Shown here: one piece after another, positions 1 through 44,083 of the stretch
Layout: every line of letters begins with the position of its first letter
Position numbering within the stretch: the stretch's first letter is position 1
IMG/VR virus record: IMGVR_UViG_3300013104_000448
Location: 1-44,083 of that record
DNA length: 44,083 bases
Direction: 5' to 3' (one strand)
DNA from: a virus
Notes under the pieces: model-generated
What the model was told of the DNA's origin: nothing
What the model saw: only the letters and a program-made list of their open reading frames with translations
The model's database searches: none
Made by a program: the position numbers and the translations under genes

Positions 1-195
1 CAGAAAACGCTCGTGATCGCCGTTGAGCAGGGCACCGGTGGTGACCATTTCGGTGTAGAGCAGGGCGTTTTTCGACAGCAGGCGCAGGAAGAAGCGGCAG
101 TGGCGGTCGGTCCAGTCCATCATGGGGGCGACGGAAAACCGCCGAGACAGCGTATGGCTTGAGTTTACTGGGCTAGAGTGGGTGTTCGGTACCAT
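1..195 (-). CDS. dusA: DusA, tRNA-dihydrouridine synthase A, 5' part with phage-supplied start (partial)
   Basis: The minus strand reads an open frame from an ATG at 195-193 off the left edge of the window. The N-terminus contains [12 protein letters not shown] followed by [17 protein letters not shown], which is the start of the FMN-dependent enzyme that reduces uridine in the tRNA D-loop. Residues upstream of SRRFSVAP ([16 protein letters not shown]) differ from the native start left at the other prophage end (MSAANASPAPL). The integrated phage thus provides a new start codon and N-terminus and keeps the frame intact. The native internal ATG pair at 123-118 could also serve as a start but would lose the conserved beginning. 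Only the first 65 codons are visible. Whether a phage promoter drives it cannot be told from the sequence. Confidence 0.9.
111..152. other. attL-like site, left prophage boundary within dusA
   Basis: This 42-bp stretch aligns without gaps with 43956-43997 at 34 of 42 positions. The longest shared blocks are TCCATCAT (116-123) and GCGACGGA. Sequence to the left is chromosomal dusA; sequence to the right is phage. Integration of phages at the 5' end of dusA by tyrosine recombinases is a known pattern. The exact crossover cannot be fixed from one sequence, but TCCATCAT is the best candidate for the identity core. Confidence 0.75.
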
Positions 196-290
196 TTTGC
201 TCTACATGTTTTCAGCAGATTTTGGGGCGTTTTCGGGCGTTTTTTGACTCTCGGTGGTACGATGTACCACTTCAAAACTGACGCGTACCA
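189..290. repeat. GTGGTAC/GTACCAC repeats, putative integrase arm-type sites
   Basis: Copies of a short motif lie between attL and the integrase gene: CGGTACC (188-194), GGTGGTAC (253-260), GTACCAC (263-269) and GTACCAC (284-290). TGGTAC recurs twice near the right end (43882-43887, 43893-43898). Short repeats flanking the core on the phage side are typical of tyrosine-integrase arm-binding sites; the assignment is inferred from position and repetition only. Confidence 0.4.
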
Positions 291-298
291 CTTTCGAT

Positions 299-1432
299 AT
301 GGCGACTATCAGGGCAAGAAAACTGGCGGATGGGACTGTGAGCTACACGGCTCAGATCCGCATCAAGCGCGACGGAGTGCAAGTCTACCAAGAGAGCCAG
401 ACCTTCGCCCGGAAACAGGCGGCTCAAGCCTGGGTGCGGCGACGTGAGGCAGAGCTGGATCAGCCTGGTGCGATTGAGCGGGCGAACCGCAAGGGTGTCA
501 CCGTCCAGGACATGATCAAGCAGTATCTGGATGAGATGGAGAAAGTTCGACCACTGGGTAAAACCAAAGAAGCCACTCTCAATGCCATTGCAGCGTCGGA
601 GTTTGGGCACACCGTTGATTCCGATATTAGCAGCCAGCGGTTGGTTGACTTTGCGCTCTGGCGAATGAGCAAAGAGGGTGGTGGCGTTCAGCCGCAAACT
701 GCCGGCAATGATCTGGCCCATCTTGGGGCTGTCCTTTCGATTGCACGGCCGGCTTGGGGGTATGAGGTCGACACCCACGCGATGGCGGACGCTCGGAAGG
801 TTTTGAGGAAGTTAGGTTACAACATGAAAAGCCGTGAGCGTGACCGTCGGCCGACGTTGGGTGAGCTTGATAAGTTGCTCGAACATTTTGCCGGCATCCT
901 GCAGCGCCGTCCCAGTTCGATCAATATGCTTAAAGTGACCGGCTTCGCATTGTTCTCGACGCGACGGCAGGATGAGATATGTCGAATTCTGTGGGCTGAT
1001 GTCGATGAGACTGGCCAACGCGTGCTGGTGCGGGATATGAAGAACCCAGGACAGAAAATGGGCAACGATGTTTGGTGCTACATCCCCGATGAAGCGTGGC
1101 GAATTCTAAAGAGCATGCCTAAGTCGTGCGCTGAGATTTTTCCCTACAATTCGTCGTCTATTTCGACAAGCTGGGCGAAGGCGTGCAAATTTCTGGAGAT
1201 CGAGGACCTGCATTTTCATGATCTGCGACACGATGGCGTAAGCCGCTTGTTTGAAATGGATTGGGACATTCCACGGGTAGCCAGCGTTTCAGGTCATCGG
1301 GATTGGAACTCGTTGCGACGCTATACCCACCTTCGCGGTAAAGGAGACCACTACTCTAAATGGCCCTGGATGGACAAAATCGTCCAAGCCTCCGTAAGGC
1401 TGAGAGTAAAGTCGCTACAGGATAGCCGTTGA
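299..1432 (+). CDS. int: Tyrosine-type site-specific integrase, dusA-targeting
   Basis: This phage integrase (377 aa from the chosen start) recombines attP with the dusA attB. Catalytic residues of the family are visible: Arg in STRRQDE (about residue 222), Lys in RDMKNP (about 248), H-D-L-R (307-310), His in SGHRDW (333) and the nucleophile Tyr in RRYTHL (342). The N-terminal 60 residues look like the AP2-like arm-binding domain (ARKLADGTVSYTAQIRIK). The frame is open from a GTG at 254, but that start lies inside the GTGGTAC repeats. The ATG at 299 gives the usual MATI-type N-terminus; neither has a strong ribosome binding site. The gene sits directly next to attL, as usual. A role in excision is assumed. 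No excisionase was recognised nearby. Confidence 0.93.
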   Translation: MATIRARKLADGTVSYTAQIRIKRDGVQVYQESQTFARKQAAQAWVRRREAELDQPGAIERANRKGVTVQDMIKQYLDEMEKVRPLGKTKEATLNAIAASEFGHTVDSDISSQRLVDFALWRMSKEGGGVQPQTAGNDLAHLGAVLSIARPAWGYEVDTHAMADARKVLRKLGYNMKSRERDRRPTLGELDKLLEHFAGILQRRPSSINMLKVTGFALFSTRRQDEICRILWADVDETGQRVLVRDMKNPGQKMGNDVWCYIPDEAWRILKSMPKSCAEIFPYNSSSISTSWAKACKFLEIEDLHFHDLRHDGVSRLFEMDWDIPRVASVSGHRDWNSLRRYTHLRGKGDHYSKWPWMDKIVQASVRLRVKSLQDSR

Positions 1433-1485
1433 TCACCTTCCGGTATGCCTGGTAATAAAATAGCGGATGGATGATGCATTGATAA

Positions 1486-1505
1486 TGTACGATAATCCTC
1501 GTACA
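1486..1505. promoter_or_regulatory. Inverted repeat in front of the toxin-antitoxin-like pair
   Basis: TGTACGA (1486-1492) and TCGTACA (1499-1505) form a perfect inverted repeat with a 6-bp spacer, 15 bp upstream of the first gene of the pair. A palindrome at this position is the usual place for autoregulation by an antitoxin. The binding protein is not known. Confidence 0.5.
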
Positions 1506-1519
1506 CATTAGGGGTCGCA

Positions 1520-1810
1520 ATGGAAAAAGGCTTCAAAAAAGCCAAGCGCGATGTGATAGCTGCTCTGGAAACTGGCGATTATCAGCATGCTTCTCGCGGC
1601 TCGATCGATGTCAAAAATTTACTGGCGACTGGAGAGGTCTCAGCCCAGGAGGTGATCGACATCATTAAAAAATGCGGCGGCACGCAGCACAGCTGTAGCC
1701 CGCATCACTCTATCTCCAGTATCGAGGTCCATGTACTGAAGACGGGAACATGGTACATAAAATTCTATTTTATCGATCCTAGCGCTTGGTTCATTAGCGT
1801 CCATCGGTGA
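1520..1810 (+). CDS. Small MqsR-like toxin candidate
   Basis: A 96-residue protein. Its size, MEK start and ending (WYIKFYFID...WFISVHR) recall the layout of MqsR-type RNase toxins, which end in an alternating-strand YxKxxxxxxxxxISFK segment. There is also a CSPHHS motif in the middle. An AGGGG ribosome binding site lies about 7 bases before the ATG. The stop codon overlaps the GTG start of the next gene, a zinc-finger protein that would fit an MqsA-type antitoxin. The family assignment is by eye and weak. A conserved hypothetical pair that commonly travels next to integrases is the alternative. Confidence 0.5.
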   Translation: MEKGFKKAKRDVIAALETGDYQHASRGSIDVKNLLATGEVSAQEVIDIIKKCGGTQHSCSPHHSISSIEVHVLKTGTWYIKFYFIDPSAWFISVHR

Positions 1811-2454
1811 GTGAACTTCTCATGAAGCTTCTATTTGAAGGCGATCACGGTAAGGCTCTATGTGAGCAATGCCAGCAGATTGTCACTACGACTTATCTCC
1901 GCCGGAATGTACCCTTCAGTGATGGTCACGGTGAGGCGAAGGACGTCTTGGTCGGGGTTTGCGACGTTTGTGACACTGTCGTAGCAATCCCAGCGCAATC
2001 GACTCCGGCTATCAAAGAGGCGCGGAAGCAGCAATTGACTCCCATCGAAGCTCGACTGCCAGCATTCTGCTTTGATCTATTGGATGCAGCGATGCATGTC
2101 GTGACCAAAGAGGCTAGCGCGCAGACTCGAAAGTTATTCATCAGCTACTACTTAAGGGAGCTGGTAGAGACACAAGCTGCTGACCGTTTGCAGAAAACAC
2201 ATTCCGAATTTTCTCAGTGGTTTTCGAATCAGATGACGTGCCGCCACTTGACTCCCTCGCGCTCGATGAAGCGGCTGTCGATGAAGGTGAATCCTTATGT
2301 GGCTGACGACTTCATAGTACTCCTTGAGGCGACCCATATGACTCGCACAGATCTTCTAAAGTCTGTGATCTGGCACATCCAGGAGGATGTGATTGAACAT
2401 AGAAACCCTGTCGTCATCTCCGACTTGCAGAGGTTGACGAGAGTCGCCATGTAA
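1807..2454 (+). CDS. Zinc-finger protein, possible antitoxin/partner of upstream gene
   Basis: A 215-residue protein starting at GTG 1807, overlapping the previous stop (GTGA). The N-terminal half has two CxxC knuckles (C-E-Q-C near residues 19-22 and C-D-V-C near 55-58) separated by about 30 residues, like the zinc domain of MqsA-type antitoxins. It continues AIPAQSTPAIKEAR. The C-terminal half is helical and ends with a segment (LSMKVNPYVADDFIVLLEATHMTRTDLLKSVIW) resembling a ribbon-helix-helix-like DNA-binding unit rather than the Xre HTH of MqsA. Tight coupling suggests a bicistronic module. Function as antitoxin is inferred, not shown. Confidence 0.5.
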   Translation: MSELLMKLLFEGDHGKALCEQCQQIVTTTYLRRNVPFSDGHGEAKDVLVGVCDVCDTVVAIPAQSTPAIKEARKQQLTPIEARLPAFCFDLLDAAMHVVTKEASAQTRKLFISYYLRELVETQAADRLQKTHSEFSQWFSNQMTCRHLTPSRSMKRLSMKVNPYVADDFIVLLEATHMTRTDLLKSVIWHIQEDVIEHRNPVVISDLQRLTRVAM

Positions 2455-2492
2455 AACGAGAAAGGCCCACGTATTCGGGCCTTTCTCGTTTT
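2453..2492. terminator. Bidirectional intrinsic terminator
   Basis: AAAACGAGAAAGGCCC (2453-2468), an 8-base loop, then GGGCCTTTCTCGTTTT (2477-2492): a perfect 16-bp stem with A-run before and T-run after. It lies between the rightward toxin-antitoxin-like pair and the convergent end of the leftward early operon, so it can stop transcription from both sides. Confidence 0.9.
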
Positions 2493-2549
2493 TGGGTTAG
2501 AAGGAGCTAGGTGCGGCGTTTGGGCGTGAGATGTTGAGTTTTGATCAGG

Positions 2550-2825
2550 CTAGATGGCTCGGCGAGTGCCATAGAGCTGATTGCACTCTTTGACCGCTGC
2601 GGCACGCTGGGTTTCGAGGTACTCGGCGAGGTCTGCCAGGTGGATGCCTTTAGCGCTTTTTTGACTTAACTCCATCCTGGTGATGGGGATTTTGATTTGG
2701 CCAGCAAGTACCTTTCGCTGGAACATCTCCGGCGTCAGGTGTGTGAAGTAGTCCTTGCAGATCTGATCCAAAGGTATGATTGCCCGGCCGTTGTACTGAG
2801 CCATCAGAATAAAAGCTGTGTTCAT
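2550..2825 (-). CDS. PrtN-like transcriptional activator
   Basis: A 91-residue protein of the pyocin activator PrtN family. The characteristic core is present: NTAFILMAQYNGRAIIPLDQ, then YFTHLTPEMFQRKVLAG, then ITRMELSQKSAKGIHLADLAEYL. In P. aeruginosa PrtN activates pyocin promoters after RecA-dependent loss of PrtR. In this phage it may act on early or late phage promoters, but no target site was identified. It is the last gene of the leftward operon. Its ATG overlaps the TGA of the upstream gene (ATGA at 2822-2825). A second PrtN-like protein lies in the same operon at 3826-4152. Confidence 0.85.
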   Translation of the reverse strand: MNTAFILMAQYNGRAIIPLDQICKDYFTHLTPEMFQRKVLAGQIKIPITRMELSQKSAKGIHLADLAEYLETQRAAAVKECNQLYGTRRAI

Positions 2826-3361
2826 ACAGCCTCCTGGGCTGCTGGCCGACTTTCATGTTCGACGGCAGCTTGTAGTGACGCCGGCATCTTCTGCTGCCAG
2901 GCTCTTCGCATCCATGCCGCGTATCCCGCTCTGTATGCGTAATGCTCGCGTGCGAAGTTGTCGGATGTACTCGCACCCGGTGACTTGATATACGTCCCGC
3001 GCCGCCGGCAATACTGCACGCCTTCAGGTACTGGAAACTCTTTCTCGAACTCGGCGCGCTCGTCGATCTGGGCCACTTTGACGGTTTGCTGATGAAGGGG
3101 CTCTTGGTCAGGCAGCGGGGACTTATACCCCACAACAGGCTGCGCGAGCGGGCCATTCTGAGCGTTTAGCGTTGCATCGGGTGACTCCGCCTCGCGCAGC
3201 TTTTCGTGGGGTATAAGTCCCTCGGTGGCGCTGCTGGAAGGAGCAGTAATGCCTGCTGCTGCGCAGCAGAGGCTGTTTGTTTTCTGCGCGTCGAGGCTCG
3301 TCCTGGCGTTTGGGGCGGGTAAGTCGAAGCGCTTGCCGGTGTTGGTGAGGTTCTGGCTCAT
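2822..3361 (-). CDS. Hypothetical phage protein containing a large palindrome
   Basis: A 179-residue protein with no recognised domain. The first 100 residues are low in predicted structure. The C-terminal part (FEKEFPVPEGVQYCRRRGTYIKS...HYAYRAGYAAWMRRA) looks folded and resembles the short YxxGxxAWxxR tails of many phage orphan proteins. Start and stop overlap both neighbours by 4 bases, so it is embedded in a tightly coupled leftward operon. A 104-bp inverted structure (3118-3221) occupies the middle and is translated in frame, as if a palindromic element had been inserted or domesticated. Confidence 0.7.
   Translation of the reverse strand: MSQNLTNTGKRFDLPAPNARTSLDAQKTNSLCCAAAGITAPSSSATEGLIPHEKLREAESPDATLNAQNGPLAQPVVGYKSPLPDQEPLHQQTVKVAQIDERAEFEKEFPVPEGVQYCRRRGTYIKSPGASTSDNFAREHYAYRAGYAAWMRRAWQQKMPASLQAAVEHESRPAAQEAV
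3118..3221. repeat. Long palindrome: 16-bp perfect inverted repeat plus inner 10-bp stem
   Basis: GGGACTTATACCCCAC (3118-3133) is perfectly complementary to GTGGGGTATAAGTCCC (3206-3221). Inside it, after a 5-base offset on each side, GCTGCGCGAG (3139-3148) pairs with CTCGCGCAGC (3191-3200). A 42-base loop remains. The structure lies wholly inside a coding gene. It could be a REP/MITE-like insertion, a recombination site or an mRNA structure. Confidence 0.85.
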
Positions 3362-3774
3362 GCGGCCTCCTGTTTTACTGGCTCCAGCAGGGCGGCCATG
3401 GCGAGAGCTTGTTCGCGGAGCGCGACAGATTCACGTTCGAGTTTTTTTCCGGTACGGAATGCGGCGAATGTCTCGGCGGCGATCCTGAGTTGTTCGGCGA
3501 TGGCCAGCAGGGTTTGGCGTTCTGGTTCGCCCAGTTTCGAGGCGGCCTGTGCGCGCTCGTAGTGGGCATACAGTTGCTTGTGGTGATCCCTTGCCTGGTC
3601 AAGCGAAAGCTCCAGGTTGCGGACGGTTTGCGTGTTGTCGGATTGTTGAATGGCCATGCCTTCATCGATTCCTTCGACGCGGCCGTCGATGAGGCCACCG
3701 CGATATCCAGCCCAATAGGTGAGGCCGACGAACAAGATGAGGACGATCAGTGCGCAGATCTGAACTGCAGTCAT
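3358..3774 (-). CDS. Single-span membrane protein with coiled coil
   Basis: 138 residues. Residues about 5-22 (QICALIVLILFVGLTYWAGY) form one transmembrane segment. The rest is helical and charged with heptad-like stretches (NLELSLDQARDHHKQLYAHYERAQ; LLAIAEQLRIAAETF). This is the layout of small inner-membrane phage early proteins; no specific family is recognised. It overlaps the next gene downstream by ATGA and is part of the leftward early operon. Confidence 0.75.
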   Translation of the reverse strand: MTAVQICALIVLILFVGLTYWAGYRGGLIDGRVEGIDEGMAIQQSDNTQTVRNLELSLDQARDHHKQLYAHYERAQAASKLGEPERQTLLAIAEQLRIAAETFAAFRTGKKLERESVALREQALAMAALLEPVKQEAA

Positions 3775-3825
3775 GTGGTGTGCTCCTGGTTGTTTTGATT
3801 GGCCGGTGGTGGCGGCCGTTTGGAC

Positions 3826-4152
3826 TTATTGGTCTTGCTGGGTTGAATCGGTTTGTTTCTTTGCCTGCTCCTCGTCCGCTGAATAGGCCCTGATGTCGAT
3901 CCATGAGGCCAGGTGGCGGATGTGGACGTACTTGAAGGATTTACGGCTGTCTTTGAGCGTGGTCACGGGCAACGGGATGCGGCCGTTGTCGAGATCGGAC
4001 GCGAACGTCTGCTCGTTGAGGTTGCGGAAGTACTGCAGGCGAAGTTTTTCCAGAGGGATGAGTACGTCGCCGAAGGTGCGGTAGAGCAGCTCAACGGTTA
4101 CGGTTTCCGGTGCCGGCATCAGCCGGAGTGGGTTTTGATGGGTATTACTCAT
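3826..4152 (-). CDS. Second PrtN-like protein
   Basis: A 108-residue protein with the PrtN family signature in diverged form: LYRTFGDVLIPLEKLRLQYF, NLNEQTFASDLDNGRIPLPVTTL, DSRKSFKYVHIRHLASWID. Compared with the protein at 2550-2825, spacing and key positions (IPL, YF, L..G.I.-PV/IT, K....-HL..L) are kept while overall identity is low. It may be a second activator or a DNA-binding partner. The start overlaps the end of the upstream small gene by 8 bases. Confidence 0.75.
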   Translation of the reverse strand: MSNTHQNPLRLMPAPETVTVELLYRTFGDVLIPLEKLRLQYFRNLNEQTFASDLDNGRIPLPVTTLKDSRKSFKYVHIRHLASWIDIRAYSADEEQAKKQTDSTQQDQ

Positions 4153-4324
4153 GGGCTTGCGCGGCCTCCTTGCGATTGACCCTTGATGGGTGATTCCAGG
4201 CGTTCAGGCAGTGGCGTTTAGTCAGCTCCCGCAGATGCGCCGGCACTTCGAGGAGCGCGGCGTTGCGCTCCTCGCGTGTGCGCATGGCGATGATCTGGCG
4301 GGCGTATTCCCTAGGCCACGTCAC
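4145..4324 (-). CDS. Small conserved-looking phage protein
   Basis: The believable reading starts at GTG 4324-4322 and gives 59 residues (VTWPREYARQIIAMRTREER, then ALLEVPAHLRELTKRHCLNAW). The open frame runs further upstream to 4477, but that part is the shadow of the KilA-C-like gene. Alternatively it starts at ATG 4285 (MRTREER). It overlaps the ends of both neighbours, consistent with translational coupling in the leftward operon. No function is recognised. Confidence 0.65.
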   Translation of the reverse strand: MTWPREYARQIIAMRTREERNAALLEVPAHLRELTKRHCLNAWNHPSRVNRKEAAQAHE

Positions 4325-4595
4325 GGTTGTCTGCCGGGATGGCAGGCAGCGCCAATCCCAGTTGTTCGGCCAGCCAACGGATACCGGGTTGTTTGACCCG
4401 GGTTGATTGGCTGTACTGCATGCCGAGCTGTTCGTGATACCAGTGGCCATCCTTGACCCGCAGATAGTCGCGATCACGGGCGGGGTAGGCCGGCAGGTTC
4501 CGTTCGTTGAGCAGGCCCTTTCCGCGCATCAGGCTGATGAGTTTGGGCCGGGTCAGGCCGAGTTGGGTTGCGGCTTGAGCGAGCGTGCGTTCCAT
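4311..4595 (-). CDS. KilA-C-domain antirepressor-like protein
   Basis: 94 residues from ATG 4595, chosen because GAGGGGG lies a few bases upstream; the frame is open to 4685 without a good start. The sequence (AQAATQLGLTRPKLISLMRGKGLL, YLRVKDGHWYHEQLGMQYSQSTRVKQPGIRWLAEQLGL) matches the C-terminal KilA-C module of phage antirepressors without the usual Bro-N or Rha N-terminal domain. A role in modulating the repressor or in DNA binding is likely by family. Confidence 0.75.
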   Translation of the reverse strand: MERTLAQAATQLGLTRPKLISLMRGKGLLNERNLPAYPARDRDYLRVKDGHWYHEQLGMQYSQSTRVKQPGIRWLAEQLGLALPAIPADNRDVA

Positions 4596-4605
4596 GGCAT
4601 CCCCC

Positions 4606-5196
4606 TCATGCAGCGTGTGCGGCAGGAGTTGCCGCAGCAGCCAGGTGGTTGATGGACTCGACGACCTTGCCGTAGATCTCGACATCGGTGCCGCACACGG
4701 TGAAGCACTTGGTGCGGGGGCTTTTGATGCCGATGCTCAGGATGGTGGTGACACCTGGGCGGGTGTGGGTGCGATGGATCGCGACGTGGAGGGGCAGTTC
4801 GAAGCCCATGTCGAGACTCACGGTGCCCCCGGTGATCACCCGCTCGAACACGCGCTGCTTGTCCCGCACATCAAACCGCCCGTATTCGCGGCTTGCGTGA
4901 GGCAGGGGGACCAGGTCTCCGGTGTTGCTAGAGTCGAATGGGCCGTTGGCGATTTCTTCGATGAAGTCGGCCAGCTTGAGGTGCATTTTCTTTTCGTTGT
5001 TCAAGGTTAGCGTGTGGCGTTCGCTGCCCAGCTCAACGACGAAAACGGTCTTGAGAGTGCCGCGTTCAACCCTAAGGCTAAACGGTAAGGCTTCACGCTT
5101 GGGCGCTGACCACAGGACGTGGTTGAAGGTCTCGGTCAAATTGACCTGAGCGTTGAGCAACTGCAGGGTGCGGTTGTCGAGTTTGAACATGTTCAT
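4606..5196 (-). CDS. Hypothetical early protein
   Basis: 196 residues from ATG 5196. This start is chosen because GGAGGG lies 8 bases upstream and because the segment upstream encodes another gene in a different frame. No domain is recognised; the fold looks mixed alpha/beta (FNHVLWSAPKREALPFSLRV, LNNEKKMHLKLADFIEEIANGPFD, CFTVCGTDVEIYGKVVESIN). Its first codons overlap the preceding 58-residue gene by ATGA, so the two are translationally coupled. Confidence 0.75.
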   Translation of the reverse strand: MNMFKLDNRTLQLLNAQVNLTETFNHVLWSAPKREALPFSLRVERGTLKTVFVVELGSERHTLTLNNEKKMHLKLADFIEEIANGPFDSSNTGDLVPLPHASREYGRFDVRDKQRVFERVITGGTVSLDMGFELPLHVAIHRTHTRPGVTTILSIGIKSPRTKCFTVCGTDVEIYGKVVESINHLAAAATPAAHAA

Positions 5197-5369
5197 GCCG
5201 CGTTCCCTCCGCCGTTCGGGGCGAATGGTGAGGGCAAAGTACGTGCTTTCTGCTTCGGTTTGGTGGTGACAAACGAGCAGCCGCATTCGCGGGCCATTCG
5301 GCGAATTTCGAAGATGTGGAGGGGATCAACAGTGGCTGGATGGACGTGCAGGGTGGCTGTGGTGTGCAT
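5193..5369 (-). CDS. 58-residue first gene of the leftward early operon
   Basis: A short open frame reads MHTTATLHVHPATVDPLHIF, then EIRRMARECGCSFVTTKPKQ, and ends GGGNAA. GAGGCG precedes the ATG by 6 bases and the TGA overlaps the next ATG (ATGA at 5193-5196). The position immediately after the promoter/operator region makes it the first gene transcribed. It resembles small phage proteins with an RxxAREcGCxF motif. Function unknown. Confidence 0.65.
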   Translation of the reverse strand: MHTTATLHVHPATVDPLHIFEIRRMARECGCSFVTTKPKQKARTLPSPFAPNGGGNAA

Positions 5370-5404
5370 GGTTTCGCCTCGCTCTGTGGTGGAAGAGTGA
5401 GGTG

Positions 5405-5445
5405 AATATCAACCAATGGTTGATTTATGTCAACCTTCGATTGAT
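5405..5445 (-). promoter_or_regulatory. Leftward early promoter with two repressor operators (PL/OL-like)
   Basis: On the minus strand TTGACA (5433-5428) is followed after 17 bases by GATATT (5410-5405), a good sigma-70 promoter pointing into the early operon. Two 17-bp operator-like sites cover it: ATCAACC-AAT-GGTTGAT (5408-5424) between -35 and -10, and GTCAACC-TTC-GATTGAT (5429-5445) over the -35 box. A further half site GGTTGAT is at 5477-5483. The same motif occurs at the repressor/cro intergenic region. Confidence 0.8.
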
Positions 5446-5550
5446 TTTTGCTTTGCCAGTATGCGGTCGCGAGTTGGGTTGATAATCTGATGGCGTTTTG
5501 CTTTTGAGCTATTTTCAAAGGTTTGCCTAAACGGAATGAAGGAAGCAGGT

Positions 5551-6555
5551 ATGCCAATAACTCTTAATCATGAGCTACTGAATTGGAGCGCTATACGCGA
5601 TATCGGGTGGGGTGACCTGTTACTTGGGAATGGATTCAGTATCAATATTCACGATGGTTTTTGGTACGATAATTTAAAAGATGTTGCTTGTCTTCCGGTA
5701 ATTGCCGAGCCATTACTGGCAGAGTCTCAGGCTCTTTTTGATAGTTACAATACAACAAATTTTGAGGACATTTTAAAGTCTATTTATCATGCCTTTCAGG
5801 TTGATGAATGTCTAGCTCTTGAACAGGCGGTAAGTATTAGTCGGGTGTATGAGAATGTGAAAAACTCTCTTGCGAGTGCCGTGAATCATGCACATGTTCC
5901 GGAGGGGTTTAGCTCTGCTAATCGTATTAGCGATGAATTGGCTAGATTTAGCCATGTGTACACTACGAATTACGATTTAATTCCCTATTGGAGCATTATG
6001 TCCAATGGAACCCATAGATTCAGGGATTTTATGTGGGGACGAGCATTTGATTCCAGTGACGTAGGTGTGTGGGGGAACCCTACATGCATTTACTATCTGC
6101 ACGGCGGCTTGCACCTCGTCGAGAATCTGGAGGGGGAGACGATCAAACGACGTTCAAATGGCTTAAGCTCGCTAAGAGATCTATTTGATATTGCAGAACC
6201 TGACTTGTTTCCGTTATTTATTACTGAAGGGCACTGGCAAAAGAAACTATCAAGAATCAAGCGAAATGATTATCTGAATTTTTGTTTTTCTAGATTTTCG
6301 GGTTCGGGAAGAAATCTTGTAGTGCTAGGGCACTCATTGCATGCGGACTATGATCTTCATGTGGTTGAGGCGATTAAACGCTCTGGTAGGCATAATGTGG
6401 CTATAAGTGTTTGGCCTGGGCTTACGCCTCTCCAGATAATTAATTTTAAAGGTCGTCTGTTGGAAGAGATGCAAGGTTTTAATATTACCTTGCACTTCTT
6501 TGACTCAACAACTCACCCCTTAACGTCTGACTCTATGCGTAATGTGGTCATATAG
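5551..6555 (+). CDS. DUF4917 family SIR2-like protein, putative defence/exclusion gene
   Basis: 334 residues from ATG 5551, preferred over ATG 5536 because AAGGA lies 7 bases before it. The SIR2-like nucleotide-binding layout is visible: LLLGNGFSIN (about residues 23-32), VYTTNYDLIPYW in the middle, YYLHGGLHL, and VVLGHSLHADYD near residue 265. SIR2-like domains in phage-defence proteins typically bind or degrade NAD; that activity is inferred here. The gene is clearly richer in A+T than the surrounding phage genes and stands alone beside the CI-type repressor, the classic place for a lysogeny-expressed moron that blocks superinfection. The nearest family name I recognise is DUF4917. Confidence 0.75.
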   Translation: MPITLNHELLNWSAIRDIGWGDLLLGNGFSINIHDGFWYDNLKDVACLPVIAEPLLAESQALFDSYNTTNFEDILKSIYHAFQVDECLALEQAVSISRVYENVKNSLASAVNHAHVPEGFSSANRISDELARFSHVYTTNYDLIPYWSIMSNGTHRFRDFMWGRAFDSSDVGVWGNPTCIYYLHGGLHLVENLEGETIKRRSNGLSSLRDLFDIAEPDLFPLFITEGHWQKKLSRIKRNDYLNFCFSRFSGSGRNLVVLGHSLHADYDLHVVEAIKRSGRHNVAISVWPGLTPLQIINFKGRLLEEMQGFNITLHFFDSTTHPLTSDSMRNVVI

Positions 6556-6567
6556 ACTGATTTACGA

Positions 6568-7299
6568 TTATTCGGGGATAAAAGAACCGACGACCTTTCC
6601 GCAGATATGAGTCTCCTCCGTAATATCAATGATTGGATATTGCGGATTGATCGGCTTCAAAAACTGTCGTCCGGCATCCTCAACCAGAACCTTGAATGTC
6701 GCCTCGTTTGTACGCGGAACTCTTGCAATCACACGGTCGCCTGTCCTGGTTTCCGCCTCAGGGTCTACAAAGAGAATGCATCCAGCTGGGTAACTTCGAC
6801 CTGGCCCTGGGTTTGTCATCGAATCCCCAATAACCTTTAGAGCATAGCCGTGGGAGCTGATTGCTACGGGACACGAAAGCCACGAATCAGCATCGTAGCT
6901 CTCAAAATTTGAGATCGCTTCGCACCAAGCCCCTGCTTGGACCCAAGAAATCAATGGAACCTTGCCAAAACGTTGGTTGATATCGATGACATTGCTTCCA
7001 TCGTCGGCCATCGGTTGCCGTACGTTGCGTTCACTGGCCGGTTCCTTTGGTAGCACGCCGTATTCCAGCCATTCCCTGCGTACATTAAGCCATGCGCACA
7101 GAGCAACCATGCTATCCGCCTCGGCCATGGAGTCGCCGTTCAGCCACTTGCTAATTGCCTGAGGGGTCTTATCGACTCCCATGCTTTTCAGGTTCTTATG
7201 GATATCCGCACCACGTCCCCGGGTGCGTACACCGGCATCGTCAAGGGCTTTGTGTAGGCGCGCAGTGAAAGCTGCGCGTAGTGCATTCTTATCAACCAT
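6568..7299 (-). CDS. cI: CI/LexA-type prophage repressor, S24 peptidase
   Basis: 243 residues. The N-terminal region (about 1-75) is an HTH domain (TPQAISKWLNGDSMAEADSM as recognition segment). The C-terminal region is an S24 peptidase with catalytic Ser160 (VIGDSMTNP) and Lys203 (ATFKVLVEDAG) and a likely self-cleavage bond Ala122-Gly123 (WVQAGAW). RecA-stimulated cleavage on DNA damage would induce the prophage. An operator-like site overlaps its start codon (7291-7307), so autoregulation is likely. It is convergent with the DUF4917 gene and divergent from the cro-like gene. Confidence 0.93.
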   Translation of the reverse strand: MVDKNALRAAFTARLHKALDDAGVRTRGRGADIHKNLKSMGVDKTPQAISKWLNGDSMAEADSMVALCAWLNVRREWLEYGVLPKEPASERNVRQPMADDGSNVIDINQRFGKVPLISWVQAGAWCEAISNFESYDADSWLSCPVAISSHGYALKVIGDSMTNPGPGRSYPAGCILFVDPEAETRTGDRVIARVPRTNEATFKVLVEDAGRQFLKPINPQYPIIDITEETHICGKVVGSFIPE

Positions 7300-7364
7300 G
7301 AGTTGAGAGTCTCATAATGGTTGCGCAATAGTCAGTTGATGTTTAATATCAACCGTGAGTTGAT
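7291..7364. promoter_or_regulatory. OR-like operator cluster and rightward promoter
   Basis: Three sites fit ATCAACC-N3-RGTTGAT: ATCAACC-ATG-AGTTGAG (7291-7307, over the repressor start codon), CGCAATA-GTC-AGTTGAT (7324-7340, weaker) and ATCAACC-GTG-AGTTGAT (7348-7364). A rightward promoter is plausible: TTGCGC (7321-7326), 17-base spacer, TAATAT (7344-7349). The second and third operators cover the promoter and its start point, so repressor bound there would block cro transcription. Confidence 0.75.
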
Positions 7365-7378
7365 AAATGGAGGTTGCC

Positions 7379-7639
7379 ATGTTGGACCCCGCAAATTTTC
7401 CGAACGCAATAGCGTTTGCTTTTGAAGCTGTGGGCGGCATTGGTGCTGCCGCGAAGGTGTGTGACCGGAGCTATCAGGCGCTGAATAAATGGCGTCTGGC
7501 GGCTAGCTTGCCGCGTACCGATTACACGGGTGAAACCCAATATGCTGCGCTTTTGGCGATGGCCGCGAAGCAAAAGGGCAACGAATTTGAGGCAGTCTGG
7601 TTGCTCAATGCATCTGCACCGCAAAAAGTAGCGGCATAG
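7379..7639 (+). CDS. Cro-like / YdaS-type regulator
   Basis: 86 residues from ATG 7379, chosen because GGAGG (7369-7373) lies 5 bases upstream; the earlier ATG at 7367 overlaps that site. The core (AIAFAFEAVGGIGAAAKVCDRSYQALNKWRLA) is the HTH of Cro/YdaS proteins that pair with CI repressors. It is the first gene of the rightward early transcript and probably competes with the repressor for the operators. Its translation start region is complementary to a stretch in the downstream intergenic RNA (7733-7755). Confidence 0.8.
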   Translation: MLDPANFPNAIAFAFEAVGGIGAAAKVCDRSYQALNKWRLAASLPRTDYTGETQYAALLAMAAKQKGNEFEAVWLLNASAPQKVAA

Positions 7640-7972
7640 ATAGAAAAAAGGCGACCCAAAGGCCGCCCAGTTCCTCCCGACACGCACCACCACAGCGCTG
7701 TCGGGACGCGGTAAAGGTAGGCGGGCACACCACATGCTAACCACCTCCCTTTATCGCGCTTTTCCAAGGCACGGAATGCCTTGGTGTTGCTGCCTTTTCC
7801 ACCACAGATTGGGCAGCGGTTGCGCCAGGGGTGAGCAATGGATTGCTCGCCCCGGCACGGTGCCGGTGTCGATCCTGAAGATCTAGCCGGCGTTTGGGCC
7901 CTTTCAAGCCACGCGGCAAATGTACCACCACTGCATGTCGCGCGGCACTGGCAACTTATAAGGATTAATGCC
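7640..7972 (+). ncRNA. Hairpin-rich intergenic region, candidate regulatory RNA
   Basis: No gene is supported in these 333 bases. Several hairpins are visible: GGCGACC/GGCCGCC (7647-7664, with T-run on the minus strand, a possible leftward terminator), a perfect 8-bp stem CCAAGGCA/TGCCTTGG (7764-7784), GAGCAA/TTGCTC flanked by G4 and C4 (about 7829-7855) and CCGGCA/TGCCGG (about 7853-7867). The segment 7733-7755 is complementary to the ribosome binding site and start codon of the cro-like gene. A C4-type phage antisense RNA is one possible explanation; the assignment is tentative. Confidence 0.4.
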
Positions 7973-8491
7973 ATGAGCCGAATCGCTTTGAATTCTGTTG
8001 AGCGGGCGCATCGGGAAGTTCTGCCGCTCGACCTCGCGCTTTACCATGCCGCTCGGGACTACCCCGGCGGCGCCGCTGCCATCGCCGCCACCACCGGCAG
8101 AAACGCCACCACGCTGCAGCACAAGCTTTCCCCAACCCATCCCAGCCACACGGCCAACATTCAGGAGTTCGGGGAGATCCTGGAGCTGACCAAGGATCGC
8201 CGCATTCTGGATGCGGTGCATGCGTTGGTTGGTGACACGATTTGGCAGGAACTGGCCGAGGCTTACACCAACGATATGCCCGAGACACTGACCACTGGCA
8301 TTGCCGAGTATTTTCGGCAGGTGGCGGATTTGGCCGATACCTGGGCCAAAAGCATTGGCGACGGGGTGGTGTCCGATGAGGAGTTGGGCGCGATTCATCT
8401 GCAGGTGTTTCGCGGGATTCGGGGGTTGTTGGGGATGTTCAACCGCGCCACGTATGTCAACCAGACGACGCGAGGTGCTGACCTTGGCTGA
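7973..8491 (+). CDS. Phage regulatory CII family protein
   Basis: 172 residues from ATG 7973 (AAGGA upstream); the frame is open further upstream only through the hairpin region. The N-terminus (SVERAHREVLPLDLALYHAARDYPGGAAAIAATTGRNATTLQHKLSP...) is the hallmark of the phage_CII family of Proteobacterial prophages, an HTH protein with a long helical C-terminus (TGIAEYFRQVADLADTWAKSIGDGVVSDEE). It probably controls the lysis-lysogeny choice or replication genes. It overlaps the next gene by 8 bases. Confidence 0.85.
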   Translation: MSRIALNSVERAHREVLPLDLALYHAARDYPGGAAAIAATTGRNATTLQHKLSPTHPSHTANIQEFGEILELTKDRRILDAVHALVGDTIWQELAEAYTNDMPETLTTGIAEYFRQVADLADTWAKSIGDGVVSDEELGAIHLQVFRGIRGLLGMFNRATYVNQTTRGADLG

Positions 8492-8711
8492 CATCGCTGA
8501 TTTCGCTAATGACCTGGTGCAGGAACGCCTCGATCAGGCGCTGGCTGCGCGTAATGCCGCCAAGTCTGCAGCGGTGATTCATTCGTTTTTATTCTGCGAA
8601 AGGTGCGACGAGCCGATTCCTGAAGGGCGCCGAGTTGCGTTACCGGGTTGCACGCAGTGCGTGCAGTGCCAGTCGATCGATGAGTTGCGGGAGGCTCGCC
8701 ATGCTCGATGA
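8484..8711 (+). CDS. DksA/TraR-type zinc-finger protein
   Basis: 75 residues starting at TTG 8484, supported by GAGGTG 7 bases upstream. The sequence has a helical N-terminus (ADFANDLVQERLDQALAARN) and a four-cysteine zinc finger FCERCDEPIPEGRR...GCTQCVQCQ. This is the small TraR-like class found in phages, which bind the secondary channel of RNA polymerase. It overlaps both neighbours, so the three early genes are translated as a unit. Confidence 0.85.
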   Translation: MADIADFANDLVQERLDQALAARNAAKSAAVIHSFLFCERCDEPIPEGRRVALPGCTQCVQCQSIDELREARHAR

Positions 8712-10917
8712 GGTGTTGGGGCAATTCGCAGATTACGGCCTTGAGCCGGAACAACCACTTGTCTTCGGCAAGCTGACTCGCTGCAAGACTGCGCAGGACA
8801 AGGGCAAGGAGAAGAACGGTTGGTATGTTGTCCACGAACATCGTACCGAGAGGGGTGAAACGCTGATTTTCGGCAGCTTTGGTGATTGGCGCTCGGGTGA
8901 GACGCAGAAGATCAAAGTTAAAGCCGGGCGCATGTCGTCAGAAGAGCGGGAGGTGATGCGTGCACGGCAAGAGGAAGCCAAGCGTCGTGCTGCCGAGATT
9001 GCCGCCAATGCGGCGCGTCGCGCAGCGAATCGAGCGGCGGGAATGTTCAAGCGCATGCCGGAGAAGGGACGTAGCGACTATCTGGATCGAAAGCAGATCG
9101 TTGGTTTTGGCGTTCGCTATGCACCGCGCTCCGGCGCGTTTTTGGTGCCTATGTGCAACGTGCGGGACCAGGTTGTCGGGTTGCAAGTGATCTTTCCAGC
9201 CAAGCAGGAAGACACTGGCCGGGACAAGTCTTACTGGCCCTACGGCATGTCAAAAGAGGGCGCTTTTCACCTGATCGGGCCGCACCCGGAGCCGGGTGAG
9301 CCCGTGTTGGTGTGTGAAGGCTATGCCACCGGCGCTAGCCTGCACATGGCGACCTCGCTGACGGTGGCCATCGCCTTTGACGCGGGCAATTTGCTGCTGG
9401 TGTGCAAGGCCATGCGCGAGCGTTTTCCGGGTTGCCCGTTGATTGTTTGTCGGGATGATGACTGGAAGACCAAACGACCGAATGGCGAGCCCTGGAACCC
9501 CGGTGAAGAGAAGGCGAGCAACGCCGCGTTGATCGTCGGTGGTCAGGTGGTTGCGCCGATCTTTTCCGGTGAGCGGGATGACAAGTGGACCGACTTCAAT
9601 GACCTGCATGTTGCCGAAGGTCTGGATGCGGTACGCCGCCAGGTGTTGGCGGTGGTCAAGCCGCCGGCAGCGGGTGGTTGGAAGGACATGTTGGCTCGTA
9701 GTGAAAGCGGTGCCTTGATTGCGCATATGCAGAACGTCGAACTGATCCTGGGGAATGATGAGCGGTGGGCCGGGGTGATCGGCTACAGCGTGTTCAGTTC
9801 GAAGATCATCAAGCTGCGTGCAGCACCTTATGGTGGCGGCGCGGGTGACTGGGCTGACATCGATGATATGCGGGTGATGAAGTGGCTCGCACAGCAGTAC
9901 AACTTGCGGGTGAAGGCGTCCCATGTGATTGAGGCGGTCAGTGTGGTTGCGCATGACCACGCCTTTCACCCGGTGCGTGAATACCTGGAAAAGCTGGTAT
10001 GGGATCGCGTGCCTCGGTTGGAGAGCTGGTTGACCGACGTGCTTGGGGTTGAGGCCACTGAGTACTCGGCCAAGGTCGGCAAGCGCTGGCCGATTTCGGC
10101 GGTGGCCAGGGTGATGCGCCCTGGCTGTAAGGCCGACTCGGTGATGATCCTCGAAGGCGGGCAGGGGGAGGGTAAGTCCACGGCGATGGGGATTCTCGGC
10201 GGTGAGTGGTTCATGGACACGCCGTTTGCCCTGGGCGACAAGGACAGCTTTCAGGCGATTCGCGGTAAGTGGATTGTCGAGCTGGGGGAGCTGGACAGCT
10301 TCAACAAGGCCGAGAGTACGAAGGCCAAGCAGTTCTTTTCGGCCTCCACCGATACCTACCGCGAGAGCTACGGCCGCAGAACGAATGACGTGCCACGCCA
10401 GTGTGTGTTCGTGGGGACCACCAACCAGGAGGAATACCTCAAGGACGCCACGGGCAACCGGCGTTATTGGCCGGTGTTCTGCAACAAGGTGGACCTCGAT
10501 ACCCTACGTGAGATCCGTGATCAGCTATGGGCCGAGGCAGTGTTTTGCTATGAGGCCGGTGATATCTGGTGGGTCTCCAAGGATGAGTCATGGATGTTTG
10601 CCGAGGCGCAGGACGAGCGCTTTGTGGTGGACGAATGGGAAGGGCTGATCCTGAATTGGCTGGAGGAGTCGCAGATCGGCGAAACCACCACGGGCAACGA
10701 CATTCTGAGCCAGGCCCTCAAGTTGGATTATGGCCATTGGGGTAAGCCGGAGCAGATGCGCGTAGGGGCGATCATGCATCGGCTTGGCTGGCGCAAGAAG
10801 CGTTTGACGGCTTTGACCAAAAGCGGGGTGCGGCCATGGGCTTATCAGAAGCCTGCCACCTGGGGGCGTTGCACTGCGTTGCAGCAGGCACCGATTGAGG
10901 AGCCGTGCTTTGATTAA
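8701..10917 (+). CDS. Replication protein: Toprim primase fused to VirE/VapE helicase-like domain
   Basis: 738 residues from ATG 8701 (GGGAGG upstream). The middle N-terminal part is a Toprim domain: VLVCEGYATGASL with the catalytic Glu (about residue 205), and LIVCRDDDW with the Asp triad. The C-terminal 400 residues match the VirE/VapE P-loop family: Walker A EGGQGEGKST (about 484-493), then RGKWIVELGELDSF (Walker B-like), and VFVGTTNQEEYLKDATGNRRYWPV (sensor). Such fused proteins act as primase-helicase for phage or plasmid replication. A repeat-rich origin candidate lies just downstream. Confidence 0.88.
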   Translation: MLDEVLGQFADYGLEPEQPLVFGKLTRCKTAQDKGKEKNGWYVVHEHRTERGETLIFGSFGDWRSGETQKIKVKAGRMSSEEREVMRARQEEAKRRAAEIAANAARRAANRAAGMFKRMPEKGRSDYLDRKQIVGFGVRYAPRSGAFLVPMCNVRDQVVGLQVIFPAKQEDTGRDKSYWPYGMSKEGAFHLIGPHPEPGEPVLVCEGYATGASLHMATSLTVAIAFDAGNLLLVCKAMRERFPGCPLIVCRDDDWKTKRPNGEPWNPGEEKASNAALIVGGQVVAPIFSGERDDKWTDFNDLHVAEGLDAVRRQVLAVVKPPAAGGWKDMLARSESGALIAHMQNVELILGNDERWAGVIGYSVFSSKIIKLRAAPYGGGAGDWADIDDMRVMKWLAQQYNLRVKASHVIEAVSVVAHDHAFHPVREYLEKLVWDRVPRLESWLTDVLGVEATEYSAKVGKRWPISAVARVMRPGCKADSVMILEGGQGEGKSTAMGILGGEWFMDTPFALGDKDSFQAIRGKWIVELGELDSFNKAESTKAKQFFSASTDTYRESYGRRTNDVPRQCVFVGTTNQEEYLKDATGNRRYWPVFCNKVDLDTLREIRDQLWAEAVFCYEAGDIWWVSKDESWMFAEAQDERFVVDEWEGLILNWLEESQIGETTTGNDILSQALKLDYGHWGKPEQMRVGAIMHRLGWRKKRLTALTKSGVRPWAYQKPATWGRCTALQQAPIEEPCFD

Positions 10918-11275
10918 GCGGATAGATGAGATGCTGAAGTTGTGGGCGCAGGATCTGCATTCGCCGATGACTGAAGCCTATGGCGGGGCGAGTGGCGGGA
11001 ACATGATTGCGATGTTGATGGCGTGCAAGGGGGAGTTGATACGGGGGACGCGGGGCAGTCGGGTGTTGTTGGATGAGTCGGCGGATATTGAGCTGATCGT
11101 CAATAAGCACCTGGCGCCTGAGTTGGCGCTGGTGGTGAGGGAGCACTACTGCAATCACGAGAGCTTTCTATCGCAGAAGATGTTGCACTGTGGCTGTAGC
11201 GCGCCGACCTACTACCGGCGGTTGCATGATGCTCACGTGAACATCGAAGGCTTGCTGATGGGGAAGGCTGCATGA
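10910..11275 (+). CDS. Antitermination Q-like protein
   Basis: 121 residues from TTG 10910, with GAGGAG 7 bases upstream; it overlaps the end of the primase gene. The sequence (MIKRIDEMLKLWAQDLHSP, then YYRRLHDAHVNIEGLL) resembles the short antitermination/Q-type proteins at the end of early operons in Pseudomonas and related phages. Cys residues in YCNHES...LHCGCS might bind metal. Position between replication genes and late genes supports a role in late-gene activation. The family call is moderate. Confidence 0.55.
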   Translation: MIKRIDEMLKLWAQDLHSPMTEAYGGASGGNMIAMLMACKGELIRGTRGSRVLLDESADIELIVNKHLAPELALVVREHYCNHESFLSQKMLHCGCSAPTYYRRLHDAHVNIEGLLMGKAA

Positions 11276-11424
11276 CCCTTGGGTTGATCCGTCTGCCACT
11301 GTCCTACCGTCCGGCCTCGTCCTACTGCCAAATAAGGTTGGTAGGACAGCTTCAGGTTGCGTCGTTACTGGAGTGTCCTACTGTCCAACCTTCCCCCGTG
11401 TTATGCGCACATGAGCGCAGCGGG

Positions 11425-11460
11425 CACGTATTCGCGCCTATGGCGCGCACGCGTGTTTTT
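11425..11460 (+). terminator. Intrinsic terminator-like hairpin
   Basis: CGCGCC (11433-11438), loop TAT, GGCGCG (11442-11447), with outer CACG/CGTG pairing, followed by five T. It would end the rightward early transcript after the Q-like gene, the kind of site an antiterminator would act on. Confidence 0.6.
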
Positions 11461-11748
11461 AGCTTTTTCTCTATACACGAGAGAAGGGTAAAAAAGGTAG
11501 GACAGTAGGGCAAAGGCACAATATTAGGGGGCTCCAGCTGTCCTACTTCGATCCTGAATGGTGGGACAGGCAGGACAGCGCCAGAGGCGCTGAAAGCCGA
11601 ACTACAGATATTCACCGACATTGCCTAGACGTAGCCCAGACATTCACCGGGTGGCATTAAAGTGGGGTTGCTGCCATGAGAATCCACCTGTAAAAAGTAG
11701 TCATCTTCGATAGGTGCGACCGCAGAGAGCGGCAGACACCACACCACC

Positions 11749-11773
11749 AAAACCCGGCCTTGCGCCGGGTTTT
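11749..11773. terminator. Bidirectional intrinsic terminator
   Basis: AAAACCCGGC (11749-11758), 5-base loop, GCCGGGTTTT (11764-11773): a perfect stem with A-run and T-run. It lies between the rightward early region and the convergent end of the leftward membrane-protein gene. Confidence 0.88.
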
Positions 11774-11778
11774 GGCGT

Positions 11779-12162
11779 CTATGGGGCGGTGACTTTTGAA
11801 AGGGCACGGTTTCTCTTGTCCATCAGCTGAAAGTGCACGAACAAAACGAGCGATACCCCTGAAAAAACAGCGAGGCTCATCAAGTTCACCAGCAGCAGGA
11901 AAATGTCGAGACGGGTAATGGGGTCGGAGCTGGTAACAAACTCCACCACTTTGGCGACTCCCGTCGCTACCAGGGCCGCGCAGGAAAAGTATACCCATCC
12001 CCGGTACATTTTTTGACCCAGCCTGGCCCAGAGCTGGCGATAGCGTTGCTTGTGCTCCTCAGTGCTCTGCGACCACATCAGGACAAAGGCCGGGATAGCA
12101 AACGATCCCGCCAATACGCCAACGATACCCACTACAAGGCTTACCACTTCGAATCCTGTCAT
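11779..12162 (-). CDS. Small three-span membrane protein
   Basis: 127 residues from ATG 12162 (AGGGA upstream). Three hydrophobic segments are visible: VVSLVVGIVGVLAGSFAIPA (about 5-25), VYFSCAALVATGVAKVV (about 56-73) and IFLLLVNLMSLAVFSGVSLVLFV (about 86-109), joined by a basic loop. It is transcribed opposite to the holin gene and has its own terminator, so it may be expressed in the lysogen. No family is recognised. It could be a superinfection-exclusion moron or an antiholin-like protein; both are guesses. Confidence 0.7.
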   Translation of the reverse strand: MTGFEVVSLVVGIVGVLAGSFAIPAFVLMWSQSTEEHKQRYRQLWARLGQKMYRGWVYFSCAALVATGVAKVVEFVTSSDPITRLDIFLLLVNLMSLAVFSGVSLVLFVHFQLMDKRNRALSKVTAP

Positions 12163-12261
12163 GACAATTTCCCTAAAAAAACAGATCAAGCGAGTAGCGA
12201 CACTCAACAATGGCTTGATAGCGCACAACCGGCGCAATCGACGATGAACCAGGAAAATCTT

Positions 12262-12609
12262 ATGACAAACGAGCAACAAGCGCTGGCAGAAATGCCGATC
12301 TGGATGGTTGTTGTCCTGGCGCTGGTCGGTGGCGTTTCCGGCGAGATGTGGCGGGCCGACAAGGACGGCGCGCGGGGCTGGGTATTGTTGCGTCGATTGG
12401 TCCTGCGATCTGGCGCCTGCATAGTCTGCGGCGTGTCGGCGATGATGTTGATGGTCGGCGCGGGCATGTCTATCTGGACCGCTGGCAGTCTCGGATGTCT
12501 GACCGCGATGGCCGGGGCGGATGTCGCCATCGGGTTGTACGAACGTTGGGCCGCCAAACGACTGGGCGTCTGTGAAGCGCAGCAATGCAACGACGAATCT
12601 AATCAGTAG
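12262..12609 (+). CDS. Phage holin (LydA-like)
   Basis: 115 residues from ATG 12262, with AGGA 7 bases upstream; ATG 12244 is an alternative start and the two could give two forms. The sequence (MPIWMVVVLALVGGVSGEMWRADKDGARGW, then SGACIVCGVSAMMLMVGAGMSIWTAGSLGCLTAMAGADVAIGLYERWA) has three membrane segments and matches the holin family typical of Pseudomonas phages. It would permit release of the endolysin. It is far from the endolysin and Rz/Rz1 genes, located instead before the terminase. Confidence 0.85.
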   Translation: MTNEQQALAEMPIWMVVVLALVGGVSGEMWRADKDGARGWVLLRRLVLRSGACIVCGVSAMMLMVGAGMSIWTAGSLGCLTAMAGADVAIGLYERWAAKRLGVCEAQQCNDESNQ

Positions 12610-12628
12610 CTAAAAAATGGAGATGACT

Positions 12629-12898
12629 ATGCAAGTTCGAATCTTGAACGATGATCTGGACGTGATCTGGACCAAGACAGAGACCGGCGGACTGACTAGC
12701 CCGTCATTCCGCCGGGATGGAACGATTGAGATGATCATCATCGCACTTGAGAAGGCGCTGCAATGGGCGCGGGAAGAAGCCATACAACCCGATTCGGATT
12801 CATCCCCTGCTTTAGTCAGCACTCAAGCCATTGATGAGCTTCTACAGAGCAATTTCCTTATTGATGTTGGCGTGAACCAGCTCCCAGATACCAGGTGA
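12629..12898 (+). CDS. Small hypothetical protein
   Basis: 89 residues from ATG 12629 (GGAG upstream), directly after the holin. The N-terminal half (MQVRILNDDLDVIWTKTETG, then FRRDGTIEMIIIALEKALQWARE) looks like a real folded alpha/beta protein. The last 19 codons overlap the 3' end of the convergent gene at 12842-13129. No family is recognised. Confidence 0.6.
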   Translation: MQVRILNDDLDVIWTKTETGGLTSPSFRRDGTIEMIIIALEKALQWAREEAIQPDSDSSPALVSTQAIDELLQSNFLIDVGVNQLPDTR

Positions 12899-13129
12899 CT
12901 TGAAGAACGCATGCCATTTTGGCGGTGCGACAAAGCCGATCTGTCTCCCGGTGCTCCAGATGGCGACAGCATGACCAGCCAACCCTGCCTGGTTCACGGC
13001 CGTTTCAAATGCTGCGACGAATGCCTGTTGCGCTGCACGGGATTTGTTAGCGAACGCAGCGTCCACAGGGACAATGATCATGTCTTGTCCCTGTTCTCGG
13101 ATATGCGCAAATGGAAATTTATTAGCCAT
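12842..13129 (-). CDS. Small conserved-type phage protein
   Basis: 95 residues from ATG 13129 with AAAGGGA upstream. The sequence (ANKFPFAHIREQGQDMIIVPVD, then AFVAAFETAVNQAGLAGHAVAIWSTG, then HAFFKSPGIWELVHANINKE) resembles a small family I associate with Pseudomonas prophages and pyocin regions; no function is known. It runs against the late genes and overlaps the end of the preceding rightward gene by 57 bases. Confidence 0.65.
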   Translation of the reverse strand: MANKFPFAHIREQGQDMIIVPVDAAFANKSRAAQQAFVAAFETAVNQAGLAGHAVAIWSTGRQIGFVAPPKWHAFFKSPGIWELVHANINKEIAL

Positions 13130-13358
13130 CTTTTTCCCTTTCGATAAGTGGTGGGTAATCCTTCCCTGGCAGATCCTTCTGCTGGCGAAGGACGGCGTTG
13201 ATGCTAGCACCATGTTCGTAATATCTCGTTGCGCAGTGCCATTTTCAGTTCTTTCCTACGACTTTGGAGCACTGAGAATGCCGGGGACCCTGGGGTTATT
13301 CGGTGGGTACGGGGTCGCAAACCCGCGGGATCTTGTAAGCGGCCAGTTTTTCCACGTT

Positions 13359-13398
13359 GGTTGACAGAGGTTGACGAGGTTGACAGCCCTAGGTTGAC
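13359..13398 (+). repeat. Four direct repeats GGTTGAC before the small terminase gene, cos/pac-like
   Basis: GGTTGAC occurs at 13359-13365, 13369-13375, 13378-13384 and 13392-13398, spaced 10, 9 and 14 bases. They end 11 bases before the terminase small-subunit start. In lambda the small subunit binds R sites of cosB just upstream of its own gene, so these are candidates for that role. A G/C-rich stretch with GGGT/ACCC symmetry at about 13308-13329 could hold a nick site; this is not provable here. Confidence 0.45.
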
Positions 13399-13409
13399 AG
13401 GAGGTTTAC

Positions 13410-13970
13410 ATGACCATTTTGAGCCGTACGGAGTACGCGGCCAGTAAGGGCTGGTCTCGGCAGTACGTTGGGAAGCTGGTTCAGCAGGGGCGATTGGTCC
13501 TCTCTGGTGGCAAGGTCGATGTCGAAGCCAGTGAGCAATATCTGGCGATGACAAGCGACCCCGCGCGCAGTAAGTCGAACACACGTGTCCCACTGGTTAT
13601 CGGCTCTCCTGAAACCAGTTTTGAGTCACCCCAAGTCCCACTGAGCGCGCTACCCAAGGCTGCGCCGGACTATCAAAAAGCACGAACCAGGCTGGCGCTG
13701 GCGCAAGCCGAACGAGCCGAAAGTGACCTTCTCAAGGTCAACGGCGCACTCGTCGAGCGAACAATCGTGGACGAAGCGGCGTTTGCATCAGGCCGAATGA
13801 CCCGCGATTTATTAATGGGATTACCCCCCAAGTTAGCGCCAGTTCTCTCGGCCATGACCTGCACCTGGGACATCGAAAAATACCTGGCAGCAGAAATCCG
13901 GCAAGCACTCGAAGACGCAGAGCGCTTGTCCTCAGAAGACTTCATTCGTGCCGTCACTCCCGAGAATTAA
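13410..13970 (+). CDS. Terminase small subunit (Nu1-like)
   Basis: 186 residues, with GGAGG well placed before the ATG. An N-terminal winged-HTH (LSRTEYAASKGWSRQYVGKLVQQGRLVLSGGKVDVEASEQYL) is the DNA-recognition domain of Nu1-like small terminases. It is followed by a flexible linker and a helical oligomerisation part (ARTRLALAQAERAESDLLKVNGALV). The protein selects phage DNA at cos/pac and recruits the large subunit encoded 3 bases downstream. Confidence 0.85.
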   Translation: MTILSRTEYAASKGWSRQYVGKLVQQGRLVLSGGKVDVEASEQYLAMTSDPARSKSNTRVPLVIGSPETSFESPQVPLSALPKAAPDYQKARTRLALAQAERAESDLLKVNGALVERTIVDEAAFASGRMTRDLLMGLPPKLAPVLSAMTCTWDIEKYLAAEIRQALEDAERLSSEDFIRAVTPEN

Positions 13971-13973
13971 CTT

Positions 13974-15989
13974 ATGGATGCCAGATTTGCTGACGGTGCA
14001 GAGGTGTACCGCCAGGCGTACTTTCGTGGGTTGCGTCCAGAGCCAGAGCTTTGGGTCGACCAGTGGGCCGACGAATACATGCGGATTCCGCGTGATACCG
14101 GTGCCGCCGAGCCAGGTCGTTATCGCACCACGCGTACACCTTACGCACAGGAGCCCATGCGCTGCCTGTCACCGGCCCATCCCTGCAAACGCGTGATTAC
14201 CATGGTCGCCTCTCAGCTGATGAAAACCCAGATCGGTTTGAATTGGATCGGCAGCCTGATGCACATGGCCCCCTCGAACATCCTTACCTTGCTGCCAAGC
14301 CTTGGGCTGGCCAAGCGAGTGTCGTCGAGGATCAGCAAGACCATCAAGGCCACACCCGTGTTGCGAGCACGCGTAGCCTCAGGTCGCGAGGCCATCAACA
14401 CCATGGACACCAAAGAGTTCGAAGGTGGCTCCTTGTACGTCACCACCGCGGGCTCGGCTGCCAACCTCTCAGAGTTATCGGCACGTTACGTCTACGGTGA
14501 CGAGATCGACCGTTGGGAAGTGGACGTCGGCGAGGAGGGTGATCCCATCGAACTGGCCGAAACCCGTGCCAGTACCTTTGGGCGCAACGCAAAGTTCTAC
14601 TTCTCCAGCTCCCCAACGATCAAGGGCTCCTCCCGAATTGCTGATTTGTTCGCAGGCAGTGATCAACGTCACTACTACGTACCGTGCCCGCACTGCGGAC
14701 ACATGCAAACCCTCGAATGGGACCACCTGCATTACTCGATCGATTACACCGTCGTCCACTACCAGTGCGCCGGTCCAGATTGTGATGTGCTGATCGAGGA
14801 GAACCATAAGGGAGAAATGCTTTCCCGAGGTGAATGGCGCGCCCATGCCGAAGGCGACGGCGAGACTGTCGGGTTTCATCTGAGTGCTCTGTACTCACCG
14901 CCTGGCTGGATGGATTGGCGAACGCTGGCGATCCAGTATGAAAAAGCCAAGGTTGCACAAAACAACGGCGATCTCGAGCCCATGCAAGTGTTCTATAACA
15001 CCCGTCTGGCGAAGGTTTGGGATTCAGCTCAAGAGCAAACAAAAGCCGAGACACTGATGGCCCGCGCACGGTTGGAAACGTACACCCTCGGCTCAATGCC
15101 TTCCGGCGTGTTGATGCTCACCGGTGCTGTGGACGTTCAAGCCAATCGTCTGGAACTGATGGTCATGGGTTTTGGCATCGGGATGGAGCGATGGGTGATC
15201 GACCACCATGTGATCTGGGGTGATCCAGCCGACGAGCGAACCTGGGCAGTGCTCGACGAAAAACTAAAGTCCCGCTACCGACATCCATGCGGCGTGGGCT
15301 TGGCAATCCTGGCCACAGGCATTGACTCCGGTGGACACCACACCGATGAGGTCTACCAGTTCTGTCGCGTCCGCCGTTGGCGCAACATATTCGCCATTAA
15401 AGGTGCTAGCAAGCCGGGCAGGCCAGTGATCGCTCAGCGCCCGTCGATGGTCGACGTGACCTGGAAGGGCCAGACAGAACGTCATGGCGCCGAGTTGTGG
15501 TTTGTCGGCACCGACACCGCCAAGGACTGGATCTACAACCGCTACCCATTCGAAAGCGGACCTGGCGCACTGCACTTTGCCAACGATCTACCGGACGAGT
15601 TCTTCGCGCAGTGTGTCGCCGAGCGCAAGGTGGCTCGCTACATCAAAGGCTACAAGCGCATCGAATGGGTCAAGGGCAAGGCTGAGCGCAATGAAGCGTT
15701 GGACCTGATGGTGTATTGCCTGGCCATGGCGCATTACTTGGGCATCACCCGCTACCAGGAGCATGACTGGGAGCGGGTGCAGCAGTCGCTGGCGCAATGT
15801 GGCCTTTTTGACGAAGCGCTGAGCATCAAGCCGATTCAGGCTAAGCGCGTTGACCAGGACGAAGCATCGGCGACCTCGGTTGCCAAGCAGTCGCAACCGG
15901 CACCACAAGTTACTGCTCCCGTTGCTCAAGCGAGACAAGTCACAGCGCAACGGCGCAGCTCCAGCAGCGGCTACTTGAAGAGACGATGA
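13974..15989 (+). CDS. Terminase large subunit, lambda gpA family
   Basis: 671 residues, the usual size for GpA-type terminases. Visible parts: N-terminal substrate region (LWVDQWADEYMRIP), ATPase with the gpA-type Walker A (MVASQLMKTQIGLNWIG, about 80-96), Walker B-like ARYVYGDEIDRW, motif III YFSSSPT, a zinc knuckle CPHCGH...C, and nuclease residues in the C-terminal half (GIDSGGHHTDEVY, ALDLMVYCLAMAHYL). The C-terminal tail is Gln/Ala-rich and ends in SGYLKRR, as is common for this family. It cuts and packages the genome into proheads. Confidence 0.95.
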   Translation: MDARFADGAEVYRQAYFRGLRPEPELWVDQWADEYMRIPRDTGAAEPGRYRTTRTPYAQEPMRCLSPAHPCKRVITMVASQLMKTQIGLNWIGSLMHMAPSNILTLLPSLGLAKRVSSRISKTIKATPVLRARVASGREAINTMDTKEFEGGSLYVTTAGSAANLSELSARYVYGDEIDRWEVDVGEEGDPIELAETRASTFGRNAKFYFSSSPTIKGSSRIADLFAGSDQRHYYVPCPHCGHMQTLEWDHLHYSIDYTVVHYQCAGPDCDVLIEENHKGEMLSRGEWRAHAEGDGETVGFHLSALYSPPGWMDWRTLAIQYEKAKVAQNNGDLEPMQVFYNTRLAKVWDSAQEQTKAETLMARARLETYTLGSMPSGVLMLTGAVDVQANRLELMVMGFGIGMERWVIDHHVIWGDPADERTWAVLDEKLKSRYRHPCGVGLAILATGIDSGGHHTDEVYQFCRVRRWRNIFAIKGASKPGRPVIAQRPSMVDVTWKGQTERHGAELWFVGTDTAKDWIYNRYPFESGPGALHFANDLPDEFFAQCVAERKVARYIKGYKRIEWVKGKAERNEALDLMVYCLAMAHYLGITRYQEHDWERVQQSLAQCGLFDEALSIKPIQAKRVDQDEASATSVAKQSQPAPQVTAPVAQARQVTAQRRSSSSGYLKRR

Positions 15990-15993
15990 GTGA

Positions 15994-16431
15994 TCAAGAT
16001 AGACCTATTGCCGGCCCCAATACTCGGGCACCAAGTCCCAGCAGCTCGGACACCGTTGCTCGCAAGGTTTCTTTTCCTCCTTCCTTTGCCGCATTCGTGA
16101 TGCTTTGTCCGAAAGACGGACCTTTATCCAGGCTGCTCGGGGAGGCTTTCAGGACTTCGAGACCGGCCGCTGTGAGGACCACATCCTGAGCGTAGTACTG
16201 GGTGCAGTCTTTGAATGTGAGATAACCAGAGGATTCCAACCAACGAACAGTGGCGATGAAGAACTCTGCGTCCTCACTAGGTATGTCTGCGCACATAAAG
16301 TCGCACCAGCGTGTTGCAGGCTCGACGAATTTTTCAGGGATGAGCGATTTCGGAACTGGAAATTTGGCATACAGCTCAGCCAGTACCAGCCCGGTAATCT
16401 CATTGAATTGGTCAATATTGGAGACAGCCAT
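15994..16431 (-). CDS. Antisense orphan (moron) between terminase and gpW
   Basis: 145 residues from ATG 16431. No family is recognised. The N-terminal 80 residues look globular (FNEITGLVLAELYAKFPVPKSLIP...WLESSGYLTF, winged-helix-like), and the C-terminus is Gly/Ala-rich (AAKEGGKETLRATVSELLGLGARVLG), possibly membrane-associating. It lies opposite to the late operon and its start overlaps that of the rightward gene at 16430, so it needs its own promoter. The arrangement suggests a lysogen-expressed insertion in the packaging module. Confidence 0.6.
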   Translation of the reverse strand: MAVSNIDQFNEITGLVLAELYAKFPVPKSLIPEKFVEPATRWCDFMCADIPSEDAEFFIATVRWLESSGYLTFKDCTQYYAQDVVLTAAGLEVLKASPSSLDKGPSFGQSITNAAKEGGKETLRATVSELLGLGARVLGPAIGLS

Positions 16432-16681
16432 GTCAGAAAACTCCGTGGAAAAAGCGCAACACGCGCAGAGGGTCAAAGCCGCCGCCGAACTCCAGCAAGA
16501 ACTACGTCGGATAGTGGCTGATCAGCTAACAGGGCGGATGGACTGGGTCCGCGCCCGCGTTTACTGGCGAATGCGCCTACCAGATATTCCATCTGAAGAA
16601 TTGGCTGATGCACTGACACACGTATTGGCGGGCGGCAGTTTCAGACAAGAAGTGCAGTCGAGAACTCAGAACTTCGTCTGA
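16430..16681 (+). CDS. Small helical hypothetical protein
   Basis: 83 residues from ATG 16430 (GGAGA about 8 bases upstream). It is predicted mostly helical (EKAQHAQRVKAAAELQQELRRIVADQLTGRMDW, then WRMRLPDIPSEELADALTHVLAGG). The start codon shares bases with the start of the divergent gene at 16431. Not recognised. It may be transcribed with the head genes or as part of the inserted orphan pair. Confidence 0.5.
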   Translation: MSENSVEKAQHAQRVKAAAELQQELRRIVADQLTGRMDWVRARVYWRMRLPDIPSEELADALTHVLAGGSFRQEVQSRTQNFV

Positions 16682-16725
16682 CGATTTTTATATCACATCG
16701 CCTTTATCCATTCAGGGCAAACCTC

Positions 16726-16932
16726 ATGTCATTCACCCAAAAGCACCTCGATGCAGTTGAGGCGGCCATCGCTCGCGGCGAAAAAATCGTGCGCTACACC
16801 GACCGTACTGTCGAGTACCGCACCGTCGATGAGCTGCTAAAAGCTCGCGAAGAAATCCGCACGTCGCTGATCAGTGCAGCCGGGCCACGCTCTCGGGTGG
16901 TTCGGCTGTACCACGGAGGCAAGGGAATCTAA
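16726..16932 (+). CDS. Head-to-tail joining protein gpW
   Basis: 68 residues. The pattern (QKHLDAVEAAIARGEKIVRYTDRTVEYRTVDELLKAREEI, then SRVVRLYHGGKG) matches lambda gpW in length and layout: helix, beta-hairpin, helix, then a short tail with a Arg-x3-Tyr end. It plugs the portal and provides the surface for tail attachment. The stop codon overlaps the portal start at 16932. Confidence 0.88.
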   Translation: MSFTQKHLDAVEAAIARGEKIVRYTDRTVEYRTVDELLKAREEIRTSLISAAGPRSRVVRLYHGGKGI

Positions 16933-18413
16933 TGGCTCGACACTTCCCGACGCTAACCCGTAACGGATTCGTGTTGCCGTCGAACATCAAGGCCAGTTAC
17001 GAAGGCGCCGGAGAGGGCCGCCGATCCACTGGCTGGGATGCGCCGGACAACGGGATCAACAGCATCAACACCCCGGCGCTGCGCAATCTGCGCTCACGGT
17101 CGCGGGCAGCGGTTCGCAATGATCCGTATGCCTACAACGTGATCGACAAGCGCGTCAGCAACCTGATCGGTACCGGCATTACGCCGCGACCAAAAACCGA
17201 TGACGAAGCCCTGCGCAAACTGCTGCAGGAACTGTGGGACGACTGGGTCGATGAATCTGACGCCGACGAGCGCACCGACTTCAACGGCCAGCAGGCGCTG
17301 GTGGCCCGCACGGTGGAAACCTCGGGCGAATGTTTTTTGCGGTTGCGTCCGCGTGGTCTGGACGAAGGCCTCGCGGTACCGCTGCAGCTGCAGATCCTGG
17401 CGCCAGAATTTGTTCCGCATGACAAGTTCGAGAGCACCCGCGATGGCAACTTCATCCGCGCCGGCATCGAGTTCACACCCGACGGCAAGCGTGTGGCGTA
17501 CTGGATGTACCTGGCACATCCACGCGATGCCTCGTCGCTGAATGCGGGTTACAACCAGCTGGTGCGCGTACCGGCCGCGCAGGTGCTGCACGTCTTCGAA
17601 CCGGTCGAACCTGGCCAATTGCGCGGTGTACCGCGCTTGTCACCAGTGTTGAAGCGCCTGCGCAGTCTCGACAACTACGACGACGCGGTGCTGTTCCGGC
17701 AGGAAGTGGCAAACCTGTTTGCCGGTTTTATCACCCGGCCACCCCCTGACTCCGGCCCCGTGCCAAGGGACCCGGTCACCGGCCAGCCGCTGAGTCTGGA
17801 TCGCGACGGCTTCACGCCGATGGTCGCGCTGGAGCCCGGCACCATGCAGGAGCTGGGGCCGGGTGAGGAGGTCGAGTTTTCCAAGCCGCCAGACGCCGGC
17901 AACAACTATCCCGACTTCATGCGGCAGCAGCTGATGGCGGCTGCAGCGGGAACCGGAACACCGTACGAGATCCTCACCGGCGACATGCGCGAGGTCAACG
18001 ACCGGGCGCTGCGGGTGGTGCTCAACGAGTTTCGGCGCCGTCTGGAACAACTGCAGTTCAGTGTGTACGTGCACCAGCTGTGCCGTCCGGTTCGGGCGGC
18101 CTGGATGGACATGGCGGTGCTGTCAGGTGTCCTCCAGCTGGATGACTACGCCCAGCGGCGCCGTGAATACCTGCGCACCCGTTGGGTCCCGCAAGGCTGG
18201 GCCTATATCCAGCCGGTACAGGACGTGCAGGCCCGGCGGATGGAAGTGCAGGCCGGTTTCGCTTCACGCAGTGAAATGGTCCTGCGTACCGGCTATGACG
18301 CTGAAACGGTCGACGCGGAAAACGCCGCCGATCTGGCCCGGGCCACAAACCTTGGCCTCAATTACACCACTCTTGAAGCGTTCGTCCCCGTCGACGACAA
18401 GGAGCAATCATGA
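16932..18413 (+). CDS. Portal protein, lambda gpB family
   Basis: 493 residues. The family pattern is clear: LRNLRSRSRAAVRNDPYAYNVIDKRVSNLIGTGITPRP near residues 50-85, VARTVETSGECFLRL, HVFEPVEPGQLRGVPRLSPVL, and MAAAAGTGTPYEILTGDMREVNDRALRVVLNEFRR near 335-370. The dodecameric ring forms the DNA entry vertex and docks the terminase. It overlaps the protease gene by 4 bases (ATGA). Confidence 0.95.
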   Translation: MARHFPTLTRNGFVLPSNIKASYEGAGEGRRSTGWDAPDNGINSINTPALRNLRSRSRAAVRNDPYAYNVIDKRVSNLIGTGITPRPKTDDEALRKLLQELWDDWVDESDADERTDFNGQQALVARTVETSGECFLRLRPRGLDEGLAVPLQLQILAPEFVPHDKFESTRDGNFIRAGIEFTPDGKRVAYWMYLAHPRDASSLNAGYNQLVRVPAAQVLHVFEPVEPGQLRGVPRLSPVLKRLRSLDNYDDAVLFRQEVANLFAGFITRPPPDSGPVPRDPVTGQPLSLDRDGFTPMVALEPGTMQELGPGEEVEFSKPPDAGNNYPDFMRQQLMAAAAGTGTPYEILTGDMREVNDRALRVVLNEFRRRLEQLQFSVYVHQLCRPVRAAWMDMAVLSGVLQLDDYAQRRREYLRTRWVPQGWAYIQPVQDVQARRMEVQAGFASRSEMVLRTGYDAETVDAENAADLARATNLGLNYTTLEAFVPVDDKEQS

Positions 18414-19564
18414 GCAAGAAAACGCGGCCACGCGTGTATAACCGGGCGGGTAAACGCGTGCAGGTGCAGGACAAGACCTGGTATGCGTTGCAGGCCAGCG
18501 GCGAGGCTGCCGAGCGGGTGATCGAGGTCTTCGTCTACGGCGAGATCGGCGCCTGGGGCATTACCGCGAATCAGTTTGTGCAAGACCTGCGCGCCATGGA
18601 CGACGGTGTTTCACCGGTGATCGCCGCCTTCAACAGCATTGGTGGCGACCTGTTCGACGGGTTGGCGATGCACAACACGTTGTCGCGTCTGGGCGAGCGC
18701 TGTACCGGTCGCATCGACGCGTTGGCGGCCAGTGCCGCCAGCGTGGCGGTGTGCGGCGCGCACCGCGTCGTGATCGCGTCCAACGCCATGCTGATGATCC
18801 ACAACCCGTGGACCTACGCGGCCGGCGATGCTGAAGACTTCCGCAAGGTGGCCGACGTCCTCGATCAGACGACGGAGGCCATCATCGCGGCTTACAAGGC
18901 CAAGGCGCCGGACATTGATGACGACGAGTTGCGGCGCCTGGTGGCCAATGAAACCTGGTTGACCGCCAGTGAAGCGGTGGCCTTGGGGTTGGCCGATGAG
19001 GTCGGCGAGGGCGTCACGGTCAAAGCTTGCCTCGGCCAAGGGGCCGTGCTGCAGCGTTACCAACATGCTCCGGCCGAATTGCTCGCCCAGTTGGACGAGC
19101 CACCCGAACCGGATCCCGAGCTGGAACCGGACGATCCACCGCAGGATCCGCCCGAGCTCGATTCGACCAAGCTGGCTCTGATGATCACGCAGCGATGCGC
19201 CGAGTCGGGCATCAGCAACCTGATCGAACCGCTGCTCAGTTCTACCCGGCTTGAAAGCGAAGAAGTCGTCCAGGCTGGCCTTACGCGTGCCAAGGCCGTG
19301 AACGACCTGTGTGTGGCCGCCCGCTTACCCGAGTTCAGTGTCGAGTATGTCGCGGCGGGCCTGGACGTTGCGGCGGTTCGAGCGCGGCTGTTCGACAAAA
19401 TCGTCAGCAGCGGCAAGGGCTTCGAAATTGACAACAGCTTGCCGCTGGACAATGACCCCGCACCTAAGGTGCAGGCCAAACAACTTGATCAGCCTTCCAT
19501 CTGGTCCGCGCGCCAAGCCGCGCAGTCCGGTAATTCCCGATCTACAACAGGAGCAAGACGATGA
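18410..19564 (+). CDS. ClpP-like head maturation protease with scaffold-like C-terminus
   Basis: 384 residues. Residues about 35-215 are a ClpP-fold protease: NSIGGDLFDGLAMHNTL, catalytic Ser108 in DALAASAASVAV and His131 in MLMIHNPWTY, then TWLTASEAVALGLADEV. A Pro/Glu/Asp-rich linker (PPEPDPELEPDDPPQDPPEL, about 227-246) leads to a helical tail that may act as scaffold, like lambda C/Nu3 or phage S49/ClpP fusions. It processes capsid components during prohead assembly. It overlaps portal and decoration genes by 4 bases each. Confidence 0.88.
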   Translation: MSKKTRPRVYNRAGKRVQVQDKTWYALQASGEAAERVIEVFVYGEIGAWGITANQFVQDLRAMDDGVSPVIAAFNSIGGDLFDGLAMHNTLSRLGERCTGRIDALAASAASVAVCGAHRVVIASNAMLMIHNPWTYAAGDAEDFRKVADVLDQTTEAIIAAYKAKAPDIDDDELRRLVANETWLTASEAVALGLADEVGEGVTVKACLGQGAVLQRYQHAPAELLAQLDEPPEPDPELEPDDPPQDPPELDSTKLALMITQRCAESGISNLIEPLLSSTRLESEEVVQAGLTRAKAVNDLCVAARLPEFSVEYVAAGLDVAAVRARLFDKIVSSGKGFEIDNSLPLDNDPAPKVQAKQLDQPSIWSARQAAQSGNSRSTTGARR

Positions 19565-19905
19565 CCATCCAACGTGAGCCCATGCACGCAGGCGAATTTC
19601 TCCTGTCCGAAGCGGCGGGCACCATTTCCCGCGAAGCCATCAATGTCGCCGCCGGCCCTGCTTTGGAACCGGGGCAGATCCTCGGCCTGGTCAGCTTGAC
19701 CGGTGAGTTCGCCCCCTACAATCCGATCGCCGAAGACGGCAGCGAAAATGCGATCGCCATTCTCTACGGCCCATTGGGCGAGTCGGATGTGGTTCGACGC
19801 GGACGGGCAGTAGTGCGCCTGGCTGAAGTGAGCGAGGCCCATCTCACGGGTCTGGATCCTGCCGCTGAAAAGGCGCTGGCCGCTCACTTCCTGATCGTTC
19901 GTTAA
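19561..19905 (+). CDS. Head decoration protein, gpD-like
   Basis: 114 residues, the size of lambda gpD. The conserved N-terminal GEFLLSEAAGTISREAINVAAG and ALEPGQILG segments, and the C-terminal LDPAAEKALAAHFLIVR, identify the family. Trimers of this protein stabilise the expanded capsid. It is followed by an intrinsic terminator before the major capsid gene. Confidence 0.9.
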   Translation: MTIQREPMHAGEFLLSEAAGTISREAINVAAGPALEPGQILGLVSLTGEFAPYNPIAEDGSENAIAILYGPLGESDVVRRGRAVVRLAEVSEAHLTGLDPAAEKALAAHFLIVR

Positions 19906-19925
19906 GACGGTCAACCTGATTACCC

Positions 19926-19950
19926 AACCCGCCGAGTGCGGGTTTTTTGC
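19926..19950 (+). terminator. Intrinsic terminator-like hairpin between gpD and capsid
   Basis: AACCCGC (19926-19932), loop CGAGT, GCGGGTT (19938-19944), followed by a run of T to 19948. It lies inside the late operon directly before the capsid gene; partial termination or RNA processing here may shape relative expression. Confidence 0.75.
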
Positions 19951-19967
19951 ATTCTGGAGATGGCTTC

Positions 19968-20963
19968 ATGGCTGACATTGAAATCTTTAACGACGATGCG
20001 TTTTCGGTCTCCTCGCTGACCGCCGCCATCAACGAACAGGAATACCTGCCGGGCCGCATCAGTAGCTTGGGCCTGTTTCAGGAAGAGGGCATCACCACCC
20101 TGACCGTGCAGATCGAAAAGGACGGCGACACGCTGGCTTTGGTGCCAGCCGGTGAGCGCGGCACCTCCGGGCTGGTGGTGGCTGGCAGCAAGCGTAACCT
20201 GATCCCGTTCAACACCGTGCACCTGCCGCAGCGCTTTGCGATCAAGGCTGACGAGATCCAGGGCATTCGTGCTTTTGGTACCCGTTCTGAATTGCAGGCA
20301 GTGCAGGACGTGGTCAACAAACGTCTGGCGAAGGCGCGTCGGCAGCTCGATGCCACGCACGAATTTCAGCGTATGGGCGCGCTGAACGGTCAAATCCTCG
20401 ACGCGGACGGGACCACCGTCTTGCTCGATATCTACAAAACCTTTGGTGTGACCCGCAAGAAAATGTCCATGGGCCTCAACAGTCCGGACACCGAGCTTCG
20501 CGTCAGGTGTGGTGATGCGCTGGACCTGCAGGAGGAAGCCTTGGGCAGTATCACCAGCACAGGCTCGCGTGCGCTGTGCGGTAAGAATTTCTGGAACAAG
20601 CTGCTGGTCCACAAGTCGGTCAAAGAAACCTACCTCAACAGTCAGCAGGCGGCTGCTTTGCGTGGCGATGCCCGCGAAAGTTTCGAGTTCGGCGGCATCG
20701 TCTGGGAGCGCTATCGCGGCAAGATCGCTGGCGTGACCTTCATCCATGACGACAAGGCGCTGCTGATTCCAGAAGGTGTGCCGGACCTGTACATCTCGGT
20801 GTTCGCGCCGGCGGACTACATGGAAACGGTCAACACCGAAGGCGTGCCGTACTACAGCAAGATCGAGCCGATGCCTTTCAACAAAGGCATGGCCGGTGAA
20901 GCTCAGTCGAACCCGCTGCACCTGTGCACTCGGCCGCTCGCACAGATCCTTCTGGAGCTCTGA
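19968..20963 (+). CDS. Major capsid protein, lambda gpE family
   Basis: 331 residues from ATG 19968 (GGAGA upstream). The pattern of gpE-type capsids is clear: FSVSSLTAAINEQEYLPGRI at the N-terminus, RNLIPFNTVHLPQRFAIKADEIQGIRAFG near 80-108, TRKKMSMGLNSPD, FEFGGIVWERYRGK, and the C-terminal PYYSKIEPMPFNKGMAGEAQSNPLHLCTRP. It forms the icosahedral shell together with the decoration protein. Confidence 0.95.
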   Translation: MADIEIFNDDAFSVSSLTAAINEQEYLPGRISSLGLFQEEGITTLTVQIEKDGDTLALVPAGERGTSGLVVAGSKRNLIPFNTVHLPQRFAIKADEIQGIRAFGTRSELQAVQDVVNKRLAKARRQLDATHEFQRMGALNGQILDADGTTVLLDIYKTFGVTRKKMSMGLNSPDTELRVRCGDALDLQEEALGSITSTGSRALCGKNFWNKLLVHKSVKETYLNSQQAAALRGDARESFEFGGIVWERYRGKIAGVTFIHDDKALLIPEGVPDLYISVFAPADYMETVNTEGVPYYSKIEPMPFNKGMAGEAQSNPLHLCTRPLAQILLEL

Positions 20964-20965
20964 CC

Positions 20966-21286
20966 ATGGCCTTTCGCGACTTGATTGCTGAGGTCGACGC
21001 GGTGGTGTTCGAAACCTTGGGCGACAGCGCCCGAATCGAGGGGCGCGACGAGCCGGTCCTCGGCATGTTCGCGGCGCCCTGGCTGCAGCCGAAGTTCGGC
21101 AAGCTCAACACCGGGTTGCGTGAGCCTCGTTTCGAAATCCGGGTCAGCGATTCCCATGGCCTGGTGCAGGGCCTGTTGGTCAGTATCGATTTACCGGCCG
21201 TGGACGGCGGTGGCGATTACGACCTGCTGCAGCTGGAGCCGAGCGGTGACGGTTTGGTTGCCTTGATCCTGAGGATGCGTGCATGA
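20966..21286 (+). CDS. Head-tail joining protein, lambda FII-like
   Basis: 106 residues from ATG 20966, 2 bases after the capsid stop. The sequence (MAFRDLIAEVDAVVFETLGDSARIEG, GMFAAPWLQPKFGKLNTGLREP, VSIDLPAVDGGGDYDLLQLEPSGDGLV) fits the FII-type connector of lambda-like heads, which forms the interface to the tail. It overlaps the next gene by 4 bases. Confidence 0.82.
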   Translation: MAFRDLIAEVDAVVFETLGDSARIEGRDEPVLGMFAAPWLQPKFGKLNTGLREPRFEIRVSDSHGLVQGLLVSIDLPAVDGGGDYDLLQLEPSGDGLVALILRMRA

Positions 21287-21936
21287 GCGTTGGTAGCTAT
21301 TACAAGTCCTCGGCCGGCGGAGGGATGGTCACTATCCAGTCGTCGGCGGCGGATCTGCAAGCGTTCCAGGACTTCGCCAAGGTGGTGCCCAGGGCGGCTG
21401 CAGCTGCGCATCGTCGAGCGATCAACAAGACGCTGGGCTGGTTGCGCACGCACATCGCCCGGGCGGTCAGTCGGCAGGAGCGCATCGCCGTCGCGGCGGT
21501 GCGTCAACGACTGCGCAGCTACCCGGTCACCGGCGGGGCCATGAGCGGCAAGCTGTGGTTTGGCTTGAACGCCATCGAGTCCAGCCGGATTGGCCGCGCG
21601 CGGCAGATTCGCAGCGGCGTGTCGGTGGCCGGGCGTCGTTATCAGGGGGCGTTCCTGAAACAGGTCTACGGCAACAAGCCCGATATCTGGATCCGCACGG
21701 CGAGCAAACACTTCGATGCGGACGACTATCCCGACAGTACCGTGTCCTCAGGACACGGGCCGAGTTCGGGTTGGGTCGCTGAAAATGGCAGCCGGTTTCC
21801 ACTGGCCAAGGCCAAGGTGTCCCTGGAACAGGCGCGTCCCCATTTCGAAAGCTGGGTGCGCAAGGCGGATGAACGCTTGCTGCAGATCCTGCAGCAGGAA
21901 CTCAACTTCGAGCTGCAAAAGAACCTGAGGAGTTAG
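21283..21936 (+). CDS. Minor tail protein Z-like (tail terminator/completion)
   Basis: 217 residues. The GpZ family pattern is seen in VPRAAAAAHRRAINKTLGWLRTHIARAVSRQERIAVAAVRQRL, followed by GKLWFGLNAI. It continues with SRIGRARQIRSGVSVAGRRYQGAFLKQVYGNKPDIWIRTASKHF and a helical C-terminus. In lambda-like phages Z works at the head-proximal end of the tail; here it is used at the junction between a lambda-type head and a P2-type tail. Confidence 0.8.
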   Translation: MSVGSYYKSSAGGGMVTIQSSAADLQAFQDFAKVVPRAAAAAHRRAINKTLGWLRTHIARAVSRQERIAVAAVRQRLRSYPVTGGAMSGKLWFGLNAIESSRIGRARQIRSGVSVAGRRYQGAFLKQVYGNKPDIWIRTASKHFDADDYPDSTVSSGHGPSSGWVAENGSRFPLAKAKVSLEQARPHFESWVRKADERLLQILQQELNFELQKNLRS

Positions 21937-21940
21937 GGCT

Positions 21941-22459
21941 GTGTCGGAAGAACCTTTTAGCCTGGATCAGCTTTATCGGGCCATTGAGCAACAACTGCAG
22001 GCGGAGTTGCCGGGTGTGTGTGCGGTGACGGCCTGGCCGAATATTAAAGATCGTGTGGCGTTGCCGGCGGTGTTTCTTGAGATGGCCGAGATTGAGCCGG
22101 GCGTCGATATCGGCACCGGGGAAACGACCTTGGTGTGCAGGTTCGAGGCACGCATCGTTGTCGATCCGATCAAGCCGCACCATCATCAACAGGCCGTGCA
22201 ACTGGCCACCCAGCTCGCGGTGAAGCTGCGGACGCAGACTTGGGGACTTGAGGTTGAGCCGGCGGTGTTCATTCAGGCCGGGCAGGATTGGACCCGGCCC
22301 GAACTGGATGGCTACACCGTCTGGTTGGTGGAATGGAACCAGCAGATCTACCTCGGTGCACAACAATGGCCATGGCCGGATGAGCAACCGGGTTCCCTCT
22401 GGTTCGGTTTCAACCAAGACCCGAAAGAGGCGTTCTTTCCGGCGGAGGACGTGCCATGA
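21941..22459 (+). CDS. Head-tail/tail completion protein, hypothetical
   Basis: 172 residues from GTG 21941 (GTTAGGGCT upstream). The sequence (FSLDQLYRAIEQQLQAELPGVCAVTAWPNIKDRVALPAVFLEMAEIEPG, then HQQAVQLATQLAVKLRTQTWGLEVEPA) looks like the tail-terminator/neck class, small alpha-beta proteins found between Z and baseplate genes in such phages. The name is by position and general pattern; no precise family recognised. It overlaps gpV by 4 bases. Confidence 0.65.
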   Translation: MSEEPFSLDQLYRAIEQQLQAELPGVCAVTAWPNIKDRVALPAVFLEMAEIEPGVDIGTGETTLVCRFEARIVVDPIKPHHHQQAVQLATQLAVKLRTQTWGLEVEPAVFIQAGQDWTRPELDGYTVWLVEWNQQIYLGAQQWPWPDEQPGSLWFGFNQDPKEAFFPAEDVP

Positions 22460-23013
22460 GCTACGCCCTTGCCGAGCATGACCGCATGATTGCCGCCATG
22501 CTGATGCCTTGCGTGGTGGTCGGTGTGGATTTGGCAACGGCCACTGTTCGGGTGCAGTCCGGCGATTGGGTCAGCGCGTGGGTGCGTTGGCACAGTCTGG
22601 CGGCCGGCAAGGCCCGTCACTGGCGGGCGCCGAGCCTGAGCGAACAGGGGGTGCTGTTCAACCCCAGCGGTCAGGCTGGGATGGGCACCTTCATTCCCGG
22701 GCTCTATGGGGATGCCGGTGGCCAGCCGGATAACCGCGACCATGTGGAGGTCTGGCGTTTCGATGATGGTGGTTCGCTGGTCTATGACTGGCAGGCCAAG
22801 AGCTACAGCATCACCCTGCCAAGCGGTACGGTGACCGTCAAGGTCGCCAGCACGGAGGTGGTCGTAGCGGACAGCGCCGTCAACGTGACCACCGGGAACA
22901 TCAACCTGAAAGCGGCGGTGACCATCGACGGCGCCTTACACGTCACGCAGGGCATCACCAGTGCCGGCGCGATCCTTGACGCCGGTGGCAACAGCAATCA
23001 CCACACGCATTAA
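22456..23013 (+). CDS. Baseplate spike protein gpV
   Basis: 185 residues. The P2 gpV layout is visible: N-terminal OB-like domain (MPCVVVGVDLATATVRVQSGDWVSAWVRW), the conserved SEQGVLFNPSGQAGMGTFIPGLY segment, then a beta-helix (ITLPSGTVTVKVASTEVVVADSAVNVTTGNINLKAAVTIDGALHVTQGI). The end NSNHHTH carries an HxH that binds iron at the needle tip in this family. The trimeric spike punctures the outer membrane. Confidence 0.92.
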   Translation: MSYALAEHDRMIAAMLMPCVVVGVDLATATVRVQSGDWVSAWVRWHSLAAGKARHWRAPSLSEQGVLFNPSGQAGMGTFIPGLYGDAGGQPDNRDHVEVWRFDDGGSLVYDWQAKSYSITLPSGTVTVKVASTEVVVADSAVNVTTGNINLKAAVTIDGALHVTQGITSAGAILDAGGNSNHHTH

Positions 23014-23029
23014 TTTCAATCTCCCAATG

Positions 23030-23052
23030 GCCCGCCTTGTGCGGGCATTTTT
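23030..23052 (+). terminator. Intrinsic terminator after gpV
   Basis: GCCCGC (23030-23035), loop CTTGT, GCGGGC (23041-23046), then ATTTTT. It is almost identical in stem and loop to the hairpin at 34091-34114, another site in the late operon. Confidence 0.8.
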
Positions 23053-23069
23053 ATGCCTGGAGTAAACAC

Positions 23070-23312
23070 ATGGCCAAAAGCGATACGCCTATCACCGACT
23101 TGCCAGCGAGCCCTGACCCATTGCCGCAACCGGTACCGGTTTCGACTCTGTTGAAGTTTCGCGACAAGGTCTACACCTCCCGCCAATTGATCCTGCCGGA
23201 GAGCCATCGCAGCCTGCCGGTGGCGAAGGGCCTGGTCGAGATCCCGGGCTCCGACATCGAGGCCGTCAAGTTTCTGAAAGCCCATGACGAATTCGAACTG
23301 CTGAAGGAGTAA
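23070..23312 (+). CDS. Small phage tail-region protein
   Basis: 80 residues from ATG 23070 (GGAG upstream). The sequence (VPVSTLLKFRDKVYTSRQLILPESHRSLPVAKGLVEIPGSDIEAVKFLKAHDEFELLKE) looks like a compact domain with no recognised family. It sits between the V and W baseplate genes, where small unnamed proteins are common in P2-like tails of Pseudomonas phages. Confidence 0.7.
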   Translation: MAKSDTPITDLPASPDPLPQPVPVSTLLKFRDKVYTSRQLILPESHRSLPVAKGLVEIPGSDIEAVKFLKAHDEFELLKE

Positions 23313-23317
23313 CCCGG

Positions 23318-23644
23318 ATGATCGGAATGGATCGCCACACCGGCCAGCCCATTTCCGGCATCGAGCATTTGCGGCAGTCCATCGGGGACATTTTGGGTAC
23401 GCCGCTGGGCAGTCGTCGGCATCGGCCAGCCTACGGCAGCACGCTTCGGCGCTTTGTCGATCTGCCCGTTAAGGAGGGCTGGAAAAGCTCCGTGCAGGCA
23501 GAAGCGGCCAGGGCCTTGGGTCGTTGGGAGCCGCGTTTGAAGCTGGACCAGGTGCGGGTCATTTCGGTGATCGGCGGACGAATCAATCTGAAAGTCGTCG
23601 GCAAGTACCTGGGCGACGGCGTGATGTTGGAGGTGGGCGTATGA
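23318..23644 (+). CDS. Baseplate assembly protein gpW (gp25-like)
   Basis: 108 residues. The gp25/W-like lysozyme-fold pattern is visible: MDRHTGQPISGIEHLRQSIGDILGTPLGSRRHRPAYGSTL, then ALGRWEPRLKLDQVRV. It forms the baseplate wedge where sheath assembly begins. It overlaps gpJ by ATGA at 23641-23644. Confidence 0.92.
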   Translation: MIGMDRHTGQPISGIEHLRQSIGDILGTPLGSRRHRPAYGSTLRRFVDLPVKEGWKSSVQAEAARALGRWEPRLKLDQVRVISVIGGRINLKVVGKYLGDGVMLEVGV

Positions 23645-24522
23645 GCATCGTTGATCTGTCGTCGCTTCCCGCGCCGAACGTGCTGGAGCCGTTGGATTTC
23701 GAAGCGGTGTATGAGGAAAGCCTGGGAGTCTTTCGCGGCTACATGGGCGACAACTGGAGCGCGGCGCTGGAAAGCGATCCGGTCACCAAGGTGCTGGAGG
23801 TGGGCGCCTACATCAAGGTCGGCAACCGTGCCCGGGTCAACGACGCCGGCAAGGCGCTGTTATTGGCCCACGCCATCCGCGACGACCTCGATCACTTGGG
23901 GGCCAACGTCAATCTCAAGCGGCTGGTCATTCAGGCCGCGGATCTGCTGGCGGTGCCGCCGGTACCGGAGGTCTGGGAAGAAGACGATCCGTTCCGTGAA
24001 CGCATTCAGTTGGCCTACGAAGGGCTGACCACGGCCGGGCCGCGTAACAGTTACATCCTGCACGCACGCAATGCGTCGGGCCTGGTCGCTGACGCCACAG
24101 CCGAAAGTCCGGCGCCGTGCAACGTTACGGTCACGGTGCTGAGTTCCGAGGGCACAGGCGTGGCCAGTCCGGAACTGCTGGCCACGGTCAAGGCGGCGCT
24201 GAATGACGAGGACGTAAGGCCGGTGGGTGATCGGCTGACGGTGCAAAGCGCGCAGATTATCGACTACCGCATTGACGCCATTTTGCACATGTCCAGCGCC
24301 GGCCCTGAGGCAGACGCCAGTCTGGCCGAAGCGACCAACCGGCTCGCGGCCTGGATCAATCCGCGCAAGCGCCTGGGCGTCGAGGTGGCGCGTTCGGCAG
24401 TGGATGCCCAATTGCACATCGCCGGCGTGTCCCGAGTCGAGTTGCCCGGCTGGGTCGACCTGGCCCCGACCAAGGCGCAGGCGGCGTTCTGCACGGGCTA
24501 CACCGTGACCATGGCGGGCTGA
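23641..24522 (+). CDS. Baseplate wedge protein gpJ
   Basis: 293 residues from ATG 23641. The family pattern (VIDLSSLPAPNVLEPLDFEAVYEE-type start, DPVTKVLEVGAYIKVGNRARVNDAGKALLLAHA, RERIQLAYEGLTTAGPRNSYILHARNA, ATNRLAAWINPRKRLG) identifies the P2 J / gp6-like wedge component. It connects the baseplate hub to tail fibres. The stop is 1 base before the gpI start. Confidence 0.93.
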   Translation: MSIVDLSSLPAPNVLEPLDFEAVYEESLGVFRGYMGDNWSAALESDPVTKVLEVGAYIKVGNRARVNDAGKALLLAHAIRDDLDHLGANVNLKRLVIQAADLLAVPPVPEVWEEDDPFRERIQLAYEGLTTAGPRNSYILHARNASGLVADATAESPAPCNVTVTVLSSEGTGVASPELLATVKAALNDEDVRPVGDRLTVQSAQIIDYRIDAILHMSSAGPEADASLAEATNRLAAWINPRKRLGVEVARSAVDAQLHIAGVSRVELPGWVDLAPTKAQAAFCTGYTVTMAG

Positions 24523-24523
24523 C

Positions 24524-25132
24524 ATGAACAGCCTACTGCCGAGCAATAGCACGCAACTGGAGCGCGCCCTGGAGGCGGCGTTCTACGAAAAAACCATAGT
24601 CCCGCTGCGCACGCTCTACAACGCCGACACCTGTCCGGTGCATTTGCTGCCGCACCTGGCGTGGGCCTGGTCGGTCGATCGCTGGGATTACCGGTGGAGC
24701 GAGGCGACCAAGCGCGCGGCCATCAAGGCGTCGTATTACATCCATGCCCACAAGGGCACCGTCGGCGCCTTGCGTCGGGTGGTCGAACCCTTGGGCTACC
24801 TGATCGAGATTATCGAGTGGTTCAACACGGTGCCGGAGGGGGTGCCGGGCACCTTCGCGCTCAAGGTCGGCGTGCTGGACACCGGGATCACCGAGGAAAT
24901 GTATCAGGAGCTTGAGCGCCTGATTGACGACGCGAAGCCGGTGACCCGGCACCTGACGGGGCTGGCGATCAGCCTCGAAAGCAAAGGCGTTTTGAACATC
25001 GCTGTCAGCATTTACGAAGGCGACGAAATCGACGTTTACCCGCCGGTGATGCGTGACATCGAGGTCAGCGGCACCTTCGGCGTGGTCGGCCGCGAACACT
25101 CCATAGACACCCTGGACGTTTACTATGATTGA
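24524..25132 (+). CDS. Baseplate/tail protein gpI
   Basis: 202 residues. The P2 I pattern is present: LPSNSTQLERALEAAF, LRTLYNADTCPVHLLPHLAWAWSVDRWDYRWSEATKRAAIKASYYIHAHKGTVGALRRVVEPLGY. It joins tail fibres to the baseplate wedge. It overlaps the tail fibre gene by 8 bases. Confidence 0.92.
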   Translation: MNSLLPSNSTQLERALEAAFYEKTIVPLRTLYNADTCPVHLLPHLAWAWSVDRWDYRWSEATKRAAIKASYYIHAHKGTVGALRRVVEPLGYLIEIIEWFNTVPEGVPGTFALKVGVLDTGITEEMYQELERLIDDAKPVTRHLTGLAISLESKGVLNIAVSIYEGDEIDVYPPVMRDIEVSGTFGVVGREHSIDTLDVYYD

Positions 25133-27323
25133 TGCGAATTCTCAGTTTTTCGCCATCCTCACCCACGTGGGGATGGCCAAGCAGGCGAACGCCGACGCGC
25201 TCGGTGTTCCCTGGAAGATCACCCACATGGGCGTGGGGGATGCCAACGGCACCGACCCGATTCCCAACGCGACACAAACCAGCCTGATCAGGGAGTGGCG
25301 ACGCCAGCCGTTGAATCAGTTGCGTGTCGATCCGGTCAACCCGGCAGTGATCATCGCCGAGCAGATTATCCCGGCCGATGAGGGCGGTTTCTGGATTCGC
25401 GAAATTGGCCTCTATGACGCGGACGGCGATCTGGTGGCGGTGGCCAACTGCGCGCCGAGCTTCAAGCCGGTGCTGTCGCAAGGCTCGGGTCGCACGCAAG
25501 TGGTGCGGATGAATTTCATCGTCGCCAGTACCGGCAACATTACGCTGAAGATAGATCCCGCGGTGGTGTTGGCGACGCGGGAATACGTTGATACGCGGAT
25601 CATGGAAGAGCTGTACAAGCTCGACAGCAAGCAGTCGGTGCGGGCGGCAACCACGGCCAACATCGCGTTGGCCGGGCTACAGACTGTGGACGGCGTGGTC
25701 CTGGTGGCCGGTGACCGCGTGCTGGTGAAAAACCAGACGACCGCCAAAGGCAACGGTCTCTACATCGCTGCCAGCGGCGCATGGGGGCGGTCTGCCGATG
25801 CCGACGCCAACCTTGAGGTCACTCCGTCGCTGACGGTCGTGGTGGAGCAGGGGACGACCCAGGCGGACACCCTCTGGCAAATGGTCACAGATGGGCCGAT
25901 CGTGCTTGGGACCACGGCGCTGACCTTTCAGAACATTACGTTTGGTTTCGCGCCGCTGGCCAGCCCTACGTTCACGGGTGCCCCGAAGGCGCCGACGGCT
26001 GCGCCCGGCACCAATAACACACAGATCGCTACGACCAGCTTTGCATTGGAGGCGTCGGTCGCCTCCGGCGTCGGTCGAAATAAAGACTTGCGGGACACAG
26101 TGTTTGAAAAGGGTATCCCGTCGGATCTATACGGGACTGGCACCTGCTTCGGCTTTGCAAGGGGCGGCCCTGATGGGCTTTCCATCCCGTTTTTCGGCGT
26201 GGTTACCGGTATCTACGGAACGCTCCGTGTCGATGTTCCTTATGTCGACGTGACTGGCCGCAATGGTTATTACCGAACCTTTGAAAGTTCTGGTCGGGTT
26301 TTCTTTCAATACGCCATATCAGCGTCCGCATGGGGGCCTTGGCAGGAGTTCTATCACTCCGGGAATCTATCGGACGCATTCGTTAGCCCAGCGCTGACCG
26401 GCACGCCGACCGTGCCGACGGCCGCGCCGGGCACGAACACCACGCAGATTGCCAGCGCCGCGTTCGTGCAGGCGGCGATTGCTGCTCTGGTGGCATCGTC
26501 GCCGGCAGCGCTGGATACGCTGAACGAACTGGCAGTGGCGCTGGGCAACGACCCGAATTTTGCCACGACCATGACCAACGCCCTGGCGGCCAAGGCGCCG
26601 CGCGCTTCGCCAGCGCTGACTGGCGCACCGACTGCGCCTACCCCGTCAAGATTTGATGCGACTACCAAGATTGCGACCATGGCCGCCATTGGTGCGGTGG
26701 GGGCTCAGTACAACGGCATGGCCTTCATCAACGGCGCGGGACTGACCGGTGTGCTGGCGCACGTCGGCGGGGCAGTGCATTTCTCTGGGGCGTCTGGCAA
26801 CTCCTACAGTCTGCCCAACTCGGTGACGCTCGGTCTTCCAGTGGGTGCAACGGTTCGCATCCATAACTGGGGCGGCAGCGCTATGAGTGTGGGCGCCCAA
26901 GGTTCCGACAAGATGCAGGAGGCCACGAACATTGTCGCGTCGGCGACCGCCCGCACGATCCCGTCCGATAGCTATGTCGACTGCATTTTCATCGGGTCGG
27001 GCACTTGGCTGATGTTTGGTACCGGCGTGATGGGCAAGACCACGCCCTTCGGGGCCGGGCTGGGAAGTGGCGGCTATCAGCGGTTGCCTAGCGGCCTGAT
27101 TGTTCAGTGGGGGCCTACGACAGCGGCGCAAGCCGGTGATGTTTTGACAATGCTGCCAATCGGGTTCCCCAGTGTGTTCGCCACGGTGCTGGTTACTCAG
27201 GGTTATACGGCGGGCACAGGGACGACGGGTTCAATCGCTGGCGGTGTGACAACGCTGGGCAGCTTCACTTGGCGCGGTACCTCGGTGGGCAATAGCGGTT
27301 TCTTCATCGCCATCGGCTACTAA
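25125..27323 (+). CDS. Tail fibre protein, P2 gpH-like
   Basis: 732 residues. The N-terminal 160 residues are the conserved baseplate-binding collar-fibre domain (MAKQANADALGVPWKITHMGVGDANG, EGGFWIREIGLYDADGDLVAVAN). A shaft follows with a VRAATTANIALAGLQTVDG unit and two copies of a short repeat, SPTFTGAPKAPTAAPGTNNTQIATTSF near 284 and SPALTGTPTVPTAAPGTNTTQIASAAF near 424, plus a third degenerate copy near 495. The C-terminal region (GYQRLPSGLIVQWG...) is the receptor-binding tip. Host range is determined here. Confidence 0.9.
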   Translation: MIDANSQFFAILTHVGMAKQANADALGVPWKITHMGVGDANGTDPIPNATQTSLIREWRRQPLNQLRVDPVNPAVIIAEQIIPADEGGFWIREIGLYDADGDLVAVANCAPSFKPVLSQGSGRTQVVRMNFIVASTGNITLKIDPAVVLATREYVDTRIMEELYKLDSKQSVRAATTANIALAGLQTVDGVVLVAGDRVLVKNQTTAKGNGLYIAASGAWGRSADADANLEVTPSLTVVVEQGTTQADTLWQMVTDGPIVLGTTALTFQNITFGFAPLASPTFTGAPKAPTAAPGTNNTQIATTSFALEASVASGVGRNKDLRDTVFEKGIPSDLYGTGTCFGFARGGPDGLSIPFFGVVTGIYGTLRVDVPYVDVTGRNGYYRTFESSGRVFFQYAISASAWGPWQEFYHSGNLSDAFVSPALTGTPTVPTAAPGTNTTQIASAAFVQAAIAALVASSPAALDTLNELAVALGNDPNFATTMTNALAAKAPRASPALTGAPTAPTPSRFDATTKIATMAAIGAVGAQYNGMAFINGAGLTGVLAHVGGAVHFSGASGNSYSLPNSVTLGLPVGATVRIHNWGGSAMSVGAQGSDKMQEATNIVASATARTIPSDSYVDCIFIGSGTWLMFGTGVMGKTTPFGAGLGSGGYQRLPSGLIVQWGPTTAAQAGDVLTMLPIGFPSVFATVLVTQGYTAGTGTTGSIAGGVTTLGSFTWRGTSVGNSGFFIAIGY

Positions 27324-27375
27324 CCACCACGACTAAGAGCCTGCACGCCGGGCGCCTCTCAGAGAGATTTTAAAC

Positions 27376-27801
27376 ATGGCTTTTTATTCCAGCGTGTCGC
27401 TGAAGTACTTCCTGGATGATGCAATCAGCCCGCTACCGGAGGACGCTCACCCGCTGACGACCGACGAACACCAGGCCTATCTGCAAGGGCAGGTTGACGG
27501 AAAGGTGATCGATTTTTCCACCTGCCCACCGTCGCTGATCGAGCGGCCGCCACCGAGCGTTGAGGAACTGGCCACGGCCGAGCGCGTCTGGCGCGATGGC
27601 GAGCTGGTGGCGACTGATCGAGTCATCACCCGTCATCGCGATGAGCGCGACATGGGGCGGGCCACAACACTGGCTGACCAGCAATTCGCCGAGCTGCTGA
27701 GCTACCGCCAGGCCTTACGCGACTGGCCGCAAGGCGCAGAGTTTCCTCTGGTGGATCATCGTCCGATCGCGCCACCCTGGCTGGCCGAGCAAAACCTATA
27801 A
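27376..27801 (+). CDS. Tail fibre assembly chaperone
   Basis: 141 residues. The N-terminus (SVSLKYFLDDAISPLPEDAHPLTTDEHQAYLQGQVDGKVIDF) and C-terminus (RDMGRATTLADQQFAELLSYRQALRDWPQGAEFP...RPIAPPWL) match the phage tail assembly chaperone family found immediately after P2-like fibre genes of Pseudomonas phages. It helps fold and trimerise the fibre. A strong terminator follows. Confidence 0.88.
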   Translation: MAFYSSVSLKYFLDDAISPLPEDAHPLTTDEHQAYLQGQVDGKVIDFSTCPPSLIERPPPSVEELATAERVWRDGELVATDRVITRHRDERDMGRATTLADQQFAELLSYRQALRDWPQGAEFPLVDHRPIAPPWLAEQNL

Positions 27802-27826
27802 ACGCCCCGCACTGACGGGGCGTTTT
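27801..27826 (+). terminator. Intrinsic terminator after the fibre module
   Basis: AACGCCCCG (27801-27809), loop, CGGGGCGTT (27816-27824), then TT. A second weaker hairpin, CCTCGCA/TGCGGGG with CTTTT, follows at about 27866-27884, directly before the sheath gene. Confidence 0.8.
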
Positions 27827-27904
27827 CAATTCCACAGTGCGCAACCCCCCACACCCAACAGCCTCGCAAATGCGGGGCTTTTCCATTTCTGGAGATTGAC
27901 CTTT

Positions 27905-29071
27905 ATGAGTGGTTTCTTCCATGGCGTCACCACCTCGCTGATCGACAACGGCGCGCGGCCCATTTCTCTGCCGTCGTCGTCGATCATCGGCCTGTGCGAC
28001 ACCTTTACCCCGGGCGTGCTTGGCGGTGGTACGGCGAAGGCTGACGAGTTGATGTTGATCACCTCCGAGCGCGAAGCCGTTGCCGCCTTCGGCACCGACT
28101 CGGCCATCACCCGAGCGGCGAAGGCGATCTATGCGCGGGCCAAGGCGGTGATCGTCGCCGTCGGCGTCCCCAAGCTGGAGGATCCGGCGCTGCAAACCTC
28201 GGCCATCATCGGTGGCGTGTTGGCCTCCGGACAGCGGACTGGCCTGCAGGCGCTGTTGGACGGCAAGAGTAAACACAACGCTCAACCGAAATTGCTGATT
28301 GCCCCGGGGCATTCGGCGACCCAGGCCGTGGCCACCGCCATGGACAGCCTGGCCGGCAAGTTACGCGCGATGGCCATTATTGACGGGCCGAACACCACCG
28401 ACGAAGCGGTGATGGAGTATGCCGAGAACTTTGGCAGCAAGCGGATTTTCCTGGTCGATCCGGGGGTGCAGTTCTGGAGCACGGTGGAAAGCGCCACGGT
28501 CGACGCACCGGGCTCGGCCTGGACCGCCGGTCTGTTTGCCTGGACCGATGCGAACTACGGCTACTGGGCATCACCGTCGAACAAGGAATTTGTCGGCATC
28601 ACCGGTACCACGCGCCCGATCGAATACCTGGACGGCGACGAAACCTGCAGGGCCAACCTGCTCAATAACGCGAACATCGCCACGATCATCCGCGACGGCG
28701 GCTACCGCCTGTGGGGCAACCGTACGCTGTCCAGCGATCCGAAGTGGGCCTTCGTCACCCGCGTGCGGACCTGCGACATCCTCATGGACGCGATCCAGGC
28801 GGGGCACAAGTGGGCGGTCGATCGCTCGATCACCAAGACCTACGTCAAGGAAGTGACCGAAGGCCTGGACGCGTTCATGCGCGATCAGAAAAACGCCGGC
28901 GCGATTATCAACTTTGAAGTGTTCGCGGACACCGAACTCAACACCGCCAGCCAGATCGAGCAGGGCAAGGTGTATTGGCGCATCCGTTTCACCGACGTGC
29001 CACCGGCGGAAAACCCGAACTTCCTGATCGAAGTCACCAACCAGTGGCTGACCGAAGTCCTCGACGCTTAA
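27905..29071 (+). CDS. Tail sheath protein, P2 gpFI-like
   Basis: 388 residues from ATG 27905 (GGAGA upstream). The typical N-terminus (GFFHGVTTSLIDNGARPISLPSSSIIGLCDT), the central region (RIFLVDPGVQFWSTV, AWTAGLFAWTDANYGYWASPSNKEFVGITGTTRPIEY) and the C-terminus (GKVYWRIRFTDVPPAENPNFLIEVTNQWLTEV) identify the contractile sheath subunit. Contraction drives the tube through the cell envelope. Confidence 0.96.
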   Translation: MSGFFHGVTTSLIDNGARPISLPSSSIIGLCDTFTPGVLGGGTAKADELMLITSEREAVAAFGTDSAITRAAKAIYARAKAVIVAVGVPKLEDPALQTSAIIGGVLASGQRTGLQALLDGKSKHNAQPKLLIAPGHSATQAVATAMDSLAGKLRAMAIIDGPNTTDEAVMEYAENFGSKRIFLVDPGVQFWSTVESATVDAPGSAWTAGLFAWTDANYGYWASPSNKEFVGITGTTRPIEYLDGDETCRANLLNNANIATIIRDGGYRLWGNRTLSSDPKWAFVTRVRTCDILMDAIQAGHKWAVDRSITKTYVKEVTEGLDAFMRDQKNAGAIINFEVFADTELNTASQIEQGKVYWRIRFTDVPPAENPNFLIEVTNQWLTEVLDA

Positions 29072-29083
29072 GGAGCGCGCTAG

Positions 29084-29587
29084 ATGATTCCTCAAACCTT
29101 GTTCAACACCAACCTGTTCGTCGACGGCGTCAACTTTGCCGGCGACGTGCCGAGCCTGACCCTGCCCAAGCTGACGGTGAAAACCGACGAGTACCGGGCT
29201 GGCGGCATGGCCGGTTCGATCGAGATGGCTCAGGGCCTGGAAAAGATGGAAGCGACCTTTGTCACCAAGGGCGTGCGCCGCGAGTCGCTCAAGCACTTCG
29301 GTCTGGCCGATGGCTCGGCGTTCAACGCGTCGTTCCGTGGTGCCTTCCGTGGCCACAAGGGCGCAGTCACGGCGGTCGTGGCCACCTTGCGCGGGCTGCT
29401 GAAAGAGGTCGACCTCGGTGACTGGAAAGCCGGTGATCCGGCGGAGATCAAACACGCCATTGCGCCGGTGTACTACAAACTCGAAATCGACGGCCGGGTG
29501 ATGTACGAAATCGACATGATCGCCGGCGTCCAGGTGATCGATGGCAAAGACCAACTCGCCGAAGTGCGCTCCGCACTCGGCCTCTAA
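29084..29587 (+). CDS. Tail tube protein, P2 gpFII-like
   Basis: 167 residues. The pattern (MIPQTLFNTNLFVDGVNFAGDVPSLTLPKLTVKTDEYRAGGMAGSIEMAQGLEKMEATF, then VMYEIDMIAGVQVIDGKDQLAEVRSALGL) is that of the inner tail tube subunit paired with FI sheath. It lies 12 bases after the sheath gene, as in P2. Confidence 0.95.
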   Translation: MIPQTLFNTNLFVDGVNFAGDVPSLTLPKLTVKTDEYRAGGMAGSIEMAQGLEKMEATFVTKGVRRESLKHFGLADGSAFNASFRGAFRGHKGAVTAVVATLRGLLKEVDLGDWKAGDPAEIKHAIAPVYYKLEIDGRVMYEIDMIAGVQVIDGKDQLAEVRSALGL

Positions 29588-29601
29588 GGGAATAGCACCG
29601 G

Positions 29602-30201
29602 ATGACCATGCAAACTGCAAACAAGCTGCCGGCCTGGCTGTCGATCAACGCCGATAGCGCGGTGATTACGCTCTCACGACCGAGCGAGATCAATGGAATG
29701 AAGGTCGATACGCTGGTGTTGCGCGCGCCGCTGGTGCGCGAAGTCCGCGCCGCTGACCGTGTGGCAGGCGACGATGACGAACAGCGCGAGCTGCAGCTGT
29801 TCGCCAGCCTGGCCGAGGCAGGTCTCAAGGATCTGGAGGGCCTGAAGGTGGTGGACTACCGCCGCCTGCAGGCGGCCTATTCGAACCTGGTGCCGCACGC
29901 CGACTATTCGACATCGCTGCCGTCCTGGTTGTCGGTCACCGCCGAAAACGCCGTGGTCAGCCTGTCGCGCCCGAGCGAGGTCAACGGCGTGCAGATCGAC
30001 CAGCTGACCCTGCGTTCGCCCACGGTGCGCGAAGTGCGGGCCGCTGATCGGGCGGCAGGCGGTGACGACGAGCAGCGCGAACTGGTGCTGTTCGCGGAAC
30101 TGGCCGGCGCCGCTATCGCCGATCTGGAGGGCTTGAAGGTGGTGGACTACAACCGCCTGCAGGCCGGCTATTTTCGCCTGGAGCAAGACGACGGGCTTTG
30201 A
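29602..30201 (+). CDS. Tail assembly chaperone gpE-like with tandem domain duplication
   Basis: 199 residues, about twice the usual length. Two copies of one domain are visible, about residues 8-95 and 108-195. Each has LPxWLSxxAxxAVxxLSRPSExNG, LxLRxPxVREVRAADRxAG, DDEQREL and DLEGLKVVDYxRLQ. About two thirds of positions agree between the copies. The single domain is the Phage_TAC_7/Mu gp41-P2 gpE type, which chaperones the tape measure during tail assembly. The duplication within one polypeptide is unusual. Confidence 0.8.
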   Translation: MTMQTANKLPAWLSINADSAVITLSRPSEINGMKVDTLVLRAPLVREVRAADRVAGDDDEQRELQLFASLAEAGLKDLEGLKVVDYRRLQAAYSNLVPHADYSTSLPSWLSVTAENAVVSLSRPSEVNGVQIDQLTLRSPTVREVRAADRAAGGDDEQRELVLFAELAGAAIADLEGLKVVDYNRLQAGYFRLEQDDGL

Positions 30202-30211
30202 TCCGGGGGTG

Positions 30212-30313
30212 ATGAAAATGGTGGCGAAGCGTCTCGCGGCGGACACCGGATTTTCCGCCGCCGAGATTCAGTCGATGCCGTTCTCCGAGATGGTGTGGTG
30301 GCTCACGGATTGA
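30212..30313 (+). CDS. GpE family small tail protein (gpE' equivalent)
   Basis: 33 residues from ATG 30212 with GGGGG just upstream: MKMVAKRLAADTGFSAAEIQ followed by SMPFSEMVWWLTD. The pattern hydrophobic-S-A-x-E-I-x-x-M-x-x-x-E-M/L-x-x-W is that of the GpE family. In P2 this segment is made as an extension E+E' by -1 frameshift. Here it is in the +1 frame relative to the upstream gene, 10 bases beyond its stop, so re-initiation or a separate start is more likely than a -1 slip. Confidence 0.75.
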   Translation: MKMVAKRLAADTGFSAAEIQSMPFSEMVWWLTD

Positions 30314-30351
30314 GCCGCTTCCGGTAATGCTCTGCACAGGGGAGCCATGAC

Positions 30352-33006
30352 ATGGCGAACAAACTCTCCCTCGGGTTGGTGATCGGCGGGACCGTCAGTC
30401 CTACCGTCGGCGCCGCGTTCAAGGAGGTAACCGGGCGCATCAAGCGACTGGAAACAGAAGGCAACAAGGCGCGGGTGCTGCAGCGCACCATTGGCGACAC
30501 CATTCGCTTGCGCGATGAATGGAAAAAGGCCCACGACAGCGGCGCAGAAGGCGCGTCGAAGCTTCTGGGTCGCCTGAATTCCAATCTCGACAGCCTGAAG
30601 AAACAGGGCGTCGAGGTCGGTCGGCTAGACAAGGCGTACCGTTCACTGGGCCAGACCGCGAACAAGGCGGAACTCAAGGCCAAGGGTTACCAGCAGATCG
30701 ACGCCGGCAAGGCCGGGATGAGGAGCACGGTCGGTCAGGCCGTCGCCGGAGTGGCGACGGTGGGCATTGCGACCAAGGTCAGTGCCGACTTCGGGGCCAT
30801 TGTCCGTGACATTGCGATCAAGGCCGGCATTGCCAACGACCCGAAAGAAAAGCAGGTATCGCAGAAGATCATCGAGACTTCGCGCGACACCGGCATGGCG
30901 CGCAATGACGTCGCCGACGTGGTCAACCAGCTGGTCGGGGCCGGGATGGACCTGGCCAAGGCGCTGGAGTACGCCCCAGTCGCGGCCAAGTTTGCCGTGG
31001 GCCAGGGCTCGAACGGTGCCGACACGGCGAAGATGATCAACGCGCTGGGACAGAACGCCAAGATCACCGACGCCAAACAGATGCAGCAGGCACTCGAAGC
31101 CATTGCCTTTCAGGGACAGGCCGGCAGCTTCGAGGCGGTCGACATGGCCCGCTGGTTCCCCGAGCTGTTGTCGAACATGGGCAGACTGAACATCACCGGC
31201 ATGGACGCGGTGACGCAGCTGGGGGCGATGCTGCAGGTGCAGATGAAAACCGCCGGCGGCGCCGACGAGGCGGCGAACAATCTCAAAAACTGGATGGGCA
31301 AGATCGGTTCGACCGACACCGTGGAGGCCTACAAAAAGGCCGGCATCGACTACAAGGGTTCGATACAGACCGGGTTGCAGAACGGCATGTCGACGCTGGA
31401 GTCGAGCATGGCGTTGGCGCAGAAGTACATCCAGGCCACCGACCCGAAACGGGCGGCATTGATGGCCTTAGCCACGTCGAAGATCAGCGAGGAGGCGGAT
31501 CCGGAAAAGGCCAAGGCGATGATGGTGGCGCTGGAGGAGGCCTTGCGTACCGGCGACTTGTTCGCCGACATGCAGGTCAAGGCGGCGCTTTCGGCCTACC
31601 TGCAGAACAAGGCGCTGTACAGCCAGCTGAAAAACGACTCGCGCGAAGCCTCGGGCATCCTCGATAAAAACCTGGCCGAGCGGCGCGAATCGTCGTCGCA
31701 GAAGTGGGCCGAAATGGCGCAGTCGATGAACGACGCCATGCGCAGCGTCGGCGATGCCTTGCGGCCGGTGACGGATTCCGTGGCCGAAGGCCTGACCAAG
31801 CTCACCAAAGGCATCACCGCGCTGTCGGACAGTTCGCCCGGTGTGGTCACCGGTATTGCGGCGGTCGGAGGTGGATTGCTCGCGCTGCAGACAGCGGTCA
31901 GCTCATTCAAGATCGGCAAGGGATTGCTCAACCTGGCGCGCGGGACACTGGGCAAAGGCAAGTTCGGCGAGGTGCAGAAGGTCTTTGTCACCAACTCGTT
32001 GGAGGGCGACCGTGTCGGCACGGGGGCAGAGCCCAAGGGCAAGAAGGGGCGGCGGGGTCGAGCGGCTTCCCGAAGTCCCTCTCCGCGGCGTAGGACTGCC
32101 ACGCCGCCACGGCCGAGAGGTCCGACACGTTCACCGGTACCCGCGCCTCGACCCACAACACCGGTATCGCGATCACCAGTGCCGTTGCCTCGGCCGGCTG
32201 CTCCTGTGCCTCGTCCACCCGTACCGCTGCCGCCAACCGGTGGAGTAATGGCCAAGGTGGCGGCAGTAGCGGAAACGGTGGGGAAGGTCGGCAAAGTGGG
32301 CAAGGTGATTCCGGGCGGCTCGCTGTTGGAGGCCGGAAACATGGCTTTCGACACTTACCTGAATGCCGAGACGAAAGATGAAAAGGCCGAGGGTTACGGT
32401 GCGGCAGCGGGTTCACTGGCCGGCACCATGGCCGGCGCTGCCGCCGGCGCGGCCATCGGTTCGGTGGTGCCCATCATTGGTACCGCGATTGGCGGTTTGG
32501 TCGGCGCGTACCTGGGCAGCATGGGCGGTACCGCACTGGGCGGGGTCGTGGGGAAGTCGTGGTTTGGTGGCGAGGAAGTAAGGCCTGCAGCACCGGCAAC
32601 GCCGCTGTTGACGGCGCCTCGGCCGGGGCCGGTGGTCCCCAGCTTGGCCAGCATGGGGCGATCTTTCAACGGCTCGAACAGTCATCCCGGTGCGCTGCTG
32701 ATGGCGGCCAGCTCCGTGCCTCCCAGTCCAGCGTTGGGTGATGTTGCCCGCGCATTGGCGGCACCGGCACCGGCACCGGTTAAACCAGCAGCGGTGATGA
32801 TTAAGCCTAAAGAGCCAGAGAAACCGGCGCCGACCAAAGTGGATCAGCAGTTTCAGTACTCCCTGAGCATGCCGGTCACGGTGCAAGGCGACGTCAAAGA
32901 TCCGCGGCGCCTGGCGCAGGACCTGATGCCGTACATGCAGCGGATGATGGCCGACGCCGCGAAGCAGAATGCGTCGAACCAATTGTTCGATGAACCCCAC
33001 TTGTAA
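30352..33006 (+). CDS. Tail tape measure protein
   Basis: 884 residues. The N-terminal part (LSLGLVIGGTVSPTVGAAFKEVTGRIKRLETEGNKA, then long helices to residue 120) and the TP901-type core (DIAIKAGIANDPKE, DVADVVNQLVGAGMDLAKALEYAPVAAKFAVGQGSNGADTAKMINALGQNAKI, SMALAQKYIQATDPKRAALMAL) identify the tape measure. A very Pro/Arg-rich segment (about residues 563-640) sits before a Gly/Ala-rich membrane-like stretch (AAGSLAGTMAGAAAGAAIGS, about 687-730). It sets tail length and is ejected with the DNA. Confidence 0.93.
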   Translation: MANKLSLGLVIGGTVSPTVGAAFKEVTGRIKRLETEGNKARVLQRTIGDTIRLRDEWKKAHDSGAEGASKLLGRLNSNLDSLKKQGVEVGRLDKAYRSLGQTANKAELKAKGYQQIDAGKAGMRSTVGQAVAGVATVGIATKVSADFGAIVRDIAIKAGIANDPKEKQVSQKIIETSRDTGMARNDVADVVNQLVGAGMDLAKALEYAPVAAKFAVGQGSNGADTAKMINALGQNAKITDAKQMQQALEAIAFQGQAGSFEAVDMARWFPELLSNMGRLNITGMDAVTQLGAMLQVQMKTAGGADEAANNLKNWMGKIGSTDTVEAYKKAGIDYKGSIQTGLQNGMSTLESSMALAQKYIQATDPKRAALMALATSKISEEADPEKAKAMMVALEEALRTGDLFADMQVKAALSAYLQNKALYSQLKNDSREASGILDKNLAERRESSSQKWAEMAQSMNDAMRSVGDALRPVTDSVAEGLTKLTKGITALSDSSPGVVTGIAAVGGGLLALQTAVSSFKIGKGLLNLARGTLGKGKFGEVQKVFVTNSLEGDRVGTGAEPKGKKGRRGRAASRSPSPRRRTATPPRPRGPTRSPVPAPRPTTPVSRSPVPLPRPAAPVPRPPVPLPPTGGVMAKVAAVAETVGKVGKVGKVIPGGSLLEAGNMAFDTYLNAETKDEKAEGYGAAAGSLAGTMAGAAAGAAIGSVVPIIGTAIGGLVGAYLGSMGGTALGGVVGKSWFGGEEVRPAAPATPLLTAPRPGPVVPSLASMGRSFNGSNSHPGALLMAASSVPPSPALGDVARALAAPAPAPVKPAAVMIKPKEPEKPAPTKVDQQFQYSLSMPVTVQGDVKDPRRLAQDLMPYMQRMMADAAKQNASNQLFDEPHL

Positions 33007-33015
33007 GGAGAGCCC

Positions 33016-33861
33016 ATGGGTTACATGGAACAATTGCAGGATGGCCTCAAGTTCCTGGTCGAAGCCGGGGAGTCCGGACGCCGCAGTGCGGACGGCATGC
33101 TTGGCCCGGTCAATGGTGCAATCCGGGAAATTACCGGCGCCGCGTCCGAGCTGGAAAACATTCCGTTCGTGGGGCCGGAGATTGGCGCCAAGCTGCAGCG
33201 AGTGATGCGTGGCGTGGCTGCAGCGCAGACCAAGGTGGGGCAGGTGGCGGCCACTTACGGGCGAGCCACCCGGGCGGCCGCTGAAGTACAGGAGCGCATG
33301 GGGACGTTAAAGGAACAAGCGGGCAAGGCGACGACGGCGATCAACAAGATCGCCGGCCAGTTTAGCCCGTCGCTGGCCAACATCGTGCCCACCAGTGTGT
33401 TTGCCACCGATGCCACTCCGGCTCCGGAAGCGGTGAAGCCGTTCCCGCATCTGCTGATCATTCAACCGCAGGATCCCAAGGCGCAACCGTACTACTTCAA
33501 CCTGGACACGGCGGCCTTCGACGAACTGACGCGTTCGACCGAGTTTCGCTGGACCTCGCAGGAGCGCCTGTCCCGTCGGCCGGCGCAGCAGGCCGTGGGG
33601 ATCGGTGAAGAGAAAATCACCCTGAAGGGCACGATTTACCCGGGCTTCAAGGGCGGACTGAAGCAGCTCGACACCTTGCGCAGCATTGGCGCTCAACTGA
33701 AACCGTTAACACTGACCACAGGCTTTGGTGATGTCATGGGCACCTGGTGCCTGAAGAACATCACGGAAGAGCAGGGGGCGCTGATGCACGGCGGGATCCC
33801 GCGTAAACAAGGGTTCACTCTGGAGTTTGTACGCTATGGCGACGACATGCAGAACGTCTGA
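33016..33861 (+). CDS. Tail protein gpU with N-terminal helical extension
   Basis: 281 residues. The C-terminal half (about 145-281: FPHLLIIQPQDPKAQPYYFN, FRWTSQERLSRRPAQQAVGIGEEKITLKGTIYPGF, LTTGFGDVMGTWCLKNITEE, RKQGFTLEFVRYGDD) is the P2 gpU family, a tail tip/initiator component. P2 gpU itself is about 160 residues. The extra 140 N-terminal residues are helical and Ala/Gly-rich (AQTKVGQVAATYGRATRAAAEVQERM), a form common in larger relatives. Confidence 0.9.
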   Translation: MGYMEQLQDGLKFLVEAGESGRRSADGMLGPVNGAIREITGAASELENIPFVGPEIGAKLQRVMRGVAAAQTKVGQVAATYGRATRAAAEVQERMGTLKEQAGKATTAINKIAGQFSPSLANIVPTSVFATDATPAPEAVKPFPHLLIIQPQDPKAQPYYFNLDTAAFDELTRSTEFRWTSQERLSRRPAQQAVGIGEEKITLKGTIYPGFKGGLKQLDTLRSIGAQLKPLTLTTGFGDVMGTWCLKNITEEQGALMHGGIPRKQGFTLEFVRYGDDMQNV

Positions 33862-34042
33862 CGGGGATCTGCTGGACAGCATCTGCCATAACTTTTATGG
33901 CCACCTGACGGGCAGTGTCGAAGCGGTGCTGGATGCCAATCAGGGGCTGGCCGATGAGGCACAACCCTATCGCGCCGGTGTGGTGATCACGCTGCCGGAT
34001 CTGGCTACTCCAGTACAGGACCAGGTAACGCTATGGGATTGA
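33836..34042 (+). CDS. Tail protein gpX (LysM-like)
   Basis: 68 residues from ATG 33836 (GGAG 10 bases upstream), overlapping the end of gpU. DLLDSICHNFYGHLTGSVEAVLDANQGLAD...VITLPDL is the short LysM-like gpX family, an essential P2-type tail component. A TTG at 33827 is a less likely start. Confidence 0.9.
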   Translation: MATTCRTSDGDLLDSICHNFYGHLTGSVEAVLDANQGLADEAQPYRAGVVITLPDLATPVQDQVTLWD

Positions 34043-34089
34043 TGGCCTACACTCGTGCGGCTTGATCCCCTCAAGCTCCTTACTTTCAT

Positions 34090-34116
34090 ACCCGCCTTGT
34101 GCGGGTTTTTTTTTGG
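34090..34116 (+). terminator. Intrinsic terminator after gpX
   Basis: ACCCGC, loop CTTGT, GCGGGT (34090-34106), followed by nine T. Stem and loop are nearly the same as at 23030-23052, and it is placed directly before the gpD gene. Confidence 0.85.
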
Positions 34117-34125
34117 AAAAATTCC

Positions 34126-35175
34126 ATGACTCCCAGGTTTCGCATCGTCGCCAATGGCGCCGATATCACGGCCTTGATCAATGATCGGCTGATCCAGCTG
34201 CGCACGCTGGACAAGCCCGGGATGGAGTCCGACGAGTTCGAATTGCGCATCGATGATCGCGATGGCCAGGTGACGTTGCCGTCACGCGGCAGTGCCATCG
34301 AGGTCTACCTCGGCTATGTCGAAACGTCACTGGCCCGTCTGGGGCGATACGTGGTCGACGAGATCGAGGTCTCGGGACCGCCGGACACATTGGTGATCAA
34401 GGGCAAGGCCAGCGATATGCGCGGCACGGGCAAGACCATCCGCAGTGGCAGTTGGGAAAACGTGCCGCTGTCGACCATCGTGACCGACATTGCCGCACGC
34501 AACGGCTGGAAGCCAGGGTGTCCGGTGGCGACCAAAGTGGTCCGGGCGGACCAGCTCAACGAGTCTGACTTTAATTTCCTCACACGTCTGGCCAGGCAGT
34601 ACGACTGCACCGCCAAGGTGGCCGAGGGCAAGCTGCTGGTGATGCCACGCCAAGGCGGTCAGAGCGCGACCGGCAAGGCCTTCGGCGTCATTACCCTGAC
34701 GCGCCGCGATGTCAGCCGTTGGCAGTTTCGTTTGGGCGATCGCAATGCACACAAGGCCGTGGCGACCAAACATCAGGACAAGAAAAACGGAAAGCTGGTG
34801 GTCGTCTTCCTGGACAACGACGACGTGCCCGATGGCCTGCCGGCGGTGCACACCGACCGGCATATCTACCCCAACAAAACCGCTGCCGAGGCGGCAGCCA
34901 AAGCTCGCTTGGCAGCGTTCAATCGTTCCGGTGCCGGCGTGCGTCTGGAGATGCCCGGGCGCACGGACATCTTCGCCGAGCGGTCGATCAACGCCCAAGG
35001 CTTCAAGGAGGGGCTCGACGGTGAGTACCTGACGGATTCTGTCGAGCAGGTTTACACCCAGGCCGGTTGGTCGACCGCTGTGGAGTGCAACGGCGGCAAG
35101 CAGGGCAAAGCCAAGGCCAAAGGTAAGAAGAAAAAACAACCACAAGACCTGAAGGTGGTGCAGCTGAATCAATAG
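34126..35175 (+). CDS. Late control/tail hub protein gpD
   Basis: 349 residues from ATG 34126. The gpD/gp27-like pattern is clear: PRFRIVANGADITALINDRLIQLRTLDKPGMESDEFELRIDDRDG, GYVETSLARLGRYVVDEIEVSGPPDTLVIKGKASDM, DQLNESDFNFLTRLARQYDCTAKVAEGKLLV. It forms the baseplate hub to which the spike attaches. The Lys-rich C-terminus (KGKKKKQPQDLK) is typical of relatives. Confidence 0.94.
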   Translation: MTPRFRIVANGADITALINDRLIQLRTLDKPGMESDEFELRIDDRDGQVTLPSRGSAIEVYLGYVETSLARLGRYVVDEIEVSGPPDTLVIKGKASDMRGTGKTIRSGSWENVPLSTIVTDIAARNGWKPGCPVATKVVRADQLNESDFNFLTRLARQYDCTAKVAEGKLLVMPRQGGQSATGKAFGVITLTRRDVSRWQFRLGDRNAHKAVATKHQDKKNGKLVVVFLDNDDVPDGLPAVHTDRHIYPNKTAAEAAAKARLAAFNRSGAGVRLEMPGRTDIFAERSINAQGFKEGLDGEYLTDSVEQVYTQAGWSTAVECNGGKQGKAKAKGKKKKQPQDLKVVQLNQ

Positions 35176-35209
35176 CAGCGTCCTCCGTCACAGCACCAGG
35201 AGCAAGCGA

Positions 35210-35773
35210 ATGCCGTTAACTGAGCAACAACTCCAACGCATCATGCCCAACGCCCGCCGCCAAGCGGGCGTTTTTGTATCCGCGCTAAACGCGGCCATGG
35301 TCCACCGGCAAATCAACACGCCGAAACGCCAAGCCGCGTTCCTCGCACAGGTCGGACACGAGTCCGGTCAATTGCAGTACGTGCGTGAGCTGGGTGGCGA
35401 TCAGTACCTGAGCAAATACGACACCGGCAATCTGGCGGTGAAGCTGGGCAACACCCCGGAAGTGGATGGTGATGGCCAGCGCTATCGCGGTCGCGGCCTG
35501 ATCCAGATTACCGGCCACAGCAACTACCTGCGTTGCAGCCTGGCGCTGTTCGGTGATGAACGCCTGCTGCGAACCCCAAAGCTGCTCGAACTGCCGCAAT
35601 GGGCGGCCGAATCCGCCGCCTGGTTCTGGTGGATACGTGAACTGAACTCGCTGGCGGATCGGGACGAGTTCGAGGCGATCACGCGCAAGATCAACGGCGG
35701 CCTCAATGGCCTGGCGGATCGGCTGCAGCTGTGGGAGCGGGCGAGGGCAGTGTTATGCGTCTCGTCGAGCTGA
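35210..35773 (+). CDS. Endolysin, GH19 chitinase-like
   Basis: 187 residues. The GH19 fold is visible: catalytic Glu51 in FLAQVGHESGQLQYVREL, then YRGRGLIQITGHSNYLR and AAWFWW...ITRKINGGLNGLADR. It cleaves the glycan strands of peptidoglycan after holin triggering. There is no signal peptide, so release depends on the holin. A terminator-like hairpin lies inside the first 25 codons (35251-35275). It overlaps the Rz start by 19 bases. Confidence 0.93.
   Translation: MPLTEQQLQRIMPNARRQAGVFVSALNAAMVHRQINTPKRQAAFLAQVGHESGQLQYVRELGGDQYLSKYDTGNLAVKLGNTPEVDGDGQRYRGRGLIQITGHSNYLRCSLALFGDERLLRTPKLLELPQWAAESAAWFWWIRELNSLADRDEFEAITRKINGGLNGLADRLQLWERARAVLCVSSS
35251..35275 (+). terminator. Terminator-like hairpin inside the endolysin gene
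   Basis: CGCCCGC (35251-35257), 6-base loop, GCGGGCG (35264-35270), then TTTTT. It is a textbook intrinsic-terminator shape within the coding region, 41 bases after the start codon. It may attenuate lysis-gene expression in the absence of antitermination. Confidence 0.6.
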
Positions 35774-36297
35774 TCCCTGCGCCGTATCGAGTGTTGGTGA
35801 TCGGCGGCCTGCTGGTCGCAGTCGCGGGTGGTGCCGCCGCGATGGCCTGGCAAATTCAGGACTGGCGATACGGTCGACAACTTGCCGAACAGGCCCGACT
35901 GCACACCGAGACCCTGAATCAACTGACCCAGGTCGCGGCTGCACAACAGCGTGCCGAACAGGACAAGCGCTTGGCCCTGGAGCAGCGGCTTTCCGCCAAC
36001 GAACAAACTCATTACCGAGCCCTTAGCGATGCCCAACGTGATCAAGGTCGCCTGCGCGACCGCCTTGCCACTGCTGATCTGCGCCTGTCAGTCCTACTCG
36101 ACGCCACCGATGCAGCCAGCGGCTGCGCAATGTCAGCCACCACCGCCACCGGCAGCGTGGTTCATGGCCCCACAAGAGCCCAACTTGACCCAGCGCATGC
36201 TCAACGAATTATCGGCATCACCGATGCCGGCGACCAAGGACTGATCGCCTTGGCAGCCTGTCAGGCCTACGCCAAAGAAGTCTCAACACCGAAGTGA
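35755..36297 (+). CDS. Rz: Rz-like spanin, inner-membrane subunit
   Basis: 180 residues from ATG 35755 (GAGGG upstream). An N-terminal membrane anchor (YRVLVIGGLLVAVAGGAAAMAW, about 10-31) is followed by a long coiled-coil periplasmic part (EQARLHTETLNQLTQVAAAQQRAEQDKRLALEQRL). It spans the periplasm with Rz1 to disrupt the outer membrane at the last step of lysis. The Rz1 gene is embedded in another frame. Confidence 0.9.
   Translation: MRLVELIPAPYRVLVIGGLLVAVAGGAAAMAWQIQDWRYGRQLAEQARLHTETLNQLTQVAAAQQRAEQDKRLALEQRLSANEQTHYRALSDAQRDQGRLRDRLATADLRLSVLLDATDAASGCAMSATTATGSVVHGPTRAQLDPAHAQRIIGITDAGDQGLIALAACQAYAKEVSTPK
36029..36244 (+). CDS. Rz1: Rz1-like spanin lipoprotein, nested in Rz
   Basis: 71 residues from ATG 36029, fully inside the Rz gene in a different frame. 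A signal sequence ends in a lipobox-like LLICAC; the mature part is short and Pro-rich (QCQPPPPPAAWFM). This is the classic outer-membrane Rz1 architecture. The start is chosen because the upstream part of the frame has no signal-like character. Confidence 0.85.
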   Translation: MPNVIKVACATALPLLICACQSYSTPPMQPAAAQCQPPPPPAAWFMAPQEPNLTQRMLNELSASPMPATKD

Positions 36298-36301
36298 AAA
36301 A

Positions 36302-36339
36302 GAGCGACCGGTCTGGATGCGTCAACATCCAGCCCGGTC
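36302..36339 (+). other. Strong 16-bp hairpin after the lysis genes
   Basis: GCGACCGG-T-CTGGATG (36302-36317), loop CGTCAA, CATCCAG-C-CCGGTCGC (36324-36339): a long stem with one mismatch, right after the Rz stop. There is no T-run, so it is more a 3'-end stabilising or pause structure than a classic terminator. The rest of 36340-36447 shows no gene; it holds the TATATATA-rich leader of the methyltransferase gene. Confidence 0.65.
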
Positions 36340-36447
36340 GCCGTCCCTGCAGATGGTCCCTGCAAGTCCAGCCAAGGCTCTTGCTCCGTGCACAAAGCGC
36401 GGCGAGCCTAGCACCTGTTTATATATACAGTAAAGGTCTTGCTCTCT

Positions 36448-37242
36448 ATGTCTACTCCTATCATCCCTTGGATGGGTGGCAAACGCCGCCTGGCCGACCG
36501 CCTCATTCCGCTTTTTCCGCCTCACGAGTGCTATGTCGAAGTCTTTGCCGGCGGTGCCGCGCTGTACTTCATGCGACCCCAGGCCGCGCCCGTCGAAGTC
36601 CTCAACGACATCAACGGCGACCTGGTGACGCTGTACCGCGTCGTGCAGAACCACCTCGAAGAGTTCGTGCGCCAATTCAAATGGGCGCTCAGCTCGCGCC
36701 AGGTGTTCGAGTGGCAGAAGATGACCCGCCCCGAAACCCTCACCGACATCCAGCGCGCCGCCCGATTTTTCTACCTTCAGCACCATGCCTTCGCTGGCAA
36801 GGTCACCGGGCAGACCTTCGGTACCGCGACCACTGGCCCGGCCATCAATCTGCTGCGGATCGAGGAAAATCTGTCGGCCGCCTGGCAGCGCCTGTCCGGC
36901 ACCTACGTGGAAAACCTACCTTGGCTCGAGTGCGCCGAACGCTACGACCGCGCTCATACCTTTCACTACATGGACCCGCCGTATTGGCAAACCGCTGGCT
37001 ATGGAGTCGACTTTCCGTTCGAGAACTACGAGCGGATGGCCGACTTCATGCGCCGTTGCAAAGGAAAAGTGATGGTGAGCATCAACGACCACCCGGATAT
37101 CCGCCGCGTGTTTGAAGGATTTCATTTCGAGGCGTTAGACATCCGTTACACCACCAACAACCAGCGGCAGGGTAAAGCCAAAGTCAGCGGCGAGCTGGTT
37201 ATCATGAACTGGAAGCTATCGACTTTCGGAGGGCTGTTTTAG
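36448..37242 (+). CDS. Adenine-specific DNA methyltransferase, Dam (D12) family
   Basis: 264 residues from ATG 36448; AAAGG lies 11 bases upstream. Motif I PWMGGKRRLADRL (FxGxK type) is at the N-terminus, YVEVFAGGAALYF follows, and the catalytic DPPY motif is seen in FHYMDPPYWQTAGYG near residue 172. The motif order fits the alpha (D12) class. It probably methylates GATC-like sites in phage DNA for protection against host restriction. No cognate restriction gene is adjacent, so it is an orphan. GC-rich codon use matches the phage, not the cargo that follows. Confidence 0.88.
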   Translation: MSTPIIPWMGGKRRLADRLIPLFPPHECYVEVFAGGAALYFMRPQAAPVEVLNDINGDLVTLYRVVQNHLEEFVRQFKWALSSRQVFEWQKMTRPETLTDIQRAARFFYLQHHAFAGKVTGQTFGTATTGPAINLLRIEENLSAAWQRLSGTYVENLPWLECAERYDRAHTFHYMDPPYWQTAGYGVDFPFENYERMADFMRRCKGKVMVSINDHPDIRRVFEGFHFEALDIRYTTNNQRQGKAKVSGELVIMNWKLSTFGGLF

Positions 37243-37346
37243 TTTACAGGATGGCCGAAAAAGTTAGTGAGCTATATGTGTTATTTCGTGATTTGAAATG
37301 TGCCGTACTCTATTTTATATGAGGTTGGAATATTTAATTTATAAAT

Positions 37347-37372
37347 GAAGTGAGCCTTTTACTGCTCACTTC
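37347..37372 (-). terminator. Terminator-like hairpin at the end of the kinase/regulator operon
   Basis: GAAGTGAGC (37347-37355), 8-base loop, GCTCACTTC (37364-37372), a perfect 9-bp stem. On the minus strand it is followed by ATTTATAAATT. It lies 28 bases beyond the stop of the response-regulator gene. Confidence 0.7.
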
Positions 37373-37399
37373 CATCCTGAATGTGAGTTGTAGATAATT

Positions 37400-38344
37400 T
37401 CACCGCGCGTCTGCGGCCATCAAAATCTCGCTCATTTCGCGAAGAGCATCTATATAAAGTGCAAATACACGGCGGATTTCGGGGAAGTCTCCTACATTGA
37501 TATTGTCGCTACCTTGCAAAATCCAACCTTCCTCTCCTTGGATTTCGATAGCGTGACCAAGAATGTTACGTTTTTGTAGAACTTGGGAGACGTAATTTGA
37601 GCTGCTAGCTCTAAGTTCTCGGATTCGATCAACTTGGTTGTCGTTCAAATTAAAGCTTTCTGGATTTTTAGTAGCTACTTTTGATAGGCGGCGAAAATGG
37701 CTAAAGAGCTTTGCGCTATCAATTGCACGAGTACTCAGACGACCCTCAATTCCATTTGGAATAGAAGCTTCGTACTTTTCTTGCATGCTTTTAATAAAGG
37801 CTAGGACTTCAGCATCAAGTTCGGCTAGCCTTTTCTCTCCATCAGGATCAAAGCTAGACATTGATAGAACAGCATCTTTCATTACTATATCGCACTCTGC
37901 AACAACTCTCATGGCAAGTCCTCTCATACCTGAAAGCCTGTCAAGAGAGCGTGCAGTTTGCTCGATTAATGCACCTGTACGATCAATGAAACGTTCGCGG
38001 GCGCTACAGTAGACACCCTCTACTTGTTTATCTGCCATCATGCGGCGCAATGTCGCCTCATCCACGCTTCCAGAGTAAAAAAGTATCGTGGTTGAAGGGA
38101 ACAAACTTCGAACTCGTGGCGCGATATCATCTCCGTTTTCATCTTTTAGACGGTAGTCTAGAAGAATGATGTCGTAAAGGTGGAAAAGGCTGTGGGAGCG
38201 TGCCAATTCCTCAATTTGCTTACTGTTGATGATGTTTTTAATTCGAGCAATAAAGCCTGCAGCGCGTACACGGCGTTTTAGGCTAGATTCCTCCTCTTCG
38301 CTGAACGAATCTTCAATCCAAAGTATGCCAAAATCCAAATTCAT
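37400..38344 (-). CDS. Response regulator with HEPN-like C-terminal effector domain
   Basis: 314 residues. Residues 1-125 are a receiver domain: ILWIED with acidic residues E11/D12, phosphoacceptor D63 in YDIILLDYRL, and S91 in TILFYSGS. The conserved Lys position reads VYCSARE instead and is not clear. The C-terminal 190 residues are all helical and contain R259-N-I-L-G-H264, exactly the RNxxxH signature of HEPN ribonucleases. There is no DNA-binding domain. The ATG overlaps the TGA of the kinase gene (ATGA at 38341-38344), so both are made together. The likely role is a phosphorylation-controlled RNase toxin in phage defence; this is inference from motifs. Confidence 0.7.
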   Translation of the reverse strand: MNLDFGILWIEDSFSEEEESSLKRRVRAAGFIARIKNIINSKQIEELARSHSLFHLYDIILLDYRLKDENGDDIAPRVRSLFPSTTILFYSGSVDEATLRRMMADKQVEGVYCSARERFIDRTGALIEQTARSLDRLSGMRGLAMRVVAECDIVMKDAVLSMSSFDPDGEKRLAELDAEVLAFIKSMQEKYEASIPNGIEGRLSTRAIDSAKLFSHFRRLSKVATKNPESFNLNDNQVDRIRELRASSSNYVSQVLQKRNILGHAIEIQGEEGWILQGSDNINVGDFPEIRRVFALYIDALREMSEILMAADAR

Positions 38345-40668
38345 TGCTGCTCCCCAGGAATTAGTATTTCAAAATCTGCTCGAGTGCCATCACCAGCAAG
38401 ATCAATAGAGCCATTCATGTTTTTGAGTATCTGAGACGCGCTGTATAGACCTAATCCTGTTCCACTGGATGATCCCGTGTATCCGCGTTCAAATATTTTA
38501 GATGGGTTTACTTTTTTGTCATCTATGCCAAGTCCATCATCTGTAACTCTTATGATTACTGAATTTCGACCTTTCTGAGATACTTTGAATTCGATTTTAC
38601 TGGCTTTCGCTTTGCGAGCATTGTCGAGTAAGTTGTCAACTAAAACCGCAATATCAACGGGGGAGAAGTTTCTTACCAAGGATATTTGGTTGTCGTAAAA
38701 AATAGCGTTTGGAATTCCCGGGATGTCAACCAATCGAACCTCAAAGTATTCACTCAAAAATTTAATCAGGTCGCCATGGATATTGTCGGTTTGTAAATCA
38801 ATACGTATGTTTGGGGCGAAAGAAAGAACTTTTCCTAATCTATCGCTGGATAAAGTTGCGCCGGCTATGGACGTAGCGACTCGTTTTGCGGATTGACGGA
38901 TTGAGGCAAGCAGATCTTCCACATCGTCTAATTCTATATCTTCACTCTCAGAATCTGAAAAGGAAATAACATTGCGGATTTCATGTGCTGCGTTGTTTAT
39001 TGCGGATCGAATATGGCCTAAGTGGATTGTCGCTTGGTGCATCAGTAGCTGCACACGCTCGATATCCACGTCTTGACTACTGCCAAGGAAGGCAGCTTGC
39101 TGTTCTAGTCGAGCAATGTGAGCATCCGCGCGATTACGATCTGCTATTGCTTGATGTGCAACCTGACGCGCTTCTTCTCTGGATGACCTTAATTCTTCTA
39201 TTCGGCGCCTAGCATCTTCGATTTGGGTCAGTAGAGATGTGTCGCCCTGGCTTTCGGCGACGATAGACATTGCTTTAAGTGCGTCGTCTGTTACTTGATC
39301 AGGATCATCGGATACCCGAACTAGCTCTTTGTCATAGTATAAAATTTCAACATCTTTCGAGCGTGCAAGCCCGCCTACAATGGCAAGGACTCTTTCGCGA
39401 GCCTTATCAGTTTCAAGCCCAGCAGAAGTATCCCTGTCTTGATCCTGCTTATCTTTCCAGTTGACACCGACCACATAGCGTTCCAAACGAAAGATCATGT
39501 GTCGTAAAATTGCGTCATAGAGGGCTCTGCTGCGAGCGTCTTCTACTAGTCCGGCATCTCTGCTCGATACTTCACGAAACATTTTTGGTAACGCAGAAAC
39601 ATCAACGCGACCAATGATGTCTCGTGTACCTAAGTAACGAGATTGCCCTTGCTGTTTTCTGCGATTTAATCCAAGAGTGTCATCAAACTCTTCGCCGATG
39701 GGGAATATCCGAAACTTGTTTAAAAAGAGAAATACACTTCCAAACTCGACGGGTCTAACCCCCATGCGAGTGGTAAATGTTTGTTTTGCTGATCTGTTTA
39801 AGAAGTAAATATGACCTTCTATCCGAGCGTCAGTGAGTTCACTATAGGGGGAAGGTTCCCGTATGGAGTAAATTTTCCGCCCACGGTCAAATAGCGTAGA
39901 TGTGACAGTGTCATCCTCGATCACTACTTCGATGCGACTGGTTTTCTCTTGAAGTAATGCGGCTATCTCATTGCCAACCTGACCATCGACTCCATCAATT
40001 ATGTCAGTTGTACCGTCGACAAGCCAAGTAGACACAGCAACATGATTTGTTGTTCCGAACGGGTCGATAAGCTTAGCCAAGTCTCTACGCAGTCGCCTAA
40101 TCCTATCCTCGTTCCATTCATGTCGGGTAGATTTAATTACTAACACTGTACCGTGTTTTTTAGGTTCCTTTGGATTAATTATTTCTGGAAATTCATTCGT
40201 GCTTCCCATGTTGACGGATACACTTTGGAATTCCTTAGTGCTGTCATTCTCAAATTTAGTCCAATCTATATACAGTTTTGATATTTTTTCTGTTTCAGTA
40301 ACGATGCTGTATAATTCAAGTTGTTCGCCTAAGGTGTCGCAGGCAAACCGTCCAATGCCCTTGCTTCCCGCGAACTGTCCAGCAGGTTTTATTTTGTCGC
40401 GATAACTATTGGCGTCGATTATTGCTTTTTCAGAATAAGCAACGAAAAGCCATTTATCCCTGATATCGGATTGGGACATTCCTCGGCCATCGTCCACAAT
40501 CGTTATGCTTTGCCTTTCAGGGTTGAATTCGATATCGACTTTTGTAGCGCCTGCATCAAAAGAGTTTTTTACAAGCTCAAAGATAGCAACGAATTCATTT
40601 GTAACTAAATCCCGCCCAATGATGTCTTTAAGGTGGGAGCTAATTCGAAATTTTTCTACAGTAGCCAT
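38341..40668 (-). CDS. Dual-GHKL protein: MORC/Hsp90-like ATPase fused to histidine kinase
   Basis: 775 residues, no membrane segment. The N-terminal GHKL ATPase (about 1-200) shows E31/N35/D38 (FELVKNSFDAGAT), IVDDGRGMSQ (59-66) and GSKGIGRFACDTLG near 100, the MORC/Hsp90/MutL-like pattern. A middle region and a coiled coil (RRIEELRSSREEARQVAHQAIADRNRADAHIARLEQQ) follow. The C-terminal third is a histidine kinase: H-box AAHEIRNVIS with H562, N-box DNLLDNARKA (678-687), DDGLGI (710-715), FERGYT and GTGLGLY (736-742). It presumably senses infection and phosphorylates the HEPN-type regulator next to it. The gene is A+T-rich compared with the phage. Confidence 0.85.
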   Translation of the reverse strand: MATVEKFRISSHLKDIIGRDLVTNEFVAIFELVKNSFDAGATKVDIEFNPERQSITIVDDGRGMSQSDIRDKWLFVAYSEKAIIDANSYRDKIKPAGQFAGSKGIGRFACDTLGEQLELYSIVTETEKISKLYIDWTKFENDSTKEFQSVSVNMGSTNEFPEIINPKEPKKHGTVLVIKSTRHEWNEDRIRRLRRDLAKLIDPFGTTNHVAVSTWLVDGTTDIIDGVDGQVGNEIAALLQEKTSRIEVVIEDDTVTSTLFDRGRKIYSIREPSPYSELTDARIEGHIYFLNRSAKQTFTTRMGVRPVEFGSVFLFLNKFRIFPIGEEFDDTLGLNRRKQQGQSRYLGTRDIIGRVDVSALPKMFREVSSRDAGLVEDARSRALYDAILRHMIFRLERYVVGVNWKDKQDQDRDTSAGLETDKARERVLAIVGGLARSKDVEILYYDKELVRVSDDPDQVTDDALKAMSIVAESQGDTSLLTQIEDARRRIEELRSSREEARQVAHQAIADRNRADAHIARLEQQAAFLGSSQDVDIERVQLLMHQATIHLGHIRSAINNAAHEIRNVISFSDSESEDIELDDVEDLLASIRQSAKRVATSIAGATLSSDRLGKVLSFAPNIRIDLQTDNIHGDLIKFLSEYFEVRLVDIPGIPNAIFYDNQISLVRNFSPVDIAVLVDNLLDNARKAKASKIEFKVSQKGRNSVIIRVTDDGLGIDDKKVNPSKIFERGYTGSSSGTGLGLYSASQILKNMNGSIDLAGDGTRADFEILIPGEQQ

Positions 40669-41427
40669 GCTTTAATCCTAAGAGGATTTATAGTAGTAGG
40701 TCTTTCGGCCTGCATTTATATGTTCACCAAATTTTTTATAAGCGTAGACACGCTGCGACTGTGGTCAAAAATTGAAATTTGACGTCTACTTAAAAAAATC
40801 ATTGCAGGTTTGTGGCGGGCAAGCAAAAAAAAGTGACCAAAATACTTGATTTTTGGATCTGAAAATGCAGGCTGAATTAAGTCGCTCATCTGAGGGCTTC
40901 CAGAGGTAAATTACTGGTGCGGAGGCCTGCGTTGAGCGGCATTGTGGGTAACCTATCTGAGACAGTTAGCACTGGTCGTAGCCCTTCTAGCCCGCGAGAG
41001 TCGTGTGCACCTGATTAATTTTCACTGCCATTATGGTGATAGCACAAGCTTTGGCTGTCTATAGCAAAGGGGAGTTGTGATGCGGAGCAACGGGTATCGC
41101 TAGCGTCCTTTCGGGAAAAAGTGCAGCAGCGAGTAATTCTTTCTGTTGTTCCACTCGAAATTTCGTAAGTGGGGGATACGGTCAAGAAGCTACAGGTGAT
41201 TCCAGGCTTCTCGATATCTATAAGGGAAGCTAGATTTCTCTCGGCTTTGGTCATGTCACACAAATTTCGTCAACGAATAGTGGCAATCTCGACGAAAAGG
41301 TGGGCCTAAGGATGCCGATTTGCTACCCTAGATGAGCTCTTAGCCCCTCTAGCCAAGCCATGCATGCCTGACCATGACCAAGCGCGGTCGCTGGAATTGT
41401 AGGGAACATTGATACGTTAGGTAAAAT
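40669..41427. other. A+T-rich spacer between kinase operon and methyltransferase
   Basis: 759 bases lie between two divergent cargo genes. One minus-strand frame (41015-41263, 82 aa, beginning MCDMTKAERNLASLID) has no recognised similarity and poor support; it may be a remnant. The stretch should contain the divergent promoters of the kinase operon and the cytosine methyltransferase. I see no convincing RNA gene or repeat. Confidence 0.4.
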
Positions 41428-42687
41428 ATGAAATTTATTGATGTGTTTGCTGGCTGTGGCGGTCTTTCGTTGGGGCTTTTGAAAGCTGGTTGCCAAGGAA
41501 TAGCCGCTATCGAAAAAAATCCTATGGCATTTGAAACTTTGCGACATAATCTGATCGATGGCCAACGGTATAGTTTTGACTGGCCTGATTGGCTTCCTAA
41601 GAAAGCGATGAGTTGTGAGCAGCTTTTAAATGATCATCGGGAAAAGCTGCTTACTCTGACAAATGAGATTGATATAATGGTAGGTGGTCCACCCTGCCAA
41701 GGATTCTCATTAGCTGGTAGACGCAACCCCGCTGACCCACGTAATAAGATGGCAGAGCAATACATAGAGCTTGTAAGAATTATTCGTCCGAAATTTATAG
41801 TTATAGAAAACGTTAGTGGATTTAATAGTAAGTTCAATCAGGCTGAAAAGTGTGATGTTGATGATGAAAGATACTTTAAGCAGTCTTACGCAGACTTTAT
41901 TAGTAATGAGCTAGAAAAAGTTGGTTATTTTGTTTCTCGAGGAAAGCTAAATTGTGCAAATTTTGGAGTTCCACAAAATAGGCACAGGTATTTCATTATT
42001 TGCTCCAAGTGCGATGAGGGGGGCAATCTATTTGATAGGCTCCATAAGTACGGTGAAAAGTTTAAGGCCTTTAAGGGGCTAAGCAATGCAAAAGATGTAT
42101 CTGTGCATGATGCAATTGCAGATTTAGAGGTTCATGGGAAGGATTTAGTGTCAAGCAGTGACTCGCCAGTCAAGGGGTTCAGGGAGATTAAATATAGCTT
42201 GCCGGATATAATATCTCCATACCTTAAACTTATGCGTGATGGTCATGAAGGGGCGCCGAATAGCCTAAGATTGCCAAATCACAAAACAAATACAGTTCTT
42301 CAGTTTATTAGAATTCGCCAAGCTTCAGAGCCTGGTAAGACTTTGTCTAAAGAGTCTCGCGATAAGTTGGGTATTAAAAAGCATGCGATAACCGTGCTGG
42401 CAAAAAATAGACCTTCGCCAACAATCACCACATTGCCTGATGACATATTGCACTATAGTGAGCCGCGAATTCTCACTGCAAGAGAAACAGCCAGAATTCA
42501 ATCGTTTCCCGATTGGTTTGAGTTTACAGGGAAGTATACAACTGGCGGAACTGCTAGAAAACTTGATTGCCCAAGATATACTCAGATTGGCAACGCTGTA
42601 CCTCCGTTGTTGTCCGAAGCAATTGGTATGATGTTATATGAGGAGGTCTTAATGTCGGAAATGAATAGTAAGGCTGTTGAGCAATAA
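41428..42687 (+). CDS. DNA (cytosine-5) methyltransferase
   Basis: 419 residues. All main C5-MTase motifs are present in order: I DVFAGCGGLSLG, IV GGPPCQGFS with catalytic Cys90, VI ENVSG, VIII QNRHRYF, a target-recognition region of usual size, IX RPSPTITT and X QIGNAVPP. It methylates a specific C in DNA and probably labels self DNA. A Vsr-type endonuclease gene lies convergent downstream, and the kinase/HEPN pair lies upstream. A+T-rich codon use shows a different origin from the phage core. The sequence specificity cannot be told from here. Confidence 0.93.
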   Translation: MKFIDVFAGCGGLSLGLLKAGCQGIAAIEKNPMAFETLRHNLIDGQRYSFDWPDWLPKKAMSCEQLLNDHREKLLTLTNEIDIMVGGPPCQGFSLAGRRNPADPRNKMAEQYIELVRIIRPKFIVIENVSGFNSKFNQAEKCDVDDERYFKQSYADFISNELEKVGYFVSRGKLNCANFGVPQNRHRYFIICSKCDEGGNLFDRLHKYGEKFKAFKGLSNAKDVSVHDAIADLEVHGKDLVSSSDSPVKGFREIKYSLPDIISPYLKLMRDGHEGAPNSLRLPNHKTNTVLQFIRIRQASEPGKTLSKESRDKLGIKKHAITVLAKNRPSPTITTLPDDILHYSEPRILTARETARIQSFPDWFEFTGKYTTGGTARKLDCPRYTQIGNAVPPLLSEAIGMMLYEEVLMSEMNSKAVEQ

Positions 42688-42880
42688 AAGCAGAATTACG
42701 ACACCACCAGAAATATCAATACTTATTTCAGAAGTAGTAACGGCTTAGTTGGTGTTTGTTGGGGGCTTTGTTGATTTTAGTTCTGTTTACCGCTGAAGTC
42801 TTCGTGGTGTTGAAGGTTCTGAGTTTTGACGCGTAATTCCCTTTCAAAAAAAGGGGGGTGAAAGTTTTTCAGGTTGTGAC

Positions 42881-43291
42881 TTAGTCGTGCTCGATGAACT
42901 CACGTAGTCTAGTTGCCAGAGTATCGGTAAATTTCAGCTCGCATTCCCATATAGTCAGCACGCGCCATCCTTCGGCTTCAAGCAATGAAATGCTTGCTTT
43001 GTCTCGCGCCTGGTTCCGCTCAATTTTAGCCTTCCAGAATTCTACACGCGTTTTAGGGAGCCGCCAGGAACGGCAGCCAATGTGTCCGTGCCAAAAGCAG
43101 CCGTTGACGAAAATCGCTTTTTTCCGGCCTGGAAATATCAGATCAGGACTGCCGGAAAGGTGCTTAGCGTGAAGACGATAGCGATAACCCATACCAAAAA
43201 CCAGTCGTCTTACGACGAGCTCGGGTTTGGTATGTTTTGCCTTAACGCGGCTCATTAGCCAACTGCGTTTTTCGGCTGTCAACCTGTCCAT
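42881..43291 (-). CDS. vsr: Very short patch repair-type endonuclease (Vsr)
   Basis: 136 residues, the usual size. MSRVKAKHTKPELVVRRLVFGMGYRYRLHAKHLSGSPDLIFPGRKKAIFVNGCFWHGH is the Vsr core with catalytic Asp in SPDLIF and the GCFWHGH motif; RVLTIWECELK follows. Vsr nicks T:G mismatches arising by deamination of 5-methylcytosine, and genes of this type normally accompany C5-methyltransferases. Here it is convergent with the methyltransferase, 193 bases apart. Some Vsr relatives act as restriction nucleases, so a restriction role is possible. Confidence 0.93.
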   Translation of the reverse strand: MDRLTAEKRSWLMSRVKAKHTKPELVVRRLVFGMGYRYRLHAKHLSGSPDLIFPGRKKAIFVNGCFWHGHIGCRSWRLPKTRVEFWKAKIERNQARDKASISLLEAEGWRVLTIWECELKFTDTLATRLREFIEHD

Positions 43292-43947
43292 TTAAACTGC
43301 GCTCTGTGAGATCAGTCCGGGCCGTATGATACCTACATCACCCCGCGTCGTCTCACTGCGAATGGCTCAAAAAGGCCAAGCGGCGTTGGAGACGCTTCTC
43401 AGGGGCCTGGCGTCGGAGTATTTGGTTCTGTCTTGTACAAAAATGCGTTACGAAGGGATCAACTCGCGCCTGCATTCAAGCACAGCAGCAACAGTGCTCT
43501 GGATTGGAGCCGAAAACGGTCGCTTAAAATTTGCTACAAGGGATGAGGGGGGGGCAGAATTTAGTTGTGTTGCATCGACCGGTTGAATCCACAACCCATT
43601 GATATAGATAGTCCGTCCTGCCTTCACCGATACTGGTAACGGTTGGCAGGTAGCTGTCAGGGAGGGTGGAACATGCACCTGTAGACTACGAATAAAACGA
43701 CCCAGACGCATGACGTTCGCCCTGACTCTCTAGCACGCGGAGTGGTCGGGTATGCCATGAGTGGTGAGCCGCACTATCGCCCGTGGTTTCGGAGACACCT
43801 CTGAATGACCGCTCCTGGCCGTTATCTCCCGGATGCAAACGCAGTTAGCCGTGACGTAGAGGTAAGTTGAGGGGGGCTTGCTGGTACAGAACTGGTACGG
43901 GGGAGATTGGTTGTTGCTGTAAGCCTTTGTTTTAAAGGCCCTTGCCG
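43292..43947. other. Right-end prophage segment, no confident gene
   Basis: 656 bases lie between vsr and attR. A minus-strand frame (43448-43711, 87 aa, MRLGRFIRSLQVHVPPSLTA...) and a plus frame (43326-43586) are open but not recognised; the minus one has a weak CAGGGCG before its ATG. The segment includes the right-arm TGGTAC repeats (43882-43898) and probably the right half of attP. It is not assigned further. Confidence 0.4.
43882..43898. repeat. Right arm-type repeats TGGTAC
   Basis: TGGTAC occurs twice, 11 bases apart (43882-43887, 43893-43898), matching the motif near the left end. It lies about 60 bases inside attR, where arm-type integrase sites would be expected. Confidence 0.4.
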
Positions 43948-44025
43948 TTAATCGCTCCAATCCATCATCGGCGCGACGGAGAAACGGCGGGAGAGCGGGG
44001 CGGGTGAAGCGTTGGCTGCGGACAT
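43948..44025 (-). pseudogene. dusA: Cut-off native 5' end of dusA
   Basis: The minus strand reads the native start [20 protein letters not shown], then MDWSD, and then a TAA contributed by the phage (43950-43948): 25 residues. It is the chromosomal 5' end separated from the rest of dusA by integration. The body of the gene continues at the left end with a phage-supplied start. Confidence 0.9.
43956..43997. other. attR-like site, right prophage boundary in dusA
   Basis: The partner of 111-152: 34 of 42 positions agree, including TCCATCAT at 43961-43968. All differences fall in third codon positions of the DusA frame. Sequence to the right is chromosome (native dusA start and upstream region). 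Confidence 0.75.
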
Positions 44026-44083
44026 TGGCAATCTGGAATCGGTGAGGCTGGGAGGTGGGGGAGTTTATCAGGAATGGGATGAC

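Follow-up and report, generated by a model that had tools for sequence, protein, structure and literature searches.

Within the 44,083-nucleotide IMG/VR virus record analysed here (the window), an open reading frame on the plus strand (5551-6555) occupies the interval between a CI-like repressor gene (6568-7299, minus strand), in which Pfam detects an S24 peptidase and an HTH domain, and a conserved leftward gene (4606-5196, minus strand) that matches phrog_15582. We refer to this interval, from the repressor stop codon to the leftward gene (5197-6570), as the slot, and to the two genes as its right and left anchors; the slot measures 1,374 b here versus 275-296 b in relatives in which it is empty. 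A small leftward ORF (5193-5369, minus strand; MHTTATLHVHP...), present in filled and empty relatives alike, lies directly downstream of a predicted leftward promoter, pL (5405-5433, minus strand; TTGACA-17-GATATT, 10/12), and a probable Cro-like gene (phrog_35, E 7e-5) reads rightward at 7367-7639 on the plus strand. An operator pattern scan located four putative, near-palindromic operators of the form TCAACC-N3-GGTTGA: two lie left of the gene, at 5409-5423 (TCAACCAATGGTTGA, within the pL spacer) and 5430-5444 (TCAACCTTCGATTGA), and two at the repressor start, one overlapping the start itself (7292-7306) and one ahead of the Cro-like gene (7349-7363). With up to two mismatches allowed, the scan of the window yielded nine matches against 1.7 expected, and these four are the four best. 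The earlier note had placed the gene between the leftward operators and the repressor gene, and this is the arrangement that we find, with the operators (5409-5444) on its left and the repressor on its right.

Empty relatives have TTGACATAAATCAACC..GTTGATATT, or a closely similar sequence, ~30-60 b beyond the repressor stop codon, with the small leftward ORF next; this element is pL, with an operator inside its spacer. Since pL is conserved in the empty slots, the cargo is located between the repressor stop codon and pL. The gene at 5551-6555 points away from pL and is convergent with the repressor gene. CI should shut pL in a lysogen, and the cargo would be transcribed from a promoter of its own within the 105 b between 5445 and 5550; a promoter scan found no consensus sigma-70-like promoter just upstream of the gene.

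The reading frame is uninterrupted and encodes 334 amino acids, with a Shine-Dalgarno-like AAGGA 7 nt upstream of the ATG at 5551; an alternative in-frame ATG at 5536 would give a product of 339 amino acids. All four motifs by which the gene had been recognized are present in the translation (GNGFSIN at residues 26-32, TTNYD at 138-142, YLHGG at 182-186 and GHSLHADYD at 260-268), and the gene is indeed A+T-rich: its G+C content is 42% (39% at third positions) in a window of 57%, and only 3% of 1,005-b stretches have a lower value. Pfam DUF4917 (PF16263) is matched with 156.8 bits against a gathering cut-off of 28 (E 1.2e-45), residues 23-321 covering positions 1-307 of the 311 in the profile. 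The PADLOC candidate PDC-S21 is matched over its full length (E 3.4e-90; residues 6-329, profile positions 10-332 of 336), and PHROG 30889, of unknown function, is matched at E 1e-99. At E values up to 1, the Pfam search returned DUF4917 and a sub-threshold SIR2_2 match (E 0.036) alone, leaving the classical sirtuin profile (Pfam SIR2, PF02146) unmatched, and no NCBIfam model matched the protein. The gene is a member of the DUF4917/PDC-S21 family and of the SIR2 fold superfamily.

This last assignment comes from the structure. The earlier proposal hinged on a SIR2-like Rossmann fold, and an AlphaFold2 model built with 67 sequences (mean pLDDT 91.6, pTM 0.91) has one, of the Rossmann type and with a helical small domain. 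In a Foldseek search of the PDB, the SIR2 subunit of SIR2-HerA was the best match (E 5e-11, probability 1.00); the first two dozen matches were SIR2-HerA chains, followed by ThsA, KomC and DSR2. VIA alignment gave Z 16.1 to the SIR2-HerA structure 8w9l (rmsd 5.3 over 282 residues) and Z 11-13 to KomBC, ThsA, DSR2, SPARSA, Avs5 and true sirtuins, so that Z values of 11-16 extend over 200-300 residues, and the matches cover residues 5-329, nearly the whole chain. At the sequence level, phmmer of the single protein against PDB sequences gave nothing convincing, and a profile of the 67-member family reached 8w9l at E 9e-5 with ttNYDLl and LHG aligned; because two de novo designed proteins score about equally on a helical stretch, the alignment of these motifs carries more weight than the E value.

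Eight residues of these and the other motifs are invariant in the 67 DUF4917 proteins (G26, N27, G28, N140, Y141, D142, H184 and G185), as are K199, K232 and H270. The protein accordingly has the GxG-type loop (GNG, 26-28) and the Asn-His dyad (N140 and H184, the predicted active-site residues) of SIR2 NADases. The dyad residues are 44 apart, exactly as N142 and H186 of SPARSA, both of which are required for NAD+ hydrolysis (PMC10781750); the catalytic residues of DSR2 are N133 and H171 (PMC10973363). In a wider set of homologues, one copy, on a Moraxella plasmid (L004, 5992-6981), has TTCYD for TTNYD, that is, Cys in place of the Asn, and its catalysis is possibly lost or altered.

The slot itself is variable. 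The repressor and the leftward gene are conserved among the window, a syntenic phage contig (L001) and a human-gut phage contig (L151), in which an unrelated 603-aa gene occupies the slot. For a survey, 80 contigs were fetched per anchor and the gap was measured wherever both anchors were present, slots with a repressor as little as ~30% identical being counted too; the resulting 105 contigs represent 86 distinct slots, 76 of them with a repressor identity of at least 60%. Eight of the 86 are empty (275-296 b, mean G+C 54%) and 78 hold cargo of 1,029-3,942 b (median length 1.7 kb), with a mean G+C of 43% (range 40-49%). Nearly all slot ORFs of at least 150 aa (93 of 98) are oriented opposite to the repressor. 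The 112 slot ORFs of at least 90 aa fall into 54 protein clusters; by comparison, 1,000 flank ORFs of at least 120 aa form 115.

Much of the cargo that was scanned matches defence families. Twenty-three representatives (20 plus those of L274, L151 and the DUF4917 cluster) were scanned individually with PADLOC, and 16 had matches at E 1e-6 or better, several of them partial or weak (E 1e-7 to 1e-13). They comprise Septu PtuB, AbiC, DRT5, PARIS AriB, a CBASS cyclase, PD-T7-3, DzbB, a PifA-like PDC-S20, another SIR2-like protein (PDC-S25/ThsA-like) and DUF4917 itself (PDC-S21), together with the candidates PDC-S28, S49, S60, S31, M34B and M36A; a Pfam search with all 50 representatives further finds Cap15, SLATT, NACHT-associated, KAP, ABC-3C, reverse transcriptase and PIN domains. 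The guess that this is a place for defence genes is thereby upheld more strongly than the earlier note could have foreseen, as the same slot in relatives holds Septu, DRT5, PARIS, CBASS cyclase, AbiC and PD-T7-3 genes. When 50 clusters of flanking genes from these phages were put through PADLOC as a control, a methyltransferase turned up together with several genes of Septu-like and PDC-M01 type; these defence-like genes in the flanks rule out a clean contrast between slot and flank, and our claim for the slot is therefore one of richness and turnover, not of exclusivity. Some flank genes of L154-L312 match Septu and PDC-M01 pairs, which indicates at least one other defence cargo site in these phages. 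With its conserved flanks, interchangeable defence cargo and empty sites, the slot between the repressor and the leftward gene is a prophage defence hotspot.

For seven of these 23 clusters, PADLOC gave no match at E 1e-6. Those in the slots of L275, L233, L268/L307, L312 and L253, each found in up to four slots, are candidate new defence genes. The 603-aa slot protein of the human-gut contig (L151, 784-2592, minus strand), which had no Pfam or PADLOC match, contains an EIKG motif resembling that of a restriction-type nuclease.

Defence cargo beside a prophage repressor has precedents. Lambdoid phages carry RexAB and BstA next to the repressor, between cI and N (PMC8585504), and K139-like Vibrio prophages have a hotspot between cI and the integrase gene, repressor-adjacent cargo being found in Bacillus prophages as well (PMC9122126). 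Variable defence cargo adjoining the repressor is common to these sites and to ours, which is a further instance of a documented arrangement. BstA, however, sits downstream of the repressor, whose promoter it presumably shares; the window cargo, in contrast, converges on the repressor and diverges from pL, and the phages concerned form a Pseudomonas phage family. In the open-access literature, outside which many journals lie, we found no account of this hotspot in Pseudomonas phages.

P. aeruginosa phages have terminases 66-68% identical to the one in the window, and two relatives, Haddon and vB_Pae_U5, carry no cargo of comparable size at the slot. The left edge of the window (162-1, minus strand), which we take to be the start of dusA (the N-terminal part), is followed by a tyrosine-type integrase gene (254-1432, plus strand); the window is therefore probably an integrated prophage, and the order points to an integration site in dusA. 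Of the 149 genomes grouped under the genus of Pseudomonas sp. GM80, a match to the leftward gene is present in 30 and is strong in about 23. Thirteen of the 24 loci examined have a repressor match upstream and a filled slot (1.3-3.9 kb, 41-46% G+C), with cargo mostly related to the phage slot clusters; the other 11 showed no such repressor and carry a different gene of ~250 aa close upstream of the leftward gene.

The closest relative of the window protein is the copy in the slot of L001 (78% amino-acid and 71% nucleotide identity); the remaining DUF4917 homologues are ~25-50% identical and scattered. They include 34 plasmid records, from Vibrio to Deinococcus, Leptospira and Bacillus, 56 IMG/VR contigs and at least 575 genomic sites in many phyla, the last of these found with an alignment query after the single protein had found nothing in the genome contigs. 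A tblastn search of 50,697 phage records returned no DUF4917 relative of the window protein. Between the window and L001 copies, pN is 0.15 and pS 0.77 (given in place of dN and dS because dS is saturated), and the gene has long been kept under purifying selection. The description of the gene as foreign-looking is accordingly right for its low G+C; a recent acquisition, however, was dropped, because the L001 copy has diverged from that of the window just as far as the genes on either side have. DUF4917 fills the slot in four phages (the window, L001, L016, which equals L077 of Pseudomonas sp. GM80, and L017/L064). The tree resolves these slot copies as two pairs. One pair clusters with copies from chromosomes of other genera (support 94), a hint that the gene entered the slot twice, though a single origin would also be possible. 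Pseudomonas chromosomes contain a group of closely related copies as well (38 rows of the tree).

Outside phages, the neighbours of DUF4917 are variable. Twelve plasmid neighbourhoods show no constant partner gene, and seven of them, read from annotations alone, have defence or restriction genes nearby: Hhe in Vibrio, HaeIII endonuclease in Moraxella, retron Eco8 and ABC-three-component (ABC-3C) genes in Klebsiella, type I R-M in Rhizobium, a TIR protein in Aliarcobacter, the AbiEii toxin in Azotobacter, and a DNA methyltransferase and helicase in Roseomonas. None of the 12 has an annotated HerA beside the homologue; in two, a gene for an unnamed ATP-binding protein lies no more than 3 kb away. 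On the Vibrio europaeus plasmid (L003, 5849-6957), DUF4917 is among genes preceded by DUF3265 ORFs, with Hhe close by; such ORFs are often met in integron cassettes. A Pfam scan of the neighbours of the nearest chromosomal relatives gave no clear defence-island signal, the genes being a mixture of NERD nuclease, integrases, transposases, P2-like phage genes and housekeeping genes.

Comparison with characterized systems sets the protein apart. The SIR2 subunit of SIR2-HerA (Nezha; 8sub, 8w9l) is its best fold match, over residues 9-330, with the TTNYDL and HG motifs aligned; nevertheless, the identity is ~15%, and neither in the window nor in L001 does a HerA ATPase gene adjoin it, the window neighbours being the repressor and leftward phage genes. 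DSR2, ThsA of Thoeris, Avs5 and SPARSA share the SIR2 domain with its Asn-His pair, and theirs deplete NAD in abortive infection, but each of them either works with a partner or ends in a sensor domain at the C terminus; in the window protein, the SIR2 fold fills the chain (alignment 5-329 of 334 aa), and the C-terminal CTD, SLOG or STAND domain of DSR2, ThsA and Avs5 is absent. Because partner or sensor is lacking, the gene is not SIR2-HerA, DSR2, Thoeris or Avs5. PDC-S21, which shares the full-length profile match and the single-gene organization, is a computational candidate only, to which the present analysis adds a prophage context. That DUF4917 proteins are little studied as defence genes, as had been supposed, needs qualifying, since PADLOC-DB lists PDC-S21; the one paper found to name DUF4917 appears to describe a plasmid, and the open-access literature, outside which many journals lie, yielded no tested DUF4917 or PDC-S21 protein.

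The gene is prophage cargo in this hotspot and most likely encodes a standalone SIR2 NADase that acts by abortive infection, a reading to which we assign a probability of roughly 60%. A compact SIR2-family enzyme would be made in the lysogen, and infection by another phage would provide a trigger that switches on NAD+ cleavage in a pocket to which N140, H184 and the GNG loop presumably contribute; growth would then halt, or the cell die, before the invader multiplies, and the lysogen population would survive together with its prophage. The nearest solved folds, all of them anti-phage SIR2 proteins (SIR2-HerA, ThsA, KomC, DSR2, SPARSA and Avs5), argue for this reading, as do the invariant Asn-His pair, the variety of defence genes in the slots of relatives, the defence neighbours on plasmids and the purifying selection. 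Against it counts that the protein has neither sensor domain nor partner, unlike known SIR2 defence effectors; the Cys of the Moraxella copy, the defence-like genes among the flanks, the mixed neighbours of the chromosomal relatives and the missing consensus promoter weigh on the same side. Abortive infection is more likely than superinfection exclusion in the narrow sense of blocked entry.

A defence protein with the same fold may instead have another chemistry or role: it might ADP-ribosylate a protein of the phage or the host, or make a signal nucleotide. Sirtuin folds perform several NAD-dependent reactions (PMC12700824), and K199, K232 and H270 are invariant residues beyond the Asn-His pair; the closest folds, however, are NAD-hydrolysing defence SIR2s, and the window slot has no second effector gene that could read a signal, so that we regard this as unlikely. 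It is very unlikely, in our estimation, that the gene is an ordinary metabolic one hitch-hiking in a phage: the closely related chromosomal copies in Pseudomonas could fit a housekeeping role, but a patchy spread across many phyla, plasmids and phages does not, nor do the defence neighbours on plasmids and the slot context.

Two further readings draw on the place of the gene beside the repressor. Active NAD-cleaving enzymes are toxic, and a toxin gene adjoining the repressor might serve to retain the prophage in the cell rather than to act against phages; since neither the window slot nor L001 has an antitoxin-like partner gene, and anti-phage families otherwise fill the slot, such an addiction function seems highly improbable. 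A part in the phage decision circuit, for instance as a modulator of the repressor or of pL, would suit a gene between the left operators and the repressor, but the place is empty in eight related slots and holds unrelated proteins in others, so the gene cannot be needed for the circuit; we give this hardly any weight.

If the preferred reading of an NAD+-cleaving defence enzyme is extended, DUF4917 may be a minimal SIR2 immune protein that senses infection and depletes NAD+ alone, perhaps through infection-driven assembly, and one cassette of an exchangeable immunity-region slot of Pseudomonas phages whose unassigned cargoes include further defence systems; we put this forward tentatively, as a possibility rather than an expectation. 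If it is true, a widespread family of "domain of unknown function" proteins, on plasmids, phages and chromosomes of many phyla, would be a one-gene NAD-depleting defence, and would offer a simple case for how a sensor-less SIR2 enzyme gets triggered. The slot matters at least as much, as its two conserved anchors and clean empty sites allow the defence cargo of Pseudomonas prophages to be harvested; the seven clusters of 23 unmatched by PADLOC are ready candidates.

The window has a second A+T-rich stretch near its right end (38341-43291). It contains a gene for a 775-aa GHKL-type ATPase (minus strand), a C5-cytosine methyltransferase gene (41428-42687, plus strand) and a Vsr-like endonuclease gene (42881-43291, minus strand), all recognized from motifs by eye, and looks like a second defence or modification cargo.
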